Below, piece by piece: positions 1 through 64,000 of a DNA stretch of 64,000 nucleotides; within the stretch, counting starts at the first letter, position 1, and each line of letters opens with the position of its first letter. A program made the position numbers and the translations under genes. Source of the stretch: Futiania mangrovi (GTDB lineage Bacteria > Pseudomonadota > Alphaproteobacteria > Futianiales > Futianiaceae). The notes beneath the pieces are model-generated. The model saw only the letters and a list, made by a program, of their open reading frames with translations. It had not been told where the DNA came from and did not search any database. The stretch covers positions 124,001 through 188,000 of the forward strand of contig NZ_JAMZFT010000004.1 of the NCBI RefSeq assembly GCF_024158125.1, in the 5' to 3' direction.

Positions 1-386
1 TCGCAGTCATGGCGTCCGGCGACGAGCATCTGCTGAGCTGCTTCCTCGCAGGAAGCGAAGGCAGCCTCGTCAGTCTCGCCGTTCTGGTTCCGGACGCGAT
101 CGTCGCGCTGGACCGCGCGGTGCGGCGCGGCGACCTCGCGGCGGCGCGCGCCGCGCACGAGCGGATATACCCGCTCGCCAGGGCCGTCTATGGCACGGCC
201 CCTTCCGGCTATGCGGCGGCTCGCCTCAAGACCGGCATGCGGCTTCTCGGCCTGCTCGATTGCGATCGCGTCCGGCCGCCTATCGGCGCGCTCGACGCGA
301 CCGAGATCGCGCGGCTTGACCGCGCCATCGCCGCCGCTGGCCTGGATGCCCGCAAACTCTGCCCGAGTACCGACACACCGTCCTGA
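1..386 (+). CDS. DapA/DHDPS-family aldolase or lyase, C-terminal part only
   Basis: The reading frame is open from the left edge, so the N-terminal part lies outside the window. The visible ~128 residues look like the C-terminal helical region of the dihydrodipicolinate synthase/N-acetylneuraminate lyase family: a glycine-rich segment with SGDE, then helices with a long AARAAHERIYPL stretch and a KTGMRLLGL segment near the end. The Schiff-base lysine and the YxxY region would be upstream and cannot be checked. It is followed after 16 bases by a dihydropyrimidinase gene on the same strand, so a role in the same catabolic pathway rather than lysine synthesis is likely. The substrate is unknown. 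Confidence 0.75.
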   Translation, partial: AVMASGDEHLLSCFLAGSEGSLVSLAVLVPDAIVALDRAVRRGDLAAARAAHERIYPLARAVYGTAPSGYAAARLKTGMRLLGLLDCDRVRPPIGALDATEIARLDRAIAAAGLDARKLCPSTDTPS

Positions 387-402
387 CCGAGGGAGCGAAC
401 CC

Positions 403-1815
403 ATGACCTCAACCGTGATCCGCAACGGCCGCGTTGTCACCGCCGTCGACGATTATGTCGCCGACGTGCTGATGGAAAACGGGCGCATCGTGTGCATTGG
501 CGAGGCCCTGCAGGTCGGCGCGCACGTCGCCGAGGTCGACGCCACGGGGATGCTGGTGCTGCCGGGCGGGGTCGATTGTCACACCCACCTTGAGAACACC
601 TTCGGGGAGTCGACAACGGCAGACGACTTCAGGTCGGGCACCAAGGCGGCCGCGTTCGGCGGCACGACCACGATCGTGGATTTCGCCTTCCAGGGCCGCG
701 ACGTCGGCGTCATGCAGGCGATCGAGGCTGCGAGAGGCCGGGCGGAAGGGAAGGCCGCCGTCGATTACGGCTTTCACCTGATCACGACGCATGTCGACGA
801 CCAGGCGCTGGCAGACCTCAAGCTCGCGATACGCAATGAGGGCGTCACGAGTTTCAAGATGTTCATGGCCTATCCCGGCAAGGTCATGGTGGACGATGCG
901 GCGATCTTCCGCGCGATGCGCCTTGTCGGGCAGCATGGCGGCGTCATCTCCCTGCACGCCGAGAATGGCATCGTGATCGAGCAATTGATCCGCGAGGCGC
1001 TTGATGCCGGCCATACCGCGCCGAAGTATCACGGCATAACACGGCCCGCGCTCATGGAGGGCGAGGCCACCCACCGCGGCATCAAGCTGGCGGAACTGGC
1101 GGAGGCGCCTGTCTATTTCGTGCATCTCTCGGCGCGGGAGGCGCTCGCCCAGGTCGTGGAAGCGCGAGACCGCGGTATTCCGGCGTTCGCCGAGACCTGT
1201 CCGCACTATCTCTTCTTCGACGAGAGCGCCTATGAAGACGACGGCTTCGACGTGGCTAAGTTCGTGATGAGCCCTCCGCTGCGCTCCAAGGAGGCGCAGC
1301 GCGACCTGTGGCGGGCGCTCAAGTTCGACGACCTCCAGGTGATCGCGACCGACCATTGCCCCTATTGCATGAAGGAGGGCCATCTGGGCCACCTCAAGCA
1401 GAAGCCCTTCGGCAAGGACGATTTCTCGAAGATCCCGAACGGTGCGCCGGGACTGGAGGCGCGCATGACGGTGATCTACGACGGCGGCGTGCGGCCGGGC
1501 CTAATCTCGCTCAACCGGTACGTCGAACTCACGGCTACCGCGCCGGCGAAGATCTTCGGCCTGTTCCCGCGCAAGGGAACGATCGCGGTTGGCAGCGACG
1601 CCGACATCGTCATATTCAATCCGGACGAACGGCACGTGATCTCGGCGAAAACGCACCACAGCGATTGCGACTACACCCTGTTCGAGGGGCGCGAGGTGCA
1701 GGGGCGCGTCAAGAAGGTGTTCCTGCGCGGCGAGATGATCGTGGATGGCGATGCATGGTACGGGCGCGACGGCAGCGGCGCATTTCTGAAGCGTGGCGAA
1801 ACGGTAATGTTCTGA
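403..1815 (+). CDS. hydA: Dihydropyrimidinase / D-hydantoinase
   Basis: Predicted cytoplasmic cyclic amidohydrolase of 470 residues that opens dihydropyrimidine or hydantoin rings to N-carbamoyl amino acids. All metal ligands of the family are visible: H60 and H62 in DCHTH, a carboxylatable lysine K152 in FKMFMAYPG, H185 in LHAENG, H241 in FVHLS and D317 in ATDHCP. The ATG at 403 is chosen because GAGGGAG precedes it by a good distance; an in-frame start further upstream would overlap the previous gene and add unrelated low-complexity sequence. It lies between a DapA-type gene and a GntR regulator and probably forms one operon with them. Exact substrate (uracil, hydantoin or another cyclic imide) is not decided by sequence. 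Confidence 0.93.
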   Translation: MTSTVIRNGRVVTAVDDYVADVLMENGRIVCIGEALQVGAHVAEVDATGMLVLPGGVDCHTHLENTFGESTTADDFRSGTKAAAFGGTTTIVDFAFQGRDVGVMQAIEAARGRAEGKAAVDYGFHLITTHVDDQALADLKLAIRNEGVTSFKMFMAYPGKVMVDDAAIFRAMRLVGQHGGVISLHAENGIVIEQLIREALDAGHTAPKYHGITRPALMEGEATHRGIKLAELAEAPVYFVHLSAREALAQVVEARDRGIPAFAETCPHYLFFDESAYEDDGFDVAKFVMSPPLRSKEAQRDLWRALKFDDLQVIATDHCPYCMKEGHLGHLKQKPFGKDDFSKIPNGAPGLEARMTVIYDGGVRPGLISLNRYVELTATAPAKIFGLFPRKGTIAVGSDADIVIFNPDERHVISAKTHHSDCDYTLFEGREVQGRVKKVFLRGEMIVDGDAWYGRDGSGAFLKRGETVMF

Positions 1816-1828
1816 GGACGCAGGGCGA

Positions 1829-2557
1829 ATGGCAGCCAGGTCGCACACACGACGCAAGACGGACATCGCACCAGCACCGCGCGCGGCGTCGAGGGCCGAG
1901 TCCGAAGGCAATCTCTCAGAAAGGGTCTACCGGCAATTGTCGGAGATGATCCTGGAGAAGAAACTCCCCGGCGGGACCGCCATCGTCGAGGGGCGGCTTG
2001 CGGACGAACTCGATGTCTCGCGGACCCCGATGCGCGAAGCGCTGGGACGGTTGGCTGGCGAGGGGCTCCTGGTCCGCACGACGCCCCGGTCCTACTCCGT
2101 GCGGCGGGTTTCACCGTCGGAGTTCTTCCAGAGCATGCGGGTGCGCGAGATTCTCGAGACGGAAGCACTCGACATGGCGATCGACCGCGTGCCCGAAGAC
2201 GTCCTGTTGGATCTGGCCGCGCGGATCAAGGATCTCGCGGGTGCCCAAGAGCAGGAAAGCGCCCATTGGCAGACCGACGACCGCCTGCACATGCTGTTCC
2301 CCGAGTATTCCGGCAATGCCGTCCTCGCCCGTCTCGTCAGCGAAATCCGTGTGACAACGCGCCTGTTCGAACTGTCGCGACCGTTCGATCGGGTGAAGTC
2401 CGATGGCGCTGAACATCTGGCAATTATCGAGGCTTGCCTGAAGCGCGACCGACGGGCAGCCAGGGAAGCGCTGCTTCGGCATCTTCGCAATCTGCAGAGA
2501 GAAGCCATGCAGATCATGACGGGCGGCAGCAGCACGCTTATCGACAACGCCACGTGA
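1829..2557 (+). CDS. GntR-family regulator (FadR subfamily, FCD domain)
   Basis: 242 residues. After a ~30-residue basic leader, the N-terminal winged helix runs from about residue 32 to 95 with the recognisable GntR pattern (LADELDVSRTPMREALGRLAGEGL). The remainder is an all-helical FCD-type ligand-binding domain. It starts 13 bases after the dihydropyrimidinase stop and on the same strand, so it is most likely the local regulator of the imide/ureide operon, responding to a substrate or product. The ligand is not predictable. Confidence 0.88.
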   Translation: MAARSHTRRKTDIAPAPRAASRAESEGNLSERVYRQLSEMILEKKLPGGTAIVEGRLADELDVSRTPMREALGRLAGEGLLVRTTPRSYSVRRVSPSEFFQSMRVREILETEALDMAIDRVPEDVLLDLAARIKDLAGAQEQESAHWQTDDRLHMLFPEYSGNAVLARLVSEIRVTTRLFELSRPFDRVKSDGAEHLAIIEACLKRDRRAAREALLRHLRNLQREAMQIMTGGSSTLIDNAT

Positions 2558-2616
2558 GGTGACTTCAAGAGCGGTTTGGGCTCTCGGGTCCTTTTGGGAA
2601 GACGAAGGCCTTGCGT

Positions 2617-3264
2617 TCAGCGCCCCCGGGAACCCCGACGCGCAAGCCAGCTGCCGAACAGTCCGACGGACAATAGGCCCCAGATCGCGGGTTCGGGAAC
2701 CTGCGTCCGGCTTGCCACGATCAGGTCGACATAGGAGACCCATTCGGCATCGTTCGCCGCGCGCACGCCGACGATGTTGCCGACAACGTCCAGGTTCGCA
2801 TCGATGAAGACGAAGGTCGGGAAGGCAATGGAGCCGAGGTCGGAAAGATAATCGTTGAGAATGTCCGTCTTCAGCGTTTCGTTCCCGCTCATGTGCGCCA
2901 CCTGCGGCACGCCGAACAGCGAAGACCATGCCTGCGCGATGCTCTGCGTGCTCGCGGAACCGGCCCCGTTTTCCATGACCATCGGCAGGATCAGGTCTTT
3001 GCCGGGAACCACGGGATAGACGGTTGAGTAGAATGTCTGGCACACGGCGCACCAGACCGTGCAGAAGTCCAGAATGACGCCAGTACCGAGGAAATCCGAA
3101 AGATCGACCGTTGCTCCGCTCTGGTCCTGAACGCTGAAGGCCGGGGCTGCCGTGCCGATCGGTGCGGCTTGCGCAGGGCCGGAAGGTGCCAGTGCATTGC
3201 CGGCCGTGACCCCGGCGACAACAGCCATGGCAATGGTCCATTGGCGAGTTTTCGAACCGATCAT
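2617..3264 (-). CDS. Exported thioredoxin-fold (TlpA-like) protein with PEP-CTERM-like tail
   Basis: 215 residues. The ATG at 3264 is chosen because it gives a clean signal peptide (basic start, hydrophobic stretch about residues 10-23, AQA-A cleavage region near residue 33) and follows a purine-rich GGGGGAG. A peroxiredoxin/TlpA-like domain follows with the redox motif W71-C72-A-V-C75. The last 27 residues read V-P-E-P, then a hydrophobic helix, then an arginine-rich end, which is the PEP-CTERM architecture recognised by exosortases. This predicts a surface or envelope-anchored disulfide-active protein. No exosortase gene is in the window. Translation of the longer in-frame extension upstream lacks family character and is ignored. 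Confidence 0.75.
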   Translation of the reverse strand: MIGSKTRQWTIAMAVVAGVTAGNALAPSGPAQAAPIGTAAPAFSVQDQSGATVDLSDFLGTGVILDFCTVWCAVCQTFYSTVYPVVPGKDLILPMVMENGAGSASTQSIAQAWSSLFGVPQVAHMSGNETLKTDILNDYLSDLGSIAFPTFVFIDANLDVVGNIVGVRAANDAEWVSYVDLIVASRTQVPEPAIWGLLSVGLFGSWLARRGSRGR

Positions 3265-4043
3265 CTGTACTCCCCCCTGCTCCTTCCTCGGATGTGCCGG
3301 CAGATCGCTTCGAACAGGATCTGCTGGTGCAGCCCGGCGATTCATCGGCAGACGAGGGCGGCAAGCAATAATTGTACCGATACAAGAAAGTCGAATAGCG
3401 GCTTGATTTCCAATGGATGCGGCCTGCCCATAATTCATGACCTGGAAAGCCCGTTTGACGCTTGCGTCAGGCAAACTGTCAGCGAGACGCCAATTCGACA
3501 GCGGCGCTTGTGTCTGCCCCACTGTGCCAGGTCGTGCACAGTCGAAGCCGGGGCCGGTGGCTATTCCCCGTTCGATTTTCCTGAATGAACGGTCGAGACG
3601 GGCCATGAGGATGGGCGACACGGCCGGCTATCCTCTTTCGTCGTGCCAACGAGCCTACTGGGAGATTGTCTTCGGACCTCGAGAAGATGACGAAGGAGCT
3701 GGTCCCGAATTGTCCTCCCTGTTGTCTCTTATCGTCGGCGGCAAGCTCTCCCTCATCGTGAACGCCGCGATGTTAGAGAAGGATCTCAAGAACCGCGAAG
3801 AGGTTATCGCCATCGCCTACGTCAGGTGGCCGGACATCCGGTCGACGCCCGTGGAAGACCTGTGAGCTCCAGGCGGTTTCAAAGGGTCTCGGGCCCTGCT
3901 CGTCGGGGTCCGGGACACACAGGCGGCTCCTGAAGCCCTCCGCTCCATCTGCCTGGTCACGCTGGCCGGTGCCCGATGGTCGTGTCATGGGCGTTACCCG
4001 CTGTTCTGGACCTTTGCCGCTCACCCGGTATCCTTTGCGGCCG
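3265..4043. other. Intergenic region, no convincing gene
   Basis: About 780 bases between two divergently oriented genes. An open frame at 3437-3865 on the plus strand (up to 142 codons; ATG alternatives near 3605) has no domain I recognise, no clear Shine-Dalgarno sequence and a composition shift in its first half, so I do not call it. A short inverted repeat, TTGTA at 3372-3376 and TACAA at 3381-3385, lies just over 100 bases upstream of the minus-strand thioredoxin gene and could be part of its promoter or operator. Nothing else stands out. Confidence 0.4.
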
Positions 4044-5048
4044 ATGGGTCATGTCACCTCACTCTTCGCCCGAAAGATGGTGGCCGCGGCGGGGCCGGCA
4101 GTAGACGCACGTGCGCTGCTCGCTTCCGTCGGGCTCGACCCCGACGGTCCTTGGGACCCCAAGGTCATGCTTCCCGCCGCGACTTACTACGCATTGCTGG
4201 AACGTATTGCCGAGGAGACGGACGTGACCGACCTTCCGCTCCGCGGCGGCGCCTCCATGCGCTGCGACGATTACGGCGCGCTCGGGCTGGCATGGAAGGC
4301 CGCGCCGGATCTTCGGGGCTCGTTTTCGAGGGTCGAACGCTACGCGCGGCTCTGGACCAGCGTCGTCGAGTACGAACTTCGACCCGATTCGCGGGGTGCC
4401 TTGTTCATCCTGCACAGGGCCGGGCCGCGACGGCTGGGGATGCGGCTGTCGAACGAGGCAACACTGGCCAGCGCGGTATCGCTCGCCCGGCAGGTCTGTC
4501 CGGAGCCCTTCTCGCCGCTGGAAGTCCTTATCCGGCACCACGCCCCCAAGACACAAGCAGCGCACGAGGCCTGGTTCGGCTGTCCTGTCCGGTTCGATGC
4601 CGGTCTGGACGCGCTTCTGATCTCGCCTGAGGCGCTTGCGCAGCCGAACATCCTCGGCGACGAGGGGATTTCCCGCTACCTGATCTCGCATCTGGATGCC
4701 GAACTGTCCGGGATCGGTGACGACGGCTCGCTTGTGGGGCTGGCCAAGGACGCAATCGCTCAGGCGCTGAGCGAGGGCGCGCCGAGGATGGCTGACATTG
4801 CCCGCGGCCTCGGCCTCAGCGCACGGTCCCTGCACCGGCGGCTCTCCGAGCATGGTATGAGCTTCCAGGCACTGACCGATGAGACCCGCCGCGAACTGGC
4901 GGAAGGGCTCTTGCGCGACCACCGGCACTCGCTCGCCGAGATCGCCTTCCTGACGGGCTTCTCGGAGCAAAGCTCCTTCACCCGTGCCTTCAAGCGCTGG
5001 GCCGGGCGGACGCCGGCCAGCTATCGCAAGGACCGCTCCGCCACCTGA
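4044..5048 (+). CDS. AraC-family regulator with arabinose-binding-type N-terminal domain
   Basis: 334 residues from the ATG at 4044, where the conserved family start (MGHVTSLFARK) lies; a longer in-frame start adds 25 unrelated residues. The first ~210 residues match the arabinose-operon-regulator-type ligand domain found in OruR/ArgR-like regulators. The last ~100 residues hold the double helix-turn-helix (IARGLGLSARSLHRRLSEHG and, near the end, the AraC signature SLAEIAFLTGFSEQSSFTRAFKRW). It is followed on the same strand by NmrA-like and DUF1772 genes, an arrangement typical of a regulator with its target pair. Confidence 0.9.
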   Translation: MGHVTSLFARKMVAAAGPAVDARALLASVGLDPDGPWDPKVMLPAATYYALLERIAEETDVTDLPLRGGASMRCDDYGALGLAWKAAPDLRGSFSRVERYARLWTSVVEYELRPDSRGALFILHRAGPRRLGMRLSNEATLASAVSLARQVCPEPFSPLEVLIRHHAPKTQAAHEAWFGCPVRFDAGLDALLISPEALAQPNILGDEGISRYLISHLDAELSGIGDDGSLVGLAKDAIAQALSEGAPRMADIARGLGLSARSLHRRLSEHGMSFQALTDETRRELAEGLLRDHRHSLAEIAFLTGFSEQSSFTRAFKRWAGRTPASYRKDRSAT

Positions 5049-5155
5049 GGCGGCCTTGTGGCAGCGGCGGTCAAAACCCTGGCATGGCCGGTCAATACCG
5101 TGCGGCGGCCTGGCGCATATCCCTTGGCAGCAACCCGAGCCAAGGAGGCAGTTCC

Positions 5156-5983
5156 ATGCAGACCAAGCCCATTCTCGTCATCGGTGCCACTGGCAAGACC
5201 GGCTCGCGCGTCAGCGCCAGGCTGGACGCGCTCGGCCATCCGGTCCGCCGCGGCTCGCGTCAGTCGGCAACACCCTTCGATTGGGACGCGCCCGAGACCT
5301 GGCCCTCCGCGCTGGAAGGGGTTGGCTCCGCCTACATCAGCTATTTCCCCGACCTGGCCTTCCCGGGCGCGGTGGAGAAGCTGGCATCGTTGTGCGAGAC
5401 AGCGAAGGCCGCGGGCGTCGGCCATCTCGTGCTGCTCTCCGGCCGCGGCGAGCATCATGCCCGGCTGGGCGAGGACGTCGTGCGCGCCTCTGGCGTGGAC
5501 TTCACCATCGTCCGCGCAGCCTGGTTCGCGCAGAACTTCAGCGAAGGCCAGTTGCGCGCCCCGGTGTTGGCCGGCGTGCTGCCGATGCCCGGCGGCGACA
5601 CGCCCGAGCCGATCGTCGATATCGAGGACATCGCCGACGTGGCCGTCGCCGCGCTGACGCAGGACGGTCACAGGGGACAGCTCTACGAGGTCACGGGGCC
5701 GCGCCTGATGACCTTTGCGGAGATGGCGGCGGAGCTATCGGCGGCGATCGGGCGCGAAATCCGTTACATGCCGATCTCGTTCGACGAGTTCCACGCCACT
5801 GTCGCCCGGTCTGGCGGGGAATTCGTCGCGGACGTCTTCACCGCGATCGCCCGTGAGACGCTGGACGGACGCAATGCGCATCTCTGCGACGGCGTGCAAC
5901 GCGCGTTGGGACGGCCGCCCCGCGACTTCGCGGACTTCGCAAGGGCGGCTGCCAGTTCCGGCGCGTGGTCCACTGCGGCATGA
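5156..5983 (+). CDS. NmrA-like NAD(P)-binding oxidoreductase/sensor
   Basis: 275 residues. The start at 5156 is preceded by AAGGAGG at an ideal distance. The N-terminus carries the Rossmann dinucleotide motif GATGKTG (residues ~10-16) of atypical short-chain dehydrogenases. The rest follows the NmrA/HSCARG pattern, including a LVLLSGRGE strand and an AAWFAQNFSEG segment. These proteins bind NAD(P)H and often lack the catalytic Tyr-Lys pair. Its neighbour AraC regulator upstream and the DUF1772 membrane protein downstream suggest one operon, possibly for quinone or xenobiotic handling; that function is inference. Confidence 0.85.
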   Translation: MQTKPILVIGATGKTGSRVSARLDALGHPVRRGSRQSATPFDWDAPETWPSALEGVGSAYISYFPDLAFPGAVEKLASLCETAKAAGVGHLVLLSGRGEHHARLGEDVVRASGVDFTIVRAAWFAQNFSEGQLRAPVLAGVLPMPGGDTPEPIVDIEDIADVAVAALTQDGHRGQLYEVTGPRLMTFAEMAAELSAAIGREIRYMPISFDEFHATVARSGGEFVADVFTAIARETLDGRNAHLCDGVQRALGRPPRDFADFARAAASSGAWSTAA

Positions 5984-6049
5984 GGTTCAGATCGGCGCGG
6001 CGGGCGGACGGTTCGCCCCGCCAACCCCGATGCTCACGAGGCTTCCAAC

Positions 6050-6574
6050 ATGTCACATGCGATCTTCTTCCTGACGCAATTCGCCATTCTCGCCTATGCG
6101 CTGGTTGGCGGTGTCTTTCTCGCCTTTTCCGACTTCATCATGCGCGCGCTGTCCCTCACCGGCGGCGTCGGCGGCGTGGAAGCAATGCAGGCGATCAACC
6201 GCGAGGTCTTCCGCTGGGTCTTCATGGCGCTGTTCCTGGGCATGGCGGCCATCTCGCTGGTCCTTGCCGTCTATGCCGTGAGCACGCTCGGCGGCGTGGC
6301 CGGGACGCTCATGTTGCTGGCAGGTCTCGTCTATCTGGTGGGGTGCTTCGGGGTCACGGCCGTGTTCAACGTGCCCATGAACGAGGCGCTGGCAGGGATG
6401 GACCTGACGTCCGAGGCGACGCGCGATTACTGGGCGGGCACCTACCTGCCGCGCTGGACCTTCTGGAACACCGTCCGCACCATTGCCTGCACGCTTTCCG
6501 CGGCGCTTCTGCTCGGTGCGCTCTCCTGGATGCCACACCCGTTCGATGCAGCGCCCCTGGGTCCGTCCTCCTGA
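6050..6574 (+). CDS. DUF1772 (anthrone-oxygenase-type) membrane protein
   Basis: 174 residues with four predicted membrane segments (about 5-27, 55-77, 84-105 and 143-162). The loop NVPMNEALAGMD and the conserved WNTVRT near the last helix are typical of DUF1772. Fungal relatives are anthrone oxygenases; bacterial members are mostly uncharacterised and frequently lie beside AraC regulators and NmrA-type genes, as here. Located in the inner membrane. Function in this organism unknown. Confidence 0.82.
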   Translation: MSHAIFFLTQFAILAYALVGGVFLAFSDFIMRALSLTGGVGGVEAMQAINREVFRWVFMALFLGMAAISLVLAVYAVSTLGGVAGTLMLLAGLVYLVGCFGVTAVFNVPMNEALAGMDLTSEATRDYWAGTYLPRWTFWNTVRTIACTLSAALLLGALSWMPHPFDAAPLGPSS

Positions 6575-6865
6575 CGAACCGAAATGCAGTATTGTCGGCG
6601 GGGTATTCGGGGAAACAAAGTTCCCGGACACATCCCTGCTCAGGCTCGATACGAGCGGAAACCTGACATCTCGCCGGGCGAGGCGGGAAGATATCACGCC
6701 GCTTCCCCACCCGGCACTCGCCCGGCGGCTGCGCGCGAGGCATCGCCCATGAACAAGGGCGGGCTTGAGCATGTGGCGGCCGCGTAAATCGGTTCGATCA
6801 TTTGCGGTTTTGCCGATCAGTGCGGTGTGAGGCCTCGGCGATAGCGAATGCTTGCGCCGGGTGGT

Positions 6866-7288
6866 TCAAGTACGGCCAGCGGCGTCCGCGTCTGCAATGC
6901 CGGAGCTCGATTTTTGCTGTTCCTGGTAGATCCGAACCTGCGCGGTTTCGGCAGCGACAAAGAATGCCCCCCCGAACGCTGCAATGAGGCAACCAACCCA
7001 CAGCAGCAACAGGTTCTCCCGCAATTTCCCGATGCGCTTCACGATGCCCTTGATGCCGGCATAGCCGGGCAGGGCGGCGATAAGGAACATGACCAGACCA
7101 GCGATCCGCAGTTCGTCTGGCATTTCCGGAGTGGGCACGACATAGGTCTTTGTGAAATAGCTCATCGTGTAGGGATCGAATTGCCATGCTTTGGACCATG
7201 CGGACCAGACCAGGCTCGGCAAGAAGACGAAGCCGATTGCGAGCTGCATCGCGGTGGTGAGCGGGCTGTTTGACATGCGTACGAACAT
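6866..7288 (-). CDS. Unrecognised small inner-membrane protein
   Basis: 140 residues from the ATG at 7288, which follows GGGAAAG; the frame stays open to a GTG at 7366 that would add 26 residues without a ribosome site. Three hydrophobic segments are visible, roughly residues 13-30, 62-82 and 92-114, separated by a soluble loop rich in Y/T (FDPYTMSYFTKTY). I recognise no family. It has no operon partner: both neighbours are on the opposite strand. Codon usage resembles the surrounding genes, so it is likely real. Confidence 0.55.
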   Translation of the reverse strand: MFVRMSNSPLTTAMQLAIGFVFLPSLVWSAWSKAWQFDPYTMSYFTKTYVVPTPEMPDELRIAGLVMFLIAALPGYAGIKGIVKRIGKLRENLLLLWVGCLIAAFGGAFFVAAETAQVRIYQEQQKSSSGIADADAAGRT

Positions 7289-7684
7289 TGGCTTTCCCGA
7301 TACCCAAAAAGTGGCGGCAGCGTGCATCGCTTCGTCAAGGGGCGCAGTTCGGAATAATGTAGCCACTCAACGATAAGGAATGCTTGCATCGGAAGCTTAG
7401 ATTGCGTGTTCGGGTGTACAGGCATCGGACGGGGGGAGCCGAAGCGCAAAGGCGCATTTATCGCTCGGGCGCGAGAGCAGGGCCTTCAGAAGCTGCCGGG
7501 GCTCTTCGGGTGGATGCCGTTCTTCGCCATCCAGCCGCGCCGGTGGCCTTCCGGCACGCAGATGTCACGGCTGCCGGCGGCAGCATCCGCAAAAAGGAGC
7601 TTTGCTCTATTTGCAGAGAATTAATCAGTCTGATGCATTATTTTCAAGACGTTTGGCCCAACGTCGCGCATCGGAGTTTTTGTA
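7289..7684. other. Intergenic region between divergent hypothetical genes
   Basis: About 400 bases. It must hold the promoters of the minus-strand membrane protein and the plus-strand gene that follows. I see no convincing gene, RNA gene or strong repeat in it. The start of the upstream gene may extend to 7366 into this space. Confidence 0.4.
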
Positions 7685-8458
7685 TTGTCGACCGCTGTGT
7701 TTACTGTGCTCGTGATCGTTGCATTGTGCTCTGCGGTCGTGGCCTTGAGCTTTCTGGCCGAATGGGAGACGCGCACCGCGGGCAGGGTAGCTGTGGCACC
7801 CAAGCTCCTGCTCGGGCTGTTTGGCGGCGTCGTTGGCCTGTTCTACCTCGATGGCGCGATGGTCTCCAGTCGTGGCGCGGACACGGTGCGCCTGCTGTTT
7901 CGCCTGCCGGACGATGTCGCACTCGGGCGTATCTATGGCGGCAGCAAGGAGCCCGTTTGCTACAGGCGGGCGGTGTCTTACAGAACGACAGTCGAGTTCA
8001 CACCCGATCAGTTCGCCCGCTATGTCGCGTTGGTCGATGACCGGAGCGTGTGGCGCCCGGTGAACCCGCCGCACTATCTCGCGGACCGGAGCCACCTGCA
8101 ATTTTCCGACGACGCCCTTGCATGGCAGGAATTGCCGGAACCGGGATGGAGCGGCAGACAGCAGCTCGTCTGGAACATTGCGGGCACTGGCGTCCGCCGG
8201 GGCGTGGCGCTCTGCCAAAGCATTGACCGCGTCGATCGGCAGGCGCCTGCCGAAGCCGTCACGTCGATATTCTCGGTTACACCCTGCAATGCGAGGGCCC
8301 GCCCCAGGATCCCCCCCGGCGGAGGCCGCGTTGCGGCAGCACTGGACTTCGACAAGCAGAAACTGACCATCGACATCACTTTCGACAGCAAGCCCGACTA
8401 TTGCAACAATCGCATCTCCAACTGGCTCGGGGCGGCGCTTGGTCTCGACACGAAGTAG
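7685..8458 (+). CDS. Unrecognised protein with two N-terminal membrane segments
   Basis: 257 residues, starting at a TTG (7685) with GGAG about ten bases upstream. Two hydrophobic helices (about residues 4-25 and 40-58) are followed by a ~195-residue soluble domain that probably faces the periplasm. It contains five or six cysteines, which could form disulfides there. I do not recognise the domain. The next gene downstream, 136 bases away, is also a membrane-anchored protein of unknown family with a cysteine-bearing exported domain, so the two may act together. Confidence 0.6.
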   Translation: MSTAVFTVLVIVALCSAVVALSFLAEWETRTAGRVAVAPKLLLGLFGGVVGLFYLDGAMVSSRGADTVRLLFRLPDDVALGRIYGGSKEPVCYRRAVSYRTTVEFTPDQFARYVALVDDRSVWRPVNPPHYLADRSHLQFSDDALAWQELPEPGWSGRQQLVWNIAGTGVRRGVALCQSIDRVDRQAPAEAVTSIFSVTPCNARARPRIPPGGGRVAAALDFDKQKLTIDITFDSKPDYCNNRISNWLGAALGLDTK

Positions 8459-8594
8459 CCGGTACGCGCATCCGGCTACGGCCCATCGTCAGCGGGGCTT
8501 GGCCAGTGTGGTTCGCGTGTGCAAGCATTGCGCCGAATGCCAGTTCCCAGGCGAAGCGTAGATCCAACTGAAACGGTCGCAGGACGAGTTGCCC

Positions 8595-9314
8595 ATGTCC
8601 GGAAATGCGGAGTTGCCCGGTAAGAAGCCCAGGTCCATTGCTCGCCGAATGTTCTTGGGCTCGCTGACCATGGTCGGTCTTGCATCGCTCGTCCTTTGGA
8701 TATTGATCAGCCCGCCCAACAGCTTTCATCCGATGTGTACCTATACGGTGAACGCCCAGGTGACTGCGGATGTCGAAATCTCCGGGAAAGTGCGCTCATC
8801 GGAAGTCGTGTACCAAAACTCCCGTTCCCGGCAATGGATCTCCATCATGAACTCTGCCGGCTGCAAGCAAAGGTATGGCAATGCACATGTCTACCGGCTG
8901 GAAAACGACAGCGTTCTCATCGTCCCAGCCCGACTTTGTTACGCGGCAGAAAAAGCATTCGCTGCATCCGGGCATGTCGACGTTCTGAGCACCTGCACCG
9001 GGAAACAGGCAAGACAAGATCGCGCCTTCTTCGTCGACTCCGCAAGCCGGCCCAGGAAATGGCGGCCGGCCATCAATGGGGTCGACTTCCGCATCGTCAG
9101 CATGACCGCAACGTCCACGTGGCGCCATCCCGCTGACGACATCGAGACGATCGCGCCAAACCTGCTGAGGGCGTATTTCCAACGTGATCGCAGTCGTGAC
9201 ATTGAATGGGGCGACACCCCTGAAACCGTGATCGATTACCATCGGCGGTACGACATCAAGAAACATCGGCCGGATGGATCGTTCGAGTTCGAGGTGCAAT
9301 ACGGACGCTTCTAG
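8595..9314 (+). CDS. Unrecognised membrane-anchored exported protein
   Basis: 239 residues from the ATG at 8595 (a TTG two codons earlier is also possible; AGGACGAG lies just upstream). A basic N-terminus precedes one hydrophobic helix at about residues 20-41 followed by SPP, giving a signal anchor with the bulk outside the inner membrane. The soluble part has four cysteines (near residues 48, 90, 115 and 133) and many charged residues. No family recognised. The orientation and spacing link it to the preceding two-helix protein. Confidence 0.55.
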   Translation: MSGNAELPGKKPRSIARRMFLGSLTMVGLASLVLWILISPPNSFHPMCTYTVNAQVTADVEISGKVRSSEVVYQNSRSRQWISIMNSAGCKQRYGNAHVYRLENDSVLIVPARLCYAAEKAFAASGHVDVLSTCTGKQARQDRAFFVDSASRPRKWRPAINGVDFRIVSMTATSTWRHPADDIETIAPNLLRAYFQRDRSRDIEWGDTPETVIDYHRRYDIKKHRPDGSFEFEVQYGRF

Positions 9315-9588
9315 GCTGAAGCGCCATTTCGCTCATGGCGGCGTAATGCGAGCAGGGCGCCTCGGCACGATGACCGTACAGGGGCTGCGCCGCGATGGGA
9401 GCGCGTTCCCTATAGGACGATGGCAATGCGCTACGCGGTTCAGTAGCGCGGTCCGGTCGTCGACCGTGCGCAATCCCTCCGCCTAGTGGGAGGTTTGCAG
9501 ACGATTGCCTGGCCGGTCGGGAGCAGGGGCCAGCGGACGGATCGCCATGCCGTCCTGCCGCAACCCACCATCGGGCGCGACCGGGCAC

Positions 9589-9915
9589 CTAGCCGGGGGC
9601 GTTGGCGCCCACGACGATTTCGTCGCTGACGTTGTCCACCACGACGGGCGTTTCGAAATACTGGATGTGAGGCTCAGCGCTGTACTTCTCCCTGATCAGC
9701 GCCCGCCAGGCGTCATCGAAGACCGCGTCGGCCGCGGCGCGGGACTCGAACAGGTAACACCCGCCGCCGGTCCCCGTTTCGGGGTCGAACAGGTAGTATT
9801 TGCGCACCAGTCCCGACATGCCCCGATATCGCGGTGCGGTGGTCTGGAAAACCGCTGCGGCATGGTCAAGCGACATGGCCTCGCCGAGCTTGAATTGAAC
9901 GACCGCGGTGATCAT
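9589..9915 (-). CDS. YdhR-type monooxygenase-fold protein (dimeric alpha/beta barrel)
   Basis: 108 residues from the ATG at 9915, which has GGGGAGG upstream. The pattern VQFKLG, then AAVFQTTAPRYRGMSGLVRKYY and the GGCYLFESRAAADA stretch is typical of the small ferredoxin-like fold monooxygenase/ABM superfamily close to YdhR. Such proteins form homodimers and are often involved in aromatic or quinone turnover, but many have no assigned reaction. It stands alone between oppositely oriented genes. Confidence 0.75.
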   Translation of the reverse strand: MITAVVQFKLGEAMSLDHAAAVFQTTAPRYRGMSGLVRKYYLFDPETGTGGGCYLFESRAAADAVFDDAWRALIREKYSAEPHIQYFETPVVVDNVSDEIVVGANAPG

Positions 9916-10003
9916 GTGCGCCTCCCCATGCGATTGTCGGTGAAGCCTAGCCGGTTTCTCATGGCTGCGGTATGGCCGGAGAGTATTGGCCCCGGTGCGG
10001 CGA

Positions 10004-10561
10004 TCATCCTCCGCTTTGCCAATCCAGGACGGCATCCACAGGATAGAGCAGCATCAGCACGTTCAACGCCAGTCCGTCGCGGATCACGATAGCGGTCAGT
10101 GCCTCCAGCGCGATCACGATCGCGGCGCTTGCCCAGGCAGGGATTGATCGCGCCAGCCAGAAGCCCAGCACCATCGCGAAAATGTCGAAGACCGAATTGA
10201 CGACGCTGTCGCCGTAATAGTCCAGAGCGATCGTCACCGTCCGATAGCGTTCGATCACGGTGTCAGAGTTCTCGACGATCTCCCATGCGACTTCGATTGC
10301 CGTGGCGAGAAACAGACGAAGACCTGTCGAGGCGCGCGGTACGGTGAGCGCAAGTGCGGCATAGAACAGGATGCCGTGAATGATGTGCGAAGGCGTGTAC
10401 CAGTCGGTAAGGTGCTGGGAGCTCTCGGCAGACACTGTCGCGCCGTGCCAAAGCTTGACGTATCCGCATTGGCAAATCGGTTCGCGCCCCATCAACAGCA
10501 GCGTCACCGCAGCAAGCACGATGAGGATGACGGTGCCCAAATACCAGCCGTGGCGCGCCAT
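10004..10561 (-). CDS. DUF2585 / UPF0314 membrane protein
   Basis: 185 residues with about five hydrophobic segments. The family-specific core is visible: GREPICQCGYVKLWHG near residue 30, followed by SSQHLTDWYTPSHIIHG, and later EVAWEIVENSDTVIERYR with a GDSVVNS motif. This family is confined largely to Alphaproteobacteria and has no assigned function. The ATG at 10561 fits the usual family length; the longer open frame upstream is not family-like. The gene lies 88 bases upstream (in its direction) of the YdhR-like gene. Confidence 0.88.
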   Translation of the reverse strand: MARHGWYLGTVILIVLAAVTLLLMGREPICQCGYVKLWHGATVSAESSQHLTDWYTPSHIIHGILFYAALALTVPRASTGLRLFLATAIEVAWEIVENSDTVIERYRTVTIALDYYGDSVVNSVFDIFAMVLGFWLARSIPAWASAAIVIALEALTAIVIRDGLALNVLMLLYPVDAVLDWQSGG

Positions 10562-10935
10562 GCTTTCGTCCCCCTGGGATTGCGATCGGCAGCTTGCCAG
10601 CTTGCCAGATTGAACGAATTGGAGGGGAATGTCCCCGAGCGCGTCCCGGCCCCAACAGAAGTCCATCAGTATTGCAGAGGTGCGCGGTCTGTCAGGCCGT
10701 GTGCGGAGGCTGTTTGCGCGCGCAACTGGCGGGTCTTGGGGCTGAAATCGTGGCAGTGGGGTGGGCCGTCTGGCCACCAGTTCGGCTTTCGTGGAATGTC
10801 TTCCAATCTTCCCTGTCGCTACTCCCGGTATGGTTGTGATAATTCGGGGCCTTTCTGAGGTCTTGTTCGATCTGTGGCGTGGCGACGAGCGTACCGATAA
10901 GGACGCGACGGGCGTGGATTTGAGGAACCGGCTGC
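10562..10935. other. Divergent intergenic region, DUF2585 / RND pump
   Basis: About 370 bases separating two divergent genes. I see a short tandem duplication of AGCTTGCC near 10592-10608 but no clear operator, hairpin terminator or small gene. Promoters for both sides are expected here. Confidence 0.35.
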
Positions 10936-12039
10936 ATGAGATGCTCTCCACTCACGTTTTCGCTGCTCGCGGCGTTCGCTCTCTATGGTTGCGACGAGGC
11001 GCAGCAGACCGCCTCTCCCGAACCTGTTCGTGCCGTGAAGACGATCACGGTCGCTGACGGTGCGCCGGCCGAGCGGCGGGTCTTCCCCGGCGTGCTGGTG
11101 ACGGCGGAGACGATGCGCCTCGGGTTCCCGGTGGCGGGGCGGCTGCTCGAGGCGCCGCTTCGAGAGGGCGAGGCCATGAAGGCAGGCGACACGGTGGCGC
11201 GCCTCGACCCGGCGGAGGCGCAGCGGCAGATCGACGCCGCCCGCGCCCGGCTTGCCGCTGCGCGGGGCCGTCTCACGGCAGCCGAAGCGGAGTTCCAGCG
11301 CAAGAAGCACCTGTTCGAGCGGGACCTGATTGCGCGCGCCGCCTTCGACCGGGTGAGCGCGGACGTCACGACGGTGCGGGCCGAACTGCGTGTCGCGGAA
11401 ACCGAACTCGCGAGCGCCGAGGAGCGGCTGGAACGCAGCACGCTGATCGCGCCGCGCGACGGCGTGGTCACCGCGCTGCTGGCCAACCCGTTCGAGGAAC
11501 TGGGCGCGGGCAGTCCAGTCTACGAGGTCGCCGTGACCGCCGCTCTCGAGGCCGAAGTGCTGGTGCCCGAGGGATTGGTCGGGCAGATCGGTCCGGGCAC
11601 GCCGGCCGAGGTGCGCCTTCCTGCCTACCAGGACCGTTCGATCCCTGCGCGCGTGACGGAGATCGCGGCGGAGGCCGAGGCCGGGGCGGCGTTCCGGGTC
11701 CGGGTGCGCCTGCAGAACCCGCCGCCGGACGCGCGAAACGGCCTGTCCGCCGCCGTGACATTCGCGCTCGAACGCGCCGAGCCTGCGATTGAGGTGCCGC
11801 TGTCGGCGCTGGCCTTCCTCAGCACGCGATCGGAACCGACCGCCGGGGATTCCGCGTCCGTCTACGTGTTCGACGAGGCCGATGGCCGTCTCTCCCTGCG
11901 CAAGGTCAGGATCGAGGGCGTGAGCGGCAACCGCGTCCTTGTCACGGAAGGGCTCAGCCCCGGTGAGAGGGTCGTCGTCGCGGGCGTCGCGCTGCTGGAA
12001 GACGGCCAGCGCGCACGGCTCTGGATGCCGCCGGAATGA
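10936..12039 (+). CDS. RND efflux periplasmic adaptor (membrane fusion lipoprotein)
   Basis: 367 residues. The N-terminus is a lipoprotein signal with lipobox ending at C19 (ALYGC). A barrel-sandwich/lipoyl half-motif near residues 66-90 (GRLLEAPLREGEAMKAGD) is followed by an alanine/arginine-rich coiled-coil hairpin (about 95-165), the second lipoyl half (LIAPRDGVVTALLANPFEELGAG) and a beta-barrel. This is the HlyD/AcrA-type adaptor linking pump and outer-membrane channel. It overlaps the pump gene by four bases (ATGA at 12036). No outer-membrane factor gene is adjacent, so a shared TolC-type channel encoded elsewhere is assumed. Confidence 0.92.
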   Translation: MRCSPLTFSLLAAFALYGCDEAQQTASPEPVRAVKTITVADGAPAERRVFPGVLVTAETMRLGFPVAGRLLEAPLREGEAMKAGDTVARLDPAEAQRQIDAARARLAAARGRLTAAEAEFQRKKHLFERDLIARAAFDRVSADVTTVRAELRVAETELASAEERLERSTLIAPRDGVVTALLANPFEELGAGSPVYEVAVTAALEAEVLVPEGLVGQIGPGTPAEVRLPAYQDRSIPARVTEIAAEAEAGAAFRVRVRLQNPPPDARNGLSAAVTFALERAEPAIEVPLSALAFLSTRSEPTAGDSASVYVFDEADGRLSLRKVRIEGVSGNRVLVTEGLSPGERVVVAGVALLEDGQRARLWMPPE

Positions 12040-15000
12040 GCGGGCTCACCCGGTTCGCCATCGACCGCTGGCGGCTCACGCTTGCCGCGGTCCTGCTCGT
12101 GGCGCTTTACGGCACGCTCGCCTATTTCGAGCATCCGAGCCAGGAGGACCCCGAGATCACGATCCGCATGGCGGTGGTGACGGCGCAGTTTCCCGGACTG
12201 CCGGCACGGCGGATCGAGCAGCTTCTCGTCAAGCCCATCGAGGAAGCCGCGCGCACCATCCCGGAGGTCGAGACGATCTCCAGCGCGGCGCAGACGGGCG
12301 CAGCCACGGTGAAGGTCGAAGTGGGGCCGGCTGTGACGGACGTGCGCGCGGTCTGGTCCAAGCTCCGCGACCGGATGGACGACCTGGCGCCGCGCCTGCC
12401 GCAAGGCACGGTCGGCCCGCAGGTCAACGACGACTACGGCCGCGTGGCAGTGACGACACTCGCGCTGCACGGGGCGGACTACACGCTTGCGGAGATCCAC
12501 GCCGTCGCCCGCAAGGTGCGCGACAGGCTGGCCGCGACGCCGCTCGTCGCCCGCGTCGACATCTACGGCGCGCAGCAGGAGCGGGTCTGGATCGAGTTCG
12601 ACCGCGCGCGGCTCAAGCGCGCGGGCGTGAGCCTCGACCAGGTGATCGACGCGATCGCCGCGCAGAACCTGATCCTGTCCTCCGGCGCGCTGGAGACGGA
12701 GGAGGGGTTCCGCTACGCCATCGCCACGTCCGGCGCCTTCGACGACTGGCAGCGCGTCGGCGAGGTGCCGGTCGTCACCCCGTCGGGCCGCCTGATCGAG
12801 GTACGCGATCTTGCCGACCTCTGGCGGGGCTACGAGGATCCGGTGCGCACGCCGGTCTTCTACGACGGGCAGGAGGCCATCACCCTCGGCATCGCGATGG
12901 CGGAAGGCGGGGCAATCCAGGCGTTCGACCGGGCGCTGGCGCAGGCGTTGCGCGACGTGCGCGCCGATCTGCCGGTTGGCCTGTCGCTCGACTTCGTGAC
13001 GCACCAACCGCCCATCGTCGCGCAATCCGTGGCCGAGGCGACCGAGAACCTGTTCCAGACCATCGTGACGGTGCTTGCGGTGGTGATCGTCTTCCTCGGC
13101 CTGCGGGCAGGCGCGATCGTGGGCGCCATCGTGCCGCTCAGCGTGCTGATGGCGCTGGTCGGCATGACCTTCTGGGACGTGCCGCTGCACCGGATCTCCA
13201 TCGCCGCGGTCATCATCGCGCTGGGGCTCCTGGTGGACAATGGCGTCGTGATGGCTGAGGACATCAAGAAGCGGATCGACGGGGGCGAGCCACCACGCGA
13301 CGCGGCTCTGGCGGCGAGCCGCTCGCTGTCGGTTCCGCTTCTCACCTCCTCGCTGACCACGATTCTTGCCTTCCTGCCGCTGATGCTGGCGGAAGACGCG
13401 ACGGGCGAGTTCCTGCGCGCGCTGGCCCAGGTGCTGATCCTGACGCTGCTCGCAAGCTGGCTCTTGTCCGTGACCGTGACGCCGCTCCTGTGCGTACGGT
13501 TTCTCGGGCGTGCGACCGTGCAGGCGGCGGCGGGGCCGTCGCGCAGCGAGGCGCTCTACGCCGGTGTCCTGTCCCGTGCGCTCCAGTTCAAATGGCTCGT
13601 CCTTGGCGGCGCCGTGCTCGCCTTTGTGGCGGCGGCGGCGGGCTTTTCGCGGGTGCCGACGGGGCTGCTGCCGCCGTCCGAGCGGGCGCAGTTCGTGCTC
13701 AACCTCGAGCTTCCCGCCGGTTCGAGCGAGGGCGAGACGGCCCGTGTCGCGCGCCGGCTTGCGGGGTTCCTCGCGGACGTGGACGCCAATCCGGAGATCG
13801 CGGGCAGCGTGATCTACGTGGGCTCGGGCGGGCCGCGCTTCTTCCTGGCGCTGTCGCCCCTCGATCCCGCCCCCCATGTGGCCTTCGCGGTCGTGAACAC
13901 GACAACGCCGGACGCAGTGAGCACTGTCCGCGCGAGGGTCGAGGAGTGGATGGCCGCCAGCCTGCCGGAGGCGCGCGGCTGGACCGAGCGGCTCTTCCTC
14001 GGCAGCGCACCGCCCGGAACGGTCGAGATCCGCCTGCTAGGCGATGACGTCGACACGCTGTTCGCCGCGAGCCGGCAGGTGAAGGCGGCGTTCGCAGGCA
14101 TCGAGGGCACCCGCGACATCCGGTCGGACTGGGCGAACCCGGTACTTCAACTCGATGTTCTCGTGGACGAGGCCCGCGCGCGCCAGGCGGACGTCGCCCC
14201 CTCGCTCGTCGCGCGCACGCTGGCCGCACAGTTCGACGGCGTCCAGGTGACAGATGTGCGGGAAGGCGACCGGCTGGTCCCCGTCGTGCTGCGCGCCCGG
14301 CCAGAGGACCGGGACACCATCGACGCGCTGGCCGACGTGACCGTGCCCTCCGGCTCGGGCGAGCCGGTCCCGCTGCTCGCCATCGCCGACCTCGGCGGAC
14401 AACTGCAGCCATGGGTCATCCGCAGGCATCAGCAGGAACGCGCGCTCACGGTTTCGGCAGTGAACCCCGGCCTCCCCGCCGCCAGCCTGCTCGCAGAGGT
14501 CGTGCCGAAGCTGGAAAGCGCGGGCCTGCCGGCGGGCGTTCACTGGGACATTGACGGCGAGGTGCAGGCGAAGGCCGAGGCCAATGCGGCGCTCATGGAG
14601 AACCTGCCCATCTGCCTGCTCGGGATCGTTCTCTTGCTCGTGTGGCAGTTCGACAGCTACCGGCGGCCCGCGATCATCATGCTGACGATCCCGCTGGTGC
14701 TGATCGGTGCGTCGCTGGGGCTCAACCTGATGCGCGGCGTGCTCGACTTCAACGCCATGCTGGGGATCCTGTCGCTCGCTGGCATCGTCGTGAACAACGG
14801 GATCGTGCTGATCAAGCGGATCGACGAGGAGCGGCGCGCCGGCCGCGCGCTCGAGGCCGCGCTCGTCACGGCGTCGGCCGCGCGTCTGCGCCCCATCGTG
14901 ATGACGACGCTGACGACCATCCTCGGCCTCATGCCGCTCTTCCTGTTCGGGGGTGAGCTTTGGCGCGGCATGACCATCGTCATGATGTTCGGGCTGGGCG

Positions 15001-15077
15001 TCGGCACCCTGCTGACGCTGCTCGTGGTCCCTGCGCTGTTCGCTGTCTTCTTCAGGGACGAGGCGCGGGCGGCATGA
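12036..15077 (+). CDS. RND-type efflux pump inner-membrane permease
   Basis: 1013 residues, the usual length for AcrB/MexB-type pumps: one N-terminal helix, a large periplasmic loop, a block of helices from about residue 335, a second periplasmic domain, then a helix block from about 855. The fourth-helix proton-relay segment reads GLLVDNGVVMAEDI, so the usual Asp-Asp pair is Asp-Asn here, a variant seen in some RND subfamilies. Proton-driven export; substrate unknown. The gene is coupled by overlaps to the adaptor upstream and an ion channel gene downstream, so all three are likely one transcript. Confidence 0.92.
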   Translation: MSGLTRFAIDRWRLTLAAVLLVALYGTLAYFEHPSQEDPEITIRMAVVTAQFPGLPARRIEQLLVKPIEEAARTIPEVETISSAAQTGAATVKVEVGPAVTDVRAVWSKLRDRMDDLAPRLPQGTVGPQVNDDYGRVAVTTLALHGADYTLAEIHAVARKVRDRLAATPLVARVDIYGAQQERVWIEFDRARLKRAGVSLDQVIDAIAAQNLILSSGALETEEGFRYAIATSGAFDDWQRVGEVPVVTPSGRLIEVRDLADLWRGYEDPVRTPVFYDGQEAITLGIAMAEGGAIQAFDRALAQALRDVRADLPVGLSLDFVTHQPPIVAQSVAEATENLFQTIVTVLAVVIVFLGLRAGAIVGAIVPLSVLMALVGMTFWDVPLHRISIAAVIIALGLLVDNGVVMAEDIKKRIDGGEPPRDAALAASRSLSVPLLTSSLTTILAFLPLMLAEDATGEFLRALAQVLILTLLASWLLSVTVTPLLCVRFLGRATVQAAAGPSRSEALYAGVLSRALQFKWLVLGGAVLAFVAAAAGFSRVPTGLLPPSERAQFVLNLELPAGSSEGETARVARRLAGFLADVDANPEIAGSVIYVGSGGPRFFLALSPLDPAPHVAFAVVNTTTPDAVSTVRARVEEWMAASLPEARGWTERLFLGSAPPGTVEIRLLGDDVDTLFAASRQVKAAFAGIEGTRDIRSDWANPVLQLDVLVDEARARQADVAPSLVARTLAAQFDGVQVTDVREGDRLVPVVLRARPEDRDTIDALADVTVPSGSGEPVPLLAIADLGGQLQPWVIRRHQQERALTVSAVNPGLPAASLLAEVVPKLESAGLPAGVHWDIDGEVQAKAEANAALMENLPICLLGIVLLLVWQFDSYRRPAIIMLTIPLVLIGASLGLNLMRGVLDFNAMLGILSLAGIVVNNGIVLIKRIDEERRAGRALEAALVTASAARLRPIVMTTLTTILGLMPLFLFGGELWRGMTIVMMFGLGVGTLLTLLVVPALFAVFFRDEARAA

Positions 15078-15481
15078 TCCTCGGCCAGCTCTTGATCGGC
15101 GCGATGGCAATCGCGGTCAGCGTGATCATACATGCGAGCTTCATGCTGGCGGCGGCGTCGATCCCTCAGCGCGCCGATCCCAGCCGGCACCCGCAGGCGA
15201 TAAAGGCCCTGATCATCATCGGGGTGGTTGTGTGGTTCTTCCTGTCGATCTGCGTGCAATGTTGGGCGTGGGCCGTGCTGTTGATGTATCTCGGGGCGAT
15301 GGAGAGCCTGGAAGCTGCCCTCTACTTCTCCACCGTCACATTCACCACGGTGGGATATGGCGATCTCGTGCTCGGCGAGGACTGGCGTCTCCTCGGATCC
15401 TTTGCCGGGGCCAATGGCACGATCATCATCGGATGGACGACGGCCATGGTCTTCCTCGCCGTTCAAAGGATCTATCCCTGA
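15074..15481 (+). CDS. Small ion channel with potassium selectivity filter
   Basis: 135 residues, starting inside the last codon of the RND pump gene (ATGA). Hydrophobic segments lie at about 4-28, 43-73 and 107-130. Between the last two is a pore loop with TFTTVGYGD at residues 89-97, the TVGYG selectivity filter of potassium channels (Ion_trans_2 type). There is no RCK or cyclic-nucleotide domain, so this is a bare pore module that must assemble as a tetramer. Its translational coupling to a drug/metal-type efflux pump is unusual; it could balance charge or proton-motive force during export, which is only inference. Confidence 0.85.
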   Translation: MILGQLLIGAMAIAVSVIIHASFMLAAASIPQRADPSRHPQAIKALIIIGVVVWFFLSICVQCWAWAVLLMYLGAMESLEAALYFSTVTFTTVGYGDLVLGEDWRLLGSFAGANGTIIIGWTTAMVFLAVQRIYP

Positions 15482-15588
15482 AGGAGCCTGCGATTCTCCG
15501 TCATCGCCAGTCTCGGCAGGCTTTATTCGGTCGCTGCCCGCACTAGCATTGACACCGGAGCTATAGACGGGGGCCGATCGACAGAGCC

Positions 15589-16251
15589 ATGCGCGTGAAC
15601 GCAGACTTCGACCGACGCACGCTTGTCCGTTTCGATGAGAACCACTGGGTCGCATCTCCCATTCCGGGTGTCGAGCGCAAGATGCTCGATCGCATCGGTG
15701 GCGAGGTGGCCCGTGCCACGACCATCGTCCGGTTCGCTCCCGGCAGCGCGTTCTCGGCGCATACGCATGACGGCGGCGAGGAATATCTGGTGCTCGACGG
15801 CACCTTCCAGGACGAGGACGGCGACTTTCCCGCCGGTTCCTATGTCCGCAACCCGCCAACCTCGTCGCATACCCCAGCCGCACAGGACGGCACCACGATC
15901 CTCGTGAAACTGCACCAGTTCGACCCTGCAGACCGTGCTCACGTCCAGGTCGACAGTCGCGCGGCGGACTGGGAACCGACGGCGGACGGTGTGGAGACGC
16001 TGCCGCTGCACACGGACGTCCGGGAAGAGGTCTTCATGGAGCGTTGGGCGCCCGGCACGACGCGCACACTGGACGCTTCGGGCGGGCTCGAGGCCTTCGT
16101 CATCGCGGGGACGCTGACCGAAGGCGAAGACATGCTCGGGCATTGGGACTGGCTGCGGCTTCCGGTCGGGTCGACCTTCAGGGGGACCGCCGGGGCAGAA
16201 GGAGCAGAGGTCTGGATAAAGACCGGTCACCTGCGCCACGTCGCCCGATGA
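15589..16251 (+). CDS. ChrR-like cupin protein
   Basis: 220 residues with two cupin-like halves. The first has the metal-binding pattern HTHDGGEEYLVLDGTFQDE (about residues 57-75) and a later SSHTP histidine; the second half is degenerate. This resembles the cupin domain of ChrR anti-sigma factors, but the zinc-binding N-terminal anti-sigma domain is absent, so it is more likely a stand-alone cupin of the ChrR-cupin-like group. No sigma factor gene is beside it. Reaction unknown. Confidence 0.78.
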   Translation: MRVNADFDRRTLVRFDENHWVASPIPGVERKMLDRIGGEVARATTIVRFAPGSAFSAHTHDGGEEYLVLDGTFQDEDGDFPAGSYVRNPPTSSHTPAAQDGTTILVKLHQFDPADRAHVQVDSRAADWEPTADGVETLPLHTDVREEVFMERWAPGTTRTLDASGGLEAFVIAGTLTEGEDMLGHWDWLRLPVGSTFRGTAGAEGAEVWIKTGHLRHVAR

Positions 16252-16387
16252 CCAAGACGGAAGCCGCGATCGCCGGCCTGTACCGAATCCTGAAACCGAA
16301 GCGGCCGCCTGGGGATGAAAACCTGGGGGTGATGGAGACGCCGACACGCCTCACGACGGATCGCCGCATGCCGCTGCCGTGGCCCCT

Positions 16388-17725
16388 TCACCTTGCCATC
16401 AGGAACTCCGCCACCGCCTGGTAGGCCGGCAGGGACGTCGGGTCGATGAACCCGTTCTGCGCGCGCGGGTACGAGGCAAGGCGTACCAGCACCATCTGGG
16501 CCACGGGATCGATATAGATCGTCTGCCCGTGGACCCCGCGCGCGGCGAACGCGCCGTGATCGTTGTGGAACACCCACCACTGGCTGGTGTAGCTGCCGTT
16601 CGGAATGGTCGGGAAGCCCTTGAACTTGGACGGGTCGCCGCCCGCCCGGATCTTCTGCACGACGGCCGCCGGAAACAGCCGCTCGCCGTTGATAGCCCCT
16701 TCGTTCAGCATCAGGAGACCGAGCCGGCCCAGGTCGCGCAGGCCCGCCGTCATCCCGCCGCCCGCGAAGGGAACGCCCTTGGCGTCCACGGTCTGATAGG
16801 CGTCCTGCTCGGCACCCATCGGGCGCCAGAGCCGCTCGGATGCAAGGTCGGTCACCGCCTTGCCGCTCACACGGCTGATGACCCAGCCCAGCATGTCGGA
16901 GTTGATCGTCTTGTAGTGGAAGGCGTCGCCGTGATTGCCCTCGGGCTTCACCTGCTGGAGATACTCCCAATAGCCGTCCGGGCCCCGATAGCCCTCGGGC
17001 TTGGGAAGCGGGCTCGCCGCCCGCGAATAGAGCCAGATGTCGGCGTTCGGATCGGAATAATTCTCCGAATACCGAACGCCCGTTGTCATGTCCATGACCT
17101 GCCGGACCGTCGCGGTGGCGAAGGCGCTGTCGCCGATTTCGGGGACGATGTCGCGCACGAGGAGGGTGTCGTCGAGCACGCCCTCGGCGACCAGGATCTC
17201 GCCCAGAAGGCCGGTGATCGACTTGGTCATCGACATGATGGCATGTTTGCCGCCCTCTTCGAGACAGCCGAAGTAGCGCTCGTAAACGACCTCGCCCTTA
17301 TGGATGATGAGCATACCGTCGGTGTAATTGGCGTAGAGCGATGCCTCCCACGTCATCTCTTCGGTCCCGTTCGTGGGCATGAAGGTGAGTGCGTCGATAC
17401 GGGCGCGAAGATCGGCAAATTCTGCATGTGTCGGATAGTCGAGCGGCACCGGCGCGCCGAGTCCCCGGCCGATCTCCTCGGTGGGCAGGAACTCACGCAA
17501 GTGACAGACCGACCAGCGCAGTTTCGGGAAGCTGAAATAATTGGAATCCGGCTGGGTGATCAGCTTGTCGGGCGGCGGCGGGAAGCCCTGCATCCAGCCC
17601 ATGACACGCGGGTCGGACTCCTGCGCGGACAATGGCGCCGTTTGCGCAGCCGCGCCGGCGGTCGAGCAGAACGCCAGCGCGATCCCGAGGCCAAGGGCGG
17701 CGGCACCGGAGTTTGCAGGCGGCAT
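16388..17725 (-). CDS. Exported serine hydrolase, beta-lactamase/6-aminohexanoate-dimer-hydrolase type
   Basis: 445 residues. The ATG at 17725 follows GGAGG and begins an export signal (hydrophobic core, AGAAAQ cleavage region near residue 25). The nucleophile motif SxxK is visible as S-M-T-K in IMSMTKSITGLL, and the tyrosine motif as HYKTINSDM, with GVHGQTIYID as the third motif. This matches the class C beta-lactamase/esterase superfamily, in particular NylB-like proteins acting on amides or esters. Periplasmic. Substrate unknown. A TetR gene lies upstream in the same orientation. Confidence 0.87.
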   Translation of the reverse strand: MPPANSGAAALGLGIALAFCSTAGAAAQTAPLSAQESDPRVMGWMQGFPPPPDKLITQPDSNYFSFPKLRWSVCHLREFLPTEEIGRGLGAPVPLDYPTHAEFADLRARIDALTFMPTNGTEEMTWEASLYANYTDGMLIIHKGEVVYERYFGCLEEGGKHAIMSMTKSITGLLGEILVAEGVLDDTLLVRDIVPEIGDSAFATATVRQVMDMTTGVRYSENYSDPNADIWLYSRAASPLPKPEGYRGPDGYWEYLQQVKPEGNHGDAFHYKTINSDMLGWVISRVSGKAVTDLASERLWRPMGAEQDAYQTVDAKGVPFAGGGMTAGLRDLGRLGLLMLNEGAINGERLFPAAVVQKIRAGGDPSKFKGFPTIPNGSYTSQWWVFHNDHGAFAARGVHGQTIYIDPVAQMVLVRLASYPRAQNGFIDPTSLPAYQAVAEFLMAR

Positions 17726-17846
17726 TGGTCGGTCCTCCGGCCAGGTTCGCATCGTTTCTTGCAATCGCGCTTTTGATGGTGGCGCAAGAGGCGGGAGAAA
17801 CGCAAACCGCTAACGGATCCCCGAGGGCATGGGTGCCCCGGGCCGC

Positions 17847-18494
17847 TCAGAGGACAGCCCTGATCCAGAGGCTCGAGAGCAGGTCGGCGACCTGTTCCGG
17901 CGGGCCCGCATGCGCGACGAGGGCGGGATCGTTGCGGACGTAGAGGTTGGCAAGGAACTCGTCGACCATGCCGCCCATGGCGTAGACGGTCATGATCTGC
18001 TCCGGCGTGGCGCCGCCCTTCGTGCCCTGCCGCCGCGCGATGGCCTCGGCCGTGCGCAGGTTCCATGTGCCGTTGAGCGAGCGGTAGATCTCCTCAAACT
18101 GGGCCGATTCCTCGGTCATCTGCATGAGGCAGCGCAGCAGGCCGCGGTTGAGATGGAACTGGCGGACATAGACGAGCGTGGTGGCATGAACTGCCGCCGG
18201 CAGGTCCGGATGTCCGCGCCCCGCCAAGCGCATCAGTTCGAACACGTGATGGGCGAACCTGGACAAGGTGGCGGTGGCGACGTCCATCTTGTCCTTGAAA
18301 TAGAGGTAGAAGGTGCCTTGCGAGACGCCGGCGTGACTGCAGATGTCGACGATGCGAAGATTGTGAAAGAAGGTCTCCTGCAGCAGGCCGGCGGTGGCCG
18401 CCATCAGGCGCAGGCGCGTGCGCTCGCCCTTGCGCAGGCCCGGCTCGTCCGCCGCCGCGCTGAGAATGTCGCTGAAAGGGGCCTCGTCCTGCAT
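17847..18494 (-). CDS. TetR-family transcriptional regulator
   Basis: 215 residues from the ATG at 18494, the usual family length. The helix-turn-helix lies near residues 30-65 (IVDICSHAGVSQGTFYLYFKDK), followed by a helical ligand domain. The frame continues upstream past the amidase stop codon, so GTG or TTG starts near 18555-18566 are possible, but these lack a ribosome site. It lies just downstream of the amidase on the same strand, and both are divergent from a Liv-type importer, so it probably controls one or both units. Confidence 0.87.
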   Translation of the reverse strand: MQDEAPFSDILSAAADEPGLRKGERTRLRLMAATAGLLQETFFHNLRIVDICSHAGVSQGTFYLYFKDKMDVATATLSRFAHHVFELMRLAGRGHPDLPAAVHATTLVYVRQFHLNRGLLRCLMQMTEESAQFEEIYRSLNGTWNLRTAEAIARRQGTKGGATPEQIMTVYAMGGMVDEFLANLYVRNDPALVAHAGPPEQVADLLSSLWIRAVL

Positions 18495-18621
18495 GCGCAA
18501 ATACGCCTCTGACGGTACACGGGGATGAACTGCTGCCACCGTCTTAGCCTTCAACAACGTGGCGACGCCAGCCTCGGCGGAGGATCCGCCTCTTCCGGCG
18601 TCGCGCGCTTTGCGAGTCCCG

Positions 18622-20058
18622 TCATGCCGGTGCGGCGATCTCCGGAATCCGGTCGATCCAGGGTGCGGCACGTTCGATCTGTCCGGCGAGCTGGAACAGG
18701 ATGTCCTCGCCCCCGAAGCGCGCCGCGAACTGTACGCCGACGGGAAGGCCGTCCTGAGTCCAGTGAAGCGGCATCGTCATCGCGGGCTGGCCGGTGGCGT
18801 TGTAGAGCGGCGTGTAACCGCAGAAGTTCCAGACGGTGTCCGGATAGCCCTTCCCGACGGAGTAATCGAACGCGCTGCGCGGCAGCGGCGGCTTCGTCAG
18901 CGTCGGCGACAGGACGATGTCGTATTTTTCGTGGAACTGGGCCATGCGCCGTCCCGCCGCGTGCATCGTCCGCGAGGCAAGGTAGAAGTCGGCGCCGCTC
19001 GCCTCGCGCCCTGCCTCGAGGAACGACCAGATCGCGGGCAGGAAGTCTTCCTCGCTGACCGGCTTGCCCTTCATCCGCGCCTTGACCTGGACGTTGGCGT
19101 ACATGCCGACACCCAGGATGATCGTCGTGGCCCAGCCGATCCCGTCCTTCTGGGCGTCGAGACCGTGGTCGGCCTCCTCGACCGTGTGGCCCAGCGATTC
19201 GCAAAGGCGCGCGGCCTGCTCCGTCGCGGCGATGCATTCCGGATCCACGTCGGTCGGGAACGGGGAGCGCAGGCACAGTGCTATGCGCAAGGGACGCGGA
19301 TCGCGTCCCACGAGGGCGAGATAGCTGTCGGGCGCAGGGGGCGCCCAGTACGGGTCGCCATAGTCGGGCATGCAGCTGGCATCGAGGATCGCCGCGCTGT
19401 CGCGCACGGTGAGCGTGCAGGCGTGCTGCGTGCTCATGCCGATCAGTTCCTCGCCGACATCGGGCGCGTAGGTGACGCGGTTCTTCGAGGTCTTCAGCCC
19501 AAAGAGCCCGCAGCAGGACGCCGGGATCCGGGTCGATCCGGCACCGTCGCTGGCATGGGCCGCGGGAACGATGCGCGAGGCGACGGCGGCCGCGGAGCCG
19601 CCGCTCGACCCTCCCGCGGTGTGGTCCAGCGACCAGGGGTTCATCGTGGCCCCGAACATCGTGTTGTAGGTGTCCGCCGCCAGCCCCATCTCCGGCACGT
19701 TCGTCTTTCCGAACATGACCAGGCCTGCGTCCCTGTAGCGTGAGGTGACGGTGCTGTCGAAATCGGGCACGCCCGCCATGAAGGCATTTCCGGCCGTGCT
19801 GCGCACGCCCTTGTAGGAGGCGCGCAGATCCTTGAGCAGGAAGGGCACGCCAGCCAGCGGACCCGTGCCGACGCCGGCGTCGATCTGCGCGCGCGCCTTG
19901 TCCTCGAACATCGTGATGACGGCGTTGATTTGCGGATTGAGACGTTCGAGACGGCGCAGCGCCACGTCGAGGAGTTCGCCCGGCGTCGTTTCCTTTCTGC
20001 GCACGAGGTCCGCAAGGCCCAGCGCGTCGTGCCGGATGTAGTCTCTCTCCTGGATCAT
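18622..20058 (-). CDS. Amidase-signature hydrolase
   Basis: 478 residues. The catalytic triad of amidase-signature enzymes is visible: K76 (LLKDLR), cis-serine S151 (AGGSSGGS) and nucleophile S175 (DGAGSTRIPA). Hydrolyses an amide bond in the cytoplasm. It is transcribed away from a Liv-type importer across a 231-base promoter region, and the TetR gene follows it. The arrangement suggests that the importer brings in the amide substrate or that both respond to the same compound. Substrate not predictable from sequence. Confidence 0.9.
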   Translation of the reverse strand: MIQERDYIRHDALGLADLVRRKETTPGELLDVALRRLERLNPQINAVITMFEDKARAQIDAGVGTGPLAGVPFLLKDLRASYKGVRSTAGNAFMAGVPDFDSTVTSRYRDAGLVMFGKTNVPEMGLAADTYNTMFGATMNPWSLDHTAGGSSGGSAAAVASRIVPAAHASDGAGSTRIPASCCGLFGLKTSKNRVTYAPDVGEELIGMSTQHACTLTVRDSAAILDASCMPDYGDPYWAPPAPDSYLALVGRDPRPLRIALCLRSPFPTDVDPECIAATEQAARLCESLGHTVEEADHGLDAQKDGIGWATTIILGVGMYANVQVKARMKGKPVSEEDFLPAIWSFLEAGREASGADFYLASRTMHAAGRRMAQFHEKYDIVLSPTLTKPPLPRSAFDYSVGKGYPDTVWNFCGYTPLYNATGQPAMTMPLHWTQDGLPVGVQFAARFGGEDILFQLAGQIERAAPWIDRIPEIAAPA

Positions 20059-20197
20059 CCCCGAAGTCTCCCTGATGTCGTGGCATTCGCCATTGCGGCT
20101 TCCGGCGGCTTCGGTCTGCGCGGCCCGGTGTGCCCTGGCTCCGGGAGCCTGCAGCCCGCGTGCTGCCGCGCGTCAAGAGTGTTGCCAAAAACCGAAA

Positions 20198-20207
20198 CTG
20201 ATGTCAG
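20198..20207. promoter_or_regulatory. Possible operator, CTGA-TG-TCAG
   Basis: A short palindrome with partly matching AA/TT flanks lies in the amidase/importer divergent promoter region, in a locally AT-richer stretch that includes a TATCAT element at 20211-20216. Its position fits binding by the nearby TetR regulator. Short palindromes arise often, so this is weak. Confidence 0.25.
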
Positions 20208-20289
20208 GTTTATCATTAGAGCGGCGCTGACGGCAAGTCGGAACAAGGCGCGCAATTCCCAGAACACGAACAGGGAAGGGGAGTGGGAG

Positions 20290-21477
20290 ATGAAGAGAGT
20301 TCTAGCAGCGGCAATGATCATGCTGGGCAGTGCGACGGCCGCCACGGCGAGCGAGCCCATCAAGATCACGGTCATCCAGGACGCGACGGGGAGCGCGGTG
20401 CTGGAGGCCTATGCCACCCAGGTCTACCGGGGCTTCGACCTCGGCATTCAATGGGCGACCGACGGAACGGGCGAGGTTCTCGGCCGCAAGATCGAGGTGA
20501 TCCGCAAGGACACGACGGTGAAGCCCGACCGCGCCCGCTCGCTTCTGGCCGAAGCCTATGAGGACGGATCCGTCCTCGCCGTCGGCTCCACCTCGTCGGG
20601 TATCACGAAGGCGATGCTTCCGGTCGCTGCCGACTACGAGAAGATCCTTCTCGTCGCGCCGGCCGTTGCCGACTCCATCACCGGCGCGGACTGGAACCGC
20701 TTCATCTTCAAGTCGTCCCGCAACAACTCCTTCGACATGCAGGCCCAGGCCGTGGCGATGAAGCTCGACGAGAACACCTCGATCGGCATCATCGGCGAGG
20801 ATTACGCCTTCGTGCGCGACGGGGCGGCGGCCCTCAAGGAGGCCGTGAAGAAATACGGCGCGAAGGTCGTCGCCGAGGAGTTCGTCGAGGTGAACGCGGC
20901 CGACCTCACCCCGGCGCTCGAGCGTCTGGGGCAAGCCATGCAGCCGCTGCCGGGGCGCAAGCTGCTGTTCGCCTATTTCGGGTTCCTGCCGAACTACATG
21001 GGCAAGATCACCAACTGGGGCCCTGACCGCTACGGGCTTGAGCTGACGTCGATCGTCCTCACGCTGCCGCAGCTCGAGTCCTTCAAGGTCGCCCCCGGCA
21101 TGGAAGGCGGTGCGTTCTATTACTACGAGCTGGAAAACAACCCGGTGAACGACTGGCTGGTCGCCGAACACCAGAAGCAGTTCGGGTCGCCTCCGGATTT
21201 CTTCACGGTCGAGGGCTTCGCCGCCGCGTCGGCCATCGTCACGGGGCTGAAGAAGGCACAGTCGACGGAGACCGAGGATCTGATCGCCGCGATGGAGGGC
21301 ATGGAGTTCGCCTCCCCGCGCGGCACCATGCGGTTCCGTCCGGAAGACCATCAGGCGATGATGCCGATGTATCACGCAAGGCTTGAAAACCGGGACGGCG
21401 TCGCCTGGGCCGTGCCGACCCTGGTGCGCAAGATCGAGCCTGAGGAGTTCGACATTCCGATCCGTAACACGCGCTGA
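20290..21477 (+). CDS. Liv-type ABC importer, periplasmic substrate-binding protein
   Basis: 395 residues. The ATG at 20290 follows AAGGGGAG and starts a signal peptide (MKRVLAAAMIML..., cleavage near ATASEP). The remainder is a type I periplasmic-binding-protein fold as in LivJ/amide-binding proteins (Peripla_BP_6): the GxxxxEVIRKDTTVKPDRA segment and later FTVEGFAAASAIV helix are characteristic. It heads the five-gene import operon. A strong hairpin follows its stop codon. The ligand is unknown; adjacency to an amidase suggests an amide or amino-acid derivative. Confidence 0.9.
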   Translation: MKRVLAAAMIMLGSATAATASEPIKITVIQDATGSAVLEAYATQVYRGFDLGIQWATDGTGEVLGRKIEVIRKDTTVKPDRARSLLAEAYEDGSVLAVGSTSSGITKAMLPVAADYEKILLVAPAVADSITGADWNRFIFKSSRNNSFDMQAQAVAMKLDENTSIGIIGEDYAFVRDGAAALKEAVKKYGAKVVAEEFVEVNAADLTPALERLGQAMQPLPGRKLLFAYFGFLPNYMGKITNWGPDRYGLELTSIVLTLPQLESFKVAPGMEGGAFYYYELENNPVNDWLVAEHQKQFGSPPDFFTVEGFAAASAIVTGLKKAQSTETEDLIAAMEGMEFASPRGTMRFRPEDHQAMMPMYHARLENRDGVAWAVPTLVRKIEPEEFDIPIRNTR

Positions 21478-21486
21478 GCCCTTTGT

Positions 21487-21520
21487 CCGCGGCAGGGAGG
21501 CGACCCTCTCCCTGCCGCGG
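21487..21520 (+). promoter_or_regulatory. 13-bp perfect hairpin after the binding-protein gene
   Basis: Arms 21487-21499 and 21508-21520 are perfectly complementary (CCGCGGCAGGGAG) around an eight-base loop. It begins nine bases after the binding-protein stop codon and has no T-run, so it is more likely an RNA-stabilising or partly attenuating hairpin than a full terminator. This would favour more binding protein than permease. Confidence 0.7.
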
Positions 21521-21597
21521 TCCCTCGCACGCCTGCGCACCGGCCCTGCGGGTCGTCCGTGTGCGCCGTTCTCGTCACGCGACCGGGAAGCTCGTCC

Positions 21598-22398
21598 ATG
21601 CACACCGAGGCTGCTCCAGGCACCGGCCACTCAGTCATCGAGACCGTCGGCCTCTCCGTTCGCTTCGGGGGCCATCTGGCGGTCAGCGACGTGACGTGCG
21701 CCTTCAACGCGGGCACGCTGACCGCCATCGTCGGACCGAACGGGGCTGGAAAGACCACCTATTTCAACCTGATCTCCGGACAGGTGCGCGCGACATCGGG
21801 AACCGTCCACCTGCACCGCGAAGACATCACCCGCATGACCGTGGCGCAGCGGACGAAGCGCGGCATCGGGCGCGCCTTCCAGTTGACCAACCTGTTCCCG
21901 CGGCTGAGTGCGCGGGAGAACATCCGTCTCGCGGTGCAGGCCCGCGCCCGCACGGGAGACGATTTTCTGGCGCTCTGGAGCAGCCACGTCGAACTGATCG
22001 ACAAGGCCGAGCACTTCCTCGAGATCGCGGGCCTCGGCCACCATGCGGCGACACCTGCCTCCGCGCTCAGCCACGGGGACCAGCGAAAACTCGAGGTGGC
22101 GCTTCTCATGGCGATGGAGCCCGACGTCTACATGTTCGACGAGCCCACCGCGGGCATGAGCGTCGACGAGGTGCCGATCATCCTCGATCTCATCCGGCGG
22201 GTGAAGGCGCAAGGGGACAAGACGGTCCTCCTGGTCGAGCACAAGATGGACGTCATCCGCTCGCTCGCCGACCGCATCGTCGTGCTGCACAACGGCTGCG
22301 TGGTCAGCGACGGCGAACCGGCGGAGGTCATGGCCTCGGACGTGGTGCGCGAGGCCTATCTCGGCCGGGCTGCCGCGGCGCGGGAGGGCGTGCGATGA
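21598..22398 (+). CDS. Liv-type ABC importer ATPase (LivG-like)
   Basis: 266 residues. Walker A GPNGAGKTT lies near residue 46, the LivG-typical GIGRAFQLTNLFP follows the Q-loop, the signature is ASALSHGDQRKLEVA (LSHGD), and Walker B is DVYMFDEPTAGM. The C-terminal end AYLG is typical of LivG. The next gene starts within its stop codon (ATGA). Cytoplasmic energising subunit. Confidence 0.92.
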   Translation: MHTEAAPGTGHSVIETVGLSVRFGGHLAVSDVTCAFNAGTLTAIVGPNGAGKTTYFNLISGQVRATSGTVHLHREDITRMTVAQRTKRGIGRAFQLTNLFPRLSARENIRLAVQARARTGDDFLALWSSHVELIDKAEHFLEIAGLGHHAATPASALSHGDQRKLEVALLMAMEPDVYMFDEPTAGMSVDEVPIILDLIRRVKAQGDKTVLLVEHKMDVIRSLADRIVVLHNGCVVSDGEPAEVMASDVVREAYLGRAAAAREGVR

Positions 22399-23114
22399 CC
22401 GGGCCCATCCTCCGCCTCGACAAGGTCCACACGCACATCGGCCAGTACCACATCCTGCAGGGCGTCACCTTCGACGTGCCCGAGGGCGCGTTCACGGTGA
22501 TCGTCGGGCGAAATGGCGCGGGCAAGACGACGACCCTGAGGACGATCCTCGGCCTGTGGAAGGCGAGCGCCGGCTCGATCCGGTTCCGCGACGCGGAGAT
22601 CTCGCGTCTCGACACCTCCGAGATCTCGCGCGCGGGGATCGCCTATGTGCCCGAGAGCATGGGCATCTTCGGCGACCTGACGGTCCGCGAGAACATGCTG
22701 CTGGCGGCGCGCACGGGGCGTTTCGACAAGGACCGCCTCGACTGGGTGCTGGGCCTGTTCCCGCCGCTGCGGAAATTCTGGGGACTGGCGGCCGGCAACC
22801 TGTCGGGCGGCCAGAAGCAGATGCTCTCGATCGCACGCGCGATCATCGAGCCGCGCGAGCTTCTTCTGGTCGACGAGCCCACGAAAGGGATCGCGCCGGC
22901 CATCATCGAGGACATGATCGACGCCTTCCTCGAACTGAAGCGGATGAACACGACCGTCGTTCTGGTCGAGCAGAACTTCGGTTTCGCATCCGCCCTGGGC
23001 GACACGGTGGTCGTCATGGACGACGGCCGTGCCGTGCATCGCGGCGCGATGTCCGATCTCGCTGCCGACCAGGACCTGCAACAGAAATATCTGGGACTTT
23101 CGCTCCATGACTGA
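22395..23114 (+). CDS. Liv-type ABC importer ATPase (LivF-like)
   Basis: 239 residues. Walker A GRNGAGKTTTLR, signature NLSGGQKQMLSIARA and Walker B LLLVDEPTKGIAP are all present; the last residues EISQKYLGLS-like end is typical of LivF. It overlaps the upstream ATPase gene by four bases and the first permease gene by eight bases (23107-23114), so translation is coupled. Confidence 0.92.
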   Translation: MTGPILRLDKVHTHIGQYHILQGVTFDVPEGAFTVIVGRNGAGKTTTLRTILGLWKASAGSIRFRDAEISRLDTSEISRAGIAYVPESMGIFGDLTVRENMLLAARTGRFDKDRLDWVLGLFPPLRKFWGLAAGNLSGGQKQMLSIARAIIEPRELLLVDEPTKGIAPAIIEDMIDAFLELKRMNTTVVLVEQNFGFASALGDTVVVMDDGRAVHRGAMSDLAADQDLQQKYLGLSLHD

Positions 23115-24129
23115 CACGAACCTGCCCGGGACGGAGGGAAGGGCCGGCCTGCTGGCCGGGGTCGACTGGGCGCCCCTGGCGGTCGTCGCGGCGGCTGCCG
23201 TTCTCGCGCTCGCCCTCATCGGCTCGCCCAGCGTCTGGCTGACGCTGACGGTCGCGGGGCTCGCCATGGGCATGATGATCTTCATCGTGGCGTCGGGGCT
23301 GACGCTCGTCTTCGGCCTGATGGACGTGCTCAACTTCGGTCATGGCGCCTTCGTGACGGTCGGGGCCTACCTGGCGTTCACGATCCTCGCGGTCACGACC
23401 GACCTCGTGATGGCGGACAGCCTGGCGCAGAACCTCGCCGCGCTGCTGATGGCGGTTTGCGTGGCGGCCGCGGGCGCGGCGGCCCTGGGCTTCCTGTTCG
23501 AGCGGATCATCGTGCGCCGGGTCTATGGCGACCACCTGAAGCAGATCCTCATCACGATGGGCGGCATGATCATCGTCGAGCAGGTGGTGATGATGATCTG
23601 GGGTCCGCAGGAGCAACTGGTCCAGCTTCCCGAGACATTGCGCGGTGCGGTTCCGCTGGGCGATGCCATCGTCGAGAAATACCGCCTGCTCGTAGTCGTC
23701 TTCGGGGCCGTCCTCTTTGTGTTGATGCACCTGTCGCTGACCCATACGCGCCTCGGTCTGCTGATCCGTGCCGGCGTCGAGGATCCGGAGATGATCCAGG
23801 CGCTCGGCTACCGTATCCGCCGTCTGTTCGTGGGGCTGTTCGTTGCCGGTTCGGCGCTGGCGGGGTTCGGTGGCGTGATGTGGGTGCTCTACCGGGGCAC
23901 GCTCACGGCCGACATCGGCGGCGAACTGATGATCCTCGCCTTCATCGTCGTGATCATGGGGGGGCTGGGCTCGATCAGCGGCTGTTTCATAAGCGCGATC
24001 CTCGTGGCGATGGTTGCGAACTATGTCGCCTATCTCGTGCCGGAGGTCGCCATGACCTCCACCATCGTGCTGCTGGTCGCGGTCATCTCGTGGCGTCCGC
24101 GCGGCCTTTTCCCGCTGACCCGGCGATAG
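23107..24129 (+). CDS. Liv-type ABC importer permease (LivH-like)
   Basis: 340 residues with a short hydrophilic lead and about eight membrane segments. The family motif GLTLVFGLMDVLNFGHGAF lies near residue 80 and the conserved EAA-like ALGYRIRRLFVGLFVAGSALAG near residue 235. Forms the membrane pore with the LivM-like protein next to it. Confidence 0.9.
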   Translation: MTDTNLPGTEGRAGLLAGVDWAPLAVVAAAAVLALALIGSPSVWLTLTVAGLAMGMMIFIVASGLTLVFGLMDVLNFGHGAFVTVGAYLAFTILAVTTDLVMADSLAQNLAALLMAVCVAAAGAAALGFLFERIIVRRVYGDHLKQILITMGGMIIVEQVVMMIWGPQEQLVQLPETLRGAVPLGDAIVEKYRLLVVVFGAVLFVLMHLSLTHTRLGLLIRAGVEDPEMIQALGYRIRRLFVGLFVAGSALAGFGGVMWVLYRGTLTADIGGELMILAFIVVIMGGLGSISGCFISAILVAMVANYVAYLVPEVAMTSTIVLLVAVISWRPRGLFPLTRR

Positions 24130-24139
24130 GAGGAGGCGG

Positions 24140-25231
24140 ATGCTTGACGCGCTGCTTTCGAGGGACTTTCCGCGCAGCCGCCTCGTCACGGCCATGCTGC
24201 TCGTGCTCGTGGCCGCAATGCTGTCGGCGCCGCTGGCGGTGGGCGGGCTGCCGATCATGAACGTGTTCGTGAAGATCGCGATCTACGCGGTGCTGGTGGC
24301 CTCGTTCGACCTGCTGCTCGGTTACACCGGCATGATCTCGTTCGCGCACACCATGTATTACGGGATCGGTGCCTATGGCGTGGCCATCGCGCTGCGCAGC
24401 ATGGGCGCCGGGTGGGATGCGATCGCGCTGGGTTTCGTCGTAGCCGCGGTGCTGTGCCTCGTCGTGGCCGCGGCTGTCGGTCTCTTCAGCATGCGGACCA
24501 GAACGATCTTCTTCGCGATGATCACGTTGGCCGTTGCCAATTCCTTCGCGGTGCTGGTGAACCAGTTCTACACCGTGACCGGAGGCCACGACGGCCTGAT
24601 CTTCCAGATCCCCAAGATGCTGAAGCCGGCGTTCGTGATCCTCCCGCGCAGCGTGCTGGGCGTCCCGGTCAACGGTACGGTCCTGACCTATTATGCGATC
24701 GTCGTGATGTGCGGCCTGCTGTTCGTCCTGATGCTCCGCCTGGTGAATTCCCCGTTCGGCAGGGTGCTCCAGGCGATCCGGGAAAACGAGTTCCGCGCCG
24801 AGGCGCTGGGCTACAATGTGCTTCGCCACCGTGTGGTCATCAGCTGCATCGCCGCGGTGATCGCCTGCATGGCGGGGGCGATGAACGCGATCTGGCTTCG
24901 CTTCGTCGGGCCGGAGGTCACGTTCGACCTCCAGGTGATGCTCGACGTGCTGCTGGTCGTGGTCATCGGGGGCATGGGAACGCTTTATGGCGCCGTGGTC
25001 GGTGCCGGCCTGTTCGTCATGGCCGAGACCTATCTGCAAGGCGCCATCGCCTCGGCCGCGCCCTGGGTGGAGGGCATCCCCGTCCTCTCGGTCGTCGTGC
25101 ATCCCGACCGATGGATCTTCTGGCTGGGTGTCCTCTTTGTGCTGAGCGTCTATTACTTCCCGGAGGGGATCGTCGGGCGCTTGCGCAACAGCGCCGTCAA
25201 TCGGCGAAAGCAGCCCGCGTCGCATCATTGA
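24140..25231 (+). CDS. Liv-type ABC importer permease (LivM-like)
   Basis: 363 residues, start preceded by AGGAGG. Membrane segments throughout; the LivM motif DLLLGYTGMISFAHTMYYG lies near residue 57, and RVLQAIRENEFRAEALGYN near residue 212 is the coupling-loop region that contacts the ATPase. Last gene of the operon. No clear terminator follows. Confidence 0.9.
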   Translation: MLDALLSRDFPRSRLVTAMLLVLVAAMLSAPLAVGGLPIMNVFVKIAIYAVLVASFDLLLGYTGMISFAHTMYYGIGAYGVAIALRSMGAGWDAIALGFVVAAVLCLVVAAAVGLFSMRTRTIFFAMITLAVANSFAVLVNQFYTVTGGHDGLIFQIPKMLKPAFVILPRSVLGVPVNGTVLTYYAIVVMCGLLFVLMLRLVNSPFGRVLQAIRENEFRAEALGYNVLRHRVVISCIAAVIACMAGAMNAIWLRFVGPEVTFDLQVMLDVLLVVVIGGMGTLYGAVVGAGLFVMAETYLQGAIASAAPWVEGIPVLSVVVHPDRWIFWLGVLFVLSVYYFPEGIVGRLRNSAVNRRKQPASHH

Positions 25232-25551
25232 GGTCCGTGCCGGGAGGGTTGCAGTCTGCGTCCGCCCGCCCGGCATGTGTAGCGCGCTGCGGTTCTGCGC
25301 TCCCGTCAGGGCGAAGGCCATCCAAGGCAACGCGGATGCCGCCTGCTGCGACCCATGCGTGCCGGGGGCGGGCGGCCTCGGCGTTGCGCCCGGTGCATCG
25401 TCCTTCCCAACAACTGCGAGAGATGTGATGGTGCCGCCGGAATGGCCGGGCGGCGCCTTGCAAGCGAAGTGAGTGGCACCCCGTGCCAGGGTTCGGGCAT
25501 CGCCTGCGGGCCGGCAGCCTGCACTCGCGGAGCGGGCAATTTGGAGCGTGG
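25232..25551. other. Intergenic region after the first Liv operon
   Basis: About 320 bases. A weak 7-bp repeat (TGCCGGG near 25238, CCCGGCA near 25268) could fold as a loose hairpin but has a long loop and no T-run. I see no gene. The promoter of the TRIC-type channel gene should lie at the right end. Confidence 0.35.
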
Positions 25552-26178
25552 ATGATGTTCGAGACCCTGGCCGCCGCGCTCAACTGGTTCGGGATCGTCG
25601 TCTTTGCGGTGACCGGGGCGCTGGTCGCATCCCGCAAGCAGATGGATATCGTCGGCTTCGTCCTGCTTGGTGTCGTCACAGGGATCGGCGGGGGGACGGT
25701 GCGCGACCTGCTGCTCGGCCGGGCGCCCGTGTTCTGGATCGGGCAGCCGGAGTATCTCGCCGTCTGCGCCGCGGTGGCGGCGGTTGTCTTCTTCACCGCG
25801 CATATCCCGGAATCGCGCTATCGCCTGCTGCTGTGGTTCGATGCGCTGGGGCTTGCGGTCTTCGCGGTCACGGGTGCCGAGACGGCCTTTCTGGCGGGGG
25901 CCGGCGTTGCCGGTGCGATCGCCATGGGAATGATCACGGCGACCTTCGGCGGGATCATCCGCGACATTCTCGGCGGTGAGAGCCCCGTGATCCTCAGCCG
26001 CGAGATCTATGTGACCGCCGCGCTGGTCGCGGCCTGTCTCTACGTGGCGCTGGCGGCGGCAGGCGTGGCGCGTGAGGTGGCGCTGTGCGCGGGGTTCGCC
26101 GCCGGTTTCGGCCTGCGGGGCGCTGCGCTCACCTGGAACTGGACCCTGCCACGCTACAGACCGCGTCCGGGGCGGTAG
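25552..26178 (+). CDS. TRIC/UPF0126-type cation channel
   Basis: 208 residues with seven hydrophobic segments arranged as two similar halves. Each half has the diagnostic glycine-rich motif followed by R-D: GVVTGIGGGTVRDLLLGR (about residues 40-57) and TATFGGIIRDILGGE (about 128-142). Prokaryotic homologues of trimeric intracellular cation channels form homotrimeric monovalent-cation pores. Two adjacent ATG codons are possible starts; GGAG precedes the first. It stands alone ahead of the nitric-oxide genes and shows no functional link to them. Confidence 0.88.
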   Translation: MMFETLAAALNWFGIVVFAVTGALVASRKQMDIVGFVLLGVVTGIGGGTVRDLLLGRAPVFWIGQPEYLAVCAAVAAVVFFTAHIPESRYRLLLWFDALGLAVFAVTGAETAFLAGAGVAGAIAMGMITATFGGIIRDILGGESPVILSREIYVTAALVAACLYVALAAAGVAREVALCAGFAAGFGLRGAALTWNWTLPRYRPRPGR

Positions 26179-26363
26179 GGGGCGGCTGAAAGGCCGCAGC
26201 CGGCACCCATTGCGTTCAGGGCCCAAAAGGCCGAGCCTCCACGAAAGGCGCGCGCCACGAATCGCGCATCCGGGAGGCCCAGTCCGGCGCGCCCGGCGTA
26301 CTGCATGGGCCACCCCAGCCGTTTCGGAAATCGCGAACGGCACCGGGAAAGGACAGGACAGCG

Positions 26364-27560
26364 ATGGCGACCTCGGCCGAACGCATGCGGGCCTGGCAGG
26401 GTCCCGCCCTCCTGAGTTTCGGATTCAGACCCTTCTTCCTCGGTGCGGGGCTTTGGGCCGTGCTCGTCATGCTCGTGTGGCTCCCGATGCTGGGCGGCGA
26501 CATGAGCATGCCGACCGCCTTCGACCCCGTGTCCTGGCATGCGCATGAATTCCTCTTCGGCTATCTCGGTGCGGCGGTGGCCGGCTTCCTTCTGACGGCC
26601 GTACCGAACTGGACAGGGCGGCTGCCGATTGTCGGCTGGCCGCTGGGTGCGCTCTTTGCCGTCTGGATCTGCGGACGTGTTGCCATCGCCACGTCGGAAT
26701 GGTGGCCTTTCTGGCTCGTCGCCCTTGCGGAGCTTGCATTTCCGGTGCTGCTGGCGCTGGCTTTGGCGCGTGAAATCGCGGCCGGGAAGAACTGGCGAAA
26801 CCTGACCGTGCTGGCGGCCCTTGGGGTCCTGACCCTGGGCAATGGCGTCTTTCTGTGGGAGGCCGCACGGGGCGATTACGCGGCGGGCGGGGCCGGCCTG
26901 CGCATCGGCCTTGCAGCGGCCCTGATGATGATCGCGCTGATCGGCGGCCGCATCGTTCCGTCCTTCACGCGCAACTGGCTTGCGCGCCGCGATGCTGGAA
27001 GGCTCCCGTCGCCGGTTGGCGCCTTCGACCGTGCGGTGCTGGCGGCTACGGGCGTGGCGCTCGCGGCCTGGGTGGCGGCGCCGGACGAGGCGGCGACCGG
27101 GATCGCCCTGATCGTTGCAGGCGTGCTGAATGTGGCGCGGCTCGCCCGCTGGTGCGGCCACCGGACGGGAGCGGAGCCCCTGCTGTGGGTTCTGCACGTG
27201 GGCTACGCCTTTCTGCCGCTGGGTGCGCTGGCCGTCGGTGCAGAAGTCTTGTGGCCCGGCCTGTTGGGCATGGCAGCGGCACAGCATCTCTGGATGGCCG
27301 GTGCCATCGGGGTGATGACGCTTGCCGTGATGACGCGGGCGACGCTCGGCCACACGGGCCGGTCGCTGACGGCGGGGCAGGGTACGACCATTCTGTTTGT
27401 GCTGATCGTCGCGGCGACGCTGCTGCGGATTGCGGCAGGTGCCGCGCCCGACCATGCTTCGCTGTTGCACATGCTGGCCGGCCTGGCGTGGCTTGGAGCG
27501 TTCGGCGGCTTCGTGCTGCTCTACGGGCCGTTGCTGCTGCGCCCGCGGGGTGGGCGCTGA
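26364..27560 (+). CDS. nnrS: NnrS-family haem/copper membrane protein
   Basis: 398 residues with about twelve membrane helices. The N-terminal signature LSFGFRPFFLGAGLWA and the later SWHAHEFLFGYLGAAVAGFL and RIVPSFTRNWL are typical of NnrS. NnrS is linked to relief of nitric oxide stress in denitrifiers and in Vibrio cholerae. The start at 26364 follows GGACAGGAC. It is followed four bases later by nnrU, then by an nsrR-like gene and the nos operon, a coherent NO/N2O group. Confidence 0.9.
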   Translation: MATSAERMRAWQGPALLSFGFRPFFLGAGLWAVLVMLVWLPMLGGDMSMPTAFDPVSWHAHEFLFGYLGAAVAGFLLTAVPNWTGRLPIVGWPLGALFAVWICGRVAIATSEWWPFWLVALAELAFPVLLALALAREIAAGKNWRNLTVLAALGVLTLGNGVFLWEAARGDYAAGGAGLRIGLAAALMMIALIGGRIVPSFTRNWLARRDAGRLPSPVGAFDRAVLAATGVALAAWVAAPDEAATGIALIVAGVLNVARLARWCGHRTGAEPLLWVLHVGYAFLPLGALAVGAEVLWPGLLGMAAAQHLWMAGAIGVMTLAVMTRATLGHTGRSLTAGQGTTILFVLIVAATLLRIAAGAAPDHASLLHMLAGLAWLGAFGGFVLLYGPLLLRPRGGR

Positions 27561-27564
27561 CACC

Positions 27565-28230
27565 ATGGGCTGGAGCGGTTTCGTTCTGGCCTTTGCGGCC
27601 TTTTTCCTGACCCATGCAGTGCCCGTGCGCCCGCCGGTGCGGCCCTGGCTGGTCGCGCGTCTCGGGCCGAGGGGGTTTGCGCTCGCCTACGCGGCGCTTT
27701 CCCTCGCCGTGCTGGGCTGGCTGATCGTCGAGGCGGGACGGGCGCCCTATGTCGAACTCTGGGAACCCGCCGCGTGGCAGCGGCACCTGACGCTCGCCGC
27801 CATGCTGCCGGCCTGCCTTCTGCTGGCGGTGGCGGCGGGGCGGCCCAACCCGTTCTCCTTTGGTGGCCCGCGGGACGGCTTCGACCCTGCGCGCCCGGGC
27901 GTCGTGCGCTGGATGCGCCATCCCCTGCTTGTCGCGCTGGCGCTCTGGGCGGGGGCGCATGTCGTGCCCAACGGCGACCTGGCGCACGTGATCCTGTTCG
28001 GAGGCTTCGCGGCCTTCGCCCTGGCGGGCCACGGGCTTGTGAACCGGCGCCGGAGGCGGGAGCTTGGACACATCTGGGCGGACCTCGATGCGCAGGTGCG
28101 CGCCGGTTCCCTGTTCCCGCGCCCGCCCTCTTGGCCGCGCCTCGTGCTGAGGCTGGTTGCGGGTGTCGTGCTCTATACCGGGCTGATCGGCTTGCACCCT
28201 GTCGTGTTCGGCGTAAGCCCGCTGTCCTGA
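27565..28230 (+). CDS. nnrU: NnrU-family membrane protein
   Basis: 221 residues with about six hydrophobic segments. The pattern THAVPVRPPVRPWLVARLG at the start, RHPLLVALALWAGAHVVPNGD in the middle and NRRRRRELG after it fits the NnrU/isoprenylcysteine-methyltransferase-like family. It is the partner of nnrS in several denitrifiers, required for normal nitrate/NO metabolism, biochemical role unclear. Begins four bases after the nnrS stop. Confidence 0.87.
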   Translation: MGWSGFVLAFAAFFLTHAVPVRPPVRPWLVARLGPRGFALAYAALSLAVLGWLIVEAGRAPYVELWEPAAWQRHLTLAAMLPACLLLAVAAGRPNPFSFGGPRDGFDPARPGVVRWMRHPLLVALALWAGAHVVPNGDLAHVILFGGFAAFALAGHGLVNRRRRRELGHIWADLDAQVRAGSLFPRPPSWPRLVLRLVAGVVLYTGLIGLHPVVFGVSPLS

Positions 28231-28345
28231 CCGGAGCCCGCCCTGTGCCCGCGCGGCGGAAAGACGTCTTCCGTTTCCGCACCGGCGCGGCATATTCTTT
28301 CGCGCCACTTTCCGGCGGGCAGGTCCAGGGAGGAGAAGCGGCACC

Positions 28346-28792
28346 ATGCGTCTGACGTTGCACAGCGACTATGCGTTGCGGACGCTGATGTATGTGGCGC
28401 TGGCGCCCGAGCGGCTGGTCAGCATCGCGGAGATCGCGGAGCGCTACGGCATTTCGCGCAATCATCTCATGCGGGTCGTCCAGGAACTGGCGCAGAAGGG
28501 CTTCCTTGAAACCCGGCCCGGCCGTGCAGGCGGCATGAAGCTGGCCGCCCGGCCCGAAACCATCCGCCTGGGCGCCGTCGTGCGGGATATGGAGCCCGAC
28601 TTCGCACTGGTCGAGTGTTTCCATCCGAACGGGAATTGCCGGCTGGCGCCCGACTGCCAATTGGGTGGCGTTCTCGACGAGGCGCTGTCCGCTTTCCTCG
28701 CGGTGCTCGACCGGTACACGGTCGCCGACCTGATCGCGCCTGCAAACGCGCTGCGTGCCCGCCTCGGACTGGAGACGACGGCGCGGCAATAA
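28346..28792 (+). CDS. nsrR: Rrf2-family nitric-oxide-sensing repressor, NsrR-like
   Basis: 148 residues. The N-terminal winged helix has the NsrR-typical LHSDYALRTLMYVAL and YGISRNHLMRVVQELAQKGF. Three iron-sulfur cysteines are visible, C91, C98 and C104, in an ECFxPxxxC...C arrangement typical of NsrR rather than IscR. NsrR releases DNA when NO attacks its cluster. It sits between nnrSU and nosR, and an NsrR-like site lies within the inverted repeat before nosR. AGGAGAAG precedes the start. Confidence 0.88.
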   Translation: MRLTLHSDYALRTLMYVALAPERLVSIAEIAERYGISRNHLMRVVQELAQKGFLETRPGRAGGMKLAARPETIRLGAVVRDMEPDFALVECFHPNGNCRLAPDCQLGGVLDEALSAFLAVLDRYTVADLIAPANALRARLGLETTARQ

Positions 28793-28863
28793 CCCGGGGG
28801 CGACCTGCGCATCCCCGATCGCGAGCGCCCCATAAGTGCAGAAAATCCTATCTCTTCTGGCCA

Positions 28864-28877
28864 TTGACGCACATCAA
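28864..28877 (+). promoter_or_regulatory. FNR/NNR-type box of the nos promoter
   Basis: TTGAC-GCAC-ATCAA matches the FNR/NNR consensus TTGAT-N4-ATCAA at nine of ten positions. It is centred 65 bases before the nosR ATG. If it works as a class II site (centre at -41.5), transcription would begin near 28912, inside the following inverted repeat. Activation under low oxygen and NO is expected. Confidence 0.72.
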
Positions 28878-28883
28878 GTTTGG

Positions 28884-28926
28884 TCGGCTTCAAACAATGT
28901 ATCCAAAATACATTGTTTGAAGCCGA
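28884..28926. promoter_or_regulatory. 19-bp perfect inverted repeat with NsrR-like site before nosR
   Basis: Arms 28884-28902 and 28908-28926 are perfectly complementary around CCAAA. Its core, AATGTATCCAAAATACATT (28896-28914), fits the published NsrR consensus (RATGYATTT-N-AAATRCATY) at all but two positions. It sits between the FNR-type box and the nosR ribosome site, over the inferred transcription start, which suits a repressor. The arms are much longer than an NsrR site needs. Depending on the true start, the RNA might also fold as a hairpin ahead of the ribosome site. Confidence 0.75.
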
Positions 28927-28935
28927 GGACAGGCG

Positions 28936-31119
28936 ATGCGCATCTCACCCCGGACAGGCCGTTGGAAAAGGCTGACTGCCGCCGTCCTGACCGGCTTCCT
29001 CTTGCTGTTCGCGGCGATCCCCGCAAGGGCTGCGGAACTGCCCCGCTTCCTCAAGGAGCTTTCGCCCGGCGACCTGGTACCCGGCGCCACCGCCTTCGGC
29101 CCGTTGCGGGAGGAGGTGCCCGTCGCCCCCGTCCTCAAGGATGGCGCGACGGTCGGCTATGCCTATCTGACGTCCGATTTCGTTGGCACGACGGGCTATT
29201 CGGGCAAGCCGATCCATGTGGTGGCGGCCATGTCGCCCGATGCGGTGCTCACGGGCATCCGCCTCGTCGACCATGCAGAACCCATCGTGCTCGTCGGGAT
29301 TCCGCAAGCGAAGATGACCCGCCTGGTCGAGGGGTACGCGGGCGTCGACCTTAAGGTCGAGGCCGCGGCAGGCGGATCCGCGCACGACCTCGACATCATC
29401 TCGGGCGCGACCGTCACCGTGATGGTGATCGACGATTCGATCATCCGGGCGGGTCTGAAGGTCGCGCGCGCCCTTGGCCTCGGGGGGCTTGCGCCGGAGG
29501 TGCGCAGCACCGGGCCCGCGCGTGCAATCGACCGGGAGATGAGAGCGGTCGAGGATTGGGGAACGCTCGCGGGCGACGGCACGATCCGGCGCCTCACGAT
29601 CGACGTCGGGCAGGTCAACAGGGCCTTCGCCGAACAGGGCGACCCACGCGCCGCTGCCCGCCCGGAACGGGGCCCCGAAACGGACGCCTTCATCGACATG
29701 GCTGTCGCGCAGGTCAGCGTTCCCTCGGTCGGCCTCAGCCTTCTCGGGCAGCAGGAGTACGCCAATCTGGAAGCCTGGCTGCAGGAGGGCGAGCACGCCA
29801 TCCTCGTGGCTGCGCGCGGGCGCTATTCCTTCAAGGGTTCGGGCTATGTGCGCGGCGGCATCTTCGACCGCATCCAGCTGATCCAGGGCGACCGGTCCGT
29901 CCGCTTCTTCGACAAGCAGCATCGCCGCCTGGGCGAGATCGCGGCGGATGGCGCGCCCGCCTTCACCGAGATCGATCTGTTCAGGATCCCCGCGGATGCC
30001 GGCTTCGATCCCACGCAGCCCTGGCGGCTTCAGCTTCTGGTGCAGCGTGCGGTGGGTCCGGTGGAGAAGACCTTCCTGACCTTTGATCTCGGCTACCGTC
30101 TGCCCGACCGCTACACGACACCGGTCGGCGCACCTGCTGCCTTCGACGCCGCGACGGGTGAGGCAGAGGCGAAGGCCGCGCTCTGGCAGCGCATATGGCG
30201 CGACCGGCAGGTGGAGATCGCGGGTCTCGCCGTCATGCTGACGGTGCTGACCGGGGCGTTCTTCTTCCAGATGCAGGCGACGCGGAACGAGCGGGCGTTC
30301 TTCTGGTTCCGCATGACGTTCCTGACCTTCACGCTGGTCTTCATCGGCTGGTACGCGAACGCGCAGCTGTCGGTCGTGAACCTGATGGCGCTGGCGGGCG
30401 CGCTGAAGTCGGGGTTTTCGTGGGATGCCTTCCTGCTCGACCCGCTCGTATTCATCCTGTGGTTCTCGGTAGCCGCCGCGCTGATCTTCTGGGGCCGCGG
30501 GGCCTATTGCGGCTGGCTGTGCCCGTTCGGCGCGCTGCAGGAGCTGACGAACCGCATCGCGCAAGCCCTGGGCGTGCCGCAACTCCGCCTGCCCTGGGGG
30601 CTGCACGAGCGCCTGTGGCCGCTGAAGTACATCATCTTCCTCGTGCTCTTCGGCGTGTCCCTCGCCTCGATCCCGCTGGCCGAAACGCTGGCCGAGGTCG
30701 AGCCCTTCAAGACCGCGATCGTGCTGAAGTTCGCGCGGGCGTGGCCGTTCGTCGCCTTCGTCGTGGTGCTGCTGCTGGCCGGCCTGTTCATCGAGCGGTT
30801 CTACTGCCGCTACCTCTGCCCGCTGGGTGCGGCGCTGGCGATCCCCGCGCGGATGCGGATGTTCGACTGGCTGAAGCGCTATCACGAGTGCGGCCACCCC
30901 TGCCAGACGTGCAGCAACGAGTGTCCCGTCCAGGCGATCCACCCCACCGGCGAGATCGCGCCCAACGAATGCATCAACTGCCTTCACTGCCAGGTGCTCT
31001 ACCAGAGCAAGGCCAAGTGCCCGGTTGTCATCCGGCAGGTGAAACGCCGCGAGGCGCTCGCCAAGAGCGGTCTCGCGCCCACAGAAACACCAAAGGCAAA
31101 GGAGAAGAGCCATGCCTGA
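28936..31119 (+). CDS. nosR: NosR, FMN and iron-sulfur membrane protein for N2O reductase
   Basis: 727 residues. A signal/anchor helix is followed by a periplasmic FMN-binding domain with the flavinylation motif SGATVT near residue 155. Six or so membrane helices start near residue 425. Cytoplasmic polyferredoxin parts follow: [11 protein letters not shown] and [12 protein letters not shown] (CxxxCP motifs) and a C-terminal pair of 4Fe-4S-type clusters ([21 protein letters not shown]). NosR is needed for expression and electron supply of N2O reductase; its flavin is attached by an ApbE-type enzyme, encoded here by nosX. Overlaps nosZ by eight bases. GAGGACAGG precedes the start. Confidence 0.95.
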
Positions 31120-33016
31120 CGACCTGAAACCCATCAAGATGTCGCGGCGCGCGATGCTCGGCGCATCGGCGAGCGGGGCGGTGCTCGCCGCCACCGGCGG
31201 CACCGTCTACCTGGCGGGCGGCGCCACGCCCGCACACGCGGCCGGCGTCAACCTCGCACCCGGCGAACTGGACGAGTATTACGGCTTCTGGTCCTCGGGC
31301 CAGACGGGCGAGTTGCGCATCCTCGGCGTGCCCTCCATGCGCGAGCTGATGCGCGTGCCGGTGTTCAACCGCTGCTCGGCGACGGGCTGGGGCCAGACCA
31401 ACGAGAGCCTCAAGATCCTCACCGAGGGTCTGCTGCCGGAGACGAAGGCCTTCCTCGCCGCCCACGGCAAGAAGACCTACGACAACGGCGACCTGCACCA
31501 TCCGCACATGTCGTTCACCGACGGCACCTATGACGGGCGCTATCTCTTCATGAACGACAAGGCAAACACGCGCGTGGCGCGCGTCCGCTGCGACGTGATG
31601 AAGTGCGACAGGATCATCGAGATCCCGAACGCGCACGACATCCACGGCATGCGGCCGCAGAAGTTCCCGCGCACGGGCTATGTCTTCGCCAATGGCGAGC
31701 ACGAGGCCCCGCTCGTCAACGACGGGCAGATCCTCGACAGCCCCGAGGAGTATGTGAACATCTTCACGGCCATCGACGGCGACACCATGGAGATAGCCTG
31801 GCAGGTGATCGTCTCGGGCAACCTCGACAACACCGACTGCGACTACCAGGGCAAGTACGCGTTCTCGACCAGCTACAACTCCGAGATGGGCATGACGCTC
31901 GCGGAGATGACGGCAAACGAGATGGACCATGTCGTCGTCTTCAATCTCAAGGAGATCGAGGCGGGCGTCGCCGCCGGCGACTACCAGGTGCTGAACGGCG
32001 TGAAGGTGCTCGACGGGCGCAAGGGGCAGAACAAGAAGTACACCCGCTACATCCCGATCCCGAACAGTCCGCACGGCATCAACACGGCGCCCGACAAGCG
32101 CCATGTCGTCGTGAACGGCAAGCTGTCGCCGACCTGCTCCGTCATCGACGTGACGAAGCTCGACGCGCTGTTCGAGAGCGATGCCGAGCCGCGCTCGGCC
32201 ATCGTGGCCGAACCGCAGCTGGGCCTCGGACCCCTTCACACCGCCTTCGATGGCAAGGGCAACGCGTTCACAACGCTCTTCCTCGACAGCCAGGTGGTGA
32301 AGTGGAACGTCGAGAAGGCGATCCGCGCCTATGCAGGCGAGAACGTCGATCCGATCATCTCCAAGGTCGACGTGCACTACCAGCCCGGCCACAACTCGAC
32401 CTCCATGGGCGAGACGGCGGAAGCCGACGGCAAGTGGCTGATCTCGATGAACAAGTTCTCCAAGGACCGGTTCTTGAACGTCGGCCCGTTAAAGCCGGAG
32501 AACGAACAGCTCATCGACATCTCGGGCGACGAGATGAAGGTGGTCCACGATGGGCCGACCTTCGCGGAGCCGCACGACAGCATCATCGTGCACCGCTCCA
32601 AGGTGAACCCGCAGACCGTGTGGAAGCGGGACGACCCGACGTGGGAGGAGGCGCGCCAGCAGGCCGCCGCCGACGGCGTCGACCTGGACTGGGGCGCGGA
32701 CGTGATCCGCGACGGCAACAAGGTGCGCGTCTACATGCACTCCGTCGCGCCAATGTTCAGCCTCGAGAAGTTCACGGTAAAGCAGGGCGACGAGGTCACG
32801 ATCTACGTCACCAACCAGGACGACATCGATGACCTGACCCACGGCTTCTGCCTGTCGAACTTCGGCATCGCGATGGAGGTCGCGCCGCAGGCCACCGCCT
32901 CGGTCACCTTCATCGCCGAACGTCCGGGCGTGCACTGGTACTATTGCCAGTGGTTCTGCCACGCGCTCCACATGGAGATGCGCGGCCGGATGTTCGTCGA
33001 ACCGCGGGCGACCTGA
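31112..33016 (+). CDS. nosZ: Nitrous-oxide reductase, Tat-exported
   Basis: 634 residues. A twin-arginine signal ([10 protein letters not shown] near residues 11-20) gives folded export to the periplasm, as in clade I NosZ. The beta-propeller domain holds the histidines of the four-copper CuZ centre, for example [12 protein letters not shown]. The C-terminal cupredoxin CuA site is complete: H577, C612, W614, C616, H620 and M623 ([14 protein letters not shown]). Reduces N2O to N2 as terminal step of denitrification. It starts inside the end of nosR, and the maturation genes follow directly. Confidence 0.97.
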
Positions 33017-33018
33017 CG

Positions 33019-34281
33019 ATGCGGCGCCTCCTGCCCGTGCTGGCGCTCGTGCTCTCCGCCCCCGCTTGGGGCGGGGAGGTGCGGGTCCGTGCCGTGCCGG
33101 GGGCGCTCGTCGGCGCGGTTGCGGCGGCGGAGGCGGGCGACCGTCTCCGCCTCGCGCCGGGCACCCATGACGGGCCGGTCGTCATCGACCGCCCGCTCAC
33201 GGTCGAGGGCGAAGGCGGGGCCCGCCCCCGCGTCGACGGGGGCGGCGAGGGCTCGGTCTTCCTCGTCACCGCGCCCGACGTGACGATCCGGGGACTGGAG
33301 ATCGTCGGCTCCGGCTCCGGCCACGAGGAGATCGACAGCGGCGTGCGCCTGCTCGAGGGGGCCAAGCGCGCTCTCATCGAGGACAACCGCCTCCTCGGCA
33401 ATCTCTATGGCGTGGACATCCACGGGGCGCAGGACGCCATTGTGCGCGCAAACGTCATCGAAGGACGCCGCGACCGGCGGATGAACGACCGCGGCAACGG
33501 GGTCTATGTCTGGAATGCGCCGGGTGCGGAAGTCGTGGGCAACGACATTCGCTGGGGGCGCGACGGCGTCTTCGTCAACACCTCGCGCGCCAACGTGTTC
33601 CGTGGCAACCGCTTCCGCGACCTGCGGTTCGCCGTCCACTACATGCACGCCAACGACAGCACGGTCGCGGACAATGTCAGCATCGGCAACGACCTTGGCT
33701 ACGCGGTCATGTTCTCACGCGGCGTGACCATCGCGGGCAATGCCTCCATCGGCGACCGCGCGCACGGCATCATGCTGAACTACGCCAACGACAGCCGTGT
33801 CGAGGGCAACCTCGTGCAGGGTGGCGAGGACCGTTGCCTGTTCATCTACAACGCGCACAAGAACACCATCCTCGGCAACCGCTTCGAGGGCTGCGCCATC
33901 GGCGTGCACTTCACCGCCGGGTCGGAGCGCAACGAGATCGCCCGCAACGCCTTCATCGGCAACCGCACCCAGGTGAAATACGTCGGCTCCCGCTGGGTCG
34001 ACTGGAGCGTCGATGGGGTGGGCAACCACTGGTCCGACCATGCGGGCTTCGACCTAGACGGCGACGGGATCGCGGATGCGCCCTACCGCCCGAACGACAC
34101 CATGGACCGCATCCTGTGGACCCAGCCTGCCGCGCGCCTGCTGCTCGGCGCACCCGCCGTGCAGTTGGTCCGCTGGGCGCAGCGGGCGTTCCCCGCGCTG
34201 CTTCCGGGCGGCGTGATCGATCCCGCGCCGCTGATGGCGCCGCCGCCCCTTCCCGAACCCGCATGGGACATCGCGAAATGA
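33019..34281 (+). CDS. nosD: NosD, periplasmic copper-site maturation protein
   Basis: 420 residues from the ATG at 33019, which begins a signal peptide (MRRLLPVLALVLSAPAWG). The rest is a right-handed parallel beta-helix of CASH/NosD repeats, seen as recurring G-N-x-x-x-x-N units (for example VRANVIEG, VFRGNRFRD, VEGNLVQGG). NosD works with the NosFY ABC complex and NosL to deliver copper for the CuZ centre. Overlaps nosF by four bases. Confidence 0.94.
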   Translation: MRRLLPVLALVLSAPAWGGEVRVRAVPGALVGAVAAAEAGDRLRLAPGTHDGPVVIDRPLTVEGEGGARPRVDGGGEGSVFLVTAPDVTIRGLEIVGSGSGHEEIDSGVRLLEGAKRALIEDNRLLGNLYGVDIHGAQDAIVRANVIEGRRDRRMNDRGNGVYVWNAPGAEVVGNDIRWGRDGVFVNTSRANVFRGNRFRDLRFAVHYMHANDSTVADNVSIGNDLGYAVMFSRGVTIAGNASIGDRAHGIMLNYANDSRVEGNLVQGGEDRCLFIYNAHKNTILGNRFEGCAIGVHFTAGSERNEIARNAFIGNRTQVKYVGSRWVDWSVDGVGNHWSDHAGFDLDGDGIADAPYRPNDTMDRILWTQPAARLLLGAPAVQLVRWAQRAFPALLPGGVIDPAPLMAPPPLPEPAWDIAK

Positions 34282-35168
34282 GCCTGATCGTCGACAAGGC
34301 AACCCGCCGGTACGGCACCGTTGAGACGGTTTCGGCCGTCTCCCTGCGCGTGGGTGCTGGGGAGCGCGTGGCGCTGCTCGGCCACAACGGCGCGGGCAAG
34401 ACGACGCTGATGAAGATGATCCTCGGCCTGAACCCGGTCGACGCGGGCCGGATCGAGGTGTTCGGCCATGCACCCGGAACCCGGGCGGGCCGGGCTGCCT
34501 GCGCCTATCTTCCCGAGAACGTCGCCTTCCACTCCTCGCTGACGGGGCGCGAGCAATTGCGGCTTTACGCCCGCCTGAAGGGGGAGGCCGCGCGCGCCGC
34601 CGACGGCCTGCTGGAGCGGGTCGGCCTCGCGGATGCCGCGAACCGGCGCATCGGCACCTATTCGAAGGGGATGCGGCAGCGGCTCGGCCTCGCCCAGGCA
34701 ATGCTGGGGCGCCCGAAGCTCACCGTTCTGGACGAGCCGACCTCGGGCCTCGATCCCATCTCGCGGCGCGACTTCTACGCGCTGGTGGACGAACTGGCGG
34801 AGCGGGGGGCGGCGGTTCTCCTGTCCTCGCACGCGCTGACGGAACTGGAGGCGCGCACCGACCGCATCGCGATCCTGCGGGACGGGCATCTCGTCGCCGA
34901 CGCCGCGCTCGACGCCCTGCGCGCGCAAGCCGGCCTGCCGATCCGCCTGACCGTGCGGGCCCGCGCCGATGCGGTGGAGGAAGTGGCGGGGCGCCTGGGC
35001 GGCACGCGGCTCAACGGGCGCTCGGTCGAGCTCGCCTGTGCGCCCGCCGAGAAGATGGACCGGATCGGGGACGCCGCCGCTCTCGGCGCGCTCGTCGACG
35101 ACATCGACGTGGTGCCGCCGAGCCTCGAAGACCTCTACCGCCACTTCAGCCGGAGGGATGTGCCATGA
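34278..35168 (+). CDS. nosF: NosF, ABC ATPase for N2O reductase maturation
   Basis: 296 residues. Walker A GHNGAGKTTLMK near residue 36, signature YSKGMRQRLGLAQAM, Walker B LTVLDEPTSGLDP and a C-terminal extension. Energises the NosDFY assembly. Coupled by four-base overlaps to nosD and nosY. Confidence 0.94.
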   Translation: MSLIVDKATRRYGTVETVSAVSLRVGAGERVALLGHNGAGKTTLMKMILGLNPVDAGRIEVFGHAPGTRAGRAACAYLPENVAFHSSLTGREQLRLYARLKGEAARAADGLLERVGLADAANRRIGTYSKGMRQRLGLAQAMLGRPKLTVLDEPTSGLDPISRRDFYALVDELAERGAAVLLSSHALTELEARTDRIAILRDGHLVADAALDALRAQAGLPIRLTVRARADAVEEVAGRLGGTRLNGRSVELACAPAEKMDRIGDAAALGALVDDIDVVPPSLEDLYRHFSRRDVP

Positions 35169-35986
35169 GCGCCGTCCTTGCCATTGCCGCCGCCGAGCTG
35201 GCCATCGCGCGGCGCAATCTGTGGATTGCCATCGCCACGGCGCTCATGGTGCTGTTCTCTGCCGTGCTGACCTTCGCAGGCTCGGGGCCGACGGGGACGC
35301 TGGGCGTCGACCTGCTGACCGTGGCGGTCACCAGCCTGACGACGCTGTCGGTCTACATCGTGCCGCTGATCGCGCTGCTGCTCGCCTTCGATGCGGTTGC
35401 GGGCGAAGCGGAACGCGGCACGCTTGCGCTGATCCTCAGCTATCCGGTGCCGCGCGCGGCGATCCTCGGCGGCAAGTTCCTCGCGCACCTCCTCGTGCTG
35501 GCGGGCGCGCTCGCCACGGGCTACGCGGTCGCGGGCGGCATGGCGTGGACGCTCGACCGGGTGAGCGGGGAGAGCCTGGCCGCGCTCCTGCGACTCTTCT
35601 GGACCGCGTGCCTGCTCGGCGCGGCGTTCCTCGGCCTCGGCTACGCCGTGTCGGCGCGCGTGCGCAATCCGGGGGCGGCGGCGGGCCTCGCCATCGCGCT
35701 GTGGCTGGTGTTTGTGGTGCTCTACGACTTGGGCCTGCTGGGCGCGCTGGTCGCCGATGCGGGCGGAGCCTTCACGCAAACGGTCTTTCCCTGGCTGCTG
35801 ATCGGCAATCCGGCGGACGCCTTCCGCCTCGCCAACCTGCCGCAGGGCGAGGTTGCTGCGCTTGCGTCGGGCGTTGCAGGGGCTTCGCGTGCGGTGTCGG
35901 GGGCAATGGCGCTCGCCTCGCTCGCCATCTGGCCGGCGGGCGCGCTGCTGCTTGCGTGGGCTGCCTTTCGGAGGGTGATGCCATGA
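35165..35986 (+). CDS. nosY: NosY, ABC permease for N2O reductase maturation
   Basis: 273 residues with six membrane segments. The segment GEAERGTLALILSYPVPRAAILGGK near residue 80 is typical of ABC-2 type permeases including NosY. It forms the membrane part of NosDFY. It starts in the stop codon of nosF and overlaps nosL by four bases. Confidence 0.93.
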   Translation: MSAVLAIAAAELAIARRNLWIAIATALMVLFSAVLTFAGSGPTGTLGVDLLTVAVTSLTTLSVYIVPLIALLLAFDAVAGEAERGTLALILSYPVPRAAILGGKFLAHLLVLAGALATGYAVAGGMAWTLDRVSGESLAALLRLFWTACLLGAAFLGLGYAVSARVRNPGAAAGLAIALWLVFVVLYDLGLLGALVADAGGAFTQTVFPWLLIGNPADAFRLANLPQGEVAALASGVAGASRAVSGAMALASLAIWPAGALLLAWAAFRRVMP

Positions 35987-36501
35987 GAGCGCTCTTCGCA
36001 TTGCTTCTCCTGCTGCCCCTTGCCGCTTGCGACGATGCGGCGGTTGCCGTCGCGCCGCCGCCGCCGGCCGAACTCACAGCGGACGCGGCGGGATATTTCT
36101 GCCAGATGACCGTGCTCGACCACCCAGGCCCCAAGGGACAGGCGCATCTGCAGGGCCATGCCGCGCCGCTGTGGTTTCCGCAGGTCCGCGATCTCGTCGC
36201 CTTCGTCAAATCCGGAGAACGCTCGGCCGACGTCGCGGCGCTCTACGTCAACGACATGGCGCAGGCGGAGAGCTGGGAGCGCCCGGGCCCCGGCACCTGG
36301 ATCGCGGCGGAGGATGCCTACTACGTCGTTGGGGCAGACATTGCGGGCGGCATGGGCGCGGGCGAGATCGTGCCCTTCGGCACGGCCGACGCGGCGCGTG
36401 CCTTCGCAGGGGAATTGGGCGGCGCAGTGCTGCGCCTTGCCGACATCCCGGCCGATGCAGCCCTGGGTGCCGTGACGCCGGTCGCGGACGGGAGGAACTG
36501 A
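35983..36501 (+). CDS. nosL: NosL, copper chaperone lipoprotein
   Basis: 172 residues. Lipoprotein signal with lipobox LAAC (lipidated C16). The copper-binding region is visible as YFCQMTVLDHPGPKGQ, with C40 and M42 as likely Cu(I) ligands. NosL hands copper to the NosDFY/NosZ system in the periplasm. Confidence 0.93.
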   Translation: MRALFALLLLLPLAACDDAAVAVAPPPPAELTADAAGYFCQMTVLDHPGPKGQAHLQGHAAPLWFPQVRDLVAFVKSGERSADVAALYVNDMAQAESWERPGPGTWIAAEDAYYVVGADIAGGMGAGEIVPFGTADAARAFAGELGGAVLRLADIPADAALGAVTPVADGRN

Positions 36502-36502
36502 C

Positions 36503-37447
36503 ATGATCGCACACCTTACACGCCGCCGCTTCCTGACCATCGCGGCCGCTGCGTGCGCGCTGCCATCGGCGGCCGCAGCGGCTGAAGTTGCCCCGGTGTA
36601 CCGCTGGCGGGGCATCGCGCTAGGCGCGCCCGCGTCCATGACGCTTTCTGGCATCGAAGCGCTGGACGGCGCGCGGATCGCGGCGCGCGTGGAGGCGGAG
36701 GTCGTGCGCCTCGAAGCGATCTTCAGTCTTTACCGCCCGGCAAGCGCGCTGCTGCGGCTGAACGCCGAAGGGCGGCTCGAGGCGCCCCCTCCGGAATTGC
36801 TTGAGGTGTTCGGCCTTTGCGATGCGCTTTGGTACGCGACGGGCGGTGTGTTCGATCCGACCGTACAGCCGCTCTGGGCGCTGAAGGCCATGGCCGCACG
36901 TGAAGGCCGTGCGCCATCAGCGCACGAGCTCGCGGATGCCCGGCGCAGGATCGGCTGGCGCGATGTCGCCTGGGACGAGCGCGGCGTCGCCTTCGCCCGG
37001 CCCGGCATGGCGATGACGCTGAACGGCATCGCACAAGGGTTCGTCACGGACCGGATCGCGCGTTTGCTGCATGCCGAGGGTCTCTCCGGCGTACTGATCG
37101 ACATGGGCGAGATCGCCGCCAGCGGGCATCGTCCCGACGGCAGCGCGTGGCGTGCCGGAATCGCGGACCCGCAAGGCCGGATCGTGCGGGAAGTTCGTCT
37201 CGGCGACCGCGCGCTGGCAACCTCGGCTCCGCTTGGCCCGCAGGACGGGCCGGGAGCGCACGTCTTCGACCCGCGCACCGGTGGTACCGCGTCTGCCTGG
37301 TCGCTTGTCTCCGTCTCGGCCTCCTCCGCCATGCTGGCCGACGGCCTGTCGACGGCCCTGTGCCTCGTGGAGGGCAAGGCGCAGGCATTTGGCGTGGCCG
37401 GAAGATTTCAGGATGCCCGGATCGAGGTGCTTGCGTCCGCCTCCTGA
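36503..37447 (+). CDS. nosX: NosX, ApbE-type FAD:protein FMN transferase
   Basis: 314 residues. A Tat-like signal (RRRFLTIAAAA) directs export. ApbE motifs are present: LNGIAQGFVTDRI, LIDMGEIAASG, and HVFDPRTGG. It attaches FMN to the SGATVT threonine of NosR. It is the last gene of the operon; its last 40 bases overlap the convergent regulator gene's 3' end. Confidence 0.93.
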   Translation: MIAHLTRRRFLTIAAAACALPSAAAAAEVAPVYRWRGIALGAPASMTLSGIEALDGARIAARVEAEVVRLEAIFSLYRPASALLRLNAEGRLEAPPPELLEVFGLCDALWYATGGVFDPTVQPLWALKAMAAREGRAPSAHELADARRRIGWRDVAWDERGVAFARPGMAMTLNGIAQGFVTDRIARLLHAEGLSGVLIDMGEIAASGHRPDGSAWRAGIADPQGRIVREVRLGDRALATSAPLGPQDGPGAHVFDPRTGGTASAWSLVSVSASSAMLADGLSTALCLVEGKAQAFGVAGRFQDARIEVLASAS

Positions 37448-38412
37448 CGGCCGGAGCGCGCGCGCCGGAAACTGCCAGGGGTCTCGCCCTGCCGGTTTGC
37501 GAAAGCCCGGACGAAGTGCGAGAGGTTCGAAAAGCCGGTGGCACCCGCGACATCGGCGAGCGGCAGGCCCGTGCCGGTCAGCAGCCGGGCGGCAAGGTCG
37601 AGGCGCAGCCGGCGATAGAACTCCATCGCGCTCATGCCAAGTTCGGCTGCGAAAAGCCGCTGAAGCTGGCGCTTCCCGATGCCCGAAAGCCGCGCGACCT
37701 GGTCGAGGCTCAGGGGATCGGCGAGATGGCTTTCCATCAGTTCGACCGCCGCCGCCAGGCACGGGTTCATCAGGCGGTAGCGGCTGCCCGCGGCTGCCCG
37801 CTGTGGATCGTCCGCCGGGCGGATGCGGGTCTGGATGAACCAGTCGCTGACCCGGCGGGCGAGCGCCGCCCCATGCTCGCCCGCGACGATGGCGTGCATC
37901 ATGTCGAGCGGGGCGGTCCCGCCCGCGCAGGAATAGCGGTCGCGGTCGATGACGAACAGCCGCCGCTCCATCATGTGGTCGGCGGACCGGGCCTGCAGCG
38001 CCTCGTAATGCTCCCAGTGCACCGTGAACCGGCGGTTGGCGAGCAGGCCGGCTTCGGCAAGGATCGCCGCGCCCCCGGATATGCCGCCGAGCGGCACCCC
38101 GCGGGCGCCAAGCTGGCGCAGATAGGCGGTGAGACCCCGGTGACGGAACCCGACCGGATCGCCGCCCGCGACGACGAACACGAGGTCGAACCCGGTCCCC
38201 GCCTGCGCAATCGGCGTGGTGCGGAACAGCGCGCCGACGGACGCATGCGCCTCCTCCCCCTCCAGCGACAGGAAGCGGAGGTCGTAGAGCGCCCGCCCCG
38301 ACAGCAGGTTTGCCGCCCGCAGCGGCTCGACCGCCGCCGCCGTCGACATCAGCGGGTACCCGTCGACCAGGATGAAGCCGAACCGGCGCGGTCTGGGCGT
38401 GTCGGAGCGCAT
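37408..38412 (-). CDS. GlxA-family AraC regulator (DJ-1/PfpI domain plus HTH)
   Basis: 334 residues from the ATG at 38412; longer in-frame starts would reach the sox gene. An amidotransferase-like sensor domain occupies residues ~10-190 (FGFILVDGYPLMSTAAAVEPL, FVVAGGDPV, GGISGGAAILAEAG, in which the usual nucleophile cysteine is not conserved). AraC helix-turn-helix motifs follow (DQVARLSGIGKRQLQRLFAAELG, PLADVAGATGFSNLSHFVRAF). This is the architecture of GbdR and SouR, regulators of glycine betaine, dimethylglycine and sarcosine use. It is divergent from soxBDAG with 89 bases between, so it very likely controls them. Confidence 0.9.
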   Translation of the reverse strand: MRSDTPRPRRFGFILVDGYPLMSTAAAVEPLRAANLLSGRALYDLRFLSLEGEEAHASVGALFRTTPIAQAGTGFDLVFVVAGGDPVGFRHRGLTAYLRQLGARGVPLGGISGGAAILAEAGLLANRRFTVHWEHYEALQARSADHMMERRLFVIDRDRYSCAGGTAPLDMMHAIVAGEHGAALARRVSDWFIQTRIRPADDPQRAAAGSRYRLMNPCLAAAVELMESHLADPLSLDQVARLSGIGKRQLQRLFAAELGMSAMEFYRRLRLDLAARLLTGTGLPLADVAGATGFSNLSHFVRAFANRQGETPGSFRRARSGRQEADASTSIRAS

Positions 38413-38501
38413 GGCGCTATATGAACATGAAATGTCATTGAGGCAACATTCGTTTCGCCCGCGCGGTGCTAGGTCTTGGTGCGGAAGCATGGGGCCTCGC
38501 G

Positions 38502-39752
38502 ATGCGCTACTCGGCACTGCGGCTACTCAAGGAAGGGCTGACCGGCCATCGCGGATGGACGCCCGCCTGGCGCGACGCCGACCCGAAGGCGCACTACGAC
38601 GTGGTGATCGTGGGCGGCGGCGGGCACGGGCTCGCGACCGCCCACTATCTCGCCACGGTCTATGGCGTGCGCCGGATCGCAGTCCTCGAGAAGGGGTGGA
38701 TCGGCGGCGGCAATGTCGGGCGCAACACGACCATCGTCCGCTCGAACTACCTGCTCGACGGCAACATCCCCTTCTACGAATTCTCCATGAAGCTGTGGGA
38801 GGGGCTGGAGCAGGACCTCAACTACAACGCCATGGTCAGCCAGCGCGGCGTGCTGAACCTCTGCCATACCGACGCGCAGCGCGACGCCTACCGGCGGCGC
38901 GGCAATGCCATGCGGCTGCACGGCGTGGACGCCGAACTGCTCGATGCGGACGGCGTGCGGGCGCTGGCGCCTTTCCTCGACTTCGAGAACGCGCGCTTTC
39001 CAATCAAGGGCGGGCTGTTGCAGCGGCGCGGCGGCACCGTGCGCCACGACGCGGTTGCCTGGGGCTATGCCCGCTCCGCCGACCGGCACGGCGTCGACAT
39101 CGTCCAGAATTGCGAGGTCACGAGGTTCCGTATCGAAGGCGGGCGCGTGACCGGCGTCGAGACCACCCGCGGGTTCGTCGCCTGCGGCAAGGTGGGGGTC
39201 GCGGTCGCCGGAAACTCGGGCCGGGTGATGGCGATGGCCGGCCTGCGCCTGCCGATCGAGAGCCACGTCCTCCAGGCCTTCGTCAGCGAGGGGCTGAAGC
39301 CCGTGCTGCCCGGCGTGATCACCTTCGGGGCGGGGCATTTCTACGTCAGCCAGTCCGACAAGGGCGGGCTCGTCTTTGGCGGCGACATCGACGGCTACAA
39401 CTCCTACGCCCAGCGCGGCAACCTGCCCGTGGTCGAGGACGTGGCCGAGGGCGGCATGGCGCTGATGCCGTTGATCGGCCGGGCCCGCCTGCTGCGCATG
39501 TGGGGCGGGGTGATGGACATGTCGATGGACGGCTCCCCGATCATCGACGTGACGCCTGTCGAGGGGCTCTGCTTCAACGGCGGCTGGTGCTACGGCGGCT
39601 TCAAGGCGACGCCGGCGTCGGGCTACGCCTTCGCGCACCTGCTCGCAACCGGCGCGCCGCACCCGACGGCCACCGCCTACCGGCTCGACCGCTTCCGGCA
39701 CGGCCGCATGATCGACGAGAAGGGCGCGGGCGCCCAGCCGAACCTGCATTGA
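38502..39752 (+). CDS. soxB: Sarcosine oxidase beta subunit-like FAD/FMN oxidoreductase
   Basis: 416 residues. The family start MRYSALRLLKEGLTGHRGW fixes the ATG at 38502. The FAD-binding motif GGGGHG lies at residues 38-43 and the characteristic GWIGGGNVGRNTTIVRSNY follows. In heterotetrameric sarcosine oxidase the beta subunit carries FAD and covalent FMN and oxidises the N-methyl group. First gene of a four-gene soxBDAG operon; the next gene is 13 bases away. Confidence 0.93.
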   Translation: MRYSALRLLKEGLTGHRGWTPAWRDADPKAHYDVVIVGGGGHGLATAHYLATVYGVRRIAVLEKGWIGGGNVGRNTTIVRSNYLLDGNIPFYEFSMKLWEGLEQDLNYNAMVSQRGVLNLCHTDAQRDAYRRRGNAMRLHGVDAELLDADGVRALAPFLDFENARFPIKGGLLQRRGGTVRHDAVAWGYARSADRHGVDIVQNCEVTRFRIEGGRVTGVETTRGFVACGKVGVAVAGNSGRVMAMAGLRLPIESHVLQAFVSEGLKPVLPGVITFGAGHFYVSQSDKGGLVFGGDIDGYNSYAQRGNLPVVEDVAEGGMALMPLIGRARLLRMWGGVMDMSMDGSPIIDVTPVEGLCFNGGWCYGGFKATPASGYAFAHLLATGAPHPTATAYRLDRFRHGRMIDEKGAGAQPNLH

Positions 39753-39765
39753 GGAGGGTGCGCGC

Positions 39766-40053
39766 ATGATGATCCCTCACCCCCTGCTCGGTCCGCGCGA
39801 CGCGCAGGAGTTCGTCTATCTGGGTGACGCCTCGCTGGTCGCGCGCCCGGACGGCATGGCGGAGGATGCTCTCGACCGCTTCCACGACTACCTCTACCTG
39901 CGCGACAATCCCGCGGGCGTCCATCGGGAGCTTTGGTTTCACGAGCATGGCGACCGCTCCTGGCTGGTCGTGACCCGCAACACGCTGACGCACGAGATCC
40001 TGAAGGCCGAACTCGCGCGCGACGTGGCGCTGGCCCTGGGGCGGGACCGATGA
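39766..40053 (+). CDS. soxD: Sarcosine oxidase delta subunit-like protein lacking zinc cysteines
   Basis: 95 residues. Length, position and the GPRDAQEF and LWFHEHG regions identify a SoxD homologue. In characterised SoxD, zinc is held by Cys-x-x-Cys near the N-terminus plus His59 and Cys63. Here the first pair reads H5-P-L-L8, H59 is kept and Cys63 is D63, so three of four ligands are gone. The protein either binds no zinc or uses an altered site (H5, H59, D63). Overlaps soxA by four bases. Confidence 0.85.
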   Translation: MMIPHPLLGPRDAQEFVYLGDASLVARPDGMAEDALDRFHDYLYLRDNPAGVHRELWFHEHGDRSWLVVTRNTLTHEILKAELARDVALALGRDR

Positions 40054-43007
40054 GCCAGGCGAACCGCCTCGCGGGCGGCCTCGTCGACCGTGGCCGGACC
40101 CTGCGCTTCCGCTTCGACGGCAACACGTTCGAGGGGCATCCGGGCGACACGCTCGCCTCCGCCCTGCTTGCGAACGGCGTGCGGCTCATGGGCCGCAGCT
40201 TCAAGTATCACCGCCCGCGCGGCGTCTTCTCCGCAGGCTCGGAGGAGCCGAACGCGCTCGTCGAGTTGCGCCGGGGCGCGCGGCGGGAGCCGAACACCCG
40301 CGCGACGGTCGCCGAACTGTTCGACGGGCTGGAGGCGCAGAGCCAGAACCGCTGGCCGTCGCTTTCCTTCGACGTCATGGCGGTGAACGGCGCGCTCTCG
40401 CCCTTTCTCGCGGCGGGCTTCTACTACAAGACCTTCATGTGGCCGCAGAGCTTCTGGGAGAAGGTCTACGAGCCGCTGATCCGGCGCGCGGCGGGCCTCG
40501 GGCGTCTCGCCGTGGAGGCCGACCCCGATCTCTACGACAAGGGCTTCCTGCATTGCGACCTGCTGATCGTCGGCGCGGGGCCTGCGGGTCTCGCGGCGGC
40601 GCTGACGGCGGGCCGCGCGGGCGCGCGCGTCGTGATGGCGGACGAGGATTTCGCCCCCGGCGGGCGGCTGCTGGCAGAGACCGCGCCGCTCAACGACGCG
40701 CCGGCCGGCGCGTGGGTCGCGGGCGCGCTCGAAGAACTCGCAAGCCTCCCCAATGTGCGGGTCATGCCGCGCACGACGGTCTACGGGGCGTTCGATCATG
40801 GCATTTACGGTGCGGTCGAGCGGGTCTGCGACCATGTGGCGGCCCCCCCGCCGGGCAAGCCGCGCCAGACGCTCTGGCGCATCTACGCGCGCCGCACGCT
40901 GCTGTGCGCGGGGGCTATCGAGCGGCCGGTCGCGTTCCCGGACAACGACCGCCCTGGCGTGATGATGGCGGGCGCGGTGCGCGCCTATGTCAATCGTTGG
41001 GCCGCTGCACCGGGCCGCTCGGTTGCGGTCTTTGCCGCTTGTGACGACGGGCACCGGACGGCGAGCGACCTGCTCGCGCGCGGCGTATCCGTCGCGGCCA
41101 TTATCGACCCGCGCGCGGATGCGCCGTCCCATGCGGGTTGCGAGGTTCTGTCGGGCGCCTCAATCGTCGGCACGCACGGCCGCCTCGGCTTGCGGGGAAT
41201 TGCCGTGCGCTGCGCAGATGGCAGCACGCGCACGCTCTCCTGCGACACGCTCGCCGTGTCGGGCGGCTGGAACCCCAATGTGCACCTGACCTGCCATCAG
41301 CGCGGGCGGCCAAAGTGGGACGAGGCGCTCTCGGCCTTCGTTCCCGGCCCGGATCTGCCGCCCGGCATGGGCGTCGCGGGCGCGGCTGCGGGTGTCTTTT
41401 CCACCCACGGTGCGCTCGCCACCGGCGCGGAGGGGGCGGCGCAGGCGCTCGGCGATCTCGGCATGCGCTGCATGCCCGCCGCGCTTCCCATGGCGGAGGG
41501 CGCGCCGGTCCGGCAGGCGGCGTTCTGGCACGTGGGCGAAGGCGAGGGGCGTGCCTGGCTCGACCTGCAGAATGACGTGACCGTGAAGGACGTGCGCCTC
41601 GCCCACCGGGAAGGCTTCCGTTCGGTCGAGCACCTGAAGCGCTACACCACGCTCGGCATGGCGACCGACCAGGGCAAGACGGCGAACCTCGGCGCGCTCG
41701 CAATCATGGCGGCGCTCGAAGGCAGGACGATCCCCGAGGTCGGCACGACGATCTTCCGCCCGCCCTATACGCCCGTGACCATCGGCGCGCTGGCGGGCCG
41801 GTCGCGCGGGCGGGACTTCCGGCCCCGCCGCCTGACCCCCAGCCACGCCTGGGCGGTGGAGCAGGGGGCCGTGTTCACCGAGGCGGGCCTCTGGATGCGC
41901 GCCCAGTATTTCCCGAAGGCGGGGGAGACCCATTGGCGGGAGAGCGTCGACCGGGAGGCGATGACCGTGCGCCGCGCGGTGGGCGTCTGCGACGTGACCA
42001 CGCTCGGCAAGATCGACGTGCAGGGCACGGATGCCGCCGAATTCCTCAACCGCATCTATTGCAACGGCTTTGCGAAACTGCCCGTGGGGCGCACGCGTTA
42101 CGGCCTGATGCTGCGCGAGGACGGCATGGCGATGGACGACGGCACCGCCGCCCGCCTCGCCGAGGATCGTTTCGTGGTGACGACCACGACGGCGAACGCG
42201 GTCCCCGTCTTCCGGCACATGGAGTTCTGCCGCCAGTGCCTGTGGCCGGGGCTCGACGTCCAGCTCGTCTCGATCACGGACGCCTGGGCGCAATACGCGG
42301 TCGCCGGACCCCGGTCGCGCGACCTGCTGCGCCGTATCGTGGACCCGGCGCACGACCTCTCGAACGAGGCCTTTCCCTTCATGGCCTGCGGCGAGGTGAC
42401 GGTGTGCGGCGGGCTGCCCGCCCGGCTTTTCCGCATCTCCTTCTCTGGAGAGCTTGCCTACGAGATCGCGGTGCCGTCGCGCTATGGCGACGCGCTGATC
42501 CGGCGGCTGATGGCCGCGGGCGAAGATCTCGGCGTCGCGCCCTACGGGACCGAGGCGCTGGGCGTCCTGCGGATCGAGAAGGGGCACCCTGCGGGCAACG
42601 AGCTGAACGGCCAGACCACCGGCGCCCATCTCGGCATGGGGCGCATGGTCTCCGCCGCCAAAGACAGCATCGGTGCGGTGCTCTCGCGCCGGGCGGAGCT
42701 TGCGCGCGAGGACGGACTGCGCCTCGTGGGGCTCGTGCCGGCCGATCCCGCGTACGGCTTGCGGGCGGGCGCGCACCTGATCGCGGAGGGGCGCCCCGTG
42801 TCGGCGGAACACGACGAGGGCTGGATCACCTCCGCCTGCCATTCCCCGCATATGGGCCACGCGATCGCTCTGGCGTTCCTCAAGCGCGGCGACGCCCGGC
42901 ACGGGGAGACGATCCGCGCGGTCGATCCGCTTTCGGACAGCGACGTGGCCGTGCGCGTGACCTCACCGCATTTCATCGACCCGGACGGAGGGCGCCTGCG
43001 TGTCTGA
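40050..43007 (+). CDS. soxA: Sarcosine oxidase alpha subunit-like protein
   Basis: 985 residues. N-terminal 2Fe-2S-ferredoxin-like domain without cluster cysteines (about 15-105, FEGHPGDTLASALLANGV), a dinucleotide-binding domain with GAGPAG at 175-180, and a C-terminal folate-binding aminomethyltransferase-type domain from about residue 600. In the known enzyme the alpha subunit binds NAD and transfers the formaldehyde unit to tetrahydrofolate. It starts in the soxD stop codon. Confidence 0.92.
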   Translation: MSQANRLAGGLVDRGRTLRFRFDGNTFEGHPGDTLASALLANGVRLMGRSFKYHRPRGVFSAGSEEPNALVELRRGARREPNTRATVAELFDGLEAQSQNRWPSLSFDVMAVNGALSPFLAAGFYYKTFMWPQSFWEKVYEPLIRRAAGLGRLAVEADPDLYDKGFLHCDLLIVGAGPAGLAAALTAGRAGARVVMADEDFAPGGRLLAETAPLNDAPAGAWVAGALEELASLPNVRVMPRTTVYGAFDHGIYGAVERVCDHVAAPPPGKPRQTLWRIYARRTLLCAGAIERPVAFPDNDRPGVMMAGAVRAYVNRWAAAPGRSVAVFAACDDGHRTASDLLARGVSVAAIIDPRADAPSHAGCEVLSGASIVGTHGRLGLRGIAVRCADGSTRTLSCDTLAVSGGWNPNVHLTCHQRGRPKWDEALSAFVPGPDLPPGMGVAGAAAGVFSTHGALATGAEGAAQALGDLGMRCMPAALPMAEGAPVRQAAFWHVGEGEGRAWLDLQNDVTVKDVRLAHREGFRSVEHLKRYTTLGMATDQGKTANLGALAIMAALEGRTIPEVGTTIFRPPYTPVTIGALAGRSRGRDFRPRRLTPSHAWAVEQGAVFTEAGLWMRAQYFPKAGETHWRESVDREAMTVRRAVGVCDVTTLGKIDVQGTDAAEFLNRIYCNGFAKLPVGRTRYGLMLREDGMAMDDGTAARLAEDRFVVTTTTANAVPVFRHMEFCRQCLWPGLDVQLVSITDAWAQYAVAGPRSRDLLRRIVDPAHDLSNEAFPFMACGEVTVCGGLPARLFRISFSGELAYEIAVPSRYGDALIRRLMAAGEDLGVAPYGTEALGVLRIEKGHPAGNELNGQTTGAHLGMGRMVSAAKDSIGAVLSRRAELAREDGLRLVGLVPADPAYGLRAGAHLIAEGRPVSAEHDEGWITSACHSPHMGHAIALAFLKRGDARHGETIRAVDPLSDSDVAVRVTSPHFIDPDGGRLRV

Positions 43008-43560
43008 TCCCGGCCTTGTCCCCCTCACGCCGCTGGGTGGTGCCGCGCCGCGCATCGACCGCATCGGCGCGATCTCCATTGCGGAGGTCGCCGACCTCGC
43101 GCTTGTCTCGCTCGCGGTGCGCGCGGGGCAGGAGAACGCGCTGGCCGAGGCTGCCGCGTCATTTCTCGGCCACCCCTTGCCGGGACCGGGGGAAGGTGCG
43201 GCCCGCGCCTTCTGGGCCGGGCCCGGCCAATGGATGCTGCACGGGCGCGGCGCGGAGCACGCGAACCTTGCCGCACGGGTGAAGGCCGCCGTGGGCGGGT
43301 CCGCTTCGGTCACCGACCAGAGCGACGCCTGGGCCGCCTTCGACGTTGAGGGCAAAACGGTCGCTGAGATGCTCGCGCGGCTCTGCAATCTCGACGCCGC
43401 TCGCATGCCCGCGCACGCCGCCTCCCGCACCCTCGTCGAGCACCTGGGGTGCGTCGTGCTCTGCGAGGTGCCGGCGCGCCGCTACCTCGTACTCGGGCCG
43501 CGGTCCGCCGCCGCTTCGCTGCACCACGCGCTCACCGCTGCCGCAATCGGCATCGCCTGA
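43000..43560 (+). CDS. soxG: Sarcosine oxidase gamma subunit-like protein
   Basis: 186 residues, starting at a GTG that overlaps the end of soxA by eight bases; GGACGGAGG lies upstream. Gamma subunits resemble a truncated aminomethyltransferase and bind no cofactor. The pattern GPGQWMLHG and VTDQSDAWAAFDVEG and the later RTLVEHLGCVV fit SoxG. Completes the B-D-A-G order of heterotetrameric sarcosine oxidase. No folate-recycling genes (glyA, folD, purU) follow in this window. Confidence 0.88.
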   Translation: MSDPGLVPLTPLGGAAPRIDRIGAISIAEVADLALVSLAVRAGQENALAEAAASFLGHPLPGPGEGAARAFWAGPGQWMLHGRGAEHANLAARVKAAVGGSASVTDQSDAWAAFDVEGKTVAEMLARLCNLDAARMPAHAASRTLVEHLGCVVLCEVPARRYLVLGPRSAAASLHHALTAAAIGIA

Positions 43561-43602
43561 CCGCGCCGCCTTGCCGCATCCGCGTGTCCTGGGGGACGCC
43601 TC

Positions 43603-44616
43603 TCACCTGCCCCCGGCCAGTTCCGCAATGCGCGCGTGCAGGTCGGCAGGGACGGGGATGCCGTCGGCATCGCTGCGCGCCCTGTTGGCGGCGCGCCGCT
43701 GGCCCGGCAGGTGCGCGCCCTCCTGCGCCGTGATCGCGGCGCACAGGTCCGCGATGCGCGCGCCGAAACCATCGCCCGCGAACGCCGCCGGCGAGATCGC
43801 AAGGAAGAACTGGCCGGTGCCGGGCGGCCCCCCGGCGGTCCCGGAGAAGGGGCTCGCATGGATGCCGAGGTTCGCGCCGGAGAGCGCGGCTGCCATCACC
43901 TCCACCAGAAGGCCCACGCCGAAGCCCTTGTAGCCGCCGCTCGGCGCCATCGTGCCCTTGAGGCCGACGGCGGGGTCGGTCGTCGGCTCCCCGTCGGGGC
44001 CGAGCGCCCAGCCCTCCGGGATCGGCTCTCCCGTGCGCGCCCGCACCATCAGCTCGCTCTTCGCGATGACGCTCGCGCTCTGGTCGATCAGCAGGGCAGG
44101 CGCGCCCTCGCCCGGCACGGCCAGCGCGAACGGGTTCGTTCCGACGACCGGCTTTCGGCCGCCAACGGGCGCGATGGAGGCTGGCGCATTGGTGAAGCCC
44201 AGGCCGACGAGGCCCGCCTCCGCCAGCCGCGCGGCATGGTAGCCGAGCACGCCGCAATTGTAGGAATTGTGGACCGAGAGGGCCGCGACCCCCTGGCTGC
44301 GGGCCAGCGGGACAAGTTGCTCGAACCCTGCATCGATGGCCGGATGGGCGAACCCGTTGCGTGCGTCGGCGCGCAGCGCGCCGGGCGCGGTCTTCGCCAC
44401 CTCCGGCACCGCCTGGCCGTCGACCTTGCCGCAGGTCACGTGCTCGCAATAGGTCGGCACGTACATCAGGCCGTGGCTGCGGATGCCCTCCCGCTCGGCC
44501 GCCGCGACGGCACGGGCCAGCGCGCGCGCGGACGCTTCCCGCGTGCCTGCCGCAACCAGCGCGCCGGACGCCAGGTCCTCGACCTCGGAGGCCGTCATGG
44601 TGATGGTGCCGCTCAT
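43603..44616 (-). CDS. Malate/L-lactate dehydrogenase-family oxidoreductase (Ldh2 type)
   Basis: 337 residues. This NAD(P)-dependent family includes ureidoglycolate, sulfolactate and delta1-piperideine-2-carboxylate/pyrroline-2-carboxylate dehydrogenases. Typical segments are REGIRSHGLMYVPTYCE near residue 42, VHNSYNCGVLGYHA near residue 115 and GGYKGFGVGLLVEVMAAALSG near residue 227. As the last gene of a TAXI transporter operon with RidA and an M19 dipeptidase, a role in reducing a cyclic imino acid or oxidising a hydroxy acid released from a dipeptide-like substrate is possible. Confidence 0.88.
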   Translation of the reverse strand: MSGTITMTASEVEDLASGALVAAGTREASARALARAVAAAEREGIRSHGLMYVPTYCEHVTCGKVDGQAVPEVAKTAPGALRADARNGFAHPAIDAGFEQLVPLARSQGVAALSVHNSYNCGVLGYHAARLAEAGLVGLGFTNAPASIAPVGGRKPVVGTNPFALAVPGEGAPALLIDQSASVIAKSELMVRARTGEPIPEGWALGPDGEPTTDPAVGLKGTMAPSGGYKGFGVGLLVEVMAAALSGANLGIHASPFSGTAGGPPGTGQFFLAISPAAFAGDGFGARIADLCAAITAQEGAHLPGQRRAANRARSDADGIPVPADLHARIAELAGGR

Positions 44617-44634
44617 GTGCCGGTCCTCCGTCCG

Positions 44635-45624
44635 TTACTGCGGTCCGAACGACCGCTCGAAGAAGTCGACCCAGTTGCCGCCCATGATCCGGGCGACGTC
44701 CGCGTCGTCGAAGCCGACGGCTTTCAGTCCGTGCGCGATGCCGCGATGGTCGCGGTTGTCGCGGAACCATGCGGGCTGCGGCGGGAAGCCGGCCTGCGCC
44801 GCGGATCCCTCGCCATAGTCGCGCGCGCGCGACCAGCGGCCGTTGCGCATCCATTCGACGACGCTGTCGGGCTGGTCCTGGCACAGATCGCTGCCGATCC
44901 CGATGTGCTCCACGCCCATCAGGTCGGCGGTGCGCGCCACCATCTCACAGAACTCCGCCAGCGTGCAGTCCGACTTGCCGCGCAGGTGATGGGGATAGAG
45001 CGAGAAGCCCAGCATCCCGCCCCGCGCCGCCAGCGCCTTCAGAACCGCGTCCGACTTGTTGCGCAGCGCAGGATGCCAGGCGGCCGGGTTGGCGTGCGTG
45101 ATGGCGATGGGCCGCGCCGAGAGGTCGATCGCCTCGAGCGTCGAACGTTCGGCAGAGTGGCTCATGTCGACCACCAGCCCGACGCGGTTCATCTCCGCGA
45201 TGACCTGGCGCCCCATGCGCGTGATGCCGGGATCGTCGGCCTCGTAGCAGCCGGTCGCGAGCAGGCTCTGGTTGTTGTAGCTGAGCTGCATGAAGCGGAT
45301 GCCCAGCGTGTGCAGCACCTCCACGAGGCCGATGTCGTCCTCGATGGGCGAGCAGTTCTGCAGGCCGAAGAAGATCGCCGTGCGGCCCTCCGTGTGGGCC
45401 CGGCGCACGTCGTCGGCGGTGCGGCCGTGGAAGATCAGGTCGCCGTGATCCTCGAACCGCCGGTTCCAGGCGGAGATGTTGGCGACGGTCTCGCGGAAAT
45501 TCTCGTGATAGCAGATCGTGACGTGCACTGCCGCGACGCCGCCCTCGTTCATCTGGCGGAAGATCTCCTCCGACCAGCGGCTGTACTGAAGTCCGTCGAC
45601 AATGAGGGGGGAAGCGAAACTCAA
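44635..45624 (-). CDS. Membrane-dipeptidase (renal dipeptidase, M19) family hydrolase
   Basis: 329 residues. A TTG start at 45624 is used because GGAGG lies about ten bases before it. M19 features are visible: a conserved LQNCSPIEDD segment with the bridging-glutamate region nearby, MQLSYNNQSLLATGCYE, VDMSHSAERSTLEAI, ITHANP and GIGSDLCQD. The usual first metal motif (HxD) is replaced by VDGLQYS at the N-terminus, so metal binding at that site may be altered. Likely hydrolyses a dipeptide or dehydropeptide taken up by the TRAP importer. Confidence 0.86.
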   Translation of the reverse strand: MSFASPLIVDGLQYSRWSEEIFRQMNEGGVAAVHVTICYHENFRETVANISAWNRRFEDHGDLIFHGRTADDVRRAHTEGRTAIFFGLQNCSPIEDDIGLVEVLHTLGIRFMQLSYNNQSLLATGCYEADDPGITRMGRQVIAEMNRVGLVVDMSHSAERSTLEAIDLSARPIAITHANPAAWHPALRNKSDAVLKALAARGGMLGFSLYPHHLRGKSDCTLAEFCEMVARTADLMGVEHIGIGSDLCQDQPDSVVEWMRNGRWSRARDYGEGSAAQAGFPPQPAWFRDNRDHRGIAHGLKAVGFDDADVARIMGGNWVDFFERSFGPQ

Positions 45625-45651
45625 GACGTTGGTCCTCCGGGCCGGAATGGG

Positions 45652-46164
45652 TCAGCGTGTCTGGGCAGCGACGGGCTTTCGCAGCGCCAGCGTCATCTCG
45701 AGGAGCACCGGCGCATTGCGCGGCAACTGGCTCACCCCCAGCACCGAGCGCGGGTGACGCCCCGCCTCGCCAAAGGCGTGGATGAGCACGCGGGAGGCGG
45801 CGTCGGCCACGCGCGAGATATCGCGGAAGCCGTCGTCGGCGGCGACGAACACGTCCATGCGCAGCACCCGCTCGACATTGTCGAGGCCGCCCGCGCGCGC
45901 GTCGACCCACGCCAGCCCCTGCAGGGCGGCGAGGCGTGCGGACGCGAACGCCTGCTCCGCCGTCACCTCCGCCCCGACGCGGCCCGCATGCAGCAGATCG
46001 TTCGCGCCGGTCTTGGGGATCTGTCCGGCGACGTAGGCCGTCGTCCCGTGCACCGCGACGGGGATGTAGTCGAACTCCGTGACGTGCGGTTCGGGCAGGT
46101 CGAGGCCTGCCGCGGCAAGCGCCTCTGCGGCGCGGGAGGGGGCGGCGCGGGTCTCCAGGGTCAT
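45652..46164 (-). CDS. RidA/YjgF-family protein
   Basis: 170 residues from the ATG at 46164. The RidA core is present (YVAGQIPK, EQAFASARLAALQGLAWVDARAG, RVLRMDVFVA, GEAGRHPRSVLGVSQLPRNAPVLLEM). The glycine-proline rich end includes the R-x-V region that in RidA binds the imine carboxylate. RidA proteins hydrolyse reactive enamines/imines. In this operon it may deal with an imine formed by the neighbouring enzymes. Its start overlaps the TRAP permease stop by four bases. Confidence 0.86.
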   Translation of the reverse strand: MTLETRAAPSRAAEALAAAGLDLPEPHVTEFDYIPVAVHGTTAYVAGQIPKTGANDLLHAGRVGAEVTAEQAFASARLAALQGLAWVDARAGGLDNVERVLRMDVFVAADDGFRDISRVADAASRVLIHAFGEAGRHPRSVLGVSQLPRNAPVLLEMTLALRKPVAAQTR

Positions 46165-48047
46165 GCGGCTGCTCCTTGTGCAAGGCGCCTCTGCAGGGCC
46201 CATGTCGCGGCGATCAGTGCGACCGCGGCGGCATCGGCTACGAGGTCCGGCGCGACCATCAGGCAGGCCGCCGCGAACAGGCTGGCGCGTCCGTACCAGG
46301 GCAAGGCGCGCCCGCCCATCCAGCCGACAACCGCGATGGCGAGGCAGACGATGGAGATGCCGCACCGCGCGAGCGTCGGGAACAGCACCCAGTCGAAGGA
46401 CTGCAGCAGAAGCTCGGGATTGGCGACGAACAGGAAGGGGATGATGTAGACGGGAATGCCCAGCGCGCAGGCCCGCCAGCCGACCGTGGCCGCGCTCGCC
46501 CCCGCAATGGGCGCGGCGGCATAGGCGGAGACCGCGACCGGCGGCGTGATCTGGCCCAGCACCGCGTAGTAGAAGACGAAAAGATGTGCGCCCAGAGGGT
46601 CGGCGCCCAGGTCGATCAGCGCAGGCGCGACCAGCGTCGCCTGGATGATGTAGGCCGGCGTCGTCGGCATCCCCATCCCGAACACGAAGGCCGCGATCAT
46701 GGCGAGGATCAGCGCGATGGGCAGGGAGCCGCCGGCGAAACTGACGACCAGGCTCGAGAAGCGGAAGCCGAGGCCGGAGATCTGCACGATGCCGACGATG
46801 ATGCCGGCAGAGGCGCAGGCGATGGCCACAACGATGGCGGCCTCCGCACCGGCACGCATCCCGCCCGCGAGCGTGGGCAGCGAGACGAAGGTGCTGCGCC
46901 GCACGAACGGGATCGCCAGCGTCAGCGTGACGCCGAAAAAGGCGCAATAGGCGGGCGTGTATCCCTGGACCAGCAGCGTGACGAGCACGACCAGCGGGAT
47001 CAGATAGGTCCAGCCGCTCGCCAGCGCGCGCCGCGTGGCGCCGGGCTCCGTCGCCTCCATCGGCTGCAGGTCGCGCTTCAGCGCCTCCCAGTGCACGGCG
47101 ACGAACAGCGCGATGAAATAGAGGATGGCGGGCAGGGCCGCAGCCTTGGCGACGTCCAGGTACTCGATGCCCAGGATTGCCGCCATCAGGAAGGCCGCCG
47201 CACCCATGATCGGGGGCATGATCTGCCCGCCGGTGGAGGCGACCGCCTCGACCGCGCCGGCGAACTCCTTCTTGTAGCCGAGCCGTTTCATCATCGGGAT
47301 GGTAAGCGCGCCGGTCGTTGCGACATTGGCGACGGAACTTCCCGACATGGAGCCCATGAGCGCGCTCGCCACCACCGCCATCTTGGCGGGGCCGCCCCGG
47401 CTGCGGCCCGTGGCCGCGCGCGTCAGGTTGATGAAGAAATCGCCGCCGCCGATGGCCTGCAGCAGGGCGCCGAAGACGACGAACAGGAAGATGAACTCCG
47501 TCGAGACGCCGAGCGCTGTGCCGAAGATCCCCTCGAAGCTGAAGTACATCTGGTCGACGAACTGGTCGATGCCGACGCCGCGGTGCGCCAGCGGGCGCAG
47601 GAAGTCGACGTGGCGCAGATAGGGGCCGAGGAAGCCATAGGCGATGAAGAACACGCAGAGCGCGGTGATCGTGTACCCCAGTGTGCGCCGCGTCAGCTCC
47701 AGCACGACGAGGATGGTGCCGAAGGCCACGAACAGCTCGACCGGGGTCGCCGCCTGCGTCCAGGGCGGTCGCACGACGATCGACTCGTGATTGACGATCA
47801 TGTAGCCGAGCGACACGACGGACAGCGCGATCAGCAGGCCGTCGACAACCGCGCCCGCCCGGCCCCCGCGCGCGCGGTAGACCAGGAAGCCGATGACCAG
47901 CGCGAAGAGCAGGTGCACCGCCCTGAGCAGCAGGTTCGGCATCAGCAGGAACGGAGATGCCGCGGCGAGGTGGAACAGCACCATCGAGATCGCGAGGGTG
48001 CCTGTCACCGTGTCGAGAAGACCGCGCCGGGGCTGCGTCGTCGTCAT
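46161..48047 (-). CDS. TAXI-type TRAP transporter, fused small and large permease
   Basis: 628 residues with some 16-18 membrane segments. The N-terminal ~170 residues correspond to the small (DctQ-like) part and the rest to the large (DctM-like) part, including GSVANVATTGALTIPMMKRLGY and GMGMPTTPAYI motifs typical of TAXI fused permeases. Sodium-driven uptake with a periplasmic binding protein, whose gene lies directly upstream. Confidence 0.93.
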   Translation of the reverse strand: MTTTQPRRGLLDTVTGTLAISMVLFHLAAASPFLLMPNLLLRAVHLLFALVIGFLVYRARGGRAGAVVDGLLIALSVVSLGYMIVNHESIVVRPPWTQAATPVELFVAFGTILVVLELTRRTLGYTITALCVFFIAYGFLGPYLRHVDFLRPLAHRGVGIDQFVDQMYFSFEGIFGTALGVSTEFIFLFVVFGALLQAIGGGDFFINLTRAATGRSRGGPAKMAVVASALMGSMSGSSVANVATTGALTIPMMKRLGYKKEFAGAVEAVASTGGQIMPPIMGAAAFLMAAILGIEYLDVAKAAALPAILYFIALFVAVHWEALKRDLQPMEATEPGATRRALASGWTYLIPLVVLVTLLVQGYTPAYCAFFGVTLTLAIPFVRRSTFVSLPTLAGGMRAGAEAAIVVAIACASAGIIVGIVQISGLGFRFSSLVVSFAGGSLPIALILAMIAAFVFGMGMPTTPAYIIQATLVAPALIDLGADPLGAHLFVFYYAVLGQITPPVAVSAYAAAPIAGASAATVGWRACALGIPVYIIPFLFVANPELLLQSFDWVLFPTLARCGISIVCLAIAVVGWMGGRALPWYGRASLFAAACLMVAPDLVADAAAVALIAATWALQRRLAQGAAA

Positions 48048-48076
48048 TTCGGTCGATGTCCGTGTGAAGGCGGGGT

Positions 48077-48118
48077 GGCCGCGCGCGGCAGGGACCGGAC
48101 CTCCCGGCCGCGCGCGGC
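48077..48118 (-). promoter_or_regulatory. GC hairpin between TAXI binding-protein and permease genes
   Basis: Two copies of GGCCGCGCGCGGC, at 48077-48089 and 48106-48118, lie in the 79-base gap after the binding-protein stop. The 12-base core is its own reverse complement, so the copies can pair with each other or each fold alone. No T-run. Likely stabilises or attenuates the message after the binding-protein gene. Confidence 0.6.
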
Positions 48119-48126
48119 GCGCGCGT

Positions 48127-49158
48127 TCAGTTCAGTTTGCTTTCCGAGTAGGCGATCGCCTGCTCGTCGAAGAACTTCTTCGCGCCCGGATGGATCGGCA
48201 CCAGCATGCCCTTGCCCACGGTGTCCGCCTCCATGTACTTCAACAGCGAATGGGCGCGCTGGAACTGCGAGAGGTTCTTCCAGATCGTCGAGACGACGCG
48301 GTAGGCGACCTCGTCCGGCATCTTCTCGTTGGCGAAAAGGAAGGTCTTGGTCCCGACCGTGGTCGCAGGCTCCTTCTGGCCGCCGTAAAGACCGGCGGGC
48401 AGCGTTACCTTCTCGAACCCGCCGCCGTGCTTTGCGAGATAGGCATCGACCTTGCCTTCATCGAGCGAGAGGGCGCGCATCGGGCGCGCGGTCTCGTTCT
48501 CCAGCACGGTGGTGTGCGGGTAGAGCGATACCCACATCACGGCGTCGAGTTGCCCGTTGCGCAACGCCTTGTGCGATTCTGCCCAGCTCAGCTTGTGAAG
48601 CTGGCCGCCGTTCGCCTCGATGTCCTCGATCTTCATGCCATAGACGTCGAGCAGGTTCACGAACGCGTTCCACGACGTCTGGCCGGGCTGGCCGGCACTC
48701 ATCTGCTTGCCTTTCAGGTCTTCCAGCTTGCGGATGTCGGAGTTCGCGTCGACCCAGATCTGGATCGCGCTCGGGAAGAAGGTCATCAGGCCGCGCACAT
48801 TCCGGATCGGGCTTTCCGGCTTGGCCGGGTCGCGCCCGTTCCAGGCGTCCCAGGCATTGTTCGCCGAGGTGATGCCGAGATCGGCCTCGCCTGAGCTGAC
48901 ACGCAGCAGGTTGGGGCCGGAGCCGCCGGGCTGCACGTCGACGAGGCTGTTCGGAAACTCCTTGCGCAGCAGGTCGCCCAGGCCGGTTGCGACCACGTTG
49001 AAGACGCCACCGGACGGGCCGCCGCCGATCGTCAGGAACTCAGGATCGGCGGCCTTCGCGGCGCCTCCGGACGCGAGCAGGGCGGCGGATGCCAGCGCGC
49101 CAAGCGCTGCCGCGCGCAGCCGCGAACGCTTGAGCGCGGAAAAAGCGGGAAATGTCAT
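48127..49158 (-). CDS. TAXI-family TRAP solute-binding protein
   Basis: 343 residues. Signal peptide with cleavage near AAKAADP (residue ~36). The mature part starts with the TAXI signature ITIGGGPSGGVFNVVATGLG-like segment and VDVQPGGSGPNLLRVSSGEADLGI. These proteins bind small organic acids or amino-acid derivatives. GGGAGG precedes the ATG at 49158. Heads the operon; the LysR gene lies just upstream in the same orientation with a palindrome in between. Confidence 0.92.
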   Translation of the reverse strand: MTFPAFSALKRSRLRAAALGALASAALLASGGAAKAADPEFLTIGGGPSGGVFNVVATGLGDLLRKEFPNSLVDVQPGGSGPNLLRVSSGEADLGITSANNAWDAWNGRDPAKPESPIRNVRGLMTFFPSAIQIWVDANSDIRKLEDLKGKQMSAGQPGQTSWNAFVNLLDVYGMKIEDIEANGGQLHKLSWAESHKALRNGQLDAVMWVSLYPHTTVLENETARPMRALSLDEGKVDAYLAKHGGGFEKVTLPAGLYGGQKEPATTVGTKTFLFANEKMPDEVAYRVVSTIWKNLSQFQRAHSLLKYMEADTVGKGMLVPIHPGAKKFFDEQAIAYSESKLN

Positions 49159-49230
49159 GTCGGGGTCCTCCCTTCGGGACGTGGGAAGACAAAACGCTAG
49201 GTAGCCGCCGGCGTCCGACGCAAGAAAATG

Positions 49231-49245
49231 ATGTAATTATTACAT
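49231..49245. promoter_or_regulatory. LysR-type box, perfect palindrome ATGTAAT-T-ATTACAT
   Basis: A perfect 7-1-7 inverted repeat with the T-N11-A core of LysR-type regulators lies 73-87 bases upstream of the TAXI binding-protein start and just after the LysR gene. It stands in an AT-rich stretch within very GC-rich surroundings, which makes chance less likely. Confidence 0.7.
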
Positions 49246-49254
49246 GAAAATTTT

Positions 49255-50190
49255 TTATTCATTTGTAGGGTCTATGAAAATTTCTGGCCGTGTCAGCACG
49301 GATGGCACGGCCCTGGCAAGCTCGGTACGAAAGCTTTCGGCAGCGGGGGAGAGGGATCGGCCCCGCCGTGTCACGAGGCCGATCTGGCGCGTCACGGCGG
49401 GGCGTGTGAGTTCGCGGTACATCAGGGCCGGATGCCGGTCGAGCATGGCGGCGAATGCAGGGATCGCTGTGATGCCAAGGCCTGCCTCCACGAGGCTCAG
49501 GACCGTGACGATGTTCGAAACCTCGTGCCCGGGCGCCCGCACGCGCTCCGGAATCCGCGTCAGCCGTCCGATCAGGGGCTGGATTCCCGTGTCGGCGGCA
49601 AGCCCGATGATCCGCATGTCGGCGATTTCGGCCCAGGAAAGCGGACCGGATCGGCGGGCGAGGACGTGGTCCTTGCGGAATACCGCGCCGAAGCGGTCGG
49701 AAAACAGGGGTGTGAACGCGAGGTCCGGGTCGCCGGCGAAGGCGCCAGCGATACCGAAGTCGACTTCGCCGCTGCCCACGCGCCGCCATACGCCGGAGGT
49801 GTTGTCGTCGCGCAGGTGCACCTTGATGCCGGGAAACGCCTCGGAGAAGCTGGCGACCACGCGTGGGATCAGCATTGTCGCAATCGACGGCAGGACGGCC
49901 AGCGAGACGCGCCCCGACTTCCGCTCGGCGATCGCGCGCGCATTGGTGACGGCGGTGTCGAAATCCTCCAGCAGGCGCGCGACGGTCGGCAGGAACTTCG
50001 CGCCCTCCTCGGTCAGGCTGAGGCGGCGCGTGGTGCGGTCGAAGAGCTTGAGGTTCAGCGCCTCCTCGAGTTGCCGGATCGCGACGCTGAGCGAGGGTTG
50101 CGTCACGGACAGCTTCTCCGCAGCGCGCGTGAAGTTGCCGCATCGCGCGACTTCGACAAATGCCCTGAGATAGGCGATGGTCACAGCCAT
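49255..50190 (-). CDS. LysR-family transcriptional regulator
   Basis: 311 residues. N-terminal winged helix: YLRAFVEVARCGNFTRAAEKLSVTQPSLS... and RQLEEALNLKLFDRTTRRLSLTEEG. A periplasmic-binding-like effector domain follows. Its stop codon is about 96 bases before the TAXI operon, same strand, and a LysR-type box lies between, so it very likely controls that operon and senses its substrate. Confidence 0.92.
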   Translation of the reverse strand: MAVTIAYLRAFVEVARCGNFTRAAEKLSVTQPSLSVAIRQLEEALNLKLFDRTTRRLSLTEEGAKFLPTVARLLEDFDTAVTNARAIAERKSGRVSLAVLPSIATMLIPRVVASFSEAFPGIKVHLRDDNTSGVWRRVGSGEVDFGIAGAFAGDPDLAFTPLFSDRFGAVFRKDHVLARRSGPLSWAEIADMRIIGLAADTGIQPLIGRLTRIPERVRAPGHEVSNIVTVLSLVEAGLGITAIPAFAAMLDRHPALMYRELTRPAVTRQIGLVTRRGRSLSPAAESFRTELARAVPSVLTRPEIFIDPTNE

Positions 50191-50372
50191 GGACGATCAC
50201 CCTAAAGCATGAACGTCGGTACAGTCATTGCTGTTATTTATTTATTTGGGGGTGTGCGGCACCCGCTTCGATACCGTCAGGGCACCCTTGCGGAGGCTGC
50301 GCGTGCCACTGGCGGCCCGCCGTGCCACACTTTCCCTGGCGTGGGGCAGGGGGGCAGCCAGGGGGGCAGGAT

Positions 50373-50675
50373 ATGTTCGTTCACGTGGTGATGATGCGGT
50401 TCGTGCCTGACGTGGACGAGGCCTTTCACGCCCGCGTCGAAGCCTATGCGAGGCGGATCCGCGCCGAGGCGCAGGGGCTTCTCCAGTACGAATACGCCGT
50501 GAACGATGCCGAACGCTCGCAGGGCTATACCCACGCGGTGGTCAGCGCCTTCCGCACCTCCGCCGATCACGACGCCTACCAGGTGTCGGCAGTTCACCAG
50601 GAGATGAAGGCGTTCATGAGCCCGGCCATAGCGGAGCTTGCGGTCTGCGACTCCGTTCTGCCGGACCGGTCCTGA
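50373..50675 (+). CDS. Stress-responsive A/B-barrel (Dabb) domain protein
   Basis: 100 residues. The start at 50373 follows a GGGGGGCAGG ribosome site. The pattern MFVHVVMMRFVPD and the later VSAFRTSADHDAYQVSAVHQEM match the Dabb fold, a small dimeric alpha/beta barrel. Members include olivetolic acid cyclase-like and uncharacterised bacterial proteins. Divergent from LysR and convergent with the CoA-transferase gene; function unknown. Confidence 0.82.
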   Translation: MFVHVVMMRFVPDVDEAFHARVEAYARRIRAEAQGLLQYEYAVNDAERSQGYTHAVVSAFRTSADHDAYQVSAVHQEMKAFMSPAIAELAVCDSVLPDRS

Positions 50676-50700
50676 GGGAGGGGCAGGCGGACCTCCCGCT

Positions 50701-51894
50701 TCAGACGATGTCGCGGGCGCGCAGGTCCGCGATGGCGGTGGCGTCGTAGCCGAGGTCTGACAGGATCGCGTCGGTATGCGCGCCACATTCCGGCGCCGCG
50801 GACACGAAGGTTTCCGGCGTGCGCTCCATCGTGATCGGCTGGCGCACGAAGGGATGCGTGCCGACGCTCTCCGACGCGAGCGGCCGCGCCATGCCCAGCG
50901 CCCCGACCTGTTCGTCGGCGAAGACCTCGTCGATGTCGTAGATCGGGCCGCAGGGCACGCCGGCCTCGTTCAGCCGCGCGATCCAGACCGCGGTCGTGTC
51001 GGTCAGCGTGACCGCCTCGATCGCGGCGTTGAGGGCGTCGCGGTTGACCGAGCGTGCGCCCTCCGTCTCGTAATCGGGATTCTCGGCCCATTCGGCATGG
51101 CCGAGTGCCACGCAGAACCGCCGCCAGATCTCCTGGCCCGACGCGCCGATGTTCATGTAGCCGTCGGACGTCCGGAACACCCCCGTCGGGATGCTGGTCG
51201 GGTGGTTGTTGCCTGCCTGCTGCGGCACCTTGCCGTCCATCAGCCAGCGCGCAGACTGGAAGTCGAGCATGAAGATCATCGCCTCCAGCAGCGAGGTGTG
51301 GAGCCATTGCCCCTTTCCCGACCGCATCCGTTCGTAGAGCGCGAGCAGGACCCCTTGTGCGGCGAACAGCCCCGCCGTCAGGTCGGCGACCGGGATGCCC
51401 GCCCGCACCGGCCCCTGTCCGGGCAGCCCCGTGATCGACATGAGGCCGCCCATCCCTTGCGCGATCTGGTCGAAGCCCGGGCGCTTCGCATAGGGACCGC
51501 GTTGCCCGAAGCCCGAGATGGAGGCGAGGATGATGCGCGGATTGACCGCCTTCAGCGCCTCGTACCCGATGCCGAGCCGGTCCTTCACGTCGGGACGGTA
51601 GTTCTCGACAACCACGTCTGCGCCCTCGACGAGGCGAAGGAAGATCGCGCGCCCCTCGTCCTCCTTCAGGTTCAGCGTCATCGACCGCTTGTTGCGGTGC
51701 AGGTTCTGGAAGTCCGACCCGTGCCGCGGCCCGCCCATGTCGGCGGCGGTGGAGACCTGCGGCGGCGTCTCGATCTTGATGACGTCGGCGCCCCAGTCGG
51801 CAAGCTGGCGCACGCAGGTCGGGCCCGCGCGCACCCGCGTCAGGTCGAGGACCTTCACGTCGCTCAGGACATCCGCGGCTGGCGTGTGCGGCAT
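50701..51894 (-). CDS. CaiB/BaiF (class III) CoA transferase
   Basis: 397 residues. Typical family segments: VLDLTRVRAGPTCVRQLADWGADVIKIE at the start, NLHRNKRSMTLNLK near residue 85, and GFGQRGPYAKRPGFDQIAQGMGG near residue 148, whose aspartate fits the family catalytic residue. Transfers CoA between organic acids. Last gene of a minus-strand operon with a Liv importer and an HpaI-type aldolase, suggesting catabolism of an imported carboxylic acid through a CoA thioester. Confidence 0.92.
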   Translation of the reverse strand: MPHTPAADVLSDVKVLDLTRVRAGPTCVRQLADWGADVIKIETPPQVSTAADMGGPRHGSDFQNLHRNKRSMTLNLKEDEGRAIFLRLVEGADVVVENYRPDVKDRLGIGYEALKAVNPRIILASISGFGQRGPYAKRPGFDQIAQGMGGLMSITGLPGQGPVRAGIPVADLTAGLFAAQGVLLALYERMRSGKGQWLHTSLLEAMIFMLDFQSARWLMDGKVPQQAGNNHPTSIPTGVFRTSDGYMNIGASGQEIWRRFCVALGHAEWAENPDYETEGARSVNRDALNAAIEAVTLTDTTAVWIARLNEAGVPCGPIYDIDEVFADEQVGALGMARPLASESVGTHPFVRQPITMERTPETFVSAAPECGAHTDAILSDLGYDATAIADLRARDIV

Positions 51895-51960
51895 TGCATT
51901 TCCCTTCTTCTTCCCGCGGCGCGGTCGAGATCCTGGCGCAAACGCCAGTCTTCGCGGGCG

Positions 51961-52746
51961 TCACTCCAGGGGCAGGGCGCGCAGGTGTGCCGTGCGCTGC
52001 CGGGCCGCGGCCAGGAAGATCGTGAGATCGCTGCCGCACAGCACGAAGCGCATGCCGTGCCCGATGTAGCGCTCGATCACCTCGGGCGACCCCACCCCGC
52101 CGAAGCCCGCGTGCTTGCCGTGTTTCGCGCACGCGGCGACGACGGTACGCACCGCGGCCTCCATCTCCGGCGCGTCGACCTTACCGGGAATGCCCATTTC
52201 CATCGAGAGGTCGCTGCAGCCGATCAGCAGGATGTCGACGCCAGGCACCGCTGCAATCGCGTCGGCGTTGGCAATGGCTTGCGGCGACTCCAGCATGATG
52301 ACGAGCAGGGTCGAGGCGTTGATCTCCGCCGTCACCTCGGCCAATGGCGGGCTCTCGAAATCGACCTGCGGCAGCGCCGAGGTGACCGAGCGGTGGCCGA
52401 CGGGCGGATACTTGCAGGCCTCGACCATCCGGGCGGCAAGCTCCGGCGTGTCGACATGCGGCACGACGATCCCCTGCGCCCCGCCGTCGAGTGCGCGCGT
52501 GGCGTGGAACTTCTCCCAGCCGGGCACGCGGACGATGGGCGTGATGCCCGCGTCCTGCGCGGCGACGCAGATCTGCACCGCGCAGTCGAGGTCCATGGAG
52601 TTGTGCTCCATGTCGAGGAACAGCCAGTCGAAGCCCGCCGTGCGCATCAGCTTGCCGGTGTCGACCGTGCGCGCCTGCCGCAGCCCGACGCCGAGCGAAA
52701 GCTCCCCCCGCTCCAGCCGCTCCCGCGCGATGTTCCTGATCGTCAT
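51961..52746 (-). CDS. HpcH/HpaI-family class II aldolase
   Basis: 261 residues. Family hallmarks: GLRQARTVDTGKLMR, DWLFLDMEHNSMD, VPHVDTPELAARMV, and the metal-site stretch LVIMLESPQAIANAD...GCSDLSMEMG. These metal-dependent enzymes cleave 2-keto-3-deoxy or 4-hydroxy-2-oxo acids to pyruvate and an aldehyde. The spacing to livF (nine bases) places it in the same operon. Substrate unknown. Confidence 0.9.
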   Translation of the reverse strand: MTIRNIARERLERGELSLGVGLRQARTVDTGKLMRTAGFDWLFLDMEHNSMDLDCAVQICVAAQDAGITPIVRVPGWEKFHATRALDGGAQGIVVPHVDTPELAARMVEACKYPPVGHRSVTSALPQVDFESPPLAEVTAEINASTLLVIMLESPQAIANADAIAAVPGVDILLIGCSDLSMEMGIPGKVDAPEMEAAVRTVVAACAKHGKHAGFGGVGSPEVIERYIGHGMRFVLCGSDLTIFLAAARQRTAHLRALPLE

Positions 52747-52755
52747 GGGCCCCTC

Positions 52756-53460
52756 TCAGCGTCCGAGATAGCTGCGCAGCACCGCCGGGTCGTGGGCGAC
52801 TTGGTGACCCGTCGTCTCCAGCGCGATCTCGCCGTTTGCGAGCACGAAGGTCGGCCCCGCCAATTCCGCGGCGACGCCCACGTTCTGCTCGATCAGGAAG
52901 ATCGTCATGCCTTCCTCGTTGAGACGCGCGATGGTCGCGACCATCTCCTCCACCATCAGCGGTGAGAGACCGTGCGAGGGCTCGTCCATGAGCAGCACCT
53001 TCGGGCGCGCCATCAGCGCCCGGCCGATGGCGAGCATCTGCTGCTCGCCGCCGCTCATGGAGCCCGCGGCGCGCCTTGTCTTTTCCTTCAGGCGCGGGAA
53101 ATAGGCGTAGACCTTGTCGAGGTCCTCGCGGATGCCTGCCCGGTCGTTGCGCGTGATCGCGCCAAGCACGAGGTTGTCATGCACCGTCATGGTCGGCCAG
53201 ACGAAGCGGCCCTGCGGCACCTGCGACATGCCGCGCACCACGATGTCGTGCGGATGCAGGCCGGCGATCGGCTTGTCTTCCAGCCAGATGCCACCCGCCT
53301 TCGGCTTCAGCAGGCCGCTCATGGCCTTCAGCAGCGTCGTCTTGCCGGCGCCGTTGCCGCCGAGCAGGGCGACGATCTGGCCCTTGCCGACCGCGAAGCT
53401 GACGTCGCGCAGAACCTCGGTCAGGCCGTACCAGACGCTCAGGTGCTCAATCCGCAGCAT
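52756..53460 (-). CDS. Liv-type ABC importer ATPase (LivF-like), second system
   Basis: 234 residues. Walker A GGNGAGKTTLLK near residue 36, signature SMSGGEQQMLAIGRALM, Walker B KVLLMDEPSHGLSP. Its start codon overlaps the end of the LivG-like gene by 14 bases. Part of the second branched-chain-amino-acid-type importer. Confidence 0.92.
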   Translation of the reverse strand: MLRIEHLSVWYGLTEVLRDVSFAVGKGQIVALLGGNGAGKTTLLKAMSGLLKPKAGGIWLEDKPIAGLHPHDIVVRGMSQVPQGRFVWPTMTVHDNLVLGAITRNDRAGIREDLDKVYAYFPRLKEKTRRAAGSMSGGEQQMLAIGRALMARPKVLLMDEPSHGLSPLMVEEMVATIARLNEEGMTIFLIEQNVGVAAELAGPTFVLANGEIALETTGHQVAHDPAVLRSYLGR

Positions 53461-54223
53461 CGATCGCCTTCCCCAGATAGGCCTCCTGAACCTCGCGGTT
53501 CGCGATGATCTCGTCGCCGGTGCCCTCGGCGATCTTCGCGCCGGAGTTCAGTACCGTGATGCGGTCGCACACCCCCATCACGAGGCGGATCACGTGCTCG
53601 ATCATCACGATGGTGATGCCGCGCTCGTCCCGGATACGCCGCAGCAGCCGGTCAAGCTCCTGCACGCGCGGCGGGCTGAGGCCGACGGCGGGCTCGTCCA
53701 GCAGCAGGACGGATGGCTGGCTGACCAGTGCGCGGGCGATTTCGATCAGGCGCTGCTGCCCGAACGACAAGGCCCCGCCATCGCGCTCCGCGAACTGCCG
53801 CATGTTCACGAAGTCCAGCGCGGCGAGCGCCTTCTCGCGGGCGTCGGCATCCTCCTGCCGGACCGACGGCAGACCCAACGCGGCCGTGAAGACGTTCGCG
53901 CCCATGTGCTGATGCAGGCCGGTCATGACGTTTTCCAGCACGGTCATGCCGCTGAACAGCATGGATGTCTGGAAGGTCCGTCCGACCCCCTTCGCAGCAA
54001 TGGCGCTGGGTTTCAGGCCGGAGATCACCTCCCCGTCGAGCAGCACCTGGCCCGCACTCGGCGGGGTCAGGCCGCAGATGGCGTTGAGCAGCGTCGTCTT
54101 GCCCGCGCCGTTCGGCCCGATGATGCCCCGGATCTCTGCGGGCGGGACGTCGAGGTCCACGCCGTCGAGCGCCTGGATGCCGCCGAACGAGAGCGACAGG
54201 CCGCGGGTTTCGAGATGGCTCAT
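53447..54223 (-). CDS. Liv-type ABC importer ATPase (LivG-like), second system
   Basis: 258 residues from the ATG at 54223. Walker A GPNGAGKTTLLN, then GVGRTFQTSMLF, signature ALSFGQQRLIEIARAL (LSFGQ) and Walker B VLLLDEPAVGLSP. Start overlaps the LivM-like stop by four bases (ATGA). Cytoplasmic ATPase. Confidence 0.92.
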   Translation of the reverse strand: MSHLETRGLSLSFGGIQALDGVDLDVPPAEIRGIIGPNGAGKTTLLNAICGLTPPSAGQVLLDGEVISGLKPSAIAAKGVGRTFQTSMLFSGMTVLENVMTGLHQHMGANVFTAALGLPSVRQEDADAREKALAALDFVNMRQFAERDGGALSFGQQRLIEIARALVSQPSVLLLDEPAVGLSPPRVQELDRLLRRIRDERGITIVMIEHVIRLVMGVCDRITVLNSGAKIAEGTGDEIIANREVQEAYLGKAIDAAD

Positions 54224-55242
54224 GGCCGCCTCCCGCCATCCTGGTGGTGCGTCTCCGACCAGCCGGGCACCCAACGCTTCAGCGCCGCGGCGATCCCGCC
54301 GGGGAAGAACAGCAGCGTTAGCAGCAGCAGCGCACCGAAGGCGATCTCCTGCACCTCCTGGAAGCCGCGCAGCAACTCCTGCAGGCTGATCAGTGCGATG
54401 GCTCCGATGATCGCTCCGGCGATCGAACCGAGCCCGCCGATGATGACCATCGAGAACTGCAGGACGATCTGGAACAGGTTGAACGATTCCGGTACCACGA
54501 CGCCGAGCAGTGCCGTGAAAAGACCGCCCGCGAGCCCCGCGTAGAGCGCGCTCACGCCATAGGCGACGGTCTTGTAGACGGTGAGGTCGATGGCCAGTGC
54601 CTCCGCCGCCACCTCGCTCTCGCGGACTGCGATGAAGGCACGCCCCACGCGCGACCGGGAGATGCGGTAGGCCATCGCGACGAAGACCACGACGAGCAGG
54701 AGCGTGAGGTAATAGAGCCCCATGTCCTTGCCGAGCCCGATCGCTTCGAACGACACCGGCGGCAGCACGAACCCGGCGTTGCCGTATGTCACCGCCTCCC
54801 AGTGGATGAAGACCCAGAGCGCAAACTGGGTGAACGCAACGGTACCCAGCGCAAGGTAGAGGCCCTGCAGCCTCAGCGCAGGCAATGCGACCAGAAGGCC
54901 GATCACGGTGGCTAGGATCGCGCCCGCCGGAAGGGCGAGCCAGAACGGCCAGCCGCCGTCGTACATGAGCAGGCCGGTGCAATAGGCGCCGATCCCCATC
55001 AGCGCGCCATTGGCAAAGACCAGCTGCCCGGCAAAGCCGATGATGAAATTCAGCCCCACGGCCAGGAGGATATAGATCAGTGCAAGGTTGGCTGCATAGG
55101 CAAGGTAGGGGTTGAACACCAGGGGCCAGACGGCAAAGGCGGCCAGCCCGGCGAGAAAGATCGTCCTGCGGCCGATCAGGTGCGCAAGCCATGGAAGTGC
55201 CATCAGGCCGGAGGGGCCGCTGCGTTCAGGATCGGTGCTCAT
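54220..55242 (-). CDS. Liv-type ABC importer permease (LivM-like), second system
   Basis: 340 residues from the ATG at 55242. After a short polar lead there are about nine membrane segments. The LivM motif LNFIIGFAGQLVFANGALMG lies near residue 65 and FIAVRESEVAAEALAIDLT near residue 197 is the coupling region. Overlaps the LivH-like gene by four bases. Confidence 0.92.
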   Translation of the reverse strand: MSTDPERSGPSGLMALPWLAHLIGRRTIFLAGLAAFAVWPLVFNPYLAYAANLALIYILLAVGLNFIIGFAGQLVFANGALMGIGAYCTGLLMYDGGWPFWLALPAGAILATVIGLLVALPALRLQGLYLALGTVAFTQFALWVFIHWEAVTYGNAGFVLPPVSFEAIGLGKDMGLYYLTLLLVVVFVAMAYRISRSRVGRAFIAVRESEVAAEALAIDLTVYKTVAYGVSALYAGLAGGLFTALLGVVVPESFNLFQIVLQFSMVIIGGLGSIAGAIIGAIALISLQELLRGFQEVQEIAFGALLLLTLLFFPGGIAAALKRWVPGWSETHHQDGGRRP

Positions 55243-56117
55243 ACCCGGCGCAGCCCCCGCGCTCCGAACAACCCGCTGGGCCGCACGACGAGAACGACCA
55301 TGATGATGACGAAGGCAGAGACTTCCTGGACGCTCGAATGGATGTAGGTCCCGGCGAGCGCCTCCAGCACGCCGAGGAGCAGGCCGCCGAGGATCGCCCC
55401 GCCCATGCTGCCCAGGCCGCCCAGGATCGTCGCCGCGAACGCCTTCAGCAGCAGGATGAAGCCGACGTCGGGCGTCAGCAGCGTGAGCGGCGCCATCAGC
55501 ACTGCAGCGACGCCTGCCAATGCGGCGCTCGTGCCCCATGTGAGCGCGTAGATCCGCTCGACCCGCATGCCCACCAGGTAGGCGGCGTGCGGGTTCTCAG
55601 CTGTCGCCTGCATCGACTTGCCGGCGCGGGTGAACTGGAAGAACGCGATCAGCAGCACCATGCAGACCGCGACACCCGCGATGACAAGAAGCTGCTGCGG
55701 AAAGACCGGCGTTCCGAGCACCCAGACCGGCGCGGGGCTCACGGGCGAGGGGAAGGTCACGACCTCGCCCTGGCCGCCCCAGAAATGCCGCCCTATTCCC
55801 TTGAGAAGAAAGGAAAACCCGACGGTCGCCATGACCATCGCCAGCGGTTGCGCATGGATCAGCGGCCGGTAGACCGTGCGGTCCGTGATCAGGCCCAGCA
55901 CGAAGGCCCCAAGCACCGCCAGCAGCAGCGACGGGATGTAGGGCGCGCCCAGCATCACGTGGAACGTGTAGGCAAGGAAGCCGCCGATCATGAACAGTTC
56001 GCCATGGGAGAAGTTCATGTGCCCTGTCGTTCGGTAACAGAGCACCAGGCCCACGGCGACCAGCGCATAAAGCGCGCCTGTCGTCAGCCCCGAGGACAGC
56101 GCATAGGCAAGAAGCAC
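55239..56117 (-). CDS. Liv-type ABC importer permease (LivH-like), second system
   Basis: 292 residues using a GTG start at 56117, chosen because GGAGAG lies upstream and the translation then begins with the usual short helix lead. The LivH motif LCYRTTGHMNFSHGELFMIG lies near residue 28. About eight membrane segments. A hairpin lies between it and the binding-protein gene upstream. Confidence 0.9.
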   Translation of the reverse strand: MLLAYALSSGLTTGALYALVAVGLVLCYRTTGHMNFSHGELFMIGGFLAYTFHVMLGAPYIPSLLLAVLGAFVLGLITDRTVYRPLIHAQPLAMVMATVGFSFLLKGIGRHFWGGQGEVVTFPSPVSPAPVWVLGTPVFPQQLLVIAGVAVCMVLLIAFFQFTRAGKSMQATAENPHAAYLVGMRVERIYALTWGTSAALAGVAAVLMAPLTLLTPDVGFILLLKAFAATILGGLGSMGGAILGGLLLGVLEALAGTYIHSSVQEVSAFVIIMVVLVVRPSGLFGARGLRRV

Positions 56118-56168
56118 GGTGGGTCTCTCCGTTCGGTGGCGGGAAGTGCGCAAGCGCGAGCGGCAGAT

Positions 56169-56195
56169 TGACCCCGGGGATGTGCCCCGGGGTCA
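56169..56195 (-). promoter_or_regulatory. 11-bp perfect hairpin after the second Liv binding-protein gene
   Basis: Arms 56169-56179 and 56185-56195 (TGACCCCGGGG and its complement) pair perfectly round a five-base loop, in the 100-base gap between the binding-protein stop and the LivH-like start. There is no T-run, so attenuation or message stabilisation is likelier than full termination. Confidence 0.7.
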
Positions 56196-56217
56196 GCTGG
56201 CCGCATGGGCGCGGGTA

Positions 56218-57390
56218 TCAGCGTTTCGGTACTGCCACGCCGACCCGGGAGACCTTGCCGTCCTTGATCGCGAAGGCCGCCAGCGTCTTGTGGCACTGGT
56301 GATCTTCCGGCGTGCACTTCAGCGGGCCGGCATAGGTATCGGGCTGCATCTCGAGCGTCGAAAGGATGTTCAGGACCTTCTCGCGGGTCAGATCCCGGCC
56401 AGCCCGGCGCAACGCCTCGACCGTGAACTGGCCTGCGGCGACGCCGACCATGTGCCAGGAGGAGAACTTCGAATCCGGGTACCGCCGCTCGATGATTTCC
56501 TTCCACTTCGCCACTTCCGGCGCGTCGGTGGTGTAGCCGACGGTCGACAGCCCGACGAAGTTGGAGAGTGCATCCTCGGTGCCGACGCCCTTGGCGATGA
56601 CGTCAACTTCCGACATGGGCGAGGGGCCGACCGTCAGCGGCTTGAAGCCGATCTTGTAGGCATCCCTGAGCCACGGGATACCCGCCTTCGGAAACAGCAT
56701 CACGATCACGGCGTCCGGGTTCTGTGCCTGCACACGCAACACCGCCGGTGTCGTGTCCGTGGGATCGGGCGCAAGCTCCTCGTAAGCGACGGCCTCGATG
56801 CCCTTCGCGGCGAGTGCCTTGCGCATCGGGTCGATGCGTGCCTTGCCCCAGGCGTCTGACTGCCAGACGACGGCGATGCGCTTGGCGCCCCTGTCGAGGG
56901 CGTACTGAAGCTGCGCGTAGCCTTCCATCCACGCGGCCGTGTAGGTCGTGAAGATGTAGGGGTTCACCGGCTCCGAAAGGGAATCGGCCGTCGACCCCAG
57001 GATCAGCCACGGAACCTGCGCTGCCACGATCTCGGGCTTCTGCGCGATGGCCGCGTTCGAGCAACCGCCGCCCACGATCATGAAGGGCTGGTGCACATGC
57101 AGCAGCTTCTTGACGGCGCCGACGCCCTTGCTCGGCAGGCACTCGTCATCTTCCATGATGAACTCGATCTTCCGGCCATGGATGCCGCCGGCATCGTTGA
57201 CCTCGGCAAACACCGCCGCAGCGGCGCGGATCTGCGGCCGCGTCAGGTTCGAGGCGCTGCCCGTGAGTGCCGTCATGCCGGCGAGCAGGATGGTGTCGTC
57301 GGTAACGCCGGTTTCGGCAGACGCCGGTACCGCGGCCGCCATGAGCATTGCTGCCCCGGCAAGCCCGGAAATCAGAGAGAACGGTTTCAT
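56218..57390 (-). CDS. Liv-type ABC importer substrate-binding protein, second system
   Basis: 390 residues. Signal peptide cleaved near VPASAETG (residue ~26). The mature part is a type I periplasmic-binding fold (ILLAGMTALTGSASNLTRP, VNDAGGIHGRKIEFIMEDD, FMIVGGGCSNAAIA). Contains a cysteine pair near the C-terminus (KCTPEDHQC) that could form a disulfide. GGGGAAG precedes the ATG. Ligand unknown; the CoA transferase and aldolase in the operon point to an organic acid. Confidence 0.9.
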   Translation of the reverse strand: MKPFSLISGLAGAAMLMAAAVPASAETGVTDDTILLAGMTALTGSASNLTRPQIRAAAAVFAEVNDAGGIHGRKIEFIMEDDECLPSKGVGAVKKLLHVHQPFMIVGGGCSNAAIAQKPEIVAAQVPWLILGSTADSLSEPVNPYIFTTYTAAWMEGYAQLQYALDRGAKRIAVVWQSDAWGKARIDPMRKALAAKGIEAVAYEELAPDPTDTTPAVLRVQAQNPDAVIVMLFPKAGIPWLRDAYKIGFKPLTVGPSPMSEVDVIAKGVGTEDALSNFVGLSTVGYTTDAPEVAKWKEIIERRYPDSKFSSWHMVGVAAGQFTVEALRRAGRDLTREKVLNILSTLEMQPDTYAGPLKCTPEDHQCHKTLAAFAIKDGKVSRVGVAVPKR

Positions 57391-57489
57391 TTGCTTCCCC
57401 AGACCTTGAGTGAATCCCTTGTGCCGGCCTTCGGGCTTCTTGTGTTTTTCCCTGGCCGGCTATTGTTGTGGTTTCCTTTTTCGGACCGC

Positions 57490-57903
57490 CTATTTGCGCG
57501 GTTCGCAGGGCACCGTACCCATCCGGTCGGCGGGCAGGTGGATCTCCAGCACCTCGTAGTCCTGAGACATGTCGGTCTCGTTGTGGACGACGCCGCCGGG
57601 GATGTAGCAGGAGTGGCCCTCTTCCAGATGGAGCTTCTCGCCGGTCTCGAACTCGAGATCGACCCAGCCCTTCAGGATGTAGATGAACTGGCCGTCGCAG
57701 GTGTGATAATGCCAGCCCGTCTGCTCGCCGAGCCCCTTGCGGGTCTGGTGGACCTGCGCCTTCATCATGCCGCCGCTGGCCTCGGCAACGCCAAGATCGC
57801 GGTACGTGAAGAACGCGCGCCGCCCTTGCACGACGGGTGCTGTTTCTGTTGTCGCATAGGCGATCTTGCCCTTGGGCGCCATCGCTTCCTTGGTATCTGA
57901 CAT
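57490..57903 (-). CDS. Small cupin-domain protein
   Basis: 137 residues from the ATG at 57903, which follows GGGAGG. Single cupin with the two motifs GWHYHTCDGQFIYILKGWVDLE (metal ligands H, H and a Gln in the usual Glu position) and SCYIPGGVVHNE. It is the first gene of the operon with the second Liv importer. It may be an isomerase, decarboxylase or sensor for the imported compound; not decided by sequence. Confidence 0.85.
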   Translation of the reverse strand: MSDTKEAMAPKGKIAYATTETAPVVQGRRAFFTYRDLGVAEASGGMMKAQVHQTRKGLGEQTGWHYHTCDGQFIYILKGWVDLEFETGEKLHLEEGHSCYIPGGVVHNETDMSQDYEVLEIHLPADRMGTVPCEPRK

Positions 57904-58452
57904 GGGTGTCCTCCCGTGAAGTCCGGCATCTGGCTTCTTCGGCCGATGTCCTTGACGCACCACCACCTCCGCGAGCACCGGCTCACGGAACAGGCATCGT
58001 CTGCACAAGCGGGCAACAGCGCTGACGGGGCGGCCGGATCGGAAGGACGACACCCCGCGTGTCGTCGTCAGGATGCCACCCCGAAACCGTCAGCGGTACT
58101 AATATGAGCATTGACTCATGGTTCATCCAAGTCAAGCGATCGGCGCGGCCTGCCCAGACATCCCCCGGCTGGGATCGGCGTGCGCCGCGTGCGGTCGCGG
58201 CGGCCTGAAACCTGGAAAATCGTCGACTTATGAAGGGCCTGACCGGCTTCCCAGGCAGGGGAGGGTGGGGGTGCATGGCTCCATTTCACAAATGCGGATT
58301 GGGCAATGACGTCGCCGCGCAGCAGCCGCGCGGCTGGCGTGCTTGGCTTACGGCCGTGCGTTGCCGCATGATGAAAGCGACGAGCGCCGGACCGACGGCG
58401 CGGTCTGCACCGACAAGCGCCGCAAAGGCGCCGTGCCAGGGAGACACCGCCC
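57904..58452. other. Divergent intergenic region, cupin / SnoaL genes
   Basis: About 550 bases. It must carry promoters for both directions. A small inverted repeat, ATGAG at 58104-58108 and CTCAT at 58115-58119, lies in an AT-richer patch about 200 bases upstream of the cupin start and may be an operator. No regulator gene and no convincing small gene was found here. Confidence 0.4.
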
Positions 58453-58878
58453 ATGCTGTCCGCCGACGACATGTTTGCGATCCACAATCTCTACGCGAAA
58501 TACAACCTGTGCAGCGACGCGGGCGATGCCGAGGGATATGCCGACTGTTTCACGAACGATGCTGTGCTGACCGTGCAGCCGCAGAACGTCACGCTGAAGG
58601 GACGCGAGGCACTGCACGGCCACAAGGTCCGCGACGTCGCTTCGCGCGGCGGGCGTTATCGCCGTCACGTCAACGGCAGCCTGATGATCGAGCCGGTTGA
58701 TGCCCGCACGGCGCGCGGTCGCTGCTACCTGATGGCCTACAACGGCATGCCCGGCGAACTGCCCGAGATGGGCGACTGCGGCGTCTACGAGGACACGGTG
58801 ACCAAGGGCGCCGACGGCGTCTGGCGGTTCAGCAGCCGCGTTCTGACCATGGACGGCACGACCTGGTCACGGTCGTGA
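58453..58878 (+). CDS. SnoaL/NTF2-like domain protein
   Basis: 141 residues with a cone-shaped alpha+beta NTF2-type fold pattern: N-terminal helices (AIHNLYAKYNLCSDAGDAEG), the YADCFTNDAVLTV strand, and GVYEDTVTKGADGVWRFSSR at the end. Such proteins are hydratases, isomerases or small-molecule binders. AGGGAG precedes the ATG. Its last codons overlap the start of the amidase gene (GTGA), so the two are co-translated and probably act on the same compound. Confidence 0.8.
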   Translation: MLSADDMFAIHNLYAKYNLCSDAGDAEGYADCFTNDAVLTVQPQNVTLKGREALHGHKVRDVASRGGRYRRHVNGSLMIEPVDARTARGRCYLMAYNGMPGELPEMGDCGVYEDTVTKGADGVWRFSSRVLTMDGTTWSRS

Positions 58879-60371
58879 GCGCCGGGGAGGGCGTACCGAT
58901 GGATCTCTGGCGAAAGTCAGCCCGCGAGATGGCCTCCGGGGTGGCCGAGGGCAGGTGGAGCGCGACCGATCTCGCCGAAGCGGCGCTCGCCCGCGCCGAG
59001 CAAGTGAACGGTGCCGTCAACGCGGTCTGCACGCTCAATCCGAGGGCGCTGGAGGATGCCGCGGAGGTGGATGCGCGACGCAAGGCGGGGGCTGAGCCCC
59101 GCGCGCTCGAGGGGGTGCCCTTCGTCATCAAGGACAATATCGAGACTGCGGGCCTGCGCACGACCTTCGGCTCGCTCACGCGCAAGGACAATGTGCCGGA
59201 CGTCGACGGCATCTGCGTAGAGCGCCTGCGCGCGGCGGGCGGCGTCCTGATCGGCAAGGCAAACACGCCCGAGTTTGCCCACGACGTGGTCACCACCAAC
59301 CGCATCTTCGGGCCGAGCCGCAATCCCTGGGACCTGCGCCGAACGGCCGGCGGGTCGAGCGGCGGCAGCGGGGCCGCCGTCGCTTCCGGTATCGTGCCGC
59401 TGGCCATCGGTACCGACCTCGGCGGCTCGATCCGCGTGCCTGCCGCCTACAACGGGATCGTCGGCCTGCGCACGGTACCGGGCGGCGTGCCGATCTGGCC
59501 GGCCGAGTTCGCGTGGGACACGCTGACTTCCCATGTCCACGGACCGATGACGCGCAGCGTGGGCGACGTCTGCCTTGCCATGTCGGTGCTGGCGGGTCCC
59601 GATCCGCGCGACCCGCGCTCGCTGCGCACCATCACGCCGGACTATGCGGCTTGCGCTGGCGTCCGCTCGCTTGCGGGCAAGAGGCTGATGTGCGTGCGCG
59701 ACTTCGCGGGTGCCGTTCCCACCGACCCCGCCGTGCTGTCGCAGATGGAGGCGGCGGTGGAGCGCCTTGCCGCCCTCGGCGCCGGGATCGTCTGGCAGGA
59801 GCTCTCCCTCGAAGGGCTGCGGGAGATCGTGTCGGGGACCCGCGCGTTCGGGATGATCGGGCGCTATGCCGGCATCGTCGAGGCGCACCGGGGCGAGCTG
59901 ATGGAGCAGCTCGTCAACCAGGTCGAAGGCTCCCTCAAGATGACCCTGCGCGATGTGGTGGAGGCCGAGCGCCAGCGCACCGTCTACTGGAACCGGATCC
60001 GTCCTTTTCTCACGGACTTCGATGCGATCGTGACGCCCGCGACGGGAACGGCTGCCTTCCGCCTCGACCAGCCCTTGCCGGGAGAGGTTGGCGGCCGGCC
60101 GGTGGAGAAATTCTACGATACGCTGCTTGCGGCCTATGCCTTCACCGTGGTCGATGCCGCCGTCGCCGTGGTGCCCTCCGGCCTGACGCCCGAGGGGCTG
60201 CCGACCGGCATCCAGATCGTCGGCGGGCGCCTGTCGGAGGCCGCGGCCCTGGAGATCGCAGCCGCCTACGAGGCGGCGCATCCGGACCTCTTCACGCTCC
60301 CCGAAATCGACCTATCCGTCCCCCTCTCTGACGAGGTGCGCGCCACGACCGGCGGCTACACGATCCGCTAG
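58875..60371 (+). CDS. Amidase-signature hydrolase
   Basis: 498 residues, from a GTG that overlaps the SnoaL-like gene stop (an ATG at 58899 is the alternative). Catalytic triad visible: K86 (VIKDNIE), cis-serine S161 (AGGSSGGS) and nucleophile S185 (DLGGSIRVPA). Aliphatic or aryl amide hydrolase; no GatCAB partners nearby, so not a tRNA amidotransferase. Its TAG stop shares the palindrome CTAG with the convergent allophanate hydrolase stop. Confidence 0.9.
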   Translation: MSAGEGVPMDLWRKSAREMASGVAEGRWSATDLAEAALARAEQVNGAVNAVCTLNPRALEDAAEVDARRKAGAEPRALEGVPFVIKDNIETAGLRTTFGSLTRKDNVPDVDGICVERLRAAGGVLIGKANTPEFAHDVVTTNRIFGPSRNPWDLRRTAGGSSGGSGAAVASGIVPLAIGTDLGGSIRVPAAYNGIVGLRTVPGGVPIWPAEFAWDTLTSHVHGPMTRSVGDVCLAMSVLAGPDPRDPRSLRTITPDYAACAGVRSLAGKRLMCVRDFAGAVPTDPAVLSQMEAAVERLAALGAGIVWQELSLEGLREIVSGTRAFGMIGRYAGIVEAHRGELMEQLVNQVEGSLKMTLRDVVEAERQRTVYWNRIRPFLTDFDAIVTPATGTAAFRLDQPLPGEVGGRPVEKFYDTLLAAYAFTVVDAAVAVVPSGLTPEGLPTGIQIVGGRLSEAAALEIAAAYEAAHPDLFTLPEIDLSVPLSDEVRATTGGYTIR

Positions 60372-62188
60372 GACGCGACTGCCTGTGCTGTGGCGGCGCA
60401 ATAGGCCCGCCATCCCCCGAAACGGGTGATGTCCTCGGCGCCGTTCAGGCCCGCGCTCTCGCAAAGGAAGCCATGAACGGCGGTGCCGTCGGCGAGGCTC
60501 ACCGTGCCGATCGACAGGGGCGAGGGGATGCCCGCGAGGAAATCGCCGACAGACTCCCGAGGCAGCGCCCAGACCTCGAGCGCGATGGACGCGCCGCGCC
60601 CGGTCCGCACGAGTCCCGGCCGCTTCGGCGGACCGCCCGCCAGGGCGTAGAGGCGATAGGCGGGCGCCGTACTCGCCGTCCGCAGGAACCGCCCGCCGCG
60701 CCCCGTGAGCTCGTGGTTCAGCGGAAGCCCCGACATGTGCGCGCCGACCGCGGCGATGGCCAGATGTCCCGGCGGAAGTCCGGCTTCTGTTGCCGCCGGG
60801 GCGGCCGCGTCCGATGGGTGCGTCCAACCGGTCGCACCGAGTGGAACACCTGCCCGCGCGTGCAGCCGCGCTGCCATGCCTGCCACCGCCGCGTCATGGC
60901 CGGCACGCGCCAGCAGCGTGACGCTGCCGGGGCGCCCGTCGGCCAGCGGTGCGACGGGAACGGCGATCCCGCACATGTCGAGCAGGTTGACGAAGTTCGT
61001 GTAGGTGCCCAGCCGGCTGTTGAGCGCGACCGGATCGGCCAGCACCTCGTCCACGCGATAGCTCGTCGGAATCGACGGCACGCACAGCATGTCAACGCCG
61101 CGCATCGTCTCCGCCGCCGCGCGCTTCAGTGCCTGAAGCCGGTAGAAGTCGCGGAAGACATCCGCCGCCGAGAGCGACGTGGCCCCTTCGATGATGCCGC
61201 GCGTGACCGGATGCACCGCCTCGGGATCGCGGGCGAGCAGATCCTCGATCACGGCGTAACGTTCCGCGACCCAGGCGCCGCGATAGAGCATCTCCGCCGT
61301 CTCGTAGAACGTCGAGAACGGCAATGGCACAAGCTGCGCGCCCTCGCGGCCGAGCATCTGGAGCGCGGTTTCGTATCCGTCTGCGGCGGCAGCGTCGCCG
61401 AAGAAGCGCAGATCCGCTGCGCGCGGCACACCGATGCGCAGCACTGGCGGCGGGGGCGTCAGGAACGGACCAGCGAGCGGGCGGGCGTAGGGGTCGTCCG
61501 CATCGAAGCGCGCAGCGCACGCCAGAACCTCCGCTGCGTCCTCGACCGTCAGCGCGAAGATGGAAACCGCGTCCAGCGTGCGGCAGGCCGGGACGACGCC
61601 CGTGGTGGAGATTGCGCCCAGCGTCGGTTTCAGGCCGACGATGTTGTTGAGCGCGGCCGGAACCCGGCCCGATCCGGCCGTGTCCGTGCCCAGCGCGAAG
61701 CTGACAAGCCCGCGGGCGACCGCGACGGCCGACCCCGCGCTCGACCCGCCGGGTACGATCTCCGGATCGATCGCGTTGCGCGGGACCGGCCAGGGCGTGC
61801 GTACGCCTACGAGTCCCGCGGCGAACTGGTCGAGATTGGTCTTGCCGATCAGAATCGCGCCAGCCTCGCGCAGGGCTGCGACGGCGAAGGCATCTGCCTC
61901 GGGCGTGTAGGCATAGGCGGGGCAGCCGGCCGTCGTCTCCATGCCACGCGCGTCGATATTATCCTTGACCGCGAAGGGGATGCCCCAGAGCGGGCGCGCG
62001 GGATCCCAGCGCCCGAGCGCTTCCGCCGACGCCCGCGCCGCGTCCTCCGGCACGAGGGAGATGAAGATGCCTGGATCGTCCGCCGCGGCAATGCGCCGGT
62101 ACACCTCCGCCACGACGTCACGGGGGTCTAGCCCCGCGCCATAGGCGGCGCGCAGGCCTTGAAGCGTGAAGGGAAGCGTGTCGAGCAT
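60368..62188 (-). CDS. atzF: Allophanate hydrolase
   Basis: 606 residues, the length of AtzF-type allophanate hydrolases. The N-terminal amidase domain (to about residue 450) has K75 (AVKDNID), cis-serine S149 (GGSSAGS) and nucleophile S173 (DTAGSGRVPA). The C-terminal ~130 residues form the allophanate-hydrolase-specific extra domain (AAVGAHMSGLPLNHEL, LRTASTAPAYRLYAL, IALEVWALP), absent from ordinary amidases. Converts allophanate to ammonia and CO2. The gene lies downstream of the biuret hydrolase, whose product is allophanate, so the two form a pathway. Confidence 0.95.
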   Translation of the reverse strand: MLDTLPFTLQGLRAAYGAGLDPRDVVAEVYRRIAAADDPGIFISLVPEDAARASAEALGRWDPARPLWGIPFAVKDNIDARGMETTAGCPAYAYTPEADAFAVAALREAGAILIGKTNLDQFAAGLVGVRTPWPVPRNAIDPEIVPGGSSAGSAVAVARGLVSFALGTDTAGSGRVPAALNNIVGLKPTLGAISTTGVVPACRTLDAVSIFALTVEDAAEVLACAARFDADDPYARPLAGPFLTPPPPVLRIGVPRAADLRFFGDAAAADGYETALQMLGREGAQLVPLPFSTFYETAEMLYRGAWVAERYAVIEDLLARDPEAVHPVTRGIIEGATSLSAADVFRDFYRLQALKRAAAETMRGVDMLCVPSIPTSYRVDEVLADPVALNSRLGTYTNFVNLLDMCGIAVPVAPLADGRPGSVTLLARAGHDAAVAGMAARLHARAGVPLGATGWTHPSDAAAPAATEAGLPPGHLAIAAVGAHMSGLPLNHELTGRGGRFLRTASTAPAYRLYALAGGPPKRPGLVRTGRGASIALEVWALPRESVGDFLAGIPSPLSIGTVSLADGTAVHGFLCESAGLNGAEDITRFGGWRAYCAATAQAVAS

Positions 62189-62239
62189 CGGCGCGGGCTT
62201 TCTTCTGATGGGCGTCCGGTAGGCGGGAACGGAGAGGTC

Positions 62240-62917
62240 TCAGGGAAGCTGGCGCACGAAGGTCGCGCTGTCCGACACGGTGCCGAACACGCCGCCCTGC
62301 ATCTTGACCATCTTGATCGCCGCCTCGTGATTGCCGCGGTCGGTCGCGCCGCAGCAGTCCTCCAGCAGCAGGCACTCGAAGCCGCGGTCGTTGGCCTCGC
62401 GCATGGTCGTGTGCACGCACACATCGGTCGTGATGCCCGTGAGGACCAGGTTCTCGATCCCGCGCGTGCGCAGCAGAAGTTCGAGGTCGGTTGCGCAGAA
62501 GCTGCCCTTGCCGGGCTTGTCGATGACCGGCTCGCCCGGCTGGGGGGCCAGTTCCTCGATGATCTCCCAGCCCGGTTCGCCGCGCACCAGGATGCGGCCG
62601 CAGGGACCTGGGTCGCCGATCCCCGCGCCCACCTGGCGCGAGCGCCAGCGCTTGTTGGCGGGCAGGTCCGCGAGGTCGGGACGATGGCCCTCGCGCGTGT
62701 GGAGGACGTGGTACCCGCCGGTCCGCATCGCCGCGAGCACGGCCTTGATCGGCTCGATGGGCGCGCGCGTCAGGCTGAGGTCGTAGCCCATGCTGTCGAC
62801 ATAGCCGCCCTTCCCGCAGAAGTCGGTCTGCATGTCGATCACGATCAGCGCGGTGTTGTCAGGCCTGAGCGCGCCATTGTAGGGCCAGGGATAGGGATCG
62901 GCGTCGATGGTGGGCAT
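62240..62917 (-). CDS. biuH: Biuret amidohydrolase (isochorismatase-fold cysteine hydrolase)
   Basis: 225 residues from the ATG at 62917. Catalytic triad of the cysteine-hydrolase family is visible at D28 (VIDMQTDFC), K134 (IDKPGKGS) and C167 (TTDVCV). The whole sequence pattern, including [17 protein letters not shown] at the start, [19 protein letters not shown] and [12 protein letters not shown], closely follows what I recall of characterised rhizobial BiuH, which cleaves biuret to allophanate and ammonia. RutB and triuret hydrolase are relatives, but this start and the atzF neighbour favour biuret. Confidence 0.9.
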
Positions 62918-62955
62918 GGACGGTATCCTCGTCGCGGAAAAGGGGCGCAAAGGGG

Positions 62956-63588
62956 CTAGCGCGTCACGCCGATCAGGCGGTCGCGGGTCACGAGCGGTTC
63001 GAGGTCGGCGGGGGTGCGGTCGCCAGTGTCCTGCGGTGGCTCCGGCAGGACGAGGTAACGCATGTCTGCATTGCTGTCGTGGACGATCAGGTCCACGTCC
63101 TCGGCGAGGGCCGTGCCGAACTCCGCGAGCACCTTGCGCGGCTCCCGCACGGTGCGGGCGCGATACGCCTTGGAGATGTACCAGGACGGCGGCTGGCCCA
63201 GGATCGAGCGCGGATAGCACGAACACAGCGTGCACGTGATGAGGTTGTGCACGGTGGGCGTGTTCTCGACGACGACGATCTGCGCCTCGCCCACGGGAAT
63301 GCCGATCTCCTCGATCGCGCTCTTGCCGTTCTCCAGCAGCCGGGCCTTGTAGTCCGGGTCGGTCCACGCCTTCGCGACGATCCGCGCGCCAAGGTGGATG
63401 CCGGGGGATTCGAGCTTCTGGATCTCCCGCGTCACTTCCGGCGCCGTCAGCAGGCCGCGCGCGATCAGCACCGATTGCAGGGCGTCGATGACGATCTGGC
63501 CCTCGAGATTGCCGGCATCGTCCTCCACGACCAGCGCCTCGTGATCGTCGTGCCGATGGTCGTGATCATGGTCGTGAGACGCGCTCAT
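62956..63588 (-). CDS. Nitrile-hydratase/thiocyanate-hydrolase alpha-type metal subunit
   Basis: 210 residues. A histidine/aspartate-rich start ([12 protein letters not shown]) fits metal loading. The metal claw C119-T-L-C122-S-C124 is the CTLCSC cobalt-type motif, in which the cysteines after the first are oxidised in known enzymes. The following sequence reads [14 protein letters not shown], with arginine where classical nitrile hydratases have tryptophan (CYPWP), which resembles the thiocyanate hydrolase gamma type. It therefore could be a nitrile/N-cyano hydratase or a thiocyanate hydrolase. Starts in the stop of the beta-type gene and lies 38 bases before biuH. Confidence 0.88.
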
Positions 63589-63926
63589 GCGGGGGACTCC
63601 GTCTTGGGTTCGGCGGGCTGCGGGGCGGCGGGTGCCAGCCAGTGGTCGTAGATCTCGATGATCAGCCGGTCGCGGGGCGGGTGGCTCTCGTCCGGCCAGA
63701 GGGCGCGCTGGTCGAAGGCGACGCGGTAGAGGTCGATGGCGGGGCCGGAGGTGTGGCCTATGGCAAGGTCCTCCGGGTTGAGATAGGTGCCGCAGTACTG
63801 CACCACCTCGCCCGTGGCGCCGCGCACGTAGTAGGGGATGCGCACATGGCCGGGCTTGCCGAGGTCGAGCACCGTGACCAGGCCGCCCACGGCGAAACGC
63901 CGCCCGTGCACGGGCCGCGTGGTCAT
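63585..63926 (-). CDS. Nitrile-hydratase beta-type subunit, C-terminal half as separate protein
   Basis: 113 residues. The pattern HGRRFAVGGLVTVLDLGKPGHVRIPYYVRG, GEVVQYCGTYLNPEDLA and DLYRVAFDQRALWPDE matches the SH3-like C-terminal domain of nitrile hydratase beta subunits. In bacterial nitrile hydratases this is fused to an N-terminal helical domain; here it is a free-standing gene, as in the split thiocyanate hydrolase and toyocamycin nitrile hydratase. Overlaps both neighbours by four bases. Confidence 0.85.
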   Translation of the reverse strand: MTTRPVHGRRFAVGGLVTVLDLGKPGHVRIPYYVRGATGEVVQYCGTYLNPEDLAIGHTSGPAIDLYRVAFDQRALWPDESHPPRDRLIIEIYDHWLAPAAPQPAEPKTESPA

Positions 63927-64000
63927 GCGGCGGACCCCTCGCCGGGCTTGCTGCCCCAGATCTCGCGCTGCTCGGCGATAGCGGCGTCGAGTTCCTCGCG
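63923..64000 (-). CDS. Partial upstream gene, probably N-terminal beta-type subunit
   Basis: Only the last 25 codons and stop lie in the window. They end in a charged helix (EELDAAIAEQREIWG) and a flexible tail. The stop overlaps the beta-type gene start (ATGA). By position it should be the missing N-terminal half of the beta subunit, the third subunit of a split nitrile-hydratase-like enzyme, or an accessory metal-loading protein. The visible residues do not decide which. Confidence 0.45.
   Translation of the reverse strand, partial: REELDAAIAEQREIWGSKPGEGSAA

Follow-up and report, generated by a model that had tools for sequence, protein, structure and literature searches.

A candidate NsrR operator inside a 43-bp perfect palindrome at the predicted nosR start of Futiania mangrovi

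Introduction

NsrR sites are known to span 23 bp in the form of an 11-1-11 inverted repeat (PMC4432287), and in the Streptomyces repressor (ScNsrR) the ligands of the [4Fe-4S] cluster are Asp8 and three Cys (PMC5411485). In Magnetospirillum gryphiswaldense, NsrR binds and represses the nosZ promoter, while NO weakens the binding and the genes are derepressed (PMC11014258). In beta-proteobacteria, norB and nirK have a predicted upstream DNR activator site and a downstream NsrR site (PMC1274295), and gonococcal aniA (Neisseria) needs both FNR and the relief of NsrR by NO (PMC1802743). The nosR2 promoter of Dinoroseobacter shibae has one Fnr/Dnr box, measured at 41.5 bp upstream of the transcription start (PMC5398030). 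Template switching is an established route to perfect inverted repeats (PMC8794818; PMC7202029 for E. coli).

Here we analyse a 64-kb stretch of the Futiania mangrovi genome (the window) in which a long perfect inverted repeat stands directly in front of nosR. The site shares with described NsrR operators the ATGTAT-N5-ATACAT core, the 23-bp span and an adjacent Rrf2 gene whose product has the aligned Asp8 and three Cys. It differs from them in that the symmetry is perfect to 43 bp, two flank positions per half-site deviate and no further convincing site was detected in the genome. As in M. gryphiswaldense, the control predicted here is of the alphaproteobacterial NsrR type and acts on denitrification genes; that organism has many targets with loosely defined 19-bp sites, whereas here one clear palindromic site is seen, at nosR. 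The order of a CRP/FNR-type box with an NsrR site downstream is that of norB, nirK and aniA, but the target is nosR and the arms are long and perfect. With D. shibae nosR2 the locus shares a single Fnr/Dnr box 41.5 bp from the start, which is predicted in our case; unlike at the window's nosR, an NsrR site is not described in the part of that account considered.

Results

The genes and sequence elements of the locus are collected in Table 1. On one strand, nnrS, nnrU and the Rrf2 gene precede nosR and nosZ, and nosZ is followed by nosD, nosF, nosY, nosL and nosX, which were named from translations and gene order only. For nosR, 580 relatives were confirmed by tblastn, the top identity being 77%. 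NirS had no match in the genome, and the matches to NirK were all below the family cut-off; with a clade I NosZ, no NirS and no above-cut-off NirK, the genome is possibly that of a non-denitrifying N2O reducer.

Table 1. Features of the nosR promoter region and neighbouring genes (positions within the 64-kb window)
Feature	Position	Strand	Evidence
nnrS	26364-27560	+	PF05940, E 1.3e-110
nnrU	27565-28230	+	PF07298, E 7.4e-54
NsrR-like Rrf2 regulator (148 aa)	28346-28792	+	Pfam Rrf2 PF02082 1.9e-35; ScNsrR 6e-18
FNR/FixK/Dnr-type box TTGACGCACATCAA (candidate activator site)	28864-28877	+	exact match to TTGAYNNNNRTCAA
Left arm of perfect inverted repeat, TCGGCTTCAAACAATGTAT	28884-28902	+	sequence
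Candidate NsrR-type operator, 23 bp; core ATGTAT-N5-ATACAT (28897-28913)	28894-28916	.	motif score 26.4
Predicted -10 element TATCCA	28900-28905	+	register of 26 aligned nosR promoters
Right arm of perfect inverted repeat, ATACATTGTTTGAAGCCGA	28908-28926	+	sequence
Predicted nosR transcription start	28912, about +/- 2	+	41.5 bp from FNR-box centre
Shine-Dalgarno GAGGA of nosR	28925-28929	+	sequence; first two bases are the right-arm end
nosR	28936-31119	+	NCBIfam NosR model 801 bits, below curated cut-off 1000
nosZ (TAT-dependent, clade I)	31112-33016	+	TIGR04244 1151 bits, above cut-off 625

The earlier note had described a 19-bp perfect repeat ending 9 bases before the nosR ATG, and re-reading of the sequence reproduces both arms and this gap exactly. 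All 19 arm pairs are Watson-Crick, the loop between them is CCAAA (5 bp, 28903-28907), and the symmetry holds without a mismatch between 3 and 21 bp from the centre, or over 43 bp in all. The repeat (28884-28926) is the strongest short-loop inverted repeat in the window; with loops of 3-10, the longest perfect arm found elsewhere in the window is 13. In composition-matched surrogates (n=40, 64 kb, first-order Markov) the longest perfect arm was 8-12, and as it never exceeded 12 bp, the 19-bp repeat is not due to chance. The 3.39-Mb genome holds no second copy of the inner motif with up to 3 mismatches, nor of the outer-arm pair with up to 2. Beyond the arms the repeat extends outward imperfectly (28866-28883 with 28927-28944, giving 37-nt arms that are 78% complementary), an extension that in read-through RNA pairs the FNR box with the nosR start-codon region.

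The same note had assigned the inner 19 bases to an NsrR-like site with 12 further bases of symmetry per side. An NsrR-like site is well supported by sequence, phylogenomic and motif evidence; its unit is 23 bp rather than 19, and the additional symmetry stands at 10 bp per side. The unit is an 11-1-11 inverted repeat in which the ATGYAT-N5-ATRCAT core is exact. Rrf2 homologues were searched in 289 genomes of the class and in 40 of one family, and the neighbourhoods of homologues 46-62% identical to the window protein have a palindrome in common (consensus TAAGATGTAT-N5-ATACATCTTA), located mostly 25-125 bp upstream of the homologue's own gene. The window site had itself been part of the first motif, and a second version was therefore built without it, from 33 non-redundant sites beside homologous regulators. 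On the rebuilt motif the window site scores 26.4 and the runner-up in the 64 kb scores 8.4, the top score in shuffled 64-kb windows being 10.5. When the inner-core pattern was scanned over 190 class members, most hits were AT-rich chance matches, and one, in genome G166, lies immediately upstream of an Rrf2 homologue.

NsrR-like sites were also found at other nosR promoters, with scores of 31.6 (L062), 30.1 (L084) and 25.9 (L082); in a null of 1600 shuffled promoters the 99% level was 5.8 and the maximum 17.4. Each of these three genomes encodes an Rrf2 protein 50-54% identical to that of the window, the copy in the L082 genome reading through one stop codon. A further NsrR-like site upstream of nosR, at L017, scores 41.1; it is located at about -211, and the nosR copy that it precedes is divergent and the second one of genome G058. 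By motif comparison, the predicted link between NsrR and nosR recurs independently of the long repeat. Given such sites at several other nosR promoters and the published binding at a nosZ promoter, the operator core is ordinary: the core of the nosR repeat is a nearly standard candidate NsrR operator, of an ordinary kind and in a sensible place.

Several observations count against reading the core as an NsrR operator. The half-site flank is ACA-ATGTAT and that of the family AAG-ATGTAT, so that two positions differ (ACA/TGT instead of AAG/CTT among the outer half-site bases, 1/3 matches per side). The genome, nsrR and nnrS genes included, is without a convincing second NsrR site, and a looser NsrR pattern run over it returned just two more matches at 3 mismatches, both poor scorers. 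In addition, the Rrf2 protein falls short of the NCBIfam cut-off for NsrR and scores slightly higher for RirA, again below the cut-off.

This protein carries a clear Rrf2 domain (122 bits against a cut-off of 30). Its closest solved structure is that of Streptomyces NsrR, with IscR at 6e-6, and its Asp8 and three Cys align with the cluster ligands of ScNsrR, all four being kept. The NsrR-like gene that had been placed just upstream of the repeat is thus recovered, with ScNsrR as its closest solved relative. Since the protein reaches the NCBIfam equivalog cut-off neither for NsrR (121 vs 182 bits) nor for RirA (124 vs 193 bits), we call it NsrR-like and do not class it as a confirmed equivalog.

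Upstream of the repeat, TTGACGCACATCAA is the only exact match to TTGAYNNNNRTCAA in the 64 kb. An exact box of this type is present in 26 of 81 nosR promoters. When the start is placed 41.5 bp away from the centre of the box, these 26 aligned promoters have A at -11 in 88% and T at -7 in 58%; the window promoter has the conserved -11 A, and at -7 has A instead of T. This register predicts that nosR transcription starts at about 28912, inside the repeat, where the candidate NsrR core overlaps both the predicted -10 element and the predicted start. Against the operator reading, the start is placed by alignment alone and the -10 element is poor at -7. The genome encodes a CRP/FNR protein that is FnrN/FixK-like by inspection, having an N-terminal Cys cluster and an E-x-x-S-R recognition helix; an NnrR-type box (TTGCG-N4-CGCAA) was not found at nosR. 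A second CRP/FNR-type gene (L242, 4246-4944) is located on the strand opposite to a narK-like gene, named by inspection, and is reminiscent of NarR.

At the RNA level, the fold of a transcript with both arms has an energy of -54.4 kcal/mol (z -5.2). To open 28920-28950 takes 25.3 kcal/mol when the RNA is a read-through transcript, 16.8 +/- 0.9 kcal/mol when its left arm is shuffled and 12.7 kcal/mol when the RNA begins at 28912. The Shine-Dalgarno region of nosR (28918-28934, GAAGCCGAGGACAGGCG) is largely complementary to about 28981-29000 in the early coding region, and this pairing could partly shield the Shine-Dalgarno in the short mRNA, for which the overall fold is not significant (z +0.6). 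Rfam contains no family for the repeat, the one match being at chance level (18.5 bits vs a gathering score of 98).

For the outer arms, the comparison covers one genome of the order, and the nosR relatives, at most 77% identical, come from elsewhere. The comparison with related nos promoters that the earlier note had suggested divides its proposal. Lack of conservation in relatives, one of the two refuting outcomes that the note had listed, applies to the long arms, for which the examined relatives show no conservation at nosR, but not to the operator core: some other nosR promoters do have NsrR-like sites, of shorter length. Across 48 NsrR-type sites, palindromy stays high over the first 11-14 bp or so from the centre and then drops to about 0.3, and long palindromes among them are sporadic (L138/L208, L216). 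L138 and L208, from two species of one genus, have 18-bp arms, perfect but for one mismatch, which lie in the rrf2 promoter at about -73 to -33; their outer arms are unchanged while the flanks vary, which is weak evidence at best.

Discussion

From sequence comparison we consider it quite probable that nosR is subject to FNR-type activation and to NsrR repression relieved by NO on one overlapping promoter. At low oxygen, the FNR/FixK-type activator would bind its box and recruit RNA polymerase in the class II manner, and transcription would begin near 28912. As long as NO is absent, the NsrR-like protein in its [Fe-S] form would occupy the 23-bp operator, over the -10 element and the start, and block transcription. 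NO would destroy the cluster and so release the repressor, allowing expression of nosR and of the nos genes that follow, the net effect being a promoter that would need low oxygen and NO together.

The one real anomaly of the nosR operator is its 43-bp perfect symmetry. The 10 bp of extra symmetry per side are unneeded for NsrR binding, and the long symmetry, real as it is, may be a by-product of replication. The most economical account of the outer bases would be a template-switch extension of an existing palindrome: a short NsrR palindrome would have stalled replication, and quasi-palindrome correction would have made it perfect, leaving the outer 10 bp of each arm functionless. We regard this by-product reading as a serious null and give it slightly less than an even chance. 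One event of the established mechanism can yield perfect arms (PMC7202029, E. coli; PMC8794818), the scattered long cases (L138/L208, L216) form the pattern that a sporadic mutational process predicts, and the outer-arm pair recurs nowhere else in the genome. Weighing against it, the extension event itself is invisible with one genome of the order compared, and the constancy of the outer arms beside varying flanks in L138/L208 is a weak hint of constraint there. Once present, the extended arms may have been kept as harmless or as silencing the translation of read-through RNA. It is distinctly unlikely that the outer half-sites (TCGGCTTCAA / TTGAAGCCGA) instead make up a larger operator, contacted by another dimeric protein or by NsrR in a higher-order complex. 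They do share the symmetry centre, their own centres are 33 bp apart, or about three helical turns, and long arms exist at a few other NsrR-type sites; yet a pair with no further genomic copy, even when 2 mismatches are allowed, calls for a regulator with a single target, and the other long sites have different outer-arm sequences.

The second function that had been proposed for the extra length is hypothetical. A start at about 28912 lies inside the repeat, so the mRNA from nosR's own promoter would lack the left arm and form no hairpin; the hairpin could form only on read-through RNA from nnrS-nnrU-nsrR. On such RNA it might act as an insulator, masking the nosR Shine-Dalgarno and start codon while RNA from 28912 is freely translated, and NosR would then be made from the regulated promoter only. 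The stability of the hairpin, the higher opening cost of the read-through RNA relative to RNA from 28912, the absence of a terminator-like site between nsrR and nosR and the end of the right arm within the Shine-Dalgarno all favour this possibility, which adds to the operator reading and does not replace it. Even so, we think it rather unlikely: any long palindrome pairs stably, and the energies are therefore no independent evidence; the long repeat is not conserved at other nosR genes; in L138/L208, the long palindrome most like this one, about 33 bases separate the arm from the start codon of rrf2, which means that shielding is no general reason for long arms; and in RNA from 28912 the coding region can also pair with the Shine-Dalgarno. 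Also unlikely, by our estimate, is a palindrome with two full roles, in DNA as the NsrR operator on the nosR start and in RNA as a translation-blocking hairpin, limited to read-through transcripts by the position of the regulated start between the arms. If it were true, template switching would have made the operator a leak-proof switch in one step. As for a terminator or attenuator of the nnrS-nnrU-nsrR operon, a strong stem does stand 3' of the nsrR gene, but an intrinsic terminator has a U-tract after its stem and here GGACAGGCG follows with no U-tract, a scan of 26100-29100 finds no terminator, and the repeat overlaps the predicted nosR promoter; such a role is extremely improbable.

With the long arms, it can be tested cheaply whether an operator is able to develop into an RNA insulator. 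For the organism, the bearing of dual control by FNR-type activation and NsrR is on NosZ, the main known biological sink of N2O. If the proposed regulation is true, the strain would express NosZ only when low oxygen and NO are both present, and as NirS is missing from the genome and no match to NirK reaches the cut-off, neighbours would probably have to supply the NO.
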